Shown piece by piece: positions 1 to 44,425 of a stretch of DNA of 44,425 nucleotides. The stretch covers positions 1 to 44,425 of the forward strand of contig JANQFY010000196.1 of NCBI GenBank assembly GCA_028277585.1, read 5' to 3'. A model generated the notes under the pieces. It was not told where the DNA came from, did not search any database, and was given only the letters and a program-made list of their open reading frames with translations. This DNA comes from Sedimentisphaerales bacterium. Its GTDB lineage: Bacteria; Planctomycetota; Phycisphaerae; Sedimentisphaerales; Anaerobacaceae. Both the position numbers and the translations under genes were made by a program. Numbering within the stretch: the stretch's first letter is position 1; every line of letters starts with the position of its first letter.

Positions 1-2
1 AC

Positions 3-776
3 GCGACCGTCTGGTATGCGACGTCGCCGGACGGATACACCTGGGCGGAGAAGGGTGAGGCGTTGCCCCGGGGGGCGCAAGGCGCCTGGGATGCCCAGAG
101 CGTTTTCACGCCCAACATCCTGTGTGCCCAGGGCAAGTACTATCTCTTCTACACGGGCGTGCCCAAGCCTTTCTTCAACAACGGCAACCGAGTCACGAAG
201 ACGGCTATGGGAATCGCGGTGTCCGACTTCCCGGACGGCCCCTGGAAGAAACTGCCCACGAATCCAGCGCTTGTGTGCAGCAACGATCCCGCCCATTTCG
301 ACAGCTTGCGTGTGGATGACGCCTGCCTGATCGCACGCGAGGACAAGTATTGGTTCTACTTCAAAGGACGTCAGTGGGACAACACGCCCGCCAATTCGAT
401 GATGGGAGTTGCGATCGCCGATCATCCTGAAGGCCCGTACATCAAGCATGCGGGCAACCCCATCATCAAAGGGGGACATGAAGTCCTCGTTTGGCCCTAC
501 AAGAAGGGCGTGGTCGCCCTGCTGAACATTGGCCCCCGGGGGATTCGTCGAACGTTGCAGTACGCGCCTGATGGGTTGACTTTCCTGAAGGCCCGGGATC
601 TAGAGAAGGTTCCGAATGCACCGGGCGCATATCGGCCGGAAGCCTTCACGGATAGCGGCAAGGGCGACATGATCGAGTGGGGAATCCACATCGGGCACAC
701 GAAGGGATACCTGCCATTTCTCGAACGATTCGACTGCGAATGGAGCGAGGGGGCTGAAGAGCGACGCGTCCGGTAA
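3..776 (+). CDS. GH117/GH43-like five-bladed beta-propeller glycosidase, 5' partial
   Basis: The reading frame is open from the first bases of the window, so the N-terminus lies outside it; 257 residues are visible. Seen: repeated propeller-blade strands of the type 'KYYLFYTGV', 'KYWFYFKGR' and 'MGVAIADHPEGPY', with a 'DDACLI' segment between blades and 'GHEVLVWPY' further on. These are typical of the GH43/GH117/GH130 propeller group, whose members cleave exo-linked sugars from plant or algal polysaccharides. The DDACL and FYFKGR pattern reminds me most of GH117 (neoagarooligosaccharide hydrolases), but I cannot place the family firmly without alignment. No signal peptide can be judged because the start is missing. 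The nearby sulfatase and MGH1-like hydrolase fit a polysaccharide-degradation setting. An internal TTG at 63 could be miscalled as the start; the frame clearly continues upstream of it. Confidence 0.7.
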   Translation, partial: ATVWYATSPDGYTWAEKGEALPRGAQGAWDAQSVFTPNILCAQGKYYLFYTGVPKPFFNNGNRVTKTAMGIAVSDFPDGPWKKLPTNPALVCSNDPAHFDSLRVDDACLIAREDKYWFYFKGRQWDNTPANSMMGVAIADHPEGPYIKHAGNPIIKGGHEVLVWPYKKGVVALLNIGPRGIRRTLQYAPDGLTFLKARDLEKVPNAPGAYRPEAFTDSGKGDMIEWGIHIGHTKGYLPFLERFDCEWSEGAEERRVR

Positions 777-864
777 TGTGTGACTCGCCAGGACAGTCGT
801 AGTGCATTGGGGCTATGCGCCGGTGACGTACTGGCTCAGCTTCGAGACCCCGTGACAAACGCGG

Positions 865-882
865 TGTCAATTCTACTTGACA
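865..882. promoter_or_regulatory. TGTCAA/TTGACA inverted repeat upstream of the barrel gene
   Basis: TGTCAA (865-870) and TTGACA (877-882) form a perfect 6-bp inverted repeat with a 6-bp spacer. TGACAAACG is also repeated directly at 853-861 and 878-886, and TGTCAA recurs at 909-914. It could be an operator for the gene at 1018. I do not see a matching -10 at the right distance from the TTGACA, so the promoter itself is not located. Confidence 0.3.
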
Positions 883-1017
883 AACGTCACGGTATTGCGG
901 AGAAAACTGTCAAGAAATCCAGACAACTTTGCCGACGAGTCCCCAAACGAAGTCCGGAGATGGTCCGAGAGGCGGCAACGCGGGCCCGATGTTTTGTTCC
1001 TTTAAAGGAGTGTGATC

Positions 1018-1941
1018 ATGAGGCACCGAAAAGTCTTGCTGTTGGGCGCATGTCTGCTGCTCGTATCCGTTATGACCACGTCGGCCTGGGCCTACGCGCA
1101 GTCGCTGCCGGCGGTCAATCTCGGGCTGACCAGCTTCCTGGACGGCGGCCCGCCGGCCGGACCTGGGTTCTATTACACGGGCTATCTCCAATACTACACG
1201 GCTGACGAGTTGGTCGACCATCCGGCGATTCCCAACACGGATGTAGACGTCTGGCTCTATCTTAATCAGTTCATCTATCAGTCCGACACGCCGGTCTTCC
1301 TGGGCGGCAAGTGGGGACTCAATGTCATGGTGCCGATCGTCGGATTCGATACGGACCCCGACATCGACAACGGCACTGGCGTCGGCGATGTCCTGGTTGG
1401 ACCGTTCTTGCAGTGGGATCCGATCATGGGACCCAACGGCCCGAAGTTCATGCATCGCGTTGAGTTTCAGATGCTCTTCCCCGTAGGCAAATACGACGAG
1501 GATGAGCCCATCAACCCGGGCAGCAACTTCTTCTCGTTCAACCCATACTGGTCGGGCACGTACTTCTTCACGCCGAAGTTGACGGCCAGCACGCGCGTGC
1601 ATTATCTGTGGAATGATGAGAACGACGATCCGCTGACGGCCTTGGGGGCCAACGACACGCAAGCCGGCGATGCCATCCATGCGAACTTCACGGTGGCGTA
1701 CGAGTTCATCCCGAAGAAACTGCGGGCCGGACTCAATGGCTACTACCTCAAGCAGATCTCAGATACGGAGGTCAACGGCACGGAGGTTTCGGGCCGCGAA
1801 CAGGTGCTGGGTATCGGTCCTGGTGCGCTCTGGAGTTTCTCCCAGGACAGCCATCTCTTCTTCAATATGTATTTTGAGACAAGTGTGAAGAATCGTCCGG
1901 AGGGCGAGCGCTTCATCTTGCGCTACGTCCATCATTTCTAG
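1018..1941 (+). CDS. Outer-membrane beta-barrel protein, MetA-pathway phenol-degradation family type
   Basis: A 307-residue protein with a clear signal peptide (basic RHRK, then a hydrophobic LLLGACLLLVSVM core, cleavage near ASAWA/YAQS). The rest is alternating aromatic beta strands ending in the phenylalanine-terminated strand RYVHHF, the usual C-terminal signature of a Gram-negative outer-membrane barrel. The pattern (strand pairs, 'GVGDVLVGPFLQW', 'LFPVGKYD', 'NPGSNFFSFNPYWSGTYFF') matches the PF13557 family, 'putative MetA-pathway of phenol degradation', members of which are thought to be hydrophobic-compound channels. That name does not prove a substrate. Start choice: AAAGGAG at 1004-1010 lies only one base from a GTG at 1012 but seven bases from the ATG at 1018, so the ATG is preferred. 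The gene is monocistronic and ends at a strong hairpin. Confidence 0.78.
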   Translation: MRHRKVLLLGACLLLVSVMTTSAWAYAQSLPAVNLGLTSFLDGGPPAGPGFYYTGYLQYYTADELVDHPAIPNTDVDVWLYLNQFIYQSDTPVFLGGKWGLNVMVPIVGFDTDPDIDNGTGVGDVLVGPFLQWDPIMGPNGPKFMHRVEFQMLFPVGKYDEDEPINPGSNFFSFNPYWSGTYFFTPKLTASTRVHYLWNDENDDPLTALGANDTQAGDAIHANFTVAYEFIPKKLRAGLNGYYLKQISDTEVNGTEVSGREQVLGIGPGALWSFSQDSHLFFNMYFETSVKNRPEGERFILRYVHHF

Positions 1942-1958
1942 TCGGTCTTGAACGAACC

Positions 1959-2000
1959 CGTCGGAGACATGAACTCTACACTGGGGTCATGTCTCCGGCG
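1959..2000. terminator. Bidirectional hairpin between convergent genes
   Basis: CGGAGACATGA (1962-1972) pairs perfectly with TCATGTCTCCG (1987-1997); one wobble and two more pairs extend the stem to 14 bp. The loop is 14 nt. It lies between the converging genes ending at 1941 and 2030. No T-tract follows on either strand. Confidence 0.7.
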
Positions 2001-2029
2001 ATCTTCTCATTGCATGTCAGACTGACGCG

Positions 2030-3643
2030 TTAGTCCGTCTTGCTTCCACCCAAAGGGGCGGTCACTCGCCCCAGAACGGGTGATGCCGTGACCTCGACGC
2101 CATCGACCAGGACACGTAGCCCCTTGCCCTTGCCGTAACGTTCCCCGGAGCGATCGTACAGGATGGTGACGATGCGCCCGCGGTACAGAACGTTGTCCAG
2201 GCAGAAGTAATCCCACGTCTTCGCTGGAATCAGAGGATTGACTACGAGCTTCTGGTCCGGGCGAGCCCTGAGCCCCACGAGTCCGCTGATGACCGAATCA
2301 CAGAAAGTCGAGTGGTTGTAATCCTTGCCGCGTTCGATCCCGCCCTTGTGCTTGGGCCAGGACCCGCCTGGCCAGGTCAGCAGTCGCGTGCGCGAGATCC
2401 AATCGCCCGTGTAGGGATTGAGGTTCTCGTCGATCCAGGGCAGAAGCCGACCTTGTTTATCCACGCGCCGATGGCTCCGCGCGTAGGTCTGTATCAGATC
2501 GAAGTAGTCGCGCGCATCGATCACGTCTTGCTGGTAGTCATTCAGGAGGTTCGCCAGGGCGATGAGCGTTCGCGACGTGGTCATCGGCCAACTGGGTCCG
2601 TTCCAGAGACACTGGTGTCCCTCGTAGGCGATGACGAAGCGCGGGTCTCGTTGCTCGGCCGTCGTCGGCCCGTAGGGCGCGGCGAAACCGGCCGGGTCGG
2701 TGAGATGGGTCCAGGCCTGCTCGTAACCCGAATCGGGGAGGTTCACGCACCAAGGCGTGTAGCCGAAGATCTCGCGAACGTCGCTACGCGTCTGCCCATC
2801 TTCCATGAAGACCAGGAAGAACTCCTTGTCTGCGTCCCAGAGTTTCTCCTGAACGAGACGTTTGAGTTTCCTCGCCCTGGCCTCGAAGGCTTCAGCTCGG
2901 GCATACTGTCCCGCTCGTCGGGCCAATGCGGCGATCGCCATGGCTTCTCCGTACATGGCCGAATTGATCGGCGGGCGGAAGCCGTGCCCGCCAATTGAGT
3001 GCTCCGTTCCTTCGCGGTCGTCGATGGTATAGAACAGCCCGTTGTCCCGCAGGCCGATCTCATGGTTGCCCCGCTTCCAGCCCTTTTCCCAGGCGCGGTA
3101 GCAGGCGACCATGTCGTCAAGCAACTCGAGGGGCAACGTCATATCGCCGGTGACATAGGCGCGCTGCAGCACGGCGTGACTTAGCCAACTGGTGTAACTG
3201 CGCGGCCCGTGTATCGTGCCGCCTTTCTGGAACCAGAAGCGGCTGTAGTCGTCAAGGTAGATTGGGGCATGCAGCCATCGGCCCTCGAGGAGATGGAGCC
3301 CGGCGGCGCAGTTGATAGTGTTGTGTTTGCCCGCCCAACCGACGGACGGCAAGAACTCGCTGAGAACGAATCCGTCTGACGTCTGTTTGATGTGCTTGCG
3401 GAATGTCCACCAGCGGAAGTAGTAGGTCAACTCCAGTTCTGTGTCGGGGCACTCAAATAGCGGAATGTTCTTCTTGAGGAACTCCCACGCTCGGGCGTTG
3501 GGAACATGCTGGCGATACAGCTCGTTGTCCTGAGCGTTGAAAGTGTCAATATAGTGCTTGAACCTGTCGCTGTGCAGGACCGGGTTCCCCAGGGCTCGTC
3601 CTGCCGACAGCAGGATAATGATCAGAAGGATAGCGCGTCTCAT
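2030..3643 (-). CDS. Secreted MGH1-like / GH63-type (alpha/alpha)6-barrel glycoside hydrolase
   Basis: A 537-residue protein with an N-terminal signal peptide (MRRAILLIIILLSAGRALG). The body is helical, with repeated helix-loop motifs: 'YYFRWWTFRKH', 'GPRSYTSWLSHAV', 'GLRDNGLFYTIDD', 'CLWNGPSWPMTTS' near residue 345, and a late 'DYNHSTFCDSVISGL'. These fit the MGH1-like/GH63 C-terminal (alpha/alpha)6 fold, used by mannosylglycerate hydrolase, glucosidase I and related enzymes; the WNGPSWP loop forms part of the active-site rim in that clan. A short beta domain at the C-terminus closes the protein. The sugar specificity cannot be told from sequence alone. The gene follows the sulfatase gene with a 47-bp gap and the same GAAAGGTCCAT leader, so the two are probably one operon that strips sulfate and then glycosidic links from an external glycan. 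Confidence 0.75.
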   Translation of the reverse strand: MRRAILLIIILLSAGRALGNPVLHSDRFKHYIDTFNAQDNELYRQHVPNARAWEFLKKNIPLFECPDTELELTYYFRWWTFRKHIKQTSDGFVLSEFLPSVGWAGKHNTINCAAGLHLLEGRWLHAPIYLDDYSRFWFQKGGTIHGPRSYTSWLSHAVLQRAYVTGDMTLPLELLDDMVACYRAWEKGWKRGNHEIGLRDNGLFYTIDDREGTEHSIGGHGFRPPINSAMYGEAMAIAALARRAGQYARAEAFEARARKLKRLVQEKLWDADKEFFLVFMEDGQTRSDVREIFGYTPWCVNLPDSGYEQAWTHLTDPAGFAAPYGPTTAEQRDPRFVIAYEGHQCLWNGPSWPMTTSRTLIALANLLNDYQQDVIDARDYFDLIQTYARSHRRVDKQGRLLPWIDENLNPYTGDWISRTRLLTWPGGSWPKHKGGIERGKDYNHSTFCDSVISGLVGLRARPDQKLVVNPLIPAKTWDYFCLDNVLYRGRIVTILYDRSGERYGKGKGLRVLVDGVEVTASPVLGRVTAPLGGSKTD

Positions 3644-3690
3644 GAATGGACCTTTCGCATGGCTCTTGAGTCGATGCAGTGGATGGTTTT

Positions 3691-5268
3691 CTAGGTACGC
3701 TTCTGCAAGACTTTCATCTTCTCGCGGTAGTACTGCTGGATCGCCGCGCGATGGCTGAGATCTGCCGGCGGGACGTTGGGTTGGCTGATCTGAGGAGCAC
3801 TCTGGTCGAGGAAGGCTTTGGGCCGGGCTTCCTTACAGCGCCACTTCGTCAACGCGGCTTCCATTGCCTCAATCTCGTCGCGGTAGGCGGCCGAGCCGTA
3901 GAGATTGGCCAGTTCTTGAGGGTCCTTCTCCAGGTCGAAGAAGAGATTCTCGTTCTCGCCGTCGGTAAGGATGAGCTTGCGCGTACGCGAGCGCACCATG
4001 ACATCACGTCCTCCTCTCGCTTCGGAGAAGATCAGGTCATGCCCCGGTCCGGCATCCTGCAGTGCATGACCACGCATCGATGCCGCGGGTCGACACCCGG
4101 CGGCCCGGCAGAGCGTTGGCGCCAGATCAATATTGTTGACCATCTGTTGCGAGACCGTTCCGGCGTGGCGATTGGCGGGCCACTTGACGATCAGCGGGAC
4201 CTTGACTACCGGGTCGTACATGTAGTTGCCCTTGAGCAGCATGTGATGGAAGCCCATGTAGTCGCCGTGGTCGGACGTGTAGATGATTAGCGTGTTGTCG
4301 TAGAGTCCCTTCTTCTTGAGCAGGTTGACCATGCGTCCGACATGATGGTCGATCTGAGAAATCGTCGCGTAGTAGTAGGCCATGACGCGGCGTAGTACCG
4401 GTTCGCTCAGCTTATCATGAGGGAAGTAACCCCGGCTGTATTTCAGATCGCGGGGCAGGCACTGGTTGGTCCAGCCGGGCAACAGCGACAACTCATCCGG
4501 ATCGTACATCTTGTCCCAGGGCGCCGGCGGGTCAAAGGGGTGGTGCGGCTTGATGAAACCGACCATGAGCAGTTGGCTCTGGTCGGCCGTCCACGAGTCG
4601 ATCGTTTCAACCGCGCGGTTGGCGATCCAGGTCGTGCTGTCGTGTTCCTCGGTCAGATTCGAGACCATCGCGCCACACGTGTCCCAGTATTCCTTCGGCG
4701 CGTGCTTGCGATACTCGCGCACCAACTGATCCTCAAGGTCATTGCGGTCGACGAGCCCATGGTCTCTCAAGTAGCGATGATAGTCATCGTCCCATCGTCC
4801 GGGGCCGTTCTGCTCCGCCAGCGCCATTTCGCTGAAACCGACATCGAGGTAGGTTGGTGTGAAGTGCATCTTGCCGACCGCCTTCGTACGGTAGCCCGCG
4901 GCGCGGAGGATCTTCGGGAAGGTCGCGATCTTCGGCGCCAAGGTACAGTGATTGCTCCAGCCGCGGTGGTCGTGGACGTACTGACCGGAGAGCAACGAAT
5001 AGCGAGACGGCGTGCACACCGGGAAGGGGCAAAAGCTGTTGTCGTAGCGCACCCCATCGGCGGCCAGCTGGTCTGTGTGTGGTGTCTTCAGATCCTTGTT
5101 GCCATAGGCTCCCAGGCACTCGATCCGGTGTTCGTCCGTGTGGATGATCAGGATGTTCGGGCGTCTCACCGCCTTCTGACGGGCCAGCGACAAGGACGGT
5201 GCATAGTGGACGGTGGCCGCCAGACCCATGGTTTGCAGGAAACGTCGTCGGTTGAGCGGGTGATTCAT
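3691..5268 (-). CDS. Tat-exported formylglycine-dependent sulfatase (S1 family)
   Basis: A 525-residue sulfatase. A twin-arginine signal (NRRRFLQTMG, residues 6-15) precedes a hydrophobic stretch, so the enzyme is likely exported folded through Tat. The catalytic motif is C85-T-P-S-R89, followed by YSLLSG; Cys85 would be oxidised to formylglycine. Metal-site elements visible are HTDEHR (residues 43-48) and TSDHGD further on, and GKMHF supplies the conserved lysine region. The length is normal for the family. The substrate (a carbohydrate sulfate ester) is inferred from the neighbouring glycoside hydrolases, not seen. It is the first gene of an operon with the MGH1-like hydrolase; AAAGG lies just before the ATG. 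The second acidic residue after HTD is Glu instead of the more common Asp, a variation seen in some sulfatase subfamilies. Confidence 0.92.
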   Translation of the reverse strand: MNHPLNRRRFLQTMGLAATVHYAPSLSLARQKAVRRPNILIIHTDEHRIECLGAYGNKDLKTPHTDQLAADGVRYDNSFCPFPVCTPSRYSLLSGQYVHDHRGWSNHCTLAPKIATFPKILRAAGYRTKAVGKMHFTPTYLDVGFSEMALAEQNGPGRWDDDYHRYLRDHGLVDRNDLEDQLVREYRKHAPKEYWDTCGAMVSNLTEEHDSTTWIANRAVETIDSWTADQSQLLMVGFIKPHHPFDPPAPWDKMYDPDELSLLPGWTNQCLPRDLKYSRGYFPHDKLSEPVLRRVMAYYYATISQIDHHVGRMVNLLKKKGLYDNTLIIYTSDHGDYMGFHHMLLKGNYMYDPVVKVPLIVKWPANRHAGTVSQQMVNNIDLAPTLCRAAGCRPAASMRGHALQDAGPGHDLIFSEARGGRDVMVRSRTRKLILTDGENENLFFDLEKDPQELANLYGSAAYRDEIEAMEAALTKWRCKEARPKAFLDQSAPQISQPNVPPADLSHRAAIQQYYREKMKVLQKRT

Positions 5269-5335
5269 AGTATGGACCTTTCATCTTGATCTCTGCGCGA
5301 TCCCAGGTGTTTCCGGGCCCAGAGAGCCCTTATGC

Positions 5336-5364
5336 ACGATACCGAGGAGCCGTCCATTCGTCAA
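5336..5364 (-). promoter_or_regulatory. Sigma-70-type promoter of the sulfatase operon
   Basis: On the minus strand a -35 TTGACG (5364-5359) is followed after exactly 17 bp by a -10 TATCGT (5341-5336). The start codon is about 65 bases downstream. The -10 is imperfect, hence the moderate confidence. Confidence 0.5.
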
Positions 5365-5449
5365 GGCGACAACGCTGGCGTGATGAACGCTGCGCGAGTA
5401 CAATCGCGTAGAAACCGCATACGCACAGGAGACAGGTACGGAGCACGTC

Positions 5450-5839
5450 ATGCAATTGGCACACATAGGGATTTGGGTCAATGACCTGGAACGGACGAGG
5501 CAATTCTACGAGACTTACTTCGGTGCACGAACCGGCGCGAAGTATGTCAACGTGAAGAAGGCCTTCACCTCTTACTTTCTGACGCTCAACTCAGGGGCCC
5601 AATTAGAGCTCATGCATCGCCCGGACATCACGTCCTGTCTCACCAGTGCGGACACGGAATCGCTCGGCTACGCGCATCTGGCCATCGCCGTAGGCTCCGA
5701 GGCGGCTGTCAATGCTCTGACCGATCGCATTGCCTCAGACGGGTACAAGGTGCTCGATGGGCCGCGCCACACCGGCGACGGCTGCTACGAGAGCGTCATC
5801 CTCGATCCCGAGAACAATCGCGTCGAAATCACCGTCTGA
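5450..5839 (+). CDS. VOC-superfamily (glyoxalase-like) metalloprotein
   Basis: A 129-residue protein with the two beta-alpha-beta-beta-beta modules of the vicinal oxygen chelate fold. Metal ligands expected for a glyoxalase I-like site are all present: His5, Glu53, His76 and Glu126, the last in 'DPENNRVEITV', the classic C-terminal motif. Family members include lactoylglutathione lyase, methylmalonyl-CoA epimerase and fosfomycin resistance proteins; the complete ligand set suggests a real enzyme, and small-molecule lyase or isomerase activity is likely, but the substrate is unknown. No signal peptide, so cytosolic. GGAG lies six bases before the ATG. A TACAAT at 5399-5404 could be its -10, without a good -35. 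It is transcribed away from the sulfatase operon. Confidence 0.82.
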   Translation: MQLAHIGIWVNDLERTRQFYETYFGARTGAKYVNVKKAFTSYFLTLNSGAQLELMHRPDITSCLTSADTESLGYAHLAIAVGSEAAVNALTDRIASDGYKVLDGPRHTGDGCYESVILDPENNRVEITV

Positions 5840-5904
5840 CGGCGACCCCATTCTCTGCACCTCCGACAGCAATCCCTTGGATATCGAACATGTGGCGCCA
5901 GACT

Positions 5905-5916
5905 ATGGTATAATCG
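5905..5916 (+). promoter_or_regulatory. Extended -10 promoter directly before the radical SAM gene
   Basis: ATGGTATAATCG holds TG (5906-5907) one base before a perfect TATAAT (5909-5914). The expected start site, seven bases after the hexamer, falls on the A of the ATG at 5921, so the mRNA would be leaderless; no Shine-Dalgarno sequence is present. The same 12-mer occurs at 30867-30878. Confidence 0.6.
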
Positions 5917-5920
5917 CCAG

Positions 5921-7732
5921 ATGAGTAAGAGTGCCGTACATCCTGACCGATTCCTGCCCACCACGGCTTCGGAACTACGCCGGCGTGGGTGGGAACAGGC
6001 GGACATTATTCTTGTCACGGGTGATGCGTATGTCGACCATCCTTCATTCGGCGTCGCCCTGATTGGGCGCTGGCTTGAGCACCTGGGCTACCGCGTGGGG
6101 ATTCTCGCGCAGCCCGATTGGCGGAGCGTCGATCCGTTTCGCACGCTTGGGCGTCCCCGGTTGTTCTGGGGGATCACTAGTGGGTGTATCGACTCGCGTC
6201 TGAACGACTATGCGTCGCTGGGCCATCGTCGGAAGAAGGATGTCTACAGTCCGGGAGGGACGGCCGGACGACGACCTGGCCGACCCTTGCTCGTCTATGC
6301 GGCGCGGGCGCGGGAGGCGTTTTCTGGAGTGCCGATCGTCCTGGGCGGACTCGAAGCGAGTTTGCGGCGGATTGCGCATTACGATTACATCGAAGACAAG
6401 CTCAAACGCTCCGTGCTCACTGACGCCAAGGCGGATCTGCTGGTCCATGGCATGGGCGAGTGGGCCGTCGGGGAGATCGCCCGGCGATTGGATGCAGGCC
6501 AGTCGGTTCACGATTTGACCGACGTACCGGGCACGGCCTATCCGCTGCGCAAAGGCGCGACACTACCTGAGAACGCGGTGCGCTTGCCTTCTCTGACGCA
6601 TCTCGTCGAGGATCGCGGTTCGTTCATAGCGGCGCATCACACATACCAGAGCCAATCCCATCCGGCGGGGCGACCCGTGGTGCAGGAGCAGGATCCCGGG
6701 ACGGTGGTGGTCATGCCGCCCGCCCCTCCGTTGGCGAGCGAACAACTGGATGTGCTCTATGCGCTGTGTTTCGCGCGGGCGGGGCATCCTTCATACAACC
6801 AGGCCGGCGGCGTGCCGGCGCTGAATCCCATTCAGTTCTCGATCACGACCCACCGCGGATGCTTCGGGGGCTGCTCCTTCTGTTCGATCGGTTGTCACCA
6901 GGGCAAGCAGATCCGTTCGCGATCCCTCGGGTCTCTCCTGGACGAGGCCGAGCGGATTCGACACCATCCTCAATTCCGCGGCACGATCGAAGATGTGGGC
7001 GGTCCCTCGGCCAACATGTACGGCATGGAATGCGCTCAGGTCGAGACGTGCGGGCGTCCCAGTTGTCTGTTCCCGTCGGTCTGCAAGCAGGGGCGTTTCG
7101 ATCACGGCCCGCTGCTGGAGATGATGGAGGCGTTCGTCCGCTGGAGCCAGAGTGGATCGAAGCGAACCAACGTCTTCGTCGCGTCCGGGATTCGCCATGA
7201 CTTGGCGCTGCGCAACCGGGACTATCTGAATCTGCTCGTGCGGCACTTCGTTGGGGGGCATCTCAAGGTCGCGCCGGAACACTACTGTCCGCATGTTTTG
7301 GATCGAATGGGCAAGCCCCACTTCGAGGTATTCGAGGAGTTCGAAGATCGCTTCGCGCAAGCTTGCCGGCGAGCGGGCAAAGAGGCCTATCTCGTTCCGT
7401 ATTTTATCAGTTCGCATCCGGGATGTCGCCCTGAAGATGCCTTGAAGCTAACCGAATACCTCATGTCCCGGTCCTGGCGACCCCGCCAGGTTCAGGATTT
7501 TGTTCCGAGCCCCCTGAGTCTCGCGACTGCCATGTATGTTTCAGGCGCCGACGCCAAAGGAAGGGCGATTCACGTTCCAACGTCGCGCAAAGAGAAGCGC
7601 CTCCAGGCGGCGCTGCTGCAATACTATCTGCCGGCCAATCGACGGATACTCGCCGAGTTCCTGACGAGACAACATCGGGGGGACTTGATTCGGAGAATCG
7701 GGCGGGAAAAGCCACGGGGTCGCTACAAGTGA
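5921..7732 (+). CDS. ygiQ: YgiQ-family radical SAM protein
   Basis: A 603-residue protein with the layout of the YgiQ (UPF0313) family. The N-terminal half is a B12-binding-like Rossmann domain ('[21 protein letters not shown]', 'GIRLLVYAAR'-type strands, '[19 protein letters not shown]'). The radical SAM domain follows with the cluster motif C314-F-G-G-C318-S-F-C321, which would bind the [4Fe-4S] cluster that cleaves S-adenosylmethionine. 'THRGCFGG', 'RSRS', 'KVAPEH' and a C-terminal extension with '[15 protein letters not shown]' are hallmarks. The reaction catalysed by this widespread family is not established as far as I know. Extra cysteines ([18 protein letters not shown]) after the core motif could bind a second metal or cluster. 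The start is set by a -10 box six bases upstream, giving a leaderless message. Confidence 0.93.
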
Positions 7733-7803
7733 TACAATCGTTACATATCGACGCAGTGTGCTGCGTTGTGGAAGGGCTGGATCGGGCGCGGGATGCGCCT
7801 AAG

Positions 7804-7833
7804 TTGACACGGTTCTACCGAATTTGTGATAAT
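7804..7833 (+). promoter_or_regulatory. Consensus promoter giving a leaderless transcript of the lipoprotein gene
   Basis: TTGACA (7804-7809), an 18-bp spacer carrying TG one base before the -10, then GATAAT (7828-7833). Seven bases after the -10 is the A of the ATG at 7840, so transcription probably starts at the start codon. This is one of the strongest promoters in the window. Confidence 0.68.
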
Positions 7834-7839
7834 GCATTC

Positions 7840-8676
7840 ATGCGGTTCATAAGTATCACATACGTGATTGTGTTTTTGGTGAGTGGGTGCCATCACATGG
7901 ACACCGTGCGCGCGCCCATTCTGGCGCCTGCTGAACCTCACTTGAACGTCGTGACGTATAACGTCAACTACGAACTGGATCACCCAGAGGCTGTCACGGC
8001 GTTCCTGAGCGATTGCGGCGCATCGGTCATTTGTCTGCAGGAGACCCACGCTCGCTGGGAGGCCATTCTCAAGGCGGCTCTGGAAGAAGACTATCCCTAT
8101 AGCGCCTTCCACGAATGGGGGCAGGCCGGCGGCGTGGCGGTCATGTCCCGGCATCCTCTGCAGAACGTTCGGCTGCTGGAGCCCAAAGCCGGATGGTGGC
8201 CCGCTCTGCTGGTGGAGGTCGAGACGCCTCTCGGTTCCGTTCAGGTGCTTAACGTGCACCTGAAGCCGCCCTTGGCTGCCGATGGGTGTGTCACGGTGGA
8301 CGCCTATTGTCGGGCTCCCGACGTTCACCTGCGCGAAGTTGCGGGATTCTTGAATGAGGTCGACCGGGACAGTCCTCTCGTTGTGGCGGGGGATTTCAAC
8401 GAGAATCAGACTGGCAAGGCTGTTCGCTGGCTTCAGGACGAAGGCTTCACCGACGCTCTTTCGATCTTCGATCGTCGCTCGAAGACGTGGCACTGGAAGA
8501 CACTTTGGGGAATCGTCCTCAATGATCGATTCGACCACATTCTCTTCAACGGTGCTTTGCTGTGTACGGGGGCGAGAGTTGAGAATGTCACAGCCAGCGA
8601 TCACAGCCCCGTCCGCGCAGTATTGGTGGAAATGCCGCGACCGGTTGTGGCGCGAGACATGCCCGGCCCCAACTGA
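7840..8676 (+). CDS. Lipoprotein of the endonuclease/exonuclease/phosphatase family
   Basis: A 278-residue protein. The N-terminus is a lipoprotein signal (MRFISITYVIVFLVSGC) with Cys17 in a lipobox, so the mature protein should be anchored to a membrane. The rest is the EEP (DNase I-like) fold with its ordered motifs: 'TYNVNYE', 'CLQETH' (Mg-binding Glu), 'LNVHLKPP', 'AGDFNEN' (Asp and Asn of the active site), and 'ASDHSPV' (the terminal Asp-His). All catalytic residues are present. The family hydrolyses phosphodiester or phosphomonoester bonds in nucleic acids, inositol phosphates or sphingomyelin; a surface lipoprotein might scavenge extracellular phosphate or DNA, which is inference. The frame is open upstream to 7729, but the lipobox and the promoter ending at 7833 support the start at 7840. 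Confidence 0.85.
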   Translation: MRFISITYVIVFLVSGCHHMDTVRAPILAPAEPHLNVVTYNVNYELDHPEAVTAFLSDCGASVICLQETHARWEAILKAALEEDYPYSAFHEWGQAGGVAVMSRHPLQNVRLLEPKAGWWPALLVEVETPLGSVQVLNVHLKPPLAADGCVTVDAYCRAPDVHLREVAGFLNEVDRDSPLVVAGDFNENQTGKAVRWLQDEGFTDALSIFDRRSKTWHWKTLWGIVLNDRFDHILFNGALLCTGARVENVTASDHSPVRAVLVEMPRPVVARDMPGPN

Positions 8677-8955
8677 CCCCACAGCACGCTGCTGACCTTC
8701 CTTCCCGCGGTTTCACTCATGGCCTGGAGGGCGTCTGGTCCTCAGCAATTCGTATTGGCGAGAAGATCGGCTGTCAATGCGCCCTCGCATAGGAAACTCG
8801 AATCGCCCAAACACAGCTTGAGCCCGACGCGCTCAGCAGGTAGCATACGGTGCCGAATGTCTGGCATTCGCTTGGATGCTGTGACGCCATCTGCAGCGGA
8901 GCGTTCGACCGGGGCAGAGTTCGGCGATGAGGATTCGTCAGAGAAGGGATGCATT
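8677..8955. other. Intergenic region before the fucosidase operon
   Basis: 279 bp between the lipoprotein gene and the GH95 gene. The GH95 frame stays open back to 8719, but the residues it would encode look non-coding. The only element I can support is the promoter at 8818-8846. Confidence 0.4.
8818..8846 (+). promoter_or_regulatory. Probable promoter of the GH95-SemiSWEET-DMT operon
   Basis: TTGAGC (8818-8823), a 17-bp spacer, TAGCAT (8841-8846). The implied 5' leader is about 100 nt. Both hexamers deviate from consensus, so this is tentative. Confidence 0.42.
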
Positions 8956-11334
8956 ATGAATCGTCGACAAGAAATCGGGCTTGCCATCGGGATCATAGTT
9001 GTGCTCGCGGCGCGGGGTGGTGTTCTCGGAAACGTGCTGTGGTACGAACAGCCTGCGGCCAAGTGGGAGGAGGCTTTGCCTCTGGGGAACGGTCGTCTTG
9101 GCGCCATGGTATTCGGCACGGTGGATCGCGAACATCTGACGCTGAACGAAGAAAGCCTCTGGGCGGGCGAACCACTTGATGTGTATCCTGAAAACTCCGC
9201 CCGGCATCTCAAGTCGGTCCAGGACCTCGTCCTTCAGGGGCGACACGCTGAAGCGCGGAAAGTCGGACTGGAGAAACTGACGAAGCGGCCTACCTCATAT
9301 CGTTCCTACGAACCGCTGGGCGATCTTTGGATTGAGATGGACCATGGGGATGCGGCAACGGACTACCGACGTGATCTGGATCTGTCGACAGGTGTGGCGC
9401 GCGTCCACTACCGTGTGGGATCTGCGCAGTTCCGCCGTGAGGTCCTGGTCTCTGCCGTCGACGACGTGCTCGCCGTACGACTCAGCGTAGACGGGCCGGG
9501 GGCGCTGAACGCCAAGATTCGCCTGACGCGCAAAAAGGATGCGCTGATAACCGCTCGAGGAAAGCAACTGTACATGGAAGGGCAGATCGTCGACGTACCC
9601 GCGCCGAAGGGATACGACGACAACCCGGGCGGCTCGGGGCCGGGCGGCGCCCATATGCGATTCGCTGGACGCTTGATAGTGCAGCCGACTGGTGGGACCG
9701 TGCAATCGGCCGGCGACGCTTTAGTCATCAAGGGAGCCACCGAAGTGGTGATTCTGTTCACGGCTGCGACTGACTTCAGCCTGGAGAAGATGGGCTTTGA
9801 TCGTTCGAATGATCCGGGGCAGAGAGCCGACGCAATCCTTCGGAAAGCTGCCCGGAAACCATGGGACACGTTGCTTGGCGACCACCGGGCCGAGCATCGT
9901 TCGTACTTCGATCGCGTGCATCTGGATCTCGAAACCCAGCGTGACGGGACGAAGGTTCCGACAGATGTCCGATTGGCGGCCGTCAAGAAAGGGGATCGCG
10001 ACGATGGCTTGATCGCCCTCTATTTCCAGTACGGTCGCTACCTGCTGATGTCCAGTTCACGTCGGCCTGGGCGCTTGCCGGCCAACCTTCAGGGAATCTG
10101 GAGTCGTCGAATGTGGGCGCCCTGGGAGGCGGACTACCATCTCAATATCAATCTGCAAATGAACTACTGGCCGGCGGATCTGTGCAACCTCTCCGAGACG
10201 GTAGCCCCGCTGACTGATTGGTTTGCCCGTGTGGCGGAGAAGGGAACTGCATCGGCAGAGAAGCTCTACAAGGCTCGGGGTTGGGTCGCCTTCACGACGG
10301 TCAATCTGTTCGGACGGACCACGCCGGGCGGCTCCAACGAGGCTTCGCAGTTTCAGAACGGTGTGCTGGATCCTCTGGCCGGCGCGTGGATGGCCATGAC
10401 GCTTTGGCGCCACTATGAATTCACAGGCGACCGGGAGTACCTGGCTCTGGAGGCGTACCCCGTCCTCAAAGGGGCCAGTGAGTTCCTCCTTGATTACCTA
10501 GTGGAGACGCCCGATGGGACGTTGGTTATCGCTCCCTCGACCTCTCCTGAGAATTCCTACCTTCATCCCGAGACGGGGCAGGCGGTCCGGCTGACATATG
10601 GATCAACCTATCACATGGCGATCGTAGCAGCCGTGTTCGAAGCGGTTATCGAAGCGACGCGGATACTCGATTGTGACCGGACTCTTCGTGACGAACTGCA
10701 GGCGGCTGTGAAGAAGATCCCCCCCGTGAAGATCGGCGCCGACGGGACGATCCAGGAGTGGATTGAGGACTACCAGGAACGCGAACCGGGGCATCGGCAT
10801 ATCTCTCACCTGATCGGGGTCCATCCTCTCTCACTGATTACCTCGGAGGATCAGGCTCTGTTCGCGGCGGCCCGCGCAACGATCGAGCGGCGTCTCAGCC
10901 ACGGTGGGGGGCACACCGGCTGGAGTCGGGCGTGGATCGTCAATTTCTACGCCCGCTTCTTGGACGGGGACGCCGCCTATAGGCACATGATGCTGCTCCT
11001 CAGCAAGAGCACACTGCCCAATCTATTCGACACGCACCCCCCGTTCCAGATCGATGGCAATTTCGGGGGTTGCGCCGGCGTCGCCGAGATGCTGTTGCAG
11101 AGCCACACCGGAACGGTCCATCTCTTGCCCGCTCTACCCAAGGCCTGGCCCCGTGGTTCGGCCCGTGGTTTGAAAGCACGCGGCGGATTCGTTGTGGACA
11201 TCGCTTGGGAGGACGGTCTAGCTACGTCCTATCGCATCGAAGCGACTCGGGCGGGCGATCTCAGGTTGCGGGTGGGCGAACGGATCGTTGAACGCGCCAT
11301 GATGGCGGGGGAGGTGCTCGATGTCGATCTTTGA
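8956..11334 (+). CDS. Secreted GH95 alpha-L-fucosidase
   Basis: A 792-residue enzyme, the normal length for GH95. A signal peptide spans roughly residues 1-26 and the mature part opens with 'LWYEQPAAKWEEALPLGNG', the classic GH95 N-terminus, including LGNGRLGAMVFG and LNEESLWAG. Active-site elements of the (alpha/alpha)6 barrel are in place: N397-I-N399 followed by LQMNYW (the Asn pair that activates water with a base), SPEN with Glu532 as likely general acid, and D700-G-N-F-G-G with Asp700 as likely base; these roles are transferred from the Bifidobacterium AfcA work. GH95 enzymes invert and release L-fucose, mostly alpha-1,2 linked, or sometimes L-galactose. AGAAGGG lies seven bases before the chosen ATG. 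The stop overlaps the next gene by 14 bp, so translation is probably coupled. Confidence 0.95.
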   Translation: MNRRQEIGLAIGIIVVLAARGGVLGNVLWYEQPAAKWEEALPLGNGRLGAMVFGTVDREHLTLNEESLWAGEPLDVYPENSARHLKSVQDLVLQGRHAEARKVGLEKLTKRPTSYRSYEPLGDLWIEMDHGDAATDYRRDLDLSTGVARVHYRVGSAQFRREVLVSAVDDVLAVRLSVDGPGALNAKIRLTRKKDALITARGKQLYMEGQIVDVPAPKGYDDNPGGSGPGGAHMRFAGRLIVQPTGGTVQSAGDALVIKGATEVVILFTAATDFSLEKMGFDRSNDPGQRADAILRKAARKPWDTLLGDHRAEHRSYFDRVHLDLETQRDGTKVPTDVRLAAVKKGDRDDGLIALYFQYGRYLLMSSSRRPGRLPANLQGIWSRRMWAPWEADYHLNINLQMNYWPADLCNLSETVAPLTDWFARVAEKGTASAEKLYKARGWVAFTTVNLFGRTTPGGSNEASQFQNGVLDPLAGAWMAMTLWRHYEFTGDREYLALEAYPVLKGASEFLLDYLVETPDGTLVIAPSTSPENSYLHPETGQAVRLTYGSTYHMAIVAAVFEAVIEATRILDCDRTLRDELQAAVKKIPPVKIGADGTIQEWIEDYQEREPGHRHISHLIGVHPLSLITSEDQALFAAARATIERRLSHGGGHTGWSRAWIVNFYARFLDGDAAYRHMMLLLSKSTLPNLFDTHPPFQIDGNFGGCAGVAEMLLQSHTGTVHLLPALPKAWPRGSARGLKARGGFVVDIAWEDGLATSYRIEATRAGDLRLRVGERIVERAMMAGEVLDVDL

Positions 11335-11602
11335 GGTTGTCATGCTCGTTTGCTTCGGCGTCAGTTGGCCCGTGTCCATCGCCAAGTCGCTGCGCACCAA
11401 AACGGTTACCGGCAAGAGCCCTCTGTTCATGGCGATCGTCTGTTTGGGCTATGTCAGCGGGGTACTGCATAAGGCGCTGTTTTCCTTCGATTGGGTGATC
11501 ATCCTTTACGCAGTCAACATGGTCCTGGTGGCGGTAGACCTGTCGCTCTATTTCCTGTACCTGCCCAGAGAAGGTGCGCCGGCCTCTCAGGCGATTGACT
11601 GA
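11321..11602 (+). CDS. SemiSWEET/PQ-loop-like three-helix membrane protein
   Basis: A 93-residue protein with three predicted transmembrane helices: about residues 3-24, 34-55 and 58-80. Between helix 1 and 2 lies 'WPVSIAKSLRTKTVTGKSPLF', which resembles the PQ-loop pattern of SemiSWEETs, where a Pro-Gln in helix 1 is followed by a basic loop and a K-S/T-x-x-G-x-S turn; here the Gln is Val. Bacterial SemiSWEETs are half transporters that dimerise to pass sugars. The gene starts inside the end of the fucosidase gene (14-bp overlap) and is followed after 11 bp by a DMT transporter gene, so a role in sugar passage or sensing is plausible but not shown. Similar short proteins of unknown function are common in Bacteroidota and related phyla. 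Confidence 0.72.
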   Translation: MSIFEVVMLVCFGVSWPVSIAKSLRTKTVTGKSPLFMAIVCLGYVSGVLHKALFSFDWVIILYAVNMVLVAVDLSLYFLYLPREGAPASQAID

Positions 11603-11613
11603 TCCGAGGAAGC

Positions 11614-12474
11614 ATGCGTCCCAGAAACGTCAATCTGATCCAGCTGAACGTCGCCGTCCTGATGTGGGGCGGCACCGCGATGTTCGCCAAGGGCATTCCG
11701 TTGCCCATCCCCCATGCGATCTGCCTGCGTTCGCTCATCGGGGCCGGCGCGATGCTTCTGTTCTTGCTCGCGGCCAAGAGTCCATTAGGGGTCAACAAGC
11801 CTCGGCACTATGGTCTCATGGCCACGCTGGGACTGCTCCTCTGTCTGCACTGGTTGACGTACTTCACGGCGTTACGCGTCTCAACCGCCGCCGTGGCGAT
11901 CCTGGCCCTGCAAACCTATCCGGTCGTTACCGCGCTGATCGAACCGTTCCTCTTCCGTGAACGACTCCGGAAGGCGGATGTCGCGTTGGCGATGTTGGTC
12001 TTCTGTGGCATCGTGATCATGACACCCACGATGAGTCTATCGAATGCGACAACGCAGGGGATCGTGCTCGGTGTGATCTCAGGTCAGTTCTTTATGGTGC
12101 GGAATCTCCTGACCCGCAAATACGTTCATCAGTACTCTGGCTCGTCTCTGATGTTCTGGCAAATGCTTGTGACGGGGCTCGTCCTGGTCCCCTTCCTGCT
12201 GACGGGCCCGTGGGACTGCTCGTCCCGCACGGGTGGACTGCTGCTACTGTTTGCGGTGGTCTTCACCGCGTTACCTCACAGCCTGTTCTCGGCCAGCCTC
12301 AAGCACCTGAGCGCCAAGACGGTAGGGATCATTGCGACGCTCTTGCCATTCTATGGCGCCCTGTTCGGTTACTTGATCCACGACGAGGCGCTGGCGTCCC
12401 GCACCGTGCTGGGTGGGTTAATCGTCCTGATTGGCATCGTTTTCGAGACCGTTTCTCACGTCAAGAGAGGGTGA
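11614..12474 (+). CDS. EamA-family drug/metabolite (DMT) transporter
   Basis: A 286-residue protein with ten hydrophobic helices in two repeated EamA halves (about residues 8-135 and 148-280). Signatures seen: 'LMWGGTAMFAKGIPLPIP' in helix 1, 'YFTALRVSTAAVAILALQTYPV' and 'FLFRERL' closing the first half, and 'SAKTVGIIATLLPFYGALFGYLIHDE' in the second. DMT proteins move amino acids, nucleotide sugars, purines or other metabolites, and a related family (RhaT) moves rhamnose. The gene sits 11 bp after the SemiSWEET-like gene and probably shares its transcript with the fucosidase, so a sugar or deoxysugar substrate is worth considering; the general family is a far surer call than any substrate. 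It ends 11 bp before a strong hairpin. Confidence 0.88.
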   Translation: MRPRNVNLIQLNVAVLMWGGTAMFAKGIPLPIPHAICLRSLIGAGAMLLFLLAAKSPLGVNKPRHYGLMATLGLLLCLHWLTYFTALRVSTAAVAILALQTYPVVTALIEPFLFRERLRKADVALAMLVFCGIVIMTPTMSLSNATTQGIVLGVISGQFFMVRNLLTRKYVHQYSGSSLMFWQMLVTGLVLVPFLLTGPWDCSSRTGGLLLLFAVVFTALPHSLFSASLKHLSAKTVGIIATLLPFYGALFGYLIHDEALASRTVLGGLIVLIGIVFETVSHVKRG

Positions 12475-12485
12475 TTGCGAAAGAC

Positions 12486-12516
12486 CACGGGCGGCAAGCG
12501 CCGCTCGCCGCCCGTG
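12486..12516. terminator. Bidirectional GC-rich hairpin
   Basis: CACGGGCGGC (12486-12495) pairs perfectly with GCCGCCCGTG (12507-12516) around an 11-nt loop. It lies between the converging DMT and MscS genes. No T-tract follows. Confidence 0.72.
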
Positions 12517-12551
12517 AGAAGCATCGTGTGTTGCTTGTCAGTTCAAGCGGG

Positions 12552-14219
12552 CTACTTGCCCGTCGCGGCATCCGAGCCCGTCTCAGTGAACAGATGAACA
12601 TCCCGTTGCGGGAACGGAATACTGACGCCCTCGGCGTCGAAGCGCTCTTTGACCGTGCGGGTGACGTCCCAGTAAACCGTCCAGTAGTCGCTCGTCTTCG
12701 TCCAGGGGCGGCAGACGAAATTCACTGACGAATCGGCCAGTTCATGGACTTTGACATTGTACGCCGGATCGTCCAGAATCAGCGGATGCGTCTTGAGGAT
12801 ATCTTCCATGATCGCCTGGGCCTTGGCCATGTCGTCGCTGTAGCTGATCCCGAAGACCATGTCGACGCGGCGCGTATCGCTGCCCGTGACATTGGTGATG
12901 TTGTCGCCCCAGATGGAGCCGTTGGGTACGACGACGATCTGGTTGTCAAAGGTCTTGATTGTTGTCGTGTTCAGGTTCATCGACTGGACGAAACCGGTGA
13001 TGCCCGAGGTCTGCACCACATCACCTACATCGTAGGGGCGATGCATCAGGATCATCAACCCGGCCGCGAAGTTGCCCAACGTGCCTTGCAGGGCGAAGCC
13101 GATGATGAAACCGAGGGCCGCGATACCACCTACGAGGGGGCCAATGTCCACGCCCAGCATGCCCAGGGCGACGACGAAGCCGACGATGAACACCGCCTTG
13201 CGGACGATGTTGACGAGGAAGTCCTTCAGCAGGTCGGAACTCTTCTTGTTCATCTCGACCGCCCGGCGCGTCACACGACCGAGGAGGACTGAGAGGATCT
13301 TGGCCGCAATCACGATCAAGATGAAGGCGCCGATGCTCTTGGCCCAACGTAATCCCCCCTCGGGCGATTTGAGCCAGCCCAGGATGATGGCGCGGGTGGC
13401 GCTGATGTCGCTGACATCAATCTGGATCCCGGAGATGGCCGTGACATACTGATTGTACTCGGTGACGTCGCCTCCTTTGTCCTCCAAGGCGGCGATGACC
13501 ACACGCGTGCGATCGACCAGGGCCGTCTGCTCCTCGCGCAGCCGGTTGATGTGCGCGAGCAACTGCTCTTTGACTTTCGTGTGCAACTCGATCTCAGCCT
13601 CGCCGATCTTCTTGACCTTCTCGTCGAGTTTCATCTCGGCCTGCCCCACTTCGGCGGCGGCCTGTTTGAGCTTTTCCTTGGCTTCTTCGACTTCTTCGGT
13701 CTTCTCGAGAAGGTCCTTTTCCGAGGCCCTGACTTCATCCTCATCCGCGGTGTTGATGTCCGCCACGGCGGTTTGGGCGACGTCTTCAGCCACCTCGGCG
13801 ATCTCCTCAGTCTTCTCGGCGATCGTCTCCAATTCCTGCGCGATGGCTTGCTCGGCCTCTGCGGCCGGGGCGGTTGTCGCAGCTTTCTCGGGGGCGGCCG
13901 CCTGGGAGTCCTCCTTCTTGATCTCCTTGATCTGTTCCTTGATGTCTTCCTTCTTCTCCGAGATATCGCGACCTTTCTTCCGCATCTCGATCTCGGCCAG
14001 ACTGATCTCCTGGACCTTGGCTTGCAGCAGTCCCAACCAGGCCTCGAGCTCGACGACCAGTTCGCTCTGGCGAAGCGGGCGGACCAGGAGTTCCAGATCA
14101 CCTATGACGATTTCTGGATCCGCCGTAGTTACCGCCTGGTATTCTGTCTCTTCTGCTCCGGCCCATGTCACAGCCATAAGGGCCAAACACAACGTTAACA
14201 CCATCCTTTGTACACTCAT
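12552..14219 (-). CDS. MscS-family mechanosensitive channel with long periplasmic coiled coil
   Basis: A 555-residue protein. A signal peptide (MVLTLCLALMAVTWAGA) is followed by about 220 residues rich in Lys, Glu and Ala with heptad spacing ('ISEKKEDIKEQIKEIKKED', 'LLEKTEEVEEAKEKLKQ'), a periplasmic coiled coil. Three membrane helices come next, the last being the MscS pore helix with its glycine/alanine packing ('GGIAALGFIIGFALQG', 'NFAAGLMIL'), then the beta domain ('RPYDVGDVV', 'VVVPNGSIWGDNITN') and the alpha/beta C-terminal domain ending in 'GVSIPFPQRDVHL'. It would release solutes on hypo-osmotic shock. Start: AGAGGGG sits eight bases before the ATG at 14219, whereas the longer frame from 14255 has no ribosome binding site. 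Confidence 0.9.
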   Translation of the reverse strand: MSVQRMVLTLCLALMAVTWAGAEETEYQAVTTADPEIVIGDLELLVRPLRQSELVVELEAWLGLLQAKVQEISLAEIEMRKKGRDISEKKEDIKEQIKEIKKEDSQAAAPEKAATTAPAAEAEQAIAQELETIAEKTEEIAEVAEDVAQTAVADINTADEDEVRASEKDLLEKTEEVEEAKEKLKQAAAEVGQAEMKLDEKVKKIGEAEIELHTKVKEQLLAHINRLREEQTALVDRTRVVIAALEDKGGDVTEYNQYVTAISGIQIDVSDISATRAIILGWLKSPEGGLRWAKSIGAFILIVIAAKILSVLLGRVTRRAVEMNKKSSDLLKDFLVNIVRKAVFIVGFVVALGMLGVDIGPLVGGIAALGFIIGFALQGTLGNFAAGLMILMHRPYDVGDVVQTSGITGFVQSMNLNTTTIKTFDNQIVVVPNGSIWGDNITNVTGSDTRRVDMVFGISYSDDMAKAQAIMEDILKTHPLILDDPAYNVKVHELADSSVNFVCRPWTKTSDYWTVYWDVTRTVKERFDAEGVSIPFPQRDVHLFTETGSDAATGK

Positions 14220-14336
14220 CGGTAGTGCCCCTCTATGAATAACGACATTCTCCATGTTTACATGTCACACCAAAGGGGAAACTGCGCCTATTCACACGTG
14301 TTCAGTCCCCGACCTTGCCGTCAGTCGTACGCTTTC

Positions 14337-14351
14337 AACCGGTAACCGGTT
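14337..14351. promoter_or_regulatory. Perfect 15-bp palindrome AACCGGT-A-ACCGGTT
   Basis: Seven perfectly paired bases flank a single central A. It is immediately followed by the palindrome TTTCGAAA (14351-14358). The position between divergent genes suggests a dimeric regulator site. Nothing shows which regulator binds. Confidence 0.4.
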
Positions 14352-14469
14352 TTCGAAATTCCTACCAGTCCGAGTAAAATCAGTCGCCGCGCCAGACCCT
14401 GCGCTGATCATAACAAGCATCATGCTTCGGCAACAGGTTGTACGGAAGAAACGCGGCCGAAAAAACACT

Positions 14470-14498
14470 TTGCATGGATCTTGAACGCCTCCTATAGT
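14470..14498 (+). promoter_or_regulatory. Sigma-70-type promoter of the duplicated cysteine-peptidase-like gene
   Basis: TTGCAT (14470-14475), a 17-bp spacer, TATAGT (14493-14498). The ATG lies about 100 bases downstream, preceded by AGGAAGGAG at 14592-14600. Confidence 0.55.
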
Positions 14499-14607
14499 CG
14501 CAGATGCGGCATCTGGGAATACTCGTACTGGGACGGATCGGGCGACGTGACCTGCAAGGGGAGTGAATGGATCACGAGTCGCTCGGTGTTCAGGAAGGAG
14601 AGCGACT

Positions 14608-16377
14608 ATGAGCGGCCCGGATCTGGGAGCCTTCTGGAGCGAGTACAAGGAGCGAATCGGCGAAATGCTGCCCCAAGGTGTCAGTGCGTTGGCTGAGGTG
14701 TTGCAGGAAGGGGCGGCTCGCTTCGACTTCACCCAGGAGGTGGCGGGGCGGTACGTTCATTGGAAGATGCCGGACGGACGCGTCACGTTGGCGTTCTGCA
14801 TCGTCCCCGATCCGCGCGATCTGCATGTTGTCGCCGATGTCTATGCCCACGCGGCCCAGCTCCAACCGGCCCTGGTGGGGGTCTTCGTGCACCAGTGGAC
14901 GGACGGCACGGGCAATTGGGATGCGTTTGCCATCGGGCCGCGCTGCGCGATGCGGCATTGCGATCGCGTCAGTGGGTCCGACGTTGTCGAGGAACGCGGG
15001 CCCCAGTTGAGGGAGGATATCTATACGTTGTTCTCATGCGATCGAGAGTTCCCGCAACCAGGTCGTGAGGTGTGGGCTGATCTCCTGGCCGGCCCGCGCG
15101 ATGAGATCGACCGCCAACTCGGCATGCTGGCGGAAACGCGTGACTGTCACCAGGTCGTAGAGAACGATCTTGTCCGGTGGGTGGGGTCGGACGGGCAGAT
15201 CGAGGCTCAGTTCTTCATTCTCCCCGATCCGGGGCACACCGACGCATTCGTGTCGATGTACAAGCAGATTCGCGAGGCGGGCTGTCCGGTATCGTTTGTC
15301 TTCCTCAAGTCAGACGAGCTGCGCTGTTACGATATCTTTCGCCTGTCGGCCCGCAGCTATCTTGAGCACCACAACCAGGTCAAAGGGCGCCTGCATCTAC
15401 GAACCAAAGGGGGCGAGAAGACGCTCGAGAATCTGCGCTGGGTCCCACATTGGGCTTCCCATGTCGGGTGTCTCCAGGGATGTCTGAACTACCTGGGCAT
15501 AGAGACCTCAGAGGCCTGGCTCTATGGTGCGACGGGTCACGCGTTCGTCCTGAACGTCTCTCCCGGGCTTTGTCCTAGTGGTCCCACCGACTGGGACACG
15601 AGTCGCTTCCTCGAATTGGGGCGCAACCTTGGATATGAGGTCACCGGCGTCGACCACTGGTGTCCCAAACAGGATGATGCCTTGACTGAGGCGCAGCGGG
15701 AGGCCTGGGACCACGTGCGCAACAGTATCGATGAGGGATTGCCCTGCTACGGCTGGGAACTGGATGTCCCCGAGTACTACGTCATCTATGGCTACGACGA
15801 GACGGGCTACTACATCTCCGGCGCCGGATGTGACAGTGGGGCCGGCCCGGTCTCCTGGCAGAACTCGGGGACCTCCGAGATCGGCGTGATACTCGTCTCC
15901 AGCGTCAGGCGGATCGAACCGGCGGACGTTCGGCAGACGGTTCGGCAGGCCTTGTCCTATGCTGTGGACATCGGTCGGAACCGCTGCGAATGGACCGATC
16001 GCACCGGCGGACTGGCGGGTTATGACCTCTGGATCGAGACGATGGAGCAGGGCAAGGCCGACCGCTTCGGTCTGGGCTACAATGCCGCCGTATGGGCCGA
16101 GTCTCGCCAGTTCGCCGTTGAATTCCTTCGAGAGGCTAAGCAACGACTCGGCCGCGATTCGGGCCTTCTCTTTGACAGATCGCTGGCCCAATACGAAACC
16201 GTCGCGCAGGGGCTCCGGGCAGTCTCAGAAGCTTATCCCTTCACGCAGCAATGTGCCGATGCGGTCAAGGTAGACAGTCACGCTCAAACTGCTCTAGAGG
16301 CCCTCAAACAAGCCCGCGATGCGGAAGCGACAGGCCTGGACGTCCTGGAGGAACTCGCTGCCCGTCTCAGTATCTAA
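14608..16377 (+). CDS. Unrecognised protein: duplicated N-terminal domain plus cysteine-peptidase-like (BtrH/C39-like) core
   Basis: A 589-residue protein without signal peptide or membrane helix, so probably cytosolic. Residues about 48-110 and 184-245 look like copies of one module: both have a V-x-W start, then 'PDGRVTLAFCIVPDP' against 'SDGQIEAQFFILPDP', then a helix and a hydrophobic strand. Residues about 280-440 resemble the papain-like fold of BtrH N-terminal or C39-type proteins: 'HVGCLQGCLNYLG' (Cys288, Cys292), 'YGATGHAFVLN' (His311), then 'GLPCYGWELDVPEYYVIYGYD' and a 'GYYISG' strand. In BtrH this fold moves an acyl group rather than cutting peptides. The last 150 residues are helical. 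AGGAAGGAG is seven bases before the ATG. I do not know the function; the family assignment of the core is by eye. Confidence 0.6.
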   Translation: MSGPDLGAFWSEYKERIGEMLPQGVSALAEVLQEGAARFDFTQEVAGRYVHWKMPDGRVTLAFCIVPDPRDLHVVADVYAHAAQLQPALVGVFVHQWTDGTGNWDAFAIGPRCAMRHCDRVSGSDVVEERGPQLREDIYTLFSCDREFPQPGREVWADLLAGPRDEIDRQLGMLAETRDCHQVVENDLVRWVGSDGQIEAQFFILPDPGHTDAFVSMYKQIREAGCPVSFVFLKSDELRCYDIFRLSARSYLEHHNQVKGRLHLRTKGGEKTLENLRWVPHWASHVGCLQGCLNYLGIETSEAWLYGATGHAFVLNVSPGLCPSGPTDWDTSRFLELGRNLGYEVTGVDHWCPKQDDALTEAQREAWDHVRNSIDEGLPCYGWELDVPEYYVIYGYDETGYYISGAGCDSGAGPVSWQNSGTSEIGVILVSSVRRIEPADVRQTVRQALSYAVDIGRNRCEWTDRTGGLAGYDLWIETMEQGKADRFGLGYNAAVWAESRQFAVEFLREAKQRLGRDSGLLFDRSLAQYETVAQGLRAVSEAYPFTQQCADAVKVDSHAQTALEALKQARDAEATGLDVLEELAARLSI

Positions 16378-16397
16378 GCGACTGACGGAATGTGAAC

Positions 16398-17183
<786 letters not shown>

Positions 17184-17225
17184 GCGAACACGAGGCCTCC
17201 TGCATAGGGACGACTCACCGCATTC

Positions 17226-17254
17226 ATAGTACTTGCCTCCGCCAGGCGGGTCAA
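17226..17254 (-). promoter_or_regulatory. Own promoter of the pseudopilin-like gene
   Basis: On the minus strand TTGACC (17254-17249), a 17-bp spacer, TACTAT (17231-17226). It lies between the terminator of the upstream sigma operon and the pseudopilin start, showing separate transcription. Confidence 0.62.
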
Positions 17255-17308
17255 GACATACTCCGGCATCCTCGTTGGGGCAGTCGAAGGGCGAATCAGC
17301 GCAGAGAG

Positions 17309-17348
17309 CGGCCGGATGGACCAGCCCCCAAAACGGTCCATCCGGCCG
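17309..17348 (-). terminator. 14-bp perfect hairpin ending the sigma/regulator operon
   Basis: CGGCCGGATGGACC (17309-17322) pairs without mismatch with GGTCCATCCGGCCG (17335-17348) around a 12-nt loop. It starts 24 bases after the regulator's stop. No T-tract follows in the direction of transcription. Confidence 0.75.
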
Positions 17349-17371
17349 GTACTCCAAGCCGAATCACTCCG

Positions 17372-18604
17372 CTAGTCCACGACGCCTTTCTCTTTGGAGC
17401 CGACGGAAAATGCCCGCACGACCCCGTCAAAGTCGTAGAACTTGATCATCGCCGTCTGAACTTCGGCCTTACCATCGCCCGTCTGCAGCTTCGCGGGGAC
17501 GAACCAGACATCGCCCTCAGGGTAGGGCTCACCCGTGATCTCGTAACTCTGGACCCACTGGCCCGCTTCCTTCATCTGGCGGACCTGTTTCCAGACGGGC
17601 GGGGGCCAGCGGCGGGCGAACAGAGCCAGGCTCTTGAGCTTCGCCTCGTCCAGATCGATCATTGCCTGGCACGCTTGCCTGACGAGTTCCCGACATGCTT
17701 CGGCCCGCGGCATCTCGCCCACGTCCAGCCCTGAATCGGGGCCGACCCAACAATCGATCGCCTGGTCCACCACCACCGCGTCGGCAGGTTTGACGAATAT
17801 ACCGGCCGGAGGCTCCTCGTTGTAGCGAATCGCCGTGAGATGCTTGATGACCAGACCCTTGCGGATCATCTCCATCGGGGCGTCTTCCCGAGTCGTCGCG
17901 AAACGCAGCGGCAACTTGGAATCGGGGTCCACAACGAATTCCTGCGTGCGTTTCGGTGTGTCGATGTGAACTACGACGGCTGACCCCGGATCAGAGAGAA
18001 CCTGAGGGCGGATTTCGATGGCGTCGTTCCTCCCGGCCTGCTTGACCAAGTCACCAAAGAGACGGCCAAACTTGGGAATCCACGACATGCCCCGTTCGTC
18101 ACGCGTAACGAAGTGAAGGTACTTCGTGTTTCTGTTCAAGCTGAATATGCCGTCGGGGGCGCAGATCTTTGCCATCGAGAGGTCTTCCCAGCCGAGCCAG
18201 ACGTGGGTGGGCCGATCCGGATCGCCATCGAAGCGCATCCAACATTCGAAAGGGCCTTGCCAGTAGAACTCACCTTTCATGTAGACGGTCTCGATTTTCT
18301 CGATCGCCGCAATGGTTTGATCGACAGCGTAAGCAGGTGTCGTCCCGTCGCGAAAGAGGTGGACCCCGAGAATGATGGATAGTACAACGACAGCCGCTGC
18401 TGCCAATTGAGTCTTCCTGTGTTTCATGATGAATCTCCTCATAGCAGGAGCCGCCGGGGCGGCCCTGCGCTGTTGGCTTTCTTGCTGAGCGACCGGGATG
18501 TCAGCCAAGACGCGTTCGTCGAATTTGGACCTCGTTTGCATCCGCTCTTGCCGTGCCTGGCAGAAGCGACGGATCGTCTCTTCAAGCTTCTTGTCATCGT
18601 TCAT
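17372..18604 (-). CDS. Single-pass membrane regulator (putative anti-sigma factor) of the ECF sigma factor
   Basis: A 410-residue protein. Residues 1-60 are cytosolic and charged ('EETIRRFCQARQERMQTRSKFDERVLADI'), residues about 65-85 form one membrane helix ('TQLAAAAVVVLSIILGVHLF'), and the remaining 320 residues are outside. The external part has a beta-rich region reminiscent of the LolA/RseB-like sensor fold ('AVDQTIAAIEKIETVYMKGEFYW') seen in sigma-E regulatory proteins, and a C-terminal helical-beta region. Its ATG overlaps the sigma factor stop as ATGA, so the two are translationally coupled, which is the usual arrangement of a sigma factor and its inhibitor. A zinc-binding HXXXCXXC motif is not present, so the inhibitory contact would be of another type. 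The anti-sigma role is inferred from position and topology. Confidence 0.68.
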   Translation of the reverse strand: MNDDKKLEETIRRFCQARQERMQTRSKFDERVLADIPVAQQESQQRRAAPAAPAMRRFIMKHRKTQLAAAAVVVLSIILGVHLFRDGTTPAYAVDQTIAAIEKIETVYMKGEFYWQGPFECWMRFDGDPDRPTHVWLGWEDLSMAKICAPDGIFSLNRNTKYLHFVTRDERGMSWIPKFGRLFGDLVKQAGRNDAIEIRPQVLSDPGSAVVVHIDTPKRTQEFVVDPDSKLPLRFATTREDAPMEMIRKGLVIKHLTAIRYNEEPPAGIFVKPADAVVVDQAIDCWVGPDSGLDVGEMPRAEACRELVRQACQAMIDLDEAKLKSLALFARRWPPPVWKQVRQMKEAGQWVQSYEITGEPYPEGDVWFVPAKLQTGDGKAEVQTAMIKFYDFDGVVRAFSVGSKEKGVVD

Positions 18605-19146
18605 GGTGTCACCGTGCCGTTGAGCAGCTCTCGGAGTCGGCCCAATCCATAGCGATAGCGACTCCGAACCGTGTTAATGGAGACGTTTTGGGAGAGCGCA
18701 ATCTCCCGGAACTTCATTCCCGCCTGCAGGCGTAGGATAACGACCTCTCGTTGATCGTAAGGAAGCTGCTGCATGGCCCGCTCGATCAGCACCGCTCGCT
18801 CGTTCTCGATCGCGGCTTGTTCCGGCCTCGATCCACCATTGTGATTCGTGGCCAGTTCAGGCCTCTCAAGGCGGCGCGCACTCGTGCGCCCCAAGGTTCG
18901 CACGCGATTCGCCACCGACGTGAGGAGGTAGCTCCTAAGACTCGTTCGCAGGCGCAGCCTGGGTGCGGTTCGCACGAACGTAATGAAGACATCATGGACA
19001 ACGTCTTCGCCCATCGCCTGGTCGCGAGCCAGCGTAACGGCCAAGCCAAGCAGGTCGAGTTTGTACCGCTCGTAGATCTCCCGCAGCGCGTCCGTATCGC
19101 CGCGCTTGGCCCGCCAGAGCAGCCGTTTCTCTTGCAGTATCAACAA
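18601..19146 (-). CDS. ECF-type RNA polymerase sigma factor
   Basis: A 181-residue sigma-70-family protein. Region 2 is seen at about residues 20-85 ('LREIYERYKLDLLGLA', 'GEDVVHDVFITFVR'), which recognises the -10 element and core polymerase; region 4 lies at about residues 125-175 ('LPYDQREVVILRLQAGMKF', 'NVSINTVRSRYRYGLGRLR'), a helix-turn-helix for the -35 element. Regions 1 and 3 are absent, as expected for ECF factors. The start is a TTG at 19146 or the next TTG, with GAGG seven bases upstream and an in-frame stop directly before it; there is no better ATG. The stop overlaps the membrane regulator's ATG. I could not find a clear autoregulatory promoter motif upstream. Confidence 0.92.
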   Translation of the reverse strand: MLILQEKRLLWRAKRGDTDALREIYERYKLDLLGLAVTLARDQAMGEDVVHDVFITFVRTAPRLRLRTSLRSYLLTSVANRVRTLGRTSARRLERPELATNHNGGSRPEQAAIENERAVLIERAMQQLPYDQREVVILRLQAGMKFREIALSQNVSINTVRSRYRYGLGRLRELLNGTVTP

Positions 19147-19293
19147 TCAGCCTCATCAGTTCCGAAACCAACGATGTCGCCACTAGGACACCGCGATGGG
19201 CCGTTTTCGTCTACTGAATTCTGAGTTTTTCACGCCTCGTCATATGCGGCACCCGCGTGACGTTGACAAAAGCGTGACGAGGAGCGCCCGAGA

Positions 19294-19302
19294 TGGTAGT
19301 AT
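19294..19302 (+). promoter_or_regulatory. Extended -10 promoter of the HAD gene
   Basis: TG (19294-19295) one base before TAGTAT (19297-19302), within ATGGTAGTATCC, close to the ATGGTATAATCG boxes at 5905 and 30867. A TTGACA at 19263-19268 is too far away (28 bp) to serve as its -35. Confidence 0.42.
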
Positions 19303-19338
19303 CCAGCCGGTTGAGAGCGTTCTATTTGAGGGTCAACG

Positions 19339-20016
19339 ATGAGCGACAGATACGGCTTGATTTTCGACGTCGACGGCGTGGTTGCGGATACCGAGTCCGT
19401 CAATCGGCGGGTGTCCATCCAGGTGTTCGATGATTTGTTTGGGGTCAAGGGGGTCAGGGCTGAGGATTTCACCGAGGGGTTGGGGCGCGGGGCCCACGAG
19501 TACGTCAAAGCGGCGGCGCGGGCCAACAATCTCGAACTAGACGCCGATCAGGTCGAGAAGGCGGTCCAGTATCGTCAGGACCTGTTTCTGAAGGTGCTCC
19601 AGACCGAGCCCTTGCCTGCCTATCCAGGTGTTCTGGAACTGATCGAAGCCGGCTTTGGCGATGATGCGTTCCAGGTCGCCATCGCGACTTCGGGGACGCT
19701 TGAGAAATCACGCGCGGCGCTCGAGGCGGCGCAGGTTCCCTATACGAAGATGGTGTACGTCAACGGCAATGACGTGACACACAAGAAGCCGGACCCTGAA
19801 CTGTTCCTGATCGCAGCCCAGCGCATGGGGCTCGACCCGGCCCGGTGTGTCGTGATCGAGGACGCCCCCAACGGGGTCCAGGCGGCCAAAGCCGCCGGGG
19901 CCAAGTGTATTGCCGTGACCAACACCACGCCCGCAGAGAAGCTGCAGCAAGCCGATATGATCTGCGACTCCCTGGAGACGATCGATCTGGCGGTGCTTCG
20001 CAAGCTGGTTGACTGA
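19339..20016 (+). CDS. HAD-family phosphatase/phosphoglucomutase-like hydrolase
   Basis: A 225-residue protein of HAD subfamily I. Motif 1 is FDVDGVVADTE with Asp10 (nucleophile) and Asp12 (acid/base); motif 2 is the Ser in 'IATSGT'; motif 3 is the lysine in 'THKKPDPELF'; motif 4 is 'VVIEDAPNGVQAAKAAG'. A helical cap domain is inserted between motifs 1 and 2 (residues about 17-85). This layout matches beta-phosphoglucomutases and small sugar-phosphate phosphatases such as YniC-like enzymes; the two cannot be told apart with certainty by eye. Cytosolic. GAGGG lies eight bases before the ATG. The next gene begins within a few bases to 25 bases of its stop, so the two are likely cotranscribed. 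Confidence 0.88.
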   Translation: MSDRYGLIFDVDGVVADTESVNRRVSIQVFDDLFGVKGVRAEDFTEGLGRGAHEYVKAAARANNLELDADQVEKAVQYRQDLFLKVLQTEPLPAYPGVLELIEAGFGDDAFQVAIATSGTLEKSRAALEAAQVPYTKMVYVNGNDVTHKKPDPELFLIAAQRMGLDPARCVVIEDAPNGVQAAKAAGAKCIAVTNTTPAEKLQQADMICDSLETIDLAVLRKLVD

Positions 20017-20040
20017 GTGGTGATGAAGACAGGATTCGGA

Positions 20041-21204
20041 ATGCATCATAGCTCTGCTCTGGAACGAATCGCTGTATACATGGTTATGTGCGGCGTGTTC
20101 TGGGTGCCGTGCGCCGACGCCGCGCCATCTATGCCAGCGTGCCTGGACACGCTGCTGGAACCGATTCGCCAGACAAGCGAGTTGCCCGCTCTGGCGGCCG
20201 CCGTGGTAAAGGGGGGAGAGACCGTTGCTGTCGGCGCGGTGGGCCTTCGCAAAGCAGGCGGCTCGGATCCGGTGACCACCGGCGACAAATGGCACATCGG
20301 TTCGTGCACCAAGTCGATGACGGCCGCGCTGGCCGGGATGCTCGTCGAAGAAGGCAAGCTGCGATGGGACATGACTCTGACTGAGATGTTCCCGGAACTG
20401 GCGGCGCAGATCTTGCCCGAATGGCGAGCCGTGACGCTGGAGCAGCTTGCTTCCAATCATGGCGGGACGCCCAACGATCTGAACGAGGATGATCTGTGGG
20501 CGCGATTATGGGAACGCGTGGGCAAGCCGCCCCGCGAGCAGCGGGTCTATCTGACGCGCGAACTGCTCACGAAGCACAAGCCGGTCGCGACGCCCGGTAC
20601 GAAGTACGTTTACTCTAATGCTGGCTTCGCCCTTGTCGGGCATGCCATTGAGACCAGGCTGGACCGTCCGTGGGAGGAGGTTCTACGCGAGAGGCTCTTC
20701 GTGCCGCTTGGTATGACCTCCGCTGGCTTCGGGGCGCCGGCAAGCGTTGGGCAGGTGGATCAGCCTTGGGGGCACACGGTCGGCTCGGATGGCGTGTTGG
20801 AGTCCATTCGACCCGGTCTGCATGCGGATAATCCAGCGGCGATCGGCCCGGGCGGGACAGTCCACTGCAGCATTGGGGACTTCGCGCGCTATGCAGCGTG
20901 GCAACTGGCCGGGGCGCGCGGCGCTGGCCGCTTGCTCACGCCTGAGACGTTCAGGAAGCTGCACAGGCCCTTTGCCTCCGACAGCGAGTACGCCGGCGGG
21001 TTGGTCGCCACGCAGCGTTCCTGGGGCGACGGGACGGTCCTGACGCACGCCGGGTCCAATACGATGTTCTACGCCGTCATGTGGATCGCGCCGCAGAAGG
21101 ATTTCGCTGTAGTGGTCTGCACGAACCTGGGCGGTGATAGTGCTGCCAAGGCGGTCGACAATACGGCGGCAGCACTGATTCACACGTATCTCGGGGGCGA
21201 CTAG
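20041..21204 (+). CDS. Secreted serine hydrolase, beta-lactamase/DD-peptidase-like
   Basis: A 387-residue protein with a signal peptide (about residues 1-27). The penicillin-binding fold motifs are all present: S88-C-T-K91 (nucleophile Ser and general base Lys), Y191-S-N193, and H336-A-G, the class C/esterase version of KTG. The length fits the PF00144 family, which includes AmpC beta-lactamases, D-aminopeptidases and esterases such as EstB; most environmental members are esterases or peptidases rather than resistance enzymes, and I see nothing to argue for antibiotic hydrolysis. Start: AGGA lies six bases before the ATG at 20041, giving a well-formed signal peptide. An upstream ATG at 20023 and GTGs at 20017 and 20020 remain possible. 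Confidence 0.88.
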   Translation: MHHSSALERIAVYMVMCGVFWVPCADAAPSMPACLDTLLEPIRQTSELPALAAAVVKGGETVAVGAVGLRKAGGSDPVTTGDKWHIGSCTKSMTAALAGMLVEEGKLRWDMTLTEMFPELAAQILPEWRAVTLEQLASNHGGTPNDLNEDDLWARLWERVGKPPREQRVYLTRELLTKHKPVATPGTKYVYSNAGFALVGHAIETRLDRPWEEVLRERLFVPLGMTSAGFGAPASVGQVDQPWGHTVGSDGVLESIRPGLHADNPAAIGPGGTVHCSIGDFARYAAWQLAGARGAGRLLTPETFRKLHRPFASDSEYAGGLVATQRSWGDGTVLTHAGSNTMFYAVMWIAPQKDFAVVVCTNLGGDSAAKAVDNTAAALIHTYLGGD

Positions 21205-21253
21205 ATCGAGTGCGCCCCTGGTATGGACTGACGAACTGTAAGGGAGACTGACG

Positions 21254-21562
21254 ATGGGATGGGGTCGAATGCTACTGCTGGGCAATCTGGGCCAGCAACT
21301 GGATATTGAGGATCAAAGGCAAGAGATTCAGAATCTGCGCGCCCGCGTGCAGTCCGAGTCGCGCCAGGCGGCCCAGGGCATCGAGATGAGATTGGATGCA
21401 CTGGAGAGACAGAACGACGAGATGAAGTTGTATCTGGCTGCCCTTGTCCGCTATCTCGCCGCCAAGGGAGCGATCGACCTGAAAGAGTTCGCCAAGCTTG
21501 TCGAAGAGGTCGATGCTGAAGACGGGACCGCAGACGGTCGATTCGACGGCAACGTCGTCTAA
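21254..21562 (+). CDS. Small coiled-coil protein of unknown function
   Basis: A 102-residue protein I do not recognise. Residues about 15-65 have heptad-spaced hydrophobics with Glu, Gln and Arg ('DIEDQRQEIQNLRARVQSE', 'MRLDALERQNDEMKLYLAAL'), a clear coiled coil. The last third ('LAAKGAIDLKEFAKLVEEVD') looks like a short helical pair and the end is acidic. No signal peptide or membrane helix. AGGGAG (21241-21246) is seven bases before the ATG, a good ribosome binding site, so the gene is real. It follows the serine hydrolase gene by 49 bp and converges, one base apart, with the GHL15-like gene. Homologous short proteins appear to be widespread in Planctomycetota, which I state from general memory. 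Confidence 0.7.
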   Translation: MGWGRMLLLGNLGQQLDIEDQRQEIQNLRARVQSESRQAAQGIEMRLDALERQNDEMKLYLAALVRYLAAKGAIDLKEFAKLVEEVDAEDGTADGRFDGNVV

Positions 21563-21563
21563 C

Positions 21564-22751
21564 TCAGGGGGCGGGCGCTTTGAGGTAGATGTCGCCATCG
21601 CAGGCGGGCAGCGCGTGCTTGCGGCTCTTCCTGGAAGTGGCTCGACTGATATGGGCCGTTTCGAAGACCACTTCGACGGGGTCGTTCCCCATGGGGTTGT
21701 AGACAACGGTTCCGTGGGTGTATTCGCGCGTCGTGGCGCCGTCGGGCCTTGCGACCGGCGCGCCCAGCGGCTTGCCCAATCCTTTGTCCCAGAAGGGGTA
21801 CCAGTCGTGCAGATGGTCGGGGGTAGGCAGAGGGTTCGGGTCAGAGAAGAGGCAATAGCCATCGGAGTGTGTCAGCGTCAACGTAGTGACCGCCCGCATG
21901 AGGTTCAGGTCCTGTCGTGACTTGTGAAACCAGACCTCAACGCAGTTGACGTGGGGTGGACGCAGGTTCTGCTCGGCCCAGGTGAGTGTTCGAGCTATTC
22001 GTCGCCAATCCTCGGCCGTCTCGCTGCGGTAGCACTCCATGAAGAACCCATTGACATAGGGCGCCGTCAGGGGGGCGATGCGATCGTTGGCGTTGACGAT
22101 GATCAGCGGTCGGTCACCAATTGCGGCGCGGATCTCCTTGATCAGGGCCAGTCGGTCCTCATCGTCGATCCACCAGTCAAGCAGAATTCCGTCCGCTACG
22201 CCTGATTCAACGACAGCACGGGCTCGCTGGGCGACATGCCGACAGTACTCCCGATTCTTGTAGTCCAAGCATAGATACCCGCCCTCTTCCCAGCCTGCAA
22301 CGATCTGCCCGTCTTCGTCGCGCAACCACCATTTGTGTCTCTCCGGCAGGAAGCTCGTGTGAGCGTCACGATAACGAATCTCGGCGATCAGGATCAGATT
22401 GGGATTCAGCCCGAGCAACTTGCGCCGGACCTTCCGCGCGGCCGCGATACTCTCCGGCGTGAAACCCTTCGCCAGCCCACTTGGATGCTGGTCCCAACGC
22501 AGGCCGCACAGCGATATGGCGCTCCAGGCCAGATCGTGCCGGGCAATTCCCTCCATGCGAGTCAGACCGGGGACGTTCTCCACCGGACTCCAAGCCTGGA
22601 ATACCGAGGGAAAGCTCCGATTCGCCAGACGCTCGCGAAGGGGCCTCTCCTTGCTTCTTGGTAACTGCGCGGATGCCCCTCTCATGCCAACCGCGAGCGA
22701 CAGGACGAGCAGGAAGGTATGTTTGGTCAAGTACCGTTTCGCTGACACCAC
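21564..22751 (-). CDS. Secreted GHL15-like putative TIM-barrel glycosidase
   Basis: A 395-residue protein with a signal peptide (about residues 1-28, cleaved near GASA). The body alternates strands and helices as in a TIM barrel: 'IARHDLAWSAISLCGLRW', 'PNLILIAEIRYRD', 'SGVADGILLDWWIDDEDRL', 'RPLIIVNAND', 'VNGFFMECYRS', 'HVNCVEVWF'. The 'DGILLDWW-DD' segment at the end of a strand places acidic residues at a probable active site and is what suggests the hypothetical glycosyl hydrolase 15 group (PF14885); related to GH114-like barrels. No activity is established for the group as far as I recall. The start is one of two tandem GTGs with GGGAG just upstream. It ends one base from the coiled-coil gene on the other strand. 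Confidence 0.62.
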   Translation of the reverse strand: MVSAKRYLTKHTFLLVLSLAVGMRGASAQLPRSKERPLRERLANRSFPSVFQAWSPVENVPGLTRMEGIARHDLAWSAISLCGLRWDQHPSGLAKGFTPESIAAARKVRRKLLGLNPNLILIAEIRYRDAHTSFLPERHKWWLRDEDGQIVAGWEEGGYLCLDYKNREYCRHVAQRARAVVESGVADGILLDWWIDDEDRLALIKEIRAAIGDRPLIIVNANDRIAPLTAPYVNGFFMECYRSETAEDWRRIARTLTWAEQNLRPPHVNCVEVWFHKSRQDLNLMRAVTTLTLTHSDGYCLFSDPNPLPTPDHLHDWYPFWDKGLGKPLGAPVARPDGATTREYTHGTVVYNPMGNDPVEVVFETAHISRATSRKSRKHALPACDGDIYLKAPAP

Positions 22752-22797
22752 CTCATCTCCCGCGCATTCGTCTGTACTTCGCAGCGGCCCATCTCCA

Positions 22798-23517
22798 TTA
22801 ACCAGTCATGCGGATGACCCGCGCTTCGGGCACGCACGTCAGGATAATCTCTCTGCCCAGGTTTGTCCACCGGACGCAGTGGTCCAGGACGACGCTGTCG
22901 GTGCTGACGACGATCAGGTCCGTCGTCTTAAGCTCCGCATCCGGATTCGTCAGGAGCTGCACCTCCCAGCTCCAGCCGTGTTGGCTGGCAAGCTCACGGA
23001 TCAGCGTCTTGAGCCGACCGCTATTGGAGACGGGGCTGTCCAGGAGCCAGCGAACTTGCCCAACGCGATGACGCCCCAAGAACTCGCCGATCAGCTCCAG
23101 GGCGGGGACAGTCTCCTCCACCCGGCGATACGTCCCGTGGATGCCGGCCAGATCGCGCAGACACCCATCACGCCCCTTGAAGAGAAAGGCGCCGCTCATT
23201 GCCGCTTCAAGCGTGATCAGTAGGTTGTAGCCGTCGATGGCAACGGCTTGGTTGCCCAGGTCCGCGATTTCGAGACAGCGTGCGAGACGTCCATTTCTCT
23301 GCTCGTCGGAGCAGGCGCTGCGCATCACGGCCAGCCGTTGTCGCTGCGTCAGGGAGAAGTGATCCCCCACCAGCTTCAACGCGCTCTTGTCGGGATAGCC
23401 CTTCGAAAGCAAAAGGGAGAAATCGCCCAGGGCTTCCCGCAACGGGGTCAGAGTCTCGGGCCCGAACAGCCGGGCATCGGAAGGATGGGCGCCGCGATGT
23501 TTGCGTTTGTCGGGCAT
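22798..23517 (-). CDS. DUF434/DUF5616 protein with a PIN-like C-terminal domain
   Basis: A 239-residue cytosolic protein. Residues about 5-70 match DUF434 ('RGAHPSDARLFGPETL', 'LLSKGYPDKSALKLVGDHF', 'LTQRQRLAVMRSACS'). Residues about 88-235 match DUF5616: 'VAIDGYNLLITLEAAMSG', 'RDGCLRDLAGIHGTYR', 'WLLDSPVSNSGRLKTLI', 'VVSTDSVVLDHC'. The D-G-Y-N-L-L start and the later acidic residues at strand ends recall PIN/NYN nucleases, so RNA cleavage is possible but unproven; no function is established for the family to my knowledge. It is divergent from a tRNase Z-like metallo-beta-lactamase gene across a 105-bp AT-rich gap, an arrangement that would fit an RNA-processing role. Confidence 0.83.
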   Translation of the reverse strand: MPDKRKHRGAHPSDARLFGPETLTPLREALGDFSLLLSKGYPDKSALKLVGDHFSLTQRQRLAVMRSACSDEQRNGRLARCLEIADLGNQAVAIDGYNLLITLEAAMSGAFLFKGRDGCLRDLAGIHGTYRRVEETVPALELIGEFLGRHRVGQVRWLLDSPVSNSGRLKTLIRELASQHGWSWEVQLLTNPDAELKTTDLIVVSTDSVVLDHCVRWTNLGREIILTCVPEARVIRMTG

Positions 23518-23622
23518 TTTCGATTTACTATTCGCCGATTAGACTTTACTATCTGGCCTCGTGCGTTTCGTACACGCTCAAATCGTAAATGCCAAACAGT
23601 AATTCGTAAATCTCAAATCCCG
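23518..23622. repeat. AT-rich intergenic segment with 21-bp-spaced direct repeats
   Basis: TTTACTAT occurs at 23524 and 23545, and TCGTAAAT at 23583 and 23604; both pairs are 21 bp apart. GATTTACTA (23522-23530) is also nearly the inverse of TCGTAAATC (23604-23612). The segment stands out by its low GC and contains the divergent promoters. Confidence 0.5.
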
Positions 23623-24489
23623 ATGCCCAGTCATAACCTATCCCAGATTCAACTCGATGACCTGGAAATCCTCGGCTATTCGGTCGCCGGCGAGGAGACG
23701 GTGATCGCGCTGCCGCAACTGGACGTCTGCTTCGATGTGGGCAAGGCGCCCGATCAACTCATCGCCGTCAACCACGTGTTGCTGACACATGGCCACATGG
23801 ACCACGCGGCCGGGTTCGCATACTATCTCTCGCAACGAAACTTCTGTGGGTTGGCGCCTGGGACGATCGTCGCCCCGGCCAATCTGATCAAGCCCATGCA
23901 GGAGATCGTCAATGCGTGGGGCCGGCTCGACGGCAACCGCATCCCCGCCAAGCTCGTTGGCGTCCAACCGGGTGACGAGCACCAGATCAAGCCCAATCTG
24001 TTCGCCCGCGCCTTCCCCACCAAGCACAGCGCCGGATCAGTAGGTTTCACCGTTCTGGAGAAGCGCAAGAAGCTCAAGGCCGAATATGCCGGTCTGACCG
24101 GGCCCCAACTTGTTGAGTTGAAAAAGCAGGGCGTCCAGATCGACAACCCACTGGAGATCCCGATCGTTACCTACCTAGGCGATACGCAATACGTGGATTT
24201 CGCCCAACTCGATTACGTCGCCGAGAGCAAGATCCTGATCGCCGAATGTACGTTCTACGAGGACGACCATGTTAGCCGGGCCAAGGCGGGCCGGCACATG
24301 CACGTCGATGAACTCGCTTCGTTGCTCGACCGGCTGGACAACGAGCACATCATCATTTCACATCTGACCCAGCGCACCCCCATGCACGAGGCCCGCAAGA
24401 TGCTCAAGCAGGCCTTGCCGCCCGAGATCCATGAGAAAACCATCATCCTCATGGACCGCAAGTGGCGCCAGAGCCGCCGGCCGGCATAA
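23623..24489 (+). CDS. Ribonuclease Z-like metallo-beta-lactamase-fold hydrolase
   Basis: A 288-residue protein. The zinc motif H56-G-H58-M-D60-H61 is intact and is followed by the expected later ligands: 'FPTKHSAGSVGF' (His), 'IPIVTYLGDTQY' (Asp) and 'IISHLTQR' (His). The 'YLGDT' and 'LIAECTFYEDDH' strings are typical of tRNase Z and its relatives, which trim 3' trailers of tRNA precursors; the long flexible exosite arm of classical RNase Z is reduced to a charged 'KKLKAEYAGLTG' segment, so a different nucleic-acid or phosphodiester substrate cannot be excluded. Cytosolic. The frame is open upstream to 23248, but that stretch is antisense to the DUF434 gene; the ATG at 23623 fits the domain start. 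It has no obvious ribosome binding site. Confidence 0.82.
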   Translation: MPSHNLSQIQLDDLEILGYSVAGEETVIALPQLDVCFDVGKAPDQLIAVNHVLLTHGHMDHAAGFAYYLSQRNFCGLAPGTIVAPANLIKPMQEIVNAWGRLDGNRIPAKLVGVQPGDEHQIKPNLFARAFPTKHSAGSVGFTVLEKRKKLKAEYAGLTGPQLVELKKQGVQIDNPLEIPIVTYLGDTQYVDFAQLDYVAESKILIAECTFYEDDHVSRAKAGRHMHVDELASLLDRLDNEHIIISHLTQRTPMHEARKMLKQALPPEIHEKTIILMDRKWRQSRRPA

Positions 24490-24548
24490 AGGGGGGTGAT
24501 TCCTGCACTCGGTCCGAACACGCTCAGCTCAGGGGCTGCGACTCTCCG

Positions 24549-25244
24549 TTATCCCTGGCTTCGGGCGGTCGGCGTGCACCGCAGGGAGAGAGCGATCGCT
24601 GTTGCCACCAAGAGGAACGGGGTCAGCGTGCTCCAGACGGTGTCTACCCAGTGTCTGGCCCTGCCGATTGTGACCATAGCGCTGTACCATATGGTCCAGT
24701 CTGGGATCAGCATAACCAGACGCAATATCCACGGCAATCCTGCCAGCGCACAGGCAATGAATAACCCCGTACTTATCGAGAGGGACCGTTTCACCGTCGT
24801 TGCTTGTACGCGCGATGCATAATAGCGCCATGCGAGCAGCACGAGGATCGCGAGAGCAACAGTCTGCGCGACACCATAGGCAAGGACCAGCCATATTCCT
24901 CGCAAGCCCAGGATGTAGCCTAACCAGATCGATGCGTTCGACACGAGCATGCAGACAGTTCCGAAGAGACGAGCGGTTAGGACGCCGACGACCATCCAGA
25001 AGAGGTGATGCCCGAGCCGTCGGTGCGGATGGGCCTTTGCGAATTCTGCTTCCAGGGCCGCTGTGTCACCGAGTCGGCGGCGGGCGACAAAGAAGGCCTC
25101 GTTCGGGGACAGCCCTGATGTGCTCAGGGTTTCCAATTCCTCGCGCAGGTGGTTCTCCAGTTCGTCGACATCCGAATCTCGCATCGTCTCAGAACAGGCC
25201 AGACTGTCACGCCATTGCGCGATCTGTTTCTCTACGTCAGACAT
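24549..25244 (-). CDS. Permease-prefix-domain membrane protein, partner of PadR
   Basis: A 231-residue protein. Residues about 1-75 are a soluble helical domain ('QIAQWRDSL', 'VDELENHLREELETL', 'LSPNEAFFVARRRLGD'), the 'permease prefix domain 1' that also precedes MacB/FtsX-type permeases. Four to five hydrophobic helices follow (from about residue 85 to the end), with no permease core. Genes of this type usually follow a PadR regulator and may sense or transmit an envelope signal; the function is unproven. Start: GGGAGAG lies six bases before the ATG at 25244. The gene overlaps the end of the PadR gene by 13 bp, so they are cotranscribed and probably translationally coupled. Confidence 0.8.
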   Translation of the reverse strand: MSDVEKQIAQWRDSLACSETMRDSDVDELENHLREELETLSTSGLSPNEAFFVARRRLGDTAALEAEFAKAHPHRRLGHHLFWMVVGVLTARLFGTVCMLVSNASIWLGYILGLRGIWLVLAYGVAQTVALAILVLLAWRYYASRVQATTVKRSLSISTGLFIACALAGLPWILRLVMLIPDWTIWYSAMVTIGRARHWVDTVWSTLTPFLLVATAIALSLRCTPTARSQG

Positions 25245-25573
25245 GGTTTTCTCTCCCACAACTGCTGCAATGTCGTGTGCACCAGCATCCACTGATTTCG
25301 GTGTTCGGTCAGGGCCTTGGCGCCCTGTTCCTTGAGTCGATAGTACTTTCGCTTGCGGCCGGCCACGCTGGTCTGCATATACGACTGCACCTGGCCCTGC
25401 TTTTCGAGTCGATGCAAGACGGGATAGAGCATCCCGTCCGTCCAGTTCATTCCTCCGCCGGAAAGATCGCGGACCCGCTTGATGATGGCATAGCCGTAGT
25501 TGTCGCCTTCGGCCAGGATGGATAGGACCATCGGAGCCGCAGAGGCCGCCACCAAATCCTTTGAAACCGCCAT
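25232..25573 (-). CDS. PadR-family transcriptional regulator
   Basis: A 113-residue winged-helix protein. Seen in order: 'APMVLSILAEGDNYGYAII' (helices 1-2), 'VRDLSGGGMNWTDGMLYPVLHRLEKQG' region (recognition helix with the family signature G-x-L-Y-P-x-L-x-R-L), 'GRKRKYYRLKEQGAKAL' (wing and the K/R-Y-Y-x-L-T/K-x-x-G motif) and a C-terminal dimerisation helix. PadR proteins repress by binding palindromes and often control the next gene. Start: GGAGG is seven bases before the ATG at 25573; the longer frame from 25642 crosses the operator and is rejected. A perfect inverted repeat overlapping the -10 box just upstream strongly suggests self-repression of the regulator and its membrane partner. 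Confidence 0.92.
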   Translation of the reverse strand: MAVSKDLVAASAAPMVLSILAEGDNYGYAIIKRVRDLSGGGMNWTDGMLYPVLHRLEKQGQVQSYMQTSVAGRKRKYYRLKEQGAKALTEHRNQWMLVHTTLQQLWERKPCLT

Positions 25574-25589
25574 GTTCGCACCTCCAATT

Positions 25590-25614
25590 CTATGCATTGC
25601 TTCTATATGCATAG
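25590..25614. promoter_or_regulatory. Probable PadR operator (8-bp perfect inverted repeat)
   Basis: CTATGCAT (25590-25597) and ATGCATAG (25607-25614) are exact reverse complements separated by 9 bp. The outer arm overlaps the -10 box at 25611-25616, so binding would block transcription of the padR gene. Confidence 0.68.
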
Positions 25615-25639
25615 TAGTGCTAGGTATACATGGCGTCAA
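25611..25639 (-). promoter_or_regulatory. Promoter of the padR-permease-prefix operon
   Basis: Minus strand: TTGACG (25639-25634), a 17-bp spacer, TACTAT (25616-25611). The -10 shares four bases with the inverted repeat at 25590-25614. Confidence 0.65.
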
Positions 25640-25676
25640 CAAGAATTCTCAAGAGACGCCGGATTCCTTTGTCGAT

Positions 25677-26612
25677 TCAAATCGGCGGGCGTGGGCTGTC
25701 CAGGCAGAAATCGACGAGTTCTTCGATGACGGCGGTCCCGGCGCACATGACCTTGTCGGCGCCGCCCCAGTAGATCTTGAGTGTTCCGTCGTCTTCGGGG
25801 ATAGCCGCGCAGGTGAAGACGACGTTGTGGACGTAGCCCACGATTTCCCAAGGGTCCTCGGGCTGGAGGATCCAGCGGTCGCCCACGGCGATGATCCGGG
25901 CCGGGTCGGCCAGATCGTGCAGGGCGACACCCAGGCGGTAGACGCAGCCGTCCATGGTCGGGAAGACGCCGTGATAGATATTCAGCCAGCCGCGCGACGT
26001 CTTGATCGGCGGCGCGCCGGGGCCGATTTTCATCTCATCCCAGTGATATGTCACGGGTTTCATCACGACCTGGGAATCGCCCCAGTGGACGAGGTCGGGC
26101 GAGTAGCTGATCCAGACGGACCAGGGGCTGATCTCTGAGTGGGGCCGATCGAGCCGCACATAGCGGCCGTCGATCTTCTCCGGGAAGATCACGGTGTTGC
26201 GGTAGTCCGCCTGGGTGATCAGCGCGACCCGCTCCACGGTTTCGAAGTCGGTGGTCTTCGCCAATCCGATCCGAACGCCGTGCTGGGAGTAGGCGCTGTA
26301 GGTGATGTAATAGGCGCCGTCGATGAACGTGACGCGCGGGTCCTCGACGCCAAAGGCCTCGTACTCCGAGAAGGGCGGCTCGGTCCCGGGCGTCATGAAC
26401 GGGTCGGGCCGGGCGGTGAACTTGAACCCATCGTCGCTCTCGGCAAGCCCGATGATGGATCGCCCTGTGTCGAGGTGCGAGCGAAACAGCATGATGTACC
26501 GTCCCTCGTACTTCGCGACCGCCGCGTTGTGCACCGTCTCGACGGCATAGGGTATATCATCCTTCGTCAGGATCGGATTGCCTTCGTAGCGCGTGACGAT
26601 CTTCTTATCCAT
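25677..26612 (-). CDS. GH130-family glycoside phosphorylase/hydrolase
   Basis: A 311-residue protein with the GH130 five-bladed propeller. Typical segments: 'RYEGNPILTKDDIP' at the N-terminus, 'VHNAAVAKYEGRYIMLFRS' in blade 1, 'FGVEDPRVTFIDGAYYITYSAYS' carrying the catalytic Asp in G-V-E-D-P-R, 'GPGAPPIKTSRGWLNIYHGV' and 'YRLGVALHDLADPARIIAV'. No signal peptide, so intracellular. Characterised GH130 enzymes phosphorolyse or hydrolyse beta-mannosides (beta-1,4-mannosyl-glucose, mannobiose, beta-1,2-mannan); the subgroup and donor cannot be assigned by eye. AGGGGA lies before the ATG. It is close to a GT4 and a sugar-dehydrogenase gene, a company such enzymes often keep, though a flavin reductase and a MarR gene stand between. 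Confidence 0.9.
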   Translation of the reverse strand: MDKKIVTRYEGNPILTKDDIPYAVETVHNAAVAKYEGRYIMLFRSHLDTGRSIIGLAESDDGFKFTARPDPFMTPGTEPPFSEYEAFGVEDPRVTFIDGAYYITYSAYSQHGVRIGLAKTTDFETVERVALITQADYRNTVIFPEKIDGRYVRLDRPHSEISPWSVWISYSPDLVHWGDSQVVMKPVTYHWDEMKIGPGAPPIKTSRGWLNIYHGVFPTMDGCVYRLGVALHDLADPARIIAVGDRWILQPEDPWEIVGYVHNVVFTCAAIPEDDGTLKIYWGGADKVMCAGTAVIEELVDFCLDSPRPPI

Positions 26613-26695
26613 GGCGCGTTCCCCTGTCTTGGCCCGTGATCGGATGTTCGCTGACTGCTCCTGTCAGTATTCAGCAGCCTTTCGCCAAGGACCAG

Positions 26696-26723
26696 AGTAT
26701 AGCGTTGGCAAGCGATTCCGCAA
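26696..26723 (-). promoter_or_regulatory. Probable promoter of the GH130 gene
   Basis: Minus strand: TTGCGG (26723-26718), a 16-bp spacer, TATACT (26701-26696). The leader to the ATG at 26612 would be about 77 nt. Confidence 0.48.
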
Positions 26724-26760
26724 GACCGTCGCGGTGTAGCATACATCATCGCCATGTTGG

Positions 26761-27321
26761 TCAATCTTTCATGCCCAGGCCGTCCTTCCAGGCGCGGCCG
26801 ATGCTGGTTTCGAGTTGCCAGTAACGGTTGTCCGGCATGGTCAGGATCATCGGTTTGGTCTTCTCGACCTGCGGTCTGCCGTTCTCCAGCACATCGGCCC
26901 GGGCGTAGGCGTTTACGATTTCTCCGATGAACAGGTAATTGGTGGGCAGTTCCACGGTTTGAACCAGTTTGCATTCGAGGTTGACCGGGCAGTCTTCGAT
27001 CATCGGGGCGTTTTCGAGTTCGCCCGTGAAGGTATCGAAGAGGGTGGACTTGTCGACCTTCTTGCCCGAAACGACGCCGCAGTAGTCCGTGATCTGCTCC
27101 ATTTCGGAGCCTGGAAAACAAATGCTGAAGGCTTCGTTCGCGAGAATACCCGTGGGTGTCTGGTGCTTCTTGTTGATACCTATGGCGATCAGAGGCGGCG
27201 CGGCGTTGACACGGCTGCACCAGCCGACGGTCATGAAGTTCGCCTTGCCATCGACGATTGTGCCGGCCAGCACGACCGGCATGGGGGGAATCACGTTTCG
27301 GTTGATCGCGACCTGCTTCAT
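26761..27321 (-). CDS. Flavin reductase-like FMN-binding protein
   Basis: A 186-residue protein of the flavin reductase-like split-barrel family (PF01613). Seen: 'PPMPVVLAGTIVDGKANFMTVGWCSRVN' (strands and the FMN-phosphate loop), 'PPLIAIGINKKHQT', 'FSICFPGSEMEQITDYCGVVSGKKVDK', and 'NYLFIGEIVNAYA'. Members reduce free flavin with NAD(P)H or serve as small flavoproteins in redox stress and aromatic metabolism; this compact 'Y-C-G-x-x-S-G-x-x-x-D-K' type is frequent in anaerobes. Cytosolic. AAGGAGA stands nine bases before the ATG. It lies downstream of the MarR gene on the same strand, but has its own TATAAT box with a MarR-type palindrome in front, so it is probably a MarR target. Confidence 0.9.
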   Translation of the reverse strand: MKQVAINRNVIPPMPVVLAGTIVDGKANFMTVGWCSRVNAAPPLIAIGINKKHQTPTGILANEAFSICFPGSEMEQITDYCGVVSGKKVDKSTLFDTFTGELENAPMIEDCPVNLECKLVQTVELPTNYLFIGEIVNAYARADVLENGRPQVEKTKPMILTMPDNRYWQLETSIGRAWKDGLGMKD

Positions 27322-27358
27322 GAGGCGTTCTCCTTCTCAGGTTATCCTGCTCAGGGGC

Positions 27359-27384
27359 ATTATAAGTGTGTGTACATACATGTA
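27359..27384 (-). promoter_or_regulatory. Flavin reductase promoter with MarR-type palindrome
   Basis: Minus strand -10 TATAAT (27364-27359). Directly upstream, in the spacer position, lies the palindrome TACAT-AC-ATGTA (27373-27384), and TGTACATACA at 27371-27380 is the exact reverse complement of a 10-mer in the marR promoter (27874-27883). No good -35 is visible. Confidence 0.58.
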
Positions 27385-27412
27385 TAGTTGGCAAAAAAGG
27401 AACCGGTCGCCC

Positions 27413-27847
27413 CTATTCCGGGGCCATCAGGGCGTTCGCCCGATGGATATCGGCGGTGATCTTGACGGCGAATTCTTCGCCCAACTCCTCACAGTATCGA
27501 TCGTAAAGCGTCTTGAGGGCCTTGATGATGTCCTTCTCAAGCCGCTGCCCGGTCTTGGTCGGATAGATTCGGGTGGTCTTGCCTTCCTGCTCTCGCTTGA
27601 GAACACCGCGGACTTCGAGTTTGTCGACGAACCGGGTCATAGTCGATGGCTGCAGATTCATCTCCCGGCTGAGCTGATTCTGTGTCAGGCCCGGCCGTTC
27701 ATTCACCAGCAGCATCAGATAGGCATACGAAGGCGAGAGCCCCACCGGGGCGAATGCCTCTTCGGCCATGCGATTGATATGCCGGGCGAGGGAATTGGCC
27801 GTGAAGTACAGGCAACACTCCAGATATTTCGCTGTCTTCTTGCTCAT
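27413..27847 (-). CDS. MarR-family transcriptional regulator
   Basis: A 144-residue winged-helix regulator. Helices 1-2 ('YLECCLYFTANSLARHINRMAEEAF') form part of the dimer interface, 'GLSPSYAYLMLLVNERPGLTQNQLSREM' and 'QPSTMTRFVDKLEVRGVL' are the DNA-reading helices, 'KREQEGKTTRIYPT' is the wing with its basic residues, and the C-terminal helix completes the dimer. MarR proteins release DNA on binding phenolic or redox-active ligands or on cysteine oxidation; two cysteines (residues about 11-12) in helix 1 could be redox-sensitive. The next gene on the strand encodes a flavin reductase and the two promoters share a palindromic 10-mer, so this regulator likely represses both. Confidence 0.9.
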   Translation of the reverse strand: MSKKTAKYLECCLYFTANSLARHINRMAEEAFAPVGLSPSYAYLMLLVNERPGLTQNQLSREMNLQPSTMTRFVDKLEVRGVLKREQEGKTTRIYPTKTGQRLEKDIIKALKTLYDRYCEELGEEFAVKITADIHRANALMAPE

Positions 27848-27855
27848 GGTCCACC

Positions 27856-27884
27856 ACTATACCTGACATATATTGTATGTACAA
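27856..27884 (-). promoter_or_regulatory. marR promoter overlapping a palindromic operator
   Basis: Minus strand: TTGTAC (27884-27879), a 17-bp spacer, TATAGT (27861-27856). The -35 is part of the palindrome TTGTA-TG-TACAA (27873-27884); a second, overlapping repeat ACATA-N5-TATGT lies at 27866-27880. Binding here would block polymerase, so self-repression is likely. Confidence 0.62.
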
Positions 27885-27943
27885 GCATATTATCTCGCTG
27901 GTTCACAGGTTTCTCGCTTTTCTCTCAGGTTATCCGCAGCCGA

Positions 27944-28984
27944 CTAGAGTTGGCCAGTCGCTTCGCGGCGGAAGATCTCCTCGTAGACCTTCTCGTAGCC
28001 GGAGACCATGGAGTCGATGGTGAAATTGGCCTCGACGTGCTGACGGCATTTCTGGCGGTCGATCTGGTCGATGGCCCGTATGGCGCTGACGGCTTCCTCT
28101 ACGTTGTTGACCAGATACCCCGTCTGGCGATCCTTGACGACCTCGCGGCACGAGCCCAGATCCATGGCGATGACGGGAACGCCGGCAGCCATGGATTCGG
28201 CCATCACCAGGCCGAATCGCTCGGGGATTGTGTTCAGATGCAGCACGGCCAGGGCCTCGGCCAGCAGCGCATCGCGCTGGGGAGGGTTGACCGGACCGAT
28301 GTATCGGATGAGATTGTCGTCGAAGTGCTCAGCGCAGCGGTCGAAGTAGCCTTGATCCTGGACGATCCCGGCGACGATCAGGGGCATGTTAGCTTTCTGG
28401 GCGGCCCCAATGGCAAGATGCAGCCCCTTGTCCGGGTGGATGCGCCCGTAGAAGACGAGACTCTTGCCGGGCCTTTCGCGGAAGGTCAAGTTCGACAGAT
28501 CGATTCCGTTGTAGACTGTTGCAAGGTACGGCAGTTCGGGATCACGGTCCGAATCGCTGATGGAGACGAAGTAGCTGTCCTTATGAGCCCGGTAGACACG
28601 TAGAATGTCCGGCTCGGAGAATCCGTGAATCGTGGTCAGCATGGGCGTTTGTATGAAGGGCCGATACGTCAGGGGCAGATAGTCGAAGTTGTTGTGGATC
28701 AGGTCAAACTCGCCCGCCCGGGCCAGCGCCTTGGAGATGTGCAGGCAGGTCGAGACGGGGGGAATCTGCGATTTGTCCTCTTCATAGCCTGTGTCGATGA
28801 AGCTGACGAGATTTGCTTTCGTGACTGAGTCACGGGTGGCGAAGAGAGTGATATTCCGCCAGCCTCGAGCGACGAGTCCCTCGGCGATGTTGCTGGCGAC
28901 CGTCTCCCAGGCGCCGTAGGCGCGGGGGGGCGTTCGCCATGCTACCGGTGAGAGTATGGCGATGCGTTTATCCTTGATGTCCAT
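27944..28984 (-). CDS. GT4-family glycosyltransferase (AviGT4-like)
   Basis: A 346-residue GT-B fold glycosyltransferase. The N-terminus 'RIAILSPVAWRTPPRAYGAWETVASNIAEGL' is the start seen in AviGT4-like proteins: a glycine-containing acceptor loop followed by a helix. The C-terminal donor domain has 'SLVFYGRIHPDKGLHLAIGAA' (retaining GT4 signature), 'YIGPVNPPQRDALLAEALAVL', and the E-x7-E pattern in 'PERFGLVMAESMAAGVPVIA'. It would move a sugar from a nucleotide donor to a lipid, glycan or compatible-solute acceptor at the inner face of the membrane; donor and acceptor are unknown. The gene is 35 bp downstream of the nucleotide-sugar dehydrogenase gene on the same strand, so the two likely act together. 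Confidence 0.9.
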   Translation of the reverse strand: MDIKDKRIAILSPVAWRTPPRAYGAWETVASNIAEGLVARGWRNITLFATRDSVTKANLVSFIDTGYEEDKSQIPPVSTCLHISKALARAGEFDLIHNNFDYLPLTYRPFIQTPMLTTIHGFSEPDILRVYRAHKDSYFVSISDSDRDPELPYLATVYNGIDLSNLTFRERPGKSLVFYGRIHPDKGLHLAIGAAQKANMPLIVAGIVQDQGYFDRCAEHFDDNLIRYIGPVNPPQRDALLAEALAVLHLNTIPERFGLVMAESMAAGVPVIAMDLGSCREVVKDRQTGYLVNNVEEAVSAIRAIDQIDRQKCRQHVEANFTIDSMVSGYEKVYEEIFRREATGQL

Positions 28985-29019
28985 CTAATGCCTCCGTGCA
29001 GCCAACAAAGCGAGCCGCG

Positions 29020-30672
29020 CTAGGCCTCAGGCGTCGATCCTTTGACCTCAGTCTTGATCCGCTGGATGTGGCCGCGACCCAGGGCTTTGACCTCACAGCC
29101 GAGCTCGAAGTAGCGCCGAATCCTCTGGTCGTCGAGGATGCCGAAGCAATCGATCACGGCCAGGGGGCCCCCGGCCCAGCGAACGACCTCGTCCGGCTCG
29201 AGTTCGAGATAGGGTTTGTGCGGCACGGCGAGGATGACCACCTCGGCGCCGTTCAGCGCCTGGGCGATGTCCTGTTCCACGCGGGTCTTGGTCAGGCCGT
29301 CCTGATTGCGGAAGAAGCGGGCCCAGGAGTGCCCCGGAGCCGGATACGTGTCCTGGCTTTCGAGTTCGTACCAGTGTTCGACATAGGGATCATGCACGCG
29401 AATCTCGGCGCCCATTTCCGTGAGCTTTCGCACCACCATCTCGCTGCCGCTATAGCGCGTATCGCCCACATCCTGGCGATAGCTGGCGCCGCAGACCAGG
29501 ACATCGGCATGAGCGATGTACCGGCCCATATTGCGCAGGGCGTCCCGCGTCAACTGGGCGACATGGAGTCCACGCGTGTCGTTGATATCGATGGCATTGG
29601 GCGTGATCTTGAAGATGCTGTCGCCGTCTTCGAAGCCGAGGATATGCTTGTACGCCCAATAGCCCAGCCCGCCGTCCTTGGGCAGACAATATCCCCCGAT
29701 GCCGGGTCCCGGGAAGATCATGTTGCTGTGTGTTGGCCGCATCTTGATCGCGTTGATCACCTTGATCAGATCCACGCCGTTGCGTTCGGCGAACAGACTC
29801 CACTCGTTCAGGAACGCCAGGGTTGTGGCGCGGTAGGAGTTCTCGACGATCTTGGTGGTCTCGGACTCAATCGGGCGGTCCATTACCGTCAGCGGGAATT
29901 CGTCGGTGTTGAGAACCTCGTGCAGGAACTTCTCGACGCGGCCCCGCGCCTCTGCGTTGCACCCCGAGCAAACGCGCCAGAAATCCCGAATGGAAGAAAC
30001 GTAGTGCCGCCCGGGCATGACGCGCTCGAAACTGTGGGCCAGCAGCGGTTCGCTCTCGATCCCGCGGGTCGCGAATGCCTTCTTCATGATGGGCCAGGCG
30101 ACGAACTCGGTCGTCCCCGGCGCGACGGTCGTTTCGATCAGGACCAGGCACCCAGGTTCGATCTTCTCACCAATCGTCCTCATCGTCGCTTCCAAGGCGC
30201 TCATCTCCGCCTGCCCCGTTCGCATATCGCCCAGATCGTGTTTGGTGTAATCGCATTGGACGTCGATCACGACGCAGTCGGCCAGTTTGAGGCAGTCGCT
30301 GTTGTACGTCGCGATGAGGGTTTTCTTCTGCAGCACGCAGCGCTCGATCATGGGATCCACTTCGGGATCTTCGGCCTTGACCGGTGACTGGCCTCGGTTC
30401 AACAGCGGGATCTTCCAGTAGCTGCGCGTGCTGGGCCGCTGACAGCCGATTACGAACTTGCTGGGTCGGCCCGTCTCCTTGTCGACTGTGTCGGCGATGA
30501 TCGCAGCCATGACGGCTCCGACGAAGCCGACGCCCATGACCACGACAAATTCCTTGCCCTCATCGCGGGCGGCCTGAGCGAGGGCTTCGAGCCGTTGAAG
30601 CTCGGCCTCATAGGCATCGGGGGTAGGAAGTGCGAATTTCTCACCTGTGGGACTTGCTGAATACTCGCTCAT
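29020..30672 (-). CDS. UDP-glucose/GDP-mannose dehydrogenase-family nucleotide-sugar dehydrogenase
   Basis: A 550-residue protein, longer than the usual 430-450. The Rossmann domain is 'FVVVMGVGFVGAVMAAIIAD' (G-x-G-x-x-G), preceded by about 45 extra residues. The catalytic region holds 'GPGIGGYCLPKD' with Cys329 as the thiohemiacetal nucleophile, plus 'IVENSYRATTLAFLNEWS' and 'IETTVAPGTTE', as in UDP-glucose and UDP-ManNAc dehydrogenases. The C-terminal sugar-binding domain shows 'CGASYRQDVGDTRYSGSEMVV' and 'VHDPYVEHWYE'. It would oxidise a nucleotide sugar to a uronic acid using NAD. Insertions near residues 65-110 and 430-460 make the exact substrate unclear. Start: GAGAGG nine bases before the ATG at 30672. 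Probably an operon with the GT4 gene. Confidence 0.9.
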   Translation of the reverse strand: MSEYSASPTGEKFALPTPDAYEAELQRLEALAQAARDEGKEFVVVMGVGFVGAVMAAIIADTVDKETGRPSKFVIGCQRPSTRSYWKIPLLNRGQSPVKAEDPEVDPMIERCVLQKKTLIATYNSDCLKLADCVVIDVQCDYTKHDLGDMRTGQAEMSALEATMRTIGEKIEPGCLVLIETTVAPGTTEFVAWPIMKKAFATRGIESEPLLAHSFERVMPGRHYVSSIRDFWRVCSGCNAEARGRVEKFLHEVLNTDEFPLTVMDRPIESETTKIVENSYRATTLAFLNEWSLFAERNGVDLIKVINAIKMRPTHSNMIFPGPGIGGYCLPKDGGLGYWAYKHILGFEDGDSIFKITPNAIDINDTRGLHVAQLTRDALRNMGRYIAHADVLVCGASYRQDVGDTRYSGSEMVVRKLTEMGAEIRVHDPYVEHWYELESQDTYPAPGHSWARFFRNQDGLTKTRVEQDIAQALNGAEVVILAVPHKPYLELEPDEVVRWAGGPLAVIDCFGILDDQRIRRYFELGCEVKALGRGHIQRIKTEVKGSTPEA

Positions 30673-30866
30673 CGTTCGTCGCCTCTCACTGCGGCCTGCA
30701 TTACGAGACCTGGTTCTCTCCTGCATTGCGGTGCGGCACCGTTCGCGTGACGCCTGCGATGGTATCGCGGCTCGTGACCAGGAATCAAGGGTTTTTCCGA
30801 GGGCATGGGCTCTGGACGTCTCTCAGGGCCGATTCCGGCGAAGCCCATGGCACTTGAGCCGCTGAA

Positions 30867-30878
30867 ATGGTATAATCG
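30867..30878 (+). promoter_or_regulatory. Extended -10 promoter of the LamG/dockerin-like gene
   Basis: ATGGTATAATCG: TG at 30868-30869, one base before TATAAT (30871-30876). Identical over 12 bases to the box at 5905-5916. The leader would be about 60 nt and includes AGGAGG at 30935-30940. Confidence 0.58.
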
Positions 30879-30946
30879 ATACGGCGTTGAGAGGGAAAGC
30901 ACGGTCGAGGGCCTCTCAGATGCGTAATCAGAGCAGGAGGATGATT

Positions 30947-33211
30947 GTGCGTGTGCAGAATTGGTGGTTTCTAGGGCTACTCGTGGGAGGCCTCGTTCCG
31001 ATCCTGACGCTGGGCGCGGCGGTGTTCGAGTATCCTTCCGATCTGACCGACGCCTTTGACGCCGACCAGAGTTGCTGGACCGGAATGTCGTCCCATGGGA
31101 CCTATCCGGTGTCGATTGTGCCGCATGCCTGGCTGGTCGGTCCGCCCCCATCAGAATTGACGGCTGTGACCATTCCGGAGAACCATTGGATTGACCTGCT
31201 CTTCTCGGGTGTGCTTGTCGACGGCCCGGACGATGACATCGAGATGGTCGAATCCGGCAAGGCGGGTGAGGAGGCCATTGTCTTCCTGACCGACGGCGCT
31301 GAGTGCGAGTACGCCCTGGGTATCGTCAAGGCCGAGAAACTGCACGTTCAGGCGCTGACATACATCAGTATGGAATTGCCTGAGATTGAGGTTCCCTGGC
31401 CCCTTCGAGGCGTGCGACTGGTCGGAACGGATCACGGTGGACAGTCGCCCGGCTTTGATGTTGGAAGCGTCCAGGCTCGGATTTCGCACGCATGCGATTC
31501 GATCGCGCGTCATCCCAATCCGGTCGGCGGTCAAGTCAATACGCCTATTGATGTGAACCTCGTCTGGACGCCCGTCTGCGAGGGGCACGAGCAGCTTCTC
31601 TATTTCAGTGAAGTCAGAAGCCTCGTTGAAACAGGGGATTCGACCGTCGCGTTCCGAATCGAACCGCCGGACGCCAACGACATCGAACCGCCTCACATCC
31701 AACTGGGCCGAACGTACTTTTGGCGCATCGATACAGTCAGTCAATCCGACACCAACGACATCGCGGCCGGAGAGGTCTGGTCGTTTACCACCACAGACTA
31801 TGTAATGATCGACGATTTCGATGCGTATGGTGGGTCGTCGGCCCCGTCTCTGCGTGAAGCCTGGCCCACGCGCAGTTGGGGAGGCAATACCATCGAGAGT
31901 GGAGACATCTTCCGCAGTTGCCGGCAATCCATGGTTTTTACATATTACTACGATTCGCTCCAATACTCTGAAACGTACCATGATTTCGCTTCCCCCCAGG
32001 ATTGGACACATACAGGAGATGGCGTGCTGCGCTTCTGGATCTACGGCAAGCACAACAACGACACCCAAGGGCAAATGTACGTGACGCTCAGCGACGGGCA
32101 GAACGAACAACAGCAGCGGTTTGCGGGAGACGTGCAGGCGCTTACCCGACCCGAGTGGATGGCCTGGGACGTGCCGCTGCGCGACTTCAACGATGTCAAC
32201 CTGGCGGGCGTCACCCGGCTGACCTTTGGCCTCAATTGGCCGGACGCTCAGGTAGGCCAATTCGGAAGTGGCACGGTGTACATTGATGACATCTCAATCT
32301 GCGCTCCGCAATGCTCAAATGCGCACCGTCCGAACGCTGACCTGACGTCCGACTGCATCGTTGACCACACAGACGTTCAGCAGATCGCCGCACAGTGGCT
32401 GTATGAACCAGTGGGCGCTGTATCCGTATCGCCGCCAGGAGATCCCGTTCTCTGGTATCGATTCGATGAGAACGCCAGCGACAGCACCGGTTTCGCCCAT
32501 GGGCAGGTTTCTGGTCGGCCGACCTACGAAGACGGCGTTCATGGCCAGGCCATACGCTTCCTCAACCCAGGCGACGCGGTCGAGGTTGGCGACGCGGCGC
32601 GGGTCTTCCAGGGCATTCACGACGCGATCACGATTGCGTTCTGGCAATACGGCGAGGACTCGTCACATCTCAACGACACGCTCTGTTGCTCGAACTACAC
32701 CTACGGCGTGGCGAATCCGTCTATCGCGATCCACCTGGGCTGTTGGCGTCGCCCGGGGCGGTATCGCTGGGACTGCGGCACCCCCTGGTCGTACGAGAAT
32801 CGCTTGGCCGGCCGGCACGGTTCATCGGACGAGTGGACCGGGCGCTGGAACCACTGGGTGTTCACCAAAGATGCCCAGGGCGATGCGGAAAACCGACGAA
32901 GCGTGATGCGGATCTATCTCAATGGGCGTCTCTACGACAGCCGCTTCGCGCCCGACGCGCCGATTGACAACATCACCTCGTTTGTCATCGGGACGGGTTG
33001 GTACGGCCGCTATGACGGACTCATTGACGATTTTCAGATCTATGACCGTGCCCTCAATGAACCGCAAGCTGCCTATCTCGCCACCGACGGGACTGGGGAG
33101 CTTCCGTATCCGGAATCGCTTCCGGCCGATCTCAACTCCAGCGGCGCCGTAGACTTCCGCGACTTCGCTGTTCTCGCCGAACAGTGGCTGCACAGCGGGC
33201 TCTGGCCTTGA
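30947..33211 (+). CDS. Large secreted protein: Ig/FN-like, beta-sandwich, LamG and two dockerin-like motifs
   Basis: A 754-residue protein with a signal peptide (WWFLGLLVGGLVPILTLG). Domains by rough residue: 1-185 unassigned beta region; 190-285 FN3-like ('NPVGGQVNTPIDVNLVWTP', 'GRTYFWRIDTVS'); 286-455 a carbohydrate-binding-type beta sandwich ('MIDDFDAYGG', 'GTVYIDDISI'); about 460-485 a first dockerin-like half ('ADLTSDCIVDHTDVQQIAAQ'); about 498-705 a LamG/concanavalin domain ('DPVLWYRFDENASDSTG', 'GLIDDFQIYDRALNEP'); 720-750 a second dockerin-like half ('DLNSSGAVDFRDFAVLAEQW'). It probably binds glycans outside the cell; no catalytic motif is seen. Start: AGGAGG is six bases before the GTG at 30947; an ATG touching AGGAGG at 30941 and another at 30920 are less likely. 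Confidence 0.8.
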   Translation: MRVQNWWFLGLLVGGLVPILTLGAAVFEYPSDLTDAFDADQSCWTGMSSHGTYPVSIVPHAWLVGPPPSELTAVTIPENHWIDLLFSGVLVDGPDDDIEMVESGKAGEEAIVFLTDGAECEYALGIVKAEKLHVQALTYISMELPEIEVPWPLRGVRLVGTDHGGQSPGFDVGSVQARISHACDSIARHPNPVGGQVNTPIDVNLVWTPVCEGHEQLLYFSEVRSLVETGDSTVAFRIEPPDANDIEPPHIQLGRTYFWRIDTVSQSDTNDIAAGEVWSFTTTDYVMIDDFDAYGGSSAPSLREAWPTRSWGGNTIESGDIFRSCRQSMVFTYYYDSLQYSETYHDFASPQDWTHTGDGVLRFWIYGKHNNDTQGQMYVTLSDGQNEQQQRFAGDVQALTRPEWMAWDVPLRDFNDVNLAGVTRLTFGLNWPDAQVGQFGSGTVYIDDISICAPQCSNAHRPNADLTSDCIVDHTDVQQIAAQWLYEPVGAVSVSPPGDPVLWYRFDENASDSTGFAHGQVSGRPTYEDGVHGQAIRFLNPGDAVEVGDAARVFQGIHDAITIAFWQYGEDSSHLNDTLCCSNYTYGVANPSIAIHLGCWRRPGRYRWDCGTPWSYENRLAGRHGSSDEWTGRWNHWVFTKDAQGDAENRRSVMRIYLNGRLYDSRFAPDAPIDNITSFVIGTGWYGRYDGLIDDFQIYDRALNEPQAAYLATDGTGELPYPESLPADLNSSGAVDFRDFAVLAEQWLHSGLWP

Positions 33212-33587
33212 GTGGCGATCTCTCTTCAGCAACCCTCCATTGTCAGTCGACAATCTCGAAGAAAAAAACGGAATCTTCGAACTCTCTCTGAATATCAACC
33301 AGTATACCTATGGGATTACAGGTGTGTGCCGTGTTCTTCGACATTTTGGTTTCTGTGAAAACCCGTCTTCCAGCACCTACTCATCGACAACAATCTCATT
33401 GGGCGCCCGCGTGCCCCGAGTGAGTTGACACATTCCGGCCCCTCCATGACGGCCGACGCGTAGCAGCAAACGCATGACCGATCGAAGCCACACGAGCCCT
33501 GGAGGGCCGGCAGGCGCCCCACCAAACTGCACACCATTATCGCTCAGTTGATCGCTGGAACGAGAAGCGAATTAGGGAGGATGAACC
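33212..33587. other. 376-bp intergenic region
   Basis: Lies between two secreted-protein genes on the same strand. It contains a weak hairpin (33256-33280, listed) and is AT-richer at its start. I tested it mentally for riboswitch-like and small-gene structure and found none I can support. A promoter for the next gene should be here but no clear pair of boxes stands out. Confidence 0.5.
33256..33280 (+). terminator. Weak hairpin downstream of the LamG gene
   Basis: TCGAAGA (33256-33262) pairs with TCTTCGA (33274-33280) around an A-rich 11-nt loop. The stem is short and no T-tract follows, so the terminator role is uncertain. Confidence 0.33.
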
Positions 33588-36185
33588 ATGGCGATTCACA
33601 AGAGAGACCGATTTAGTGGGTTCATATTGTTGTGCGTCTCTAGCTGTTTCTTAGGTGCAACTTACGCCGGGAGTCCTACGCTGACTCCGAGTGCTCTTGT
33701 CGAGCCGGGCGGCGTTGAAATCCCTGTGTTTGTCAGAGTGGTTGGGCCGGAGAGCCCCGCCGATCAACTCAATGTCGATCAAACCTTCATCGCGACCAAT
33801 GAGATCCTTATCCAAGCCAATGTGCAGCTCAATGTCGTTGGGTACAAGGCCGGAGTGGAGATTGGCAACGGAGACCGACTCCTGGGCGAGGCCGAGCACG
33901 ACGAGGCCCTGCGCCACACGATCCCCGTGCCCCGATCACCGTGGGATTCACTCAACGGGAATGGCGAGGACCCACTCAAAGAAGCCGGGTGGGGCAATCG
34001 CCACCATCACGGGTGCCCCATCACTATCTACATCGCCGATGATGTCTGGATTGAGCAGCCGGATACCGTGTTGTGGAACGCCGCGTTCTTTCCTGCCGCG
34101 TTCCTGGAGCTAGGTGGCCAGCCTCAGGAGGCGGGGAGGATACTGGCCCGGGAAATCGCCTTTTCCGCCGGTTTATTTCCGTCAGGCGATTCGGGGAATC
34201 TCCTGTTTCCCGACGGAACCAGTTCTCGCCTGGATGACCCCGACCAGACGGTCCCGATTCGAGCCTTCGCTGAGCAGATAGGGCATGTCCGGTCTCCTCT
34301 GGCGAGTAGTTTCGTCGACGACGTTCTCGAGTCGCTGCGATGCCCTCCCCGGAAGGGGGCCCTGTTCGTCCCGGAAGTGGTCGGCCGTTGGGGCGATGAC
34401 CTCGACGATGTAACTCGTGAGGATGTGGGCGGGTCCACGATTGGCCCAGGCGGGCCTGATCTCGAATCCTACACAGCCAAAGCGGGGACGCTCGGGGCCG
34501 ATCTCTCCGAGCGTGACCTGGTCCTAAAGGCTGTTTTCAACGGAGTCGACCTCCATGAGACCATCGGCGTCGATACGTTCATTCGGCGCCACCGTCAAGG
34601 AAACGACACGCTGACCGGTGATGCCTTCCTGGATAACGACGCCGTCATCGGCTTTGGGCCCGGCTTCGTTGGAGGCTTCAACCTCTTGGAATCCGGCGAT
34701 TGGATCGAAATCCCCGGTGCGACCGTGGACGTCGATACGGCGGGGAATCGAACGCGGCTCAAGGCCGTCATACCTATAGTTGACCTGAGTAGCATTCTGT
34801 CGGGCGACCTGTTCGACGCCCTTGTTCACGGCGAACCTCTTGACCTCACGGTAGGGGCCAGCACGTTCATCTTCGACGACGCCGGTTTCACGTTCGAACA
34901 GGACGCAATCTGGTATGCGATACTGGGAGCCTGCCCAGAGCCGCTGCGCTGCGTGACCGAAGAGGGGCTCCTGGAAGATGTCGATCCGGAAACTCTACTG
35001 CCGGGCATCGACGTGCGCACCGCGCTGATCGAGAACCCCGACGACATACTGGTCGACGAGAACCCAAGAGACACTCTGGAGAACCTGTTCGGTGGTTCCG
35101 ATCCCGTCGCCGAGGCTGGTCGTGATGTTGTCGATGTGCTCAACTTCGGCACGAATCTCTCGATCGATCACGGTCTCTTCGGTTCGGCTCAGGGCGCGCC
35201 AGATCAGCCCTATCCAGGGATCCCATTGTCACCGAACGGGGGCCGTCTCTTTGGCACCGAAGCCCATGGCGTCATTGATCTGAACGAGGGCCTGCATATC
35301 TTCGGCATCCACGGCGATGATCGGGCCGTGCTGAAGATTGGGGGCGTTGAGGTCGCCAACACATTGGGCGACCATCTGGGCGCCCAAGACGGCGACAACG
35401 GAGACGGAATGCCTCCGGACAATGGCGAACCGGGCGACGAGAAGCCGGGGCTTCTCAAGCAGGGCGACGCCCCCTTCGAGGTCAAGCGAGCGGGATTCTT
35501 CCCGTTCGAACTCCGTGCTCTCGGTTCCATCCCAGGTCCTTCGGGCAACGGCCCACAGACGTCTTCCGTCGACGACGGGTCCGCCTCTCTCGAAGTCTCT
35601 GTGGTGCTGCCCGACGGGACTCGTGTCCTCCTGGGTGATACCGCCGGCGGAAGCCCGCCGTTGTCCGTTCTGCCCGGAGGTGGGGACTCCCCTGACGGAC
35701 CTGATGAGCCGGGCGACCCCGACACGCCCGATGATCCCGATGACCCGGACGATCCCGACGAACCGGGCGATCCAGCGGATCTGGTTGTCTACGATTTCGA
35801 AAACCGATTCTCCATCGGACCTGAGTTCCGTTCGCGCGGTGACGCAGGCTGGTTCATCCTGACCACAGGCGGCAATTCCGTCGCTCGATCGGGCACGATC
35901 ACCGATGCCGAAACGAGCACCATGGAATTGTCGGTGAACGTCGGGGCCGGGGAGATCACCTTCGAATACTGGGTGTCCACGGAATCCGGCTTCGATGTCT
36001 TCCGGTTCTTCATCGATGGGCAGGAGCAACAGGCCTGGTCCGGTGAGGCGCAGGGCACCGCCTCCTTCCCGGTAGAGGCCGGCGATCGAGTCTTCGCCTG
36101 GACCTACCAGAAGGACGGTTCCGACGCCGGAGGATCCGATCAGGTCCGTGTCGACAACGTCACTCACCCTGCACCCGGGCCCTAG
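33588..36185 (+). CDS. Large secreted protein with a degenerate metalloprotease-like domain and C-terminal MAM-like beta domain
   Basis: An 865-residue protein with a signal peptide (about residues 1-27). Residues about 45-215 read like a metzincin peptidase ('VFVRVVGPES', 'ATNEILIQANVQLNVVGY', 'CPITIYIADDVWI', 'ILAREIAFSAGLFPSG'), but the zinc site HEXXHXXGXXH is R188-E189-I-A-F192-S-A-G195-L-F-P198: all three histidines are replaced while Glu and Gly remain, so it should not bind zinc. Residues 215-698 have no family I recognise; acidic, beta-rich repeats. An Asp-Pro linker (about 699-731, 'DDPDDPDDPDEPGDP') leads to a C-terminal domain about 732-862 of the 'SGTITDAETSTMELSV / FDVFRFFIDG' type, a MAM-like beta sandwich common in secreted proteins. 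Probably a surface binding or structural protein. AGGGAGGA lies just before the ATG. Confidence 0.7.
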   Translation: MAIHKRDRFSGFILLCVSSCFLGATYAGSPTLTPSALVEPGGVEIPVFVRVVGPESPADQLNVDQTFIATNEILIQANVQLNVVGYKAGVEIGNGDRLLGEAEHDEALRHTIPVPRSPWDSLNGNGEDPLKEAGWGNRHHHGCPITIYIADDVWIEQPDTVLWNAAFFPAAFLELGGQPQEAGRILAREIAFSAGLFPSGDSGNLLFPDGTSSRLDDPDQTVPIRAFAEQIGHVRSPLASSFVDDVLESLRCPPRKGALFVPEVVGRWGDDLDDVTREDVGGSTIGPGGPDLESYTAKAGTLGADLSERDLVLKAVFNGVDLHETIGVDTFIRRHRQGNDTLTGDAFLDNDAVIGFGPGFVGGFNLLESGDWIEIPGATVDVDTAGNRTRLKAVIPIVDLSSILSGDLFDALVHGEPLDLTVGASTFIFDDAGFTFEQDAIWYAILGACPEPLRCVTEEGLLEDVDPETLLPGIDVRTALIENPDDILVDENPRDTLENLFGGSDPVAEAGRDVVDVLNFGTNLSIDHGLFGSAQGAPDQPYPGIPLSPNGGRLFGTEAHGVIDLNEGLHIFGIHGDDRAVLKIGGVEVANTLGDHLGAQDGDNGDGMPPDNGEPGDEKPGLLKQGDAPFEVKRAGFFPFELRALGSIPGPSGNGPQTSSVDDGSASLEVSVVLPDGTRVLLGDTAGGSPPLSVLPGGGDSPDGPDEPGDPDTPDDPDDPDDPDEPGDPADLVVYDFENRFSIGPEFRSRGDAGWFILTTGGNSVARSGTITDAETSTMELSVNVGAGEITFEYWVSTESGFDVFRFFIDGQEQQAWSGEAQGTASFPVEAGDRVFAWTYQKDGSDAGGSDQVRVDNVTHPAPGP

Positions 36186-36209
36186 CCAGGGTTGCCGTGA
36201 GCGTTAGCG

Positions 36210-37283
36210 TCAGTCAGTAATAGCTCGCAAGTCCGCAGAGGTGGCCAGGGCCAGCACACGGCCCTGGTCACCGACGGCGCAGTAGAAATGATAGACCACG
36301 CCGTCGTGCTTGACCAACCAGGGTTTGTGGGCGTAGGTCTTGTCGTAGGATTCCGACGGGGCCACCAAATCGGGTCCTACCCATTTCGTCCAGTGGACCA
36401 GATCGTATGAGCAGGCGAAGGTATCGAAGGCCTTCGGACGCCAGAAGGCGCCGAAATAGAACATCACCCAGGTGTCCCCAATCCGGGTAATCTGGGGATC
36501 GCCCGAGATGCCCTTGCCGTTGTCGATAACGGGTTCGACCCCGTAGCGGCTCCAGTGCCGCATGTCGTGCGAGACCGCCATGCCGATCCGCTCGGCGCCA
36601 CCTTTGGGTTTGCCGTTGTAGAACATCACGAACGGGTATCCCAAGGTCTCATCTGTGTCATGGATGATATTGCTCTTGTACTGGGTCAGCGCTTCCCAGG
36701 GGCGTACGTCTCGTTGATCCCCCGACAGGACTGGCGCATCGAGTCGACGCCAGGACGTTGCGTGGGTCGGGTCCTTCGTCCACGCGATCCCGATGGCCAA
36801 CGGATCGGTTTCGTACCCCTTGAGGGCGCCGCCCAGATAGGACATCCAGTACTTGCCATCGTAAGCTTCGAGCTTGTACGAAGCGCCCCAGGTCGTATCC
36901 TGCAGCGCGATGTAGCCGGCCGCTTGGACCGCATCCCAGCCGGAATTTCGGAAAGGGAGGACCTTCCCCTTCGGTTCCCAGTGCAGCAGGTCATTGCTTT
37001 GGGCCAGCGCCGTCTCGTAGCCGTCGCCGTCGAAGATGATGTAGACCATATACCACTTCTCGCCCGCGCGGAATACGCTGGGAGAGTCGAGTTTCTTACC
37101 TTTCTCGCCCTTGAGAATGACGCCGTACTTGAAGGGCGTCTTGACCTCGTCGTAGACCCGTTGCATGGCCGCCGGCGCGACCGTGCGACCTTCCGACTTG
37201 GCGGGAATCACCTGTCGCGACTGAGCCATGCTGGGGCCGGTGACCCAAAGGATGAGAGAGCACAAGAGCAGTCGATTCATCAT
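36210..37283 (-). CDS. Secreted GH43/GH130-like beta-propeller glycosidase
   Basis: A 357-residue protein with a signal peptide (about residues 1-20, cleaved near SMA/QSR). Five blade-like repeats follow: 'LDSPSVFRAGEKWYMVYIIF', 'ALAQSNDLLHWEPKGKVLPF', 'LEAYDGKYWMSYLGG', 'YPFVMFYNGKP', 'MAVSHDMRHWSRYG', 'ISGDPQITRIGDTWVMFYFG'. Acidic residues (D in 'SPSVF' region, 'LEAYDG', 'SGDPQITR') stand at the positions used by GH43/GH32-type enzymes. The family is either GH43-like or the unclassified 'glycosylase' group near GH130. It follows the GH172 gene by 31 bp on the same strand, so the two enzymes are likely made together and act on the same external glycan. Confidence 0.72.
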   Translation of the reverse strand: MMNRLLLCSLILWVTGPSMAQSRQVIPAKSEGRTVAPAAMQRVYDEVKTPFKYGVILKGEKGKKLDSPSVFRAGEKWYMVYIIFDGDGYETALAQSNDLLHWEPKGKVLPFRNSGWDAVQAAGYIALQDTTWGASYKLEAYDGKYWMSYLGGALKGYETDPLAIGIAWTKDPTHATSWRRLDAPVLSGDQRDVRPWEALTQYKSNIIHDTDETLGYPFVMFYNGKPKGGAERIGMAVSHDMRHWSRYGVEPVIDNGKGISGDPQITRIGDTWVMFYFGAFWRPKAFDTFACSYDLVHWTKWVGPDLVAPSESYDKTYAHKPWLVKHDGVVYHFYCAVGDQGRVLALATSADLRAITD

Positions 37284-37314
37284 GTATCCGTTCCAAGGCT
37301 CCAGAGTGGGGCAC

Positions 37315-39312
37315 TTAGTCCACGCGTTCGCAGACTATACTCGTCAAGTCGAAACCGAGTCCTTCCGATTGGGCGTTCTTTCCCACCAGCTTGAACATCA
37401 GGTTGTTCGGACCCTGTTCGAAATCGAGGGTGCCGACATGGATTCCTCTCGCCGGCTGCCTCGCGGCGTCGAACAGATCGACCTCAGGACCGACCGGCGC
37501 CTCGTCGCGGAACACCTGTACCTTGGCTTGCTCGGGTCCTTTGACGACGTCCAGGGTCACACGGTACGTCCCGGCCGCGGGTAACTCGCAGGTGAAGCAG
37601 ATCGAGTGCGGCCCGAACATGGCGTTGTCCTTGGCCCGCATCGACAGGAATCGAACCTCGCGTCCGTCGAACGTGGCGCCCTCCTTGGCCAAAGTGGCGT
37701 TCCTCAGCGAGAACGAGTAGATCGGCACATTCCACCAGGTGGCGAAGACGATCCGTTCCGGATCGAGAACGATACGTCGTTCGGCAGCTGGCAAGGCAAA
37801 ACTGCATGTCGGTCGCTCTTGTGAGTAGAGATAGGTCACGCCGCAGTAGTCGTTCAACTGGTCGTTATTGGTCGGCGCGTGCTCGATGGTCTGCAGGATG
37901 CTCTCGCGATAGGCGTAAGCGTCCCCGAGCATGATGCGGTATCCGCCCGTTCGGCCCAGATGCTTCTTGTACGCTAGACACCCACTGAGGACGAAGGATC
38001 GTCTCGTCTCCCAGCGTCCCGGGACGTCGTACCAGCCCCCGTTGTAGAAGTCCTCCGAGCCTGTTCCGTGAATGACCAGCTCGCCATCGATGGTGGTTTG
38101 GTCGTCCCCTTCGAAGTAGTAGGTTCCTCCGGTTTCGAAGGCCTGCGACTGCTGCACGGCGCCGATCAGATGACCGCGTCCCTTTGTGTCGATGAACGTG
38201 AAGGGCTTGCCCTTGGTCGTGGGGTTCTCGCGCCGCCAGAGGGCGTAGAATTTGCCCTCATTTTCCCTGCGGGCCACCGGCGCAAAGAGCACCTCGGCAT
38301 CGACCGTTACGCTCTTGTCCAGTCCAGGCTCGGCGTACAGCTCGATCCGAGCCGATCGGTCGAAGGGCATGGGGAAGTAGCAGTAGTTCGTGTCGTCCGC
38401 CGTGCCGATGAGTAGCGACTTCATCGCCGGTTCCCCCCAGGCGTAGCCAAAGAAATCACCGGCGGGACTGGCAATCGCGGGCTGGCTGTCTCCATCCCAG
38501 TAGGCGCGCATCACGATGTCTCTTGCTTTGCCGGCGAGCGACTCGGCCGATCCCAGGCGAATTCCCACGATCCGACCTGGGCGGTTGATCTCGAAGAGCG
38601 TCGCCGCCTTTCCAGGCTCAAGAGCAACCTTTGTTGCTACCGTCTCGATTGGACTGCTCTCGGGCGCGACGTAGGCGCTGACATCCTTGCCGGCCGAGCC
38701 GAACACGGTCTTGGCCTTCTCCAGATGCCTTCGCTGTACACTGGTCGGCTGGACGGAGAAAGTCTCGATCCCCATGCCCTCCGGATACGTCGCGTAGTTG
38801 ATTTGGTAGAACTGAATCCGTTTGGCTCGTACAAAGACCTTGCAGGATTTCTCATAGGGCAGGGGGACATAGCTGTAGAAGCCGCCGGCCCCGTATCCGA
38901 CCAGAGGTCGCTCGAAGGCCGGGTGTTTGCCCATGAAGATGCCCCGGAACGTCACCTGGATCCTCGGCTCTGCCTCTCCATCGAAATAGAACTCCATCAC
39001 GTCGTCGGTCGGTGTCGGCGTCCAGATGCGATAGATCACTCCGGGGCCCTTAAGGTCCGCCAGAACGAGCCCGTCCTTCTCCTTTCGCACAAACGAATAC
39101 TGCCCGCCGAAACCGTCATTGTTGCCTCCGGTCCGGTCGTAGCTCGACACGGATGCGACCTCCACCGACTCGCGAAACATAGCGAGCCGATCCAATCGAT
39201 ACAATTCCTCGATGCCAGGGACGATGCGCTCACCGGCGCGCGATGCTGCTGCACAGTGACATAGCGTGAAGGTCAGCAGGCCGATCAGGCCAAGACGTGT
39301 GTAGCTTCTCAT
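37315..39312 (-). CDS. Secreted GH172 (DUF2961) glycoside hydrolase
   Basis: A 665-residue protein with a signal peptide (about residues 1-27). DUF2961, now GH172, is recognised by 'SVSSYDRTGGNNDGFGG' near the start, 'GPGVIYRIWTPTPTDDVMEFYFDG', 'PLPYEKSCKVFVRA', and 'GTGSEDFYNGGWYDVPG' in which the Glu is one of the two catalytic acids. A C-terminal beta domain ('GTYRVTLDVVKG', 'GPEVDLFD') is attached. Characterised members act on difructose dianhydride and on D-arabinofuranosyl linkages in mycobacterial arabinan or pilin glycan; hexamer formation via the jelly rolls is known in the family. Which furanoside is targeted here is unknown. AAAGGA lies before the ATG. The upstream Nudix gene ends 43 bp away and no promoter is seen between them. 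Confidence 0.9.
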   Translation of the reverse strand: MRSYTRLGLIGLLTFTLCHCAAASRAGERIVPGIEELYRLDRLAMFRESVEVASVSSYDRTGGNNDGFGGQYSFVRKEKDGLVLADLKGPGVIYRIWTPTPTDDVMEFYFDGEAEPRIQVTFRGIFMGKHPAFERPLVGYGAGGFYSYVPLPYEKSCKVFVRAKRIQFYQINYATYPEGMGIETFSVQPTSVQRRHLEKAKTVFGSAGKDVSAYVAPESSPIETVATKVALEPGKAATLFEINRPGRIVGIRLGSAESLAGKARDIVMRAYWDGDSQPAIASPAGDFFGYAWGEPAMKSLLIGTADDTNYCYFPMPFDRSARIELYAEPGLDKSVTVDAEVLFAPVARRENEGKFYALWRRENPTTKGKPFTFIDTKGRGHLIGAVQQSQAFETGGTYYFEGDDQTTIDGELVIHGTGSEDFYNGGWYDVPGRWETRRSFVLSGCLAYKKHLGRTGGYRIMLGDAYAYRESILQTIEHAPTNNDQLNDYCGVTYLYSQERPTCSFALPAAERRIVLDPERIVFATWWNVPIYSFSLRNATLAKEGATFDGREVRFLSMRAKDNAMFGPHSICFTCELPAAGTYRVTLDVVKGPEQAKVQVFRDEAPVGPEVDLFDAARQPARGIHVGTLDFEQGPNNLMFKLVGKNAQSEGLGFDLTSIVCERVD

Positions 39313-39355
39313 GCTTCAGTCCTTTCATGCGGGATAGCGTTGAGAGCGGTGGGCA

Positions 39356-39844
39356 TCAGGGCGAGGGCGATTCGATCTGATCCTGGTATGCCTTCGTACT
39401 CTTGAGCCTGGCGATGGCCACTTGGGCGACCTGGCTATGGTCGAAGGCCATATCGTCCGGGAGGGCGTCGATGGCGAACCATCTTGCTTGGGCTGCGTCG
39501 TCCCCAGCGCGGATTTGCGTCTGGCCGGGCCCGGCGATGCCGGTGAAGACGACTGTGATCTGCCGGCCCCGCGGGTCGCGGCCCACTGTGCCGAACGTGC
39601 GCAACTGTTCGAGCGCCATGCCGGTTAAGCCGGTTTCCTCCGCCAATTCCCGGGCGACAGCATCCTCGAGTTCCTCGTCCATCTCGATGAAGCCTCCCGG
39701 AATCGCCCACTGACCCTGGTAGGGGTCATGTTTGCGATTGATCAGCAGGAGATGGGCTTTGCCTTCGGCGAAACTGAACACGGCTGCGTCGACCGTCACC
39801 ATGGGGCGCGGCCACTCGTAGATGTAGGTGCCTTTGACTGCCAT
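39356..39844 (-). CDS. Nudix hydrolase
   Basis: A 162-residue protein with a complete Nudix box: Gly-rich 'WAIPGGFIEMDEELEDAV' followed by 'ARELAEETGL', containing the R-E-x-x-E-E-x-G metal-binding core. The N-terminal strand 'VTVDAAVFSFAEGKAHLLLI' and 'RTFGTVGRDPRGRQITVVFTG' after the box are typical of the ADP-ribose/MutT-like branch that hydrolyses nucleoside diphosphates linked to another moiety. Substrate unassigned. Cytosolic. It is the first gene on the minus strand before GH172, and may be cotranscribed with it although the functions seem unrelated. A promoter with a TAGAAT box lies at 39909-39936. Confidence 0.9.
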   Translation of the reverse strand: MAVKGTYIYEWPRPMVTVDAAVFSFAEGKAHLLLINRKHDPYQGQWAIPGGFIEMDEELEDAVARELAEETGLTGMALEQLRTFGTVGRDPRGRQITVVFTGIAGPGQTQIRAGDDAAQARWFAIDALPDDMAFDHSQVAQVAIARLKSTKAYQDQIESPSP

Positions 39845-39908
39845 CCGGCGAATTCCTCAGAGTCTCTGTGTTTGGGGCCGCAGCCGTCCAAGAACTGGTG
39901 CCGGCCCC

Positions 39909-39936
39909 ATTCTAGCGGGCCAGACGGACATTTCAA
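39909..39936 (-). promoter_or_regulatory. Promoter of the Nudix gene (possibly Nudix-GH172-GH43 unit)
   Basis: Minus strand: TTGAAA (39936-39931), a 16-bp spacer, TAGAAT (39914-39909). Confidence 0.55.
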
Positions 39937-39956
39937 CGTGGATTTGAGATCGTTCA

Positions 39957-39985
39957 TTGCCCGCAAGCCCTCTCTGGCGTACAAT
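39957..39985 (+). promoter_or_regulatory. Promoter of the GT9 gene with almost no leader
   Basis: TTGCCC (39957-39962), a 17-bp spacer, TACAAT (39980-39985). The expected start site falls two to three bases before the ATG at 39995; there is no Shine-Dalgarno sequence. Confidence 0.58.
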
Positions 39986-39994
39986 CCGCAACCA

Positions 39995-41038
39995 ATGTCA
40001 ACCACATGGACGAACATCCTGCTCATCAAACCTAGCTCTCTGGGTGACATCGTCATGGCGCTGCCCGCTCTCTCAGCGCTGCGACGCAGCTTCCCCCGAG
40101 CGCGCATAAGCTGGCTCGTTCGCCCTGAGTTCGCCCCGGTGATTAAGGGACATCCACATCTGGACGAGATCCTCCATTTAGACCGCAAGCGCCTGGGCAG
40201 GGCGTGGCGCCATCCCGGCGCGTTCGGTTCGCTAATATCGCTGGTGCGAGAGCTGCGCGGACGCCGTTTCGACGCCGTGTTGGATCTTCAGGGGCTCTTT
40301 CGCAGCGCATCGCTGGCTTGGCTGTCGCGTTGTCCTCAACGGTTTGGTCCGGTCTGGCGTCGCGAATTCGCTCACCATTTCTACACGATGACAGTCCCGG
40401 CTGGGCCGGAATGGGTCCACGTGATCGACTACTACATGAAGATCCTCGAGGCCATGGGAGCAGAGGATCGACGGGTCGAGTTCGTTTTGCCCGAGAAGCC
40501 GGCGGCTGCCCAAGCCGTCGAGAAGCTGCTGTCCAGGCACTCCATTGAGCGTGACCGGTATGCCGTCATCATTCCCGGGTCTGCTCAGGTCAGCAAGTGC
40601 TGGCCCGTGGAACGCTTCGCCGCGCTGGCGGAGAGGCTCACCTCCCAACACGGGCTGTCTGTTGTTGCGACAGGTAGCGGCCCGGAGAGGGCGATGATCG
40701 AGCAGATCGGAGAAAGAGCGGCCTGCCCGATTTTGAGTTTGGCGGGGCAGACCTCTCTGCCCGAACTGGTCGAGGTCCTGCGCGGTGCCCGTGTTGTGAT
40801 CAGCAACGACACTGGGCCGGGGCATATCGCCGCGGCGTTGGAACGCCCCCTGGTGATGATGTTCAGCTGGTCGAACCCCCTGCGTGTCGGACCCTACCAG
40901 CGTCCCGAATGCCTCGTCGGTCGCGACCTCAGTGACAGAGGGATGGCCATCAAGAGCACCAACCCCGCCCACGCCGTCAGCCACATCACACTCGACGAAG
41001 TCTATGCGCGAGTTGTTGAACAACTGAAGGCCGTCTAA
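39995..41038 (+). CDS. GT9-family (heptosyltransferase-like) glycosyltransferase
   Basis: A 347-residue GT-B protein of family GT9. Seen: 'ILLIKPSSLGDIVMALPALSALRRSF' at the N-terminus (the family's S-L-G-D-I-V loop), 'DAVLDLQGLFRSASLAWLS', 'YAVIIPGSAQVSKCWPVERFAALAERL' (nucleotide-sugar binding) and 'VVISNDTGPGHIAAALERPLVMMF' (the D-T-G-P-x-H motif). Heptosyltransferases of this type build the inner core of lipopolysaccharide from ADP-heptose; Planctomycetota do make LPS-like molecules, but other GT9 donors are possible. The frame is open upstream to 39728, but the promoter and domain start support the ATG at 39995. Its stop overlaps the ileS stop on the other strand by two bases of shared sequence. 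Confidence 0.9.
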   Translation: MSTTWTNILLIKPSSLGDIVMALPALSALRRSFPRARISWLVRPEFAPVIKGHPHLDEILHLDRKRLGRAWRHPGAFGSLISLVRELRGRRFDAVLDLQGLFRSASLAWLSRCPQRFGPVWRREFAHHFYTMTVPAGPEWVHVIDYYMKILEAMGAEDRRVEFVLPEKPAAAQAVEKLLSRHSIERDRYAVIIPGSAQVSKCWPVERFAALAERLTSQHGLSVVATGSGPERAMIEQIGERAACPILSLAGQTSLPELVEVLRGARVVISNDTGPGHIAAALERPLVMMFSWSNPLRVGPYQRPECLVGRDLSDRGMAIKSTNPAHAVSHITLDEVYARVVEQLKAV

Positions 41039-43890
41039 GCGGAGGCGACCACCTCTGCACAGCGTCCACAGAGATCCGGATGGTCAGGGTTGGCGCCGAC
41101 GGTGGGCCAGTAGTTCCAGCAGCGCTGACATTTCTCGTGCGTGCATTTCTGGGCCGTGATGGTCGTCGTCTCGGCGCCCGGTTCCAGCTTGACCTCGCTG
41201 ATGATGCACAGGGCGGCGAAGGACTCCAGGCCAAAGGCGTTCAGAGCCGTCGCGTCCTCTTCCGTGCAATGGATCGTGACGGCCGCCTCCTGGTTGCTGG
41301 CGATCGTCTTGTCCTGACGGAGTCCTTCGAGCGTACGGAGGACCTCGTCGCGCAGTTCCATCAGTCTTTGCCATTTGCCTTGCTGGCCGGCGTAGTCGAT
41401 GGACGCATCAATCGTGGGCATGCTCGCCAGATGTACGGAGCCGCAGTTCTCGTCTCGACCTGGCATAGCTTCCCAAGCCTCTTCAGCCGTATGGGCCAGG
41501 ATCGGCGTCAGGAGTCGGACGAGGGCGTCGAGGATCTGATACATGACCGTTTGGGCGCTGCGGCGCGAGGGGCCATCGGCGGCGTCACAGTAGAGTCGAT
41601 CCTTGAGTACATCCATGTAGATGCTACTCATCTCGACGGTGCAGAAGTTGTACAGCAGCGAGAACACGCGGTGGAACACGAAGTTCTCATACGCGTCGGT
41701 GACATCGGCGATCAGCTTCTGCAGCTGGCACATGGCCCACTGATCGATCTCGAACATCTGATCGTAGGGCACCGCGTGCTGGGTTGCGTCGAATCCATTG
41801 AGGTTGCCCAACAGGTAGCGCAGCGTATTGCGGATCTTGCGATAGGCGTCCTGGGACCGCCCGATCAGTTCGTCGTTGCAGCGCATATCCTCCTGGTAGT
41901 TGACGCTGGCGACCCAGAGCCTGAGAATATCGGCGCCGTACTTGGCGATCTCGTCCTGGGCGCTGACGTAGTTGCCCAGCGACTTGGACTGCTTCATACC
42001 CTTTTCGTCGACGGTGAAGCCGTGGGTCAGGACGTTCTTGAACGGTGCGTCACCCGTCGCGCCGATAGCGGGCAGGAGTGAGAGTTGGAACCATCCGCGA
42101 TGCTGGTCGGAGCCCTCCAAATACAGATCCACCGGCACAGGCCATCCGGCCGCATGGGCGACGCTGTACCAGCTACAGCCGGACTCAAACCAGACGTCGA
42201 AGATGTTCTCTTCCTTCTCAAGCTGATGGAGATCGAAGCCTTCGGGCATTTCGAAGTCATCGCCCAGAATCTCTTGGGGCGAATCCGTGAACCAGCTATT
42301 GGAGCCGCGTTGTCCGACGTGCCTGGCGACCGCTAGGACGGATTCCTTGGTCAGCAGGGCGCGTCCGTCGGGCATGGTGAAGACGGGGATGGGCAAGCCC
42401 CAGCTTCGTTGCCGACTGATGCACCAATCAGGTCGTGACTCCAGCATGCCAGCGATACGCTTCTGCCCCCAGGCGGGGATCCAACGCACGCGATCGACGC
42501 TTTCCATTGCCAGATCGCGCAGATTCTTGCCCGCCTCGGGCAGTTCCTTGTCGACGCCGACGAACCACTGTTCCGTCGCTCGGAAGATGACCGGCCCCTT
42601 GCTGCGCCAGCAGTGAGGGTAGCTGTGCGTGATGACGCGCTCGGCGAAGAGCCAGCCCATCTCGCGGAGTTGCTCGTTGACTTCGCTGTCGACCTGCAGA
42701 ACATTCTTGCCCTGCAGCCAGGCTGGGACCGTCTCGTCGTAGCAGCCATCGTCCTTGACGGGCGAGTAGACCGCCAAGTCATATTTCTGGCCGGTCATGT
42801 AGTCTTCCTGACCGTGCCCGGGAGCGGTGTGGACCAGGCCCGTCCCATCCTCGGTCGTGACGTAATCGGCCAGGATCACCAGATAGGCGTCCTTGTCGGT
42901 GGGGTTGTCCTCGACGAACGGGTGGACGTAGCGCAGGCCCTCCAGGTCGGCGCCTTTGACTTTGCTCTGGGCGACCTGGTATTGCCCCTCTTCAAAGCCG
43001 CCGGCCTGGACGATCGCTTCGATGCGGTCCGTCGAAACGACCGAGACATACCGGCGATTCTCCTTCTCGTAGCTCAGGGTCGTGTATTCGAGGTGAGGAT
43101 GCACGGCGACAGCCAGGTTGGCCGCCAGCGTCCAGGGCGTGGTCGTCCAGATCATGAAACAGACGGCTGCTTCCTCGGACTGTTCCTGGCTCAGGAGGCC
43201 TAGCTCGACCAGACGGCCGACCGCTTCACCGGACGCCTCGAAATTGACGAAGATACTGGGCGAGTCGATGTCCTTGTATTCGAGTTCCGCCTCAGCCAGC
43301 GCCGTCTCGCACCCGACCGACCAGTGGATCGGCTTGAGTTGGCGGTAGACCAGGCCCTTGCCGACCAGTTCGGCGAAGACCTCCAGGATGCCGGCCTCAT
43401 ACTGCGGCTTGAACGTCAGATAAGGATTGTCAAAGTCGCCCATGACGCCCAACGCCTGGAACTGCTTGCTCTGGAGCTTGACGTACTTGCTGGCGTACTT
43501 CATGCAGTCTTTGCGGACTTCCGGCTTGCTCATCTGCTTGGCCTTGGCGCCGAGGTCGGTCATGACCTTGGCCTCGATGGGCAGGCCGTGACAATCCCAG
43601 CCCGGCACGTAGGGGGCGTCGAAGCCGGTCATCGTCTTGTACTTGACCACGAAATCCTTGAGGACCTTGTTGATCACGTGACCCATGTGGATATCGCCGT
43701 TGGCGTAAGGAGGCCCATCGTGCAGCGTATAGAGCGGGGCCCCTTGCCGCGCCGTGCGGATCTGGCCGTAGAGGTCCTCCTTGGCCCAGCGTTTCCGCAT
43801 CTGGGGCTCGCGTTGAACCAGATTGGCCTTCATCGCGAAGCTGGTCTTGGGCAAGTTCAGGGTGTCACGATAGTTCTTCTTATCCGACAT
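41035..43890 (-). CDS. ileS: Isoleucyl-tRNA synthetase
   Basis: A 951-residue class I aminoacyl-tRNA synthetase that charges tRNA-Ile with isoleucine. Signatures: the HIGH motif as 'GDIHMGH' early in the protein, the KMSKS loop as 'GMKQSKSLGNYVS', the editing domain between them, 'WGLPIPVF', and a C-terminal zinc finger with 'HEKCQRCWNYW' and 'DLCGRCAEVV'. The length matches the bacterial zinc-finger type (E. coli-like). The KMSKS motif reads KQSKS, a tolerated variant. Start: GAGGA is eight bases before the ATG at 43890, and the expected N-terminal 'YRDTLNLPKTSFAMKANL' follows; the longer frame from 43932 overlaps the promoter. No T-box leader is present. The 3' end overlaps the convergent GT9 gene. 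Confidence 0.97.
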   Translation of the reverse strand: MSDKKNYRDTLNLPKTSFAMKANLVQREPQMRKRWAKEDLYGQIRTARQGAPLYTLHDGPPYANGDIHMGHVINKVLKDFVVKYKTMTGFDAPYVPGWDCHGLPIEAKVMTDLGAKAKQMSKPEVRKDCMKYASKYVKLQSKQFQALGVMGDFDNPYLTFKPQYEAGILEVFAELVGKGLVYRQLKPIHWSVGCETALAEAELEYKDIDSPSIFVNFEASGEAVGRLVELGLLSQEQSEEAAVCFMIWTTTPWTLAANLAVAVHPHLEYTTLSYEKENRRYVSVVSTDRIEAIVQAGGFEEGQYQVAQSKVKGADLEGLRYVHPFVEDNPTDKDAYLVILADYVTTEDGTGLVHTAPGHGQEDYMTGQKYDLAVYSPVKDDGCYDETVPAWLQGKNVLQVDSEVNEQLREMGWLFAERVITHSYPHCWRSKGPVIFRATEQWFVGVDKELPEAGKNLRDLAMESVDRVRWIPAWGQKRIAGMLESRPDWCISRQRSWGLPIPVFTMPDGRALLTKESVLAVARHVGQRGSNSWFTDSPQEILGDDFEMPEGFDLHQLEKEENIFDVWFESGCSWYSVAHAAGWPVPVDLYLEGSDQHRGWFQLSLLPAIGATGDAPFKNVLTHGFTVDEKGMKQSKSLGNYVSAQDEIAKYGADILRLWVASVNYQEDMRCNDELIGRSQDAYRKIRNTLRYLLGNLNGFDATQHAVPYDQMFEIDQWAMCQLQKLIADVTDAYENFVFHRVFSLLYNFCTVEMSSIYMDVLKDRLYCDAADGPSRRSAQTVMYQILDALVRLLTPILAHTAEEAWEAMPGRDENCGSVHLASMPTIDASIDYAGQQGKWQRLMELRDEVLRTLEGLRQDKTIASNQEAAVTIHCTEEDATALNAFGLESFAALCIISEVKLEPGAETTTITAQKCTHEKCQRCWNYWPTVGANPDHPDLCGRCAEVVASA

Positions 43891-43927
43891 CGTAAAGGTC
43901 CTCGAATACGTCAAAAATGAATCGCGT

Positions 43928-43957
43928 ATCATAAAGCCCGGGGGCGGGTTTCGTCAA
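43928..43957 (-). promoter_or_regulatory. ileS promoter
   Basis: Minus strand: TTGACG (43957-43952), an 18-bp spacer, TATGAT (43933-43928), giving a leader of about 30 nt that ends in GAGGA. The short leader leaves no room for a T-box. Confidence 0.62.
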
Positions 43958-43977
43958 GGATAGACCTCCAGAGGGTC

Positions 43978-44424
43978 TCACGTTGGCTTCTGCGCCACCA
44001 GGACCAGTCGCTCGGCCTTCTCATCATAGGGCACGCCCGCCAAGCTGCCATAGACGTTCACGTCCCGGAATCCACACGTCTCCAGGAGGTCGCGTAACTC
44101 GGCCGCTGAGTAGAGGCGATGTGAGAACGTCCATTCGTACGCGTGCCCATCCTGGATGAGCGTCCAGGTGTTCTCAATGCGGCTCCAGGCCTTTACGATC
44201 CGGCGTTCCTCCAAAAGGTACCCGCCCTCGACGCGATGCCAATCCCGCGGCCCGAAGATCCGGGCGATGATCTCCTTGCTCATCAGTTCGAGGACCAGGC
44301 GCCCGCCGGGGTGCAGTGATCGGTGGGCATTCTCCAGGGTTCTCTGGTCGTCCCGCTGGGCCTCGAAGTAGCCAAATGAGGTGATCAGATTCAGAATCCC
44401 GTCGAACGCACCCGGCCGATAGAA
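43978..44424 (-). CDS. Class I SAM-dependent methyltransferase, 5' partial
   Basis: The last 148 residues of a protein whose start lies beyond the window end. Reading from the edge: 'FDGILNLITSFGYFEAQRDD' (the motif IV strand with its acidic residue and following loop), 'LENAHRSLHPGGRLVLELM' (the P-G-G-x-L motif of class I methyltransferases), then a C-terminal region 'FGPRDWHRVEGGYLLEERR' and 'YSAAELRDLLETCGFRDVNVYG' (the usual final helix and strand). The methyl acceptor is unknown. An internal ATG at 44283 is not the real start, because the methyltransferase fold continues upstream without a break. The gene precedes ileS on the same strand with a separate ileS promoter between. Confidence 0.85.
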   Translation of the reverse strand, partial: FYRPGAFDGILNLITSFGYFEAQRDDQRTLENAHRSLHPGGRLVLELMSKEIIARIFGPRDWHRVEGGYLLEERRIVKAWSRIENTWTLIQDGHAYEWTFSHRLYSAAELRDLLETCGFRDVNVYGSLAGVPYDEKAERLVLVAQKPT

Positions 44425-44425
44425 A

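Follow-up and report, generated by a model that had tools for sequence, protein, structure and literature searches.

The window analysed here, a stretch of 44,425 nucleotides from a Sedimentisphaerales bacterium, comes from an assembly of 532 contigs that is 80% complete. It contains an open reading frame of 865 codons (Table 1), whose GC content by codon position is coding-like and resembles that of the adjacent genes. The neighbours encode a LamG-type protein with a dockerin-like end, a GH-like protein, DUF2961 and GH130 proteins, glycosyltransferases and a UDP-sugar dehydrogenase. In three congeners (G002, G004 and G005) at most ~25 bases separate the LamG gene from the GH-like gene, and in G001 the spacing of ~2.5 kb between the GH-like gene and the dehydrogenase gene fits the same empty arrangement. 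The corresponding site in the window spans ~3.0 kb and holds the 865-codon gene as its only gene. G003, nearest of the congeners by IleRS, has no GH-like gene and is uninformative for the site. We found no direct repeats flanking the ~3-kb segment and no RNA family within it, and a scan for promoters and terminators at the locus gave chance-level results. From the synteny, insertion in the host lineage would be the most economical explanation; the alternative would be loss of the segment in the congeners.

Table 1. Features of the 865-aa protein gene and its locus (positions in the window).
Feature	Position	Strand	Basis
Segment of ~3 kb that congeners G002, G004, G005 (G001 by spacing) lack at the syntenic site	33212..36209	.	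synteny
ORF of putative secreted multidomain pseudo-metzincin, 865 aa	33588..36185	+	frame without internal stop; coding-like GC by codon position
Signal peptide-like segment, residues 1-29, MAIHKRDRFSGFILLCVSSCFLGATYAGS	33588..33674	+	sequence; helix 2-25 predicted
Predicted metzincin-fold pseudo-catalytic domain, residues ~39-262, core 45-219	33702..34373	+	HMM E=3e-9; AF2; Foldseek/VIA reprolysin matches
W163-N-A-A166, family WxxH motif, near-invariant His lost	34074..34085	+	relatives' alignment
Degenerate zinc-binding helix R188-E-I-A-F192-S-A-G-L-F-P198	34149..34181	+	relatives' alignment
Degenerate Met-turn N204-L-L206-F (family type N-x-x-M-Y)	34197..34208	+	relatives' alignment
Orphan region, residues ~236-500	34293..35087	+	no detectable relative
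PA14-like domain, residues ~501-696	35088..35675	+	common to PEP-CTERM proteins L038, L039
Pro/Asp/Gly-rich linker, residues ~697-732	35676..35783	+	sequence
MAM-like C-terminal module, residues ~733-865	35784..36182	+	found as well on GH5-like and other secreted proteins

The signal-like N-terminus suggests that the protein is exported. With the whole protein as query there was no match in Pfam or NCBIfam and no meaningful match in a sequence search of the PDB; no relatives were found in the viral contigs searched, and none of the 161 genomes of the order, five congeners included, yielded an orthologue. A preliminary description of this DNA had assigned about 480 residues after the N-terminal domain to no family. 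This stands for ~265 of them, the orphan region, but not for the stretch that follows, which is PA14-like: the corresponding region of L038 has a sub-threshold match to PA14 (PF07691; 16.9 of 24 bits), and that of the 865-aa protein itself gives no match at the PA14 gathering cut-off. The C-terminal module was earlier called MAM-like, and this was borne out, since it matches modules on a GH5-like protein (L004), a putative glycosidase (L005) and others (names read from sequence) and so recurs on glycoside hydrolases. No Pfam model recognises the copy in the 865-aa protein, and we consider the label a fair one. Within this bacterial family such modules are common on secreted proteins (L004, L005, L018 and others) and appear to be a general part of the secretome in these bacteria. 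Two other matches were discarded: L063, from the same genome, is a sensor histidine kinase and a spurious relative, and L040, which matched residues 304–397, has four stops inside the match.

The first search for relatives with the whole protein returned two N-terminal homologues, L019 and L022, and the family was extended by a search with the L022 domain and then by profile searches. It is present in 12 of the 161 genomes of the order (the genome of the window counted), and further members come from other parts of the class and phylum. An HMM was built from the relatives only, leaving out both the 865-aa protein and L031, a relative described below. With Z=100000, it finds residues 45–192 of the 865-aa protein (envelope to 219) at E=3e-9 and 39.6 bits, against 3.5 bits for the best of 200 shuffled sequences, so that the N-terminal domain has significant profile similarity to a family of Planctomycetota proteins that carry HExxH. 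Relatives of this kind had been anticipated, and the motif stands at the aligned column in 17 of the 18 clear relatives, the exception being L031; the contrary outcome, homologues without HExxH at that column, was looked for and did not occur. A nineteenth and weak match, L054, has a canonical HETAHNLGLKH. The family is essentially unnamed in Pfam, and we found no description of it in the literature. One member, L068, just reaches the Reprolysin_3 (PF13582) cut-off with 22.4 bits; the 865-aa protein has no match at the gathering cut-off of that model.

The members of this unnamed family (L023–L030, L032, L033, L035, L042 and L064–L068) share with the 865-aa protein the N-terminal domain, a signal-like N-terminus, a W..E.P.T strand region and an EF-hand-like acidic loop (GNxDGxLTxxE, residues ~92–104), which is conserved throughout the family and partly kept in the 865-aa protein. 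They differ in retaining HExxH, the NxxM turn and, in most cases, WxxH, and in having a different middle domain, to which profile comparison detected no similarity in residues 231–735, and often dockerin-like or PEP-CTERM ends in place of the PA14-like and MAM-like modules. They look like secreted metzincins of Planctomycetota (for example L023, L032 and L042), with a third ligand that is apparently variable, H or D at positions 11–13. In L045, an HExxH-bearing relative, one frame (1883–2554, +) stops after 223 aa and the next family domain lies in another frame (2457–3443, +), a frameshift that is either real or due to assembly.

Where the relatives read HExxHxLTLxx followed by an NxxMY-like turn, the 865-aa protein has REIAFSAGL and NLLF. 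In a gapless alignment of REIAFSAGLFPSGDSGNLLF (865-aa protein) with HEFGHSFGLDDINDPKNLMH (the reprolysin-like relative L068), the first and second zinc-binding His are replaced by R188 and F192, the third ligand, D in L068, by P198, and the Met-turn Met by L206. The alignment of relatives thus confirms the earlier reading of residues 188–198, REIAFSAGLFP, as a HEXXHXXGXXH site that has lost its His residues; neither the zinc-binding consensus of active metzincins (HEXXHXXGXXH/D) nor their Met-turn methionine is present. A fixed third His had been expected; that the third ligand is lost holds, but the variable family ligand does not fit a single fixed His. Similarly, of the Glu and Gly said to be kept, Glu189, the general base, is indeed retained, but most close relatives (HExxHxLTL) have Thr in the column of Gly195, where Gly occurs only in the distant L067, L068 and L054, and the conserved Gly is therefore weaker evidence than was supposed. 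The damage goes further than the preliminary description stated, in that both the Met-turn Met and an upstream near-invariant His are also gone; this His, replaced by A166 here, stands in the WxxH motif of all but two of the 17 clear HExxH members (15 of 17). A separate His cluster, HHH at residues 139–141 (34002–34010), lies directly before the strand ITIYIADD; it does not occur in the relatives and may be a surface metal site.

Structure prediction and a fold search had been proposed as a check on the N-terminal domain. An AF2 model of residues 39–262 made together with four relatives (five sequences) had a mean pLDDT of 51, with a core (model residues ~11–70 and 131–150) at ~70–79 that runs strand-helix-strand-...-strand-strand-helix. 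The degenerate motif (model residues 150–160) starts in the predicted active-site helix, 141–155; these strands and this helix are predicted at metzincin positions, in agreement with the earlier impression that the flanking strands are peptidase-like. Confidence is low after residue ~195, so that the geometry of the Met-turn is modelled unreliably. The top Foldseek match was 3k7l (E=4.7e-4, probability 1.0), and nearly all top matches were ADAM or venom metalloproteinases. VIA-align gave Z 12.2 to 2e3x (127 residues, rmsd 3.0) and Z 12.0 to ADAM22, a pseudoprotease. The predicted core therefore has metzincin topology (pLDDT ~70–79, VIA Z ~12), with low confidence after residue ~195, and the model supports a metzincin fold nearest to reprolysins and ADAMs. 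A full-length AF2 model (pLDDT 34) was too weak and was dropped for claims about the fold.

The one clear relative that also lacks the HExxH motif, L031, is an 832-aa protein (ORF 541–3021) with a DUF4347-like region (E=1.2e-4; 22.3 bits, cut-off 24.6) in front of its domain (~1501–2010, +). In the tree it is the sister of the HExxH-bearing L028, with support 97/95, and a single origin of the two dead members is compatible with none of the bootstrap trees. On this phylogeny HExxH was lost at least twice, in L031 independently of the 865-aa protein. The branch leading to the 865-aa protein is long (3.58), and its exact placement in the tree is unsure.

We conclude, with a probability of roughly three in four, that the gene encodes a catalytically dead, extracellular pseudo-metzincin with a binding role. 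The earlier proposal of an inactivated secreted metzincin is backed by the family alignment, the HMM built without the window's protein, the predicted fold and the tree. The protein is homologous to peptidases that bear an active site, has lost the catalytic residues and keeps its frame intact, as pseudopeptidases do; within the metzincins it is a non-peptidase homologue, having the fold and lacking what defines the active site. The domain would descend from a reprolysin-like metzincin peptidase and would then have lost zinc binding. Because all three ligands, the Met of the Met-turn and the near-invariant His are replaced, it should not cleave peptides by the metzincin mechanism, and its inactivity, read from these replacements, is well supported. 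That it binds something is suggested by analogy: the retained fold, through the old cleft or its surface, would most likely present a binding surface for a peptide, a glycoprotein or a partner protein, and the PA14-like and MAM-like modules may attach it to polysaccharide or cell-surface material.

The dead site could instead reflect lack of any function, in a gene acquired by horizontal transfer or duplication that is now drifting. Its status as a genus singleton at a site empty in four congeners, the very long branch and the missing orthologue would all fit such a relic. However, the signal segment and all modules are intact, as is the 865-codon frame with its normal coding composition. To reach the present codons at the five key positions from the expected ancestral ones takes at least 10 base changes in 15 nucleotides, and in neutral simulations with 0.2 or 0.3 changes per site none of 400 frames stayed open; drift sufficient for the changes at the site would thus have interrupted an unselected frame. 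These results point to selection on the frame from the loss of the site onwards, unless the site changed fast, recently and under strong local selection, and we regard decay as unlikely.

Less probable still is retained catalysis, by a rearranged metal site (such as one at HHH 139–141) or by other chemistry on the same fold. Glu189 remains as a potential general base and the His cluster could bind metal, but no homologue has such a cluster there, it lies before a strand and outside the helix, and the Met-turn is gone too. We give hardly any credence to a coincidental fit to HEXXHXXGXXH in a domain unrelated to metzincins: the absence of Pfam and NCBIfam matches would be in keeping with it, but the homology to the HExxH family and the predicted metzincin fold contradict it. 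The fragmented and incomplete assembly makes one think of a sequencing or assembly artefact, which we consider equally implausible, as the ORF has neither frameshift nor stop, the base substitutions are scattered over five codons, and the remainder of the domain has diverged equally.

Pseudopeptidases are already known as a kind, and the 865-aa protein is a further, bacterial member; the metzincin pseudopeptidases reviewed in PMC11266112 are animal proteins. The catalytically dead ADAMs (ADAM2, 11, 18, 22, 23 and 32) bind partners via the domain surface (PMC11266112). Like them, the 865-aa protein would combine a secreted or surface metzincin fold whose zinc ligands are replaced with accessory modules, and ADAM22 is among the closest folds to its predicted domain; unlike it, they come from animals, carry disintegrin and Cys-rich domains and keep the Met-turn Met (PMC11266112, table). 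We found no sequence-level link between the two. The likeness to reprolysin-like metzincins (Pfam Reprolysin_3, M12B) lies in the predicted fold and in L068, whereas the 865-aa protein has no Pfam score and none of the ligands. More tentatively, the former substrate cleft may serve as a receptor for glycoprotein or polysaccharide, in a metzincin family, poorly recognised by Pfam, that repeatedly yields dead members (the 865-aa protein and the DUF4347-fused L031) as a bacterial parallel to the pseudo-ADAMs. A bacterial pseudo-metzincin with HExxH relatives and a second, independent loss offers a tractable case in which to test how a peptidase fold becomes a binding module, and the relatives themselves form a metallopeptidase family barely recognised by Pfam, in bacteria with many carbohydrate-degrading enzymes. 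Outside the metzincins, FtsHi4 of plant chloroplasts has REAAV in place of HExxH (PMC11266112); it belongs to the unrelated peptidase family M41 and is intracellular, but as in the 865-aa protein the first His has become Arg and the Glu is retained.
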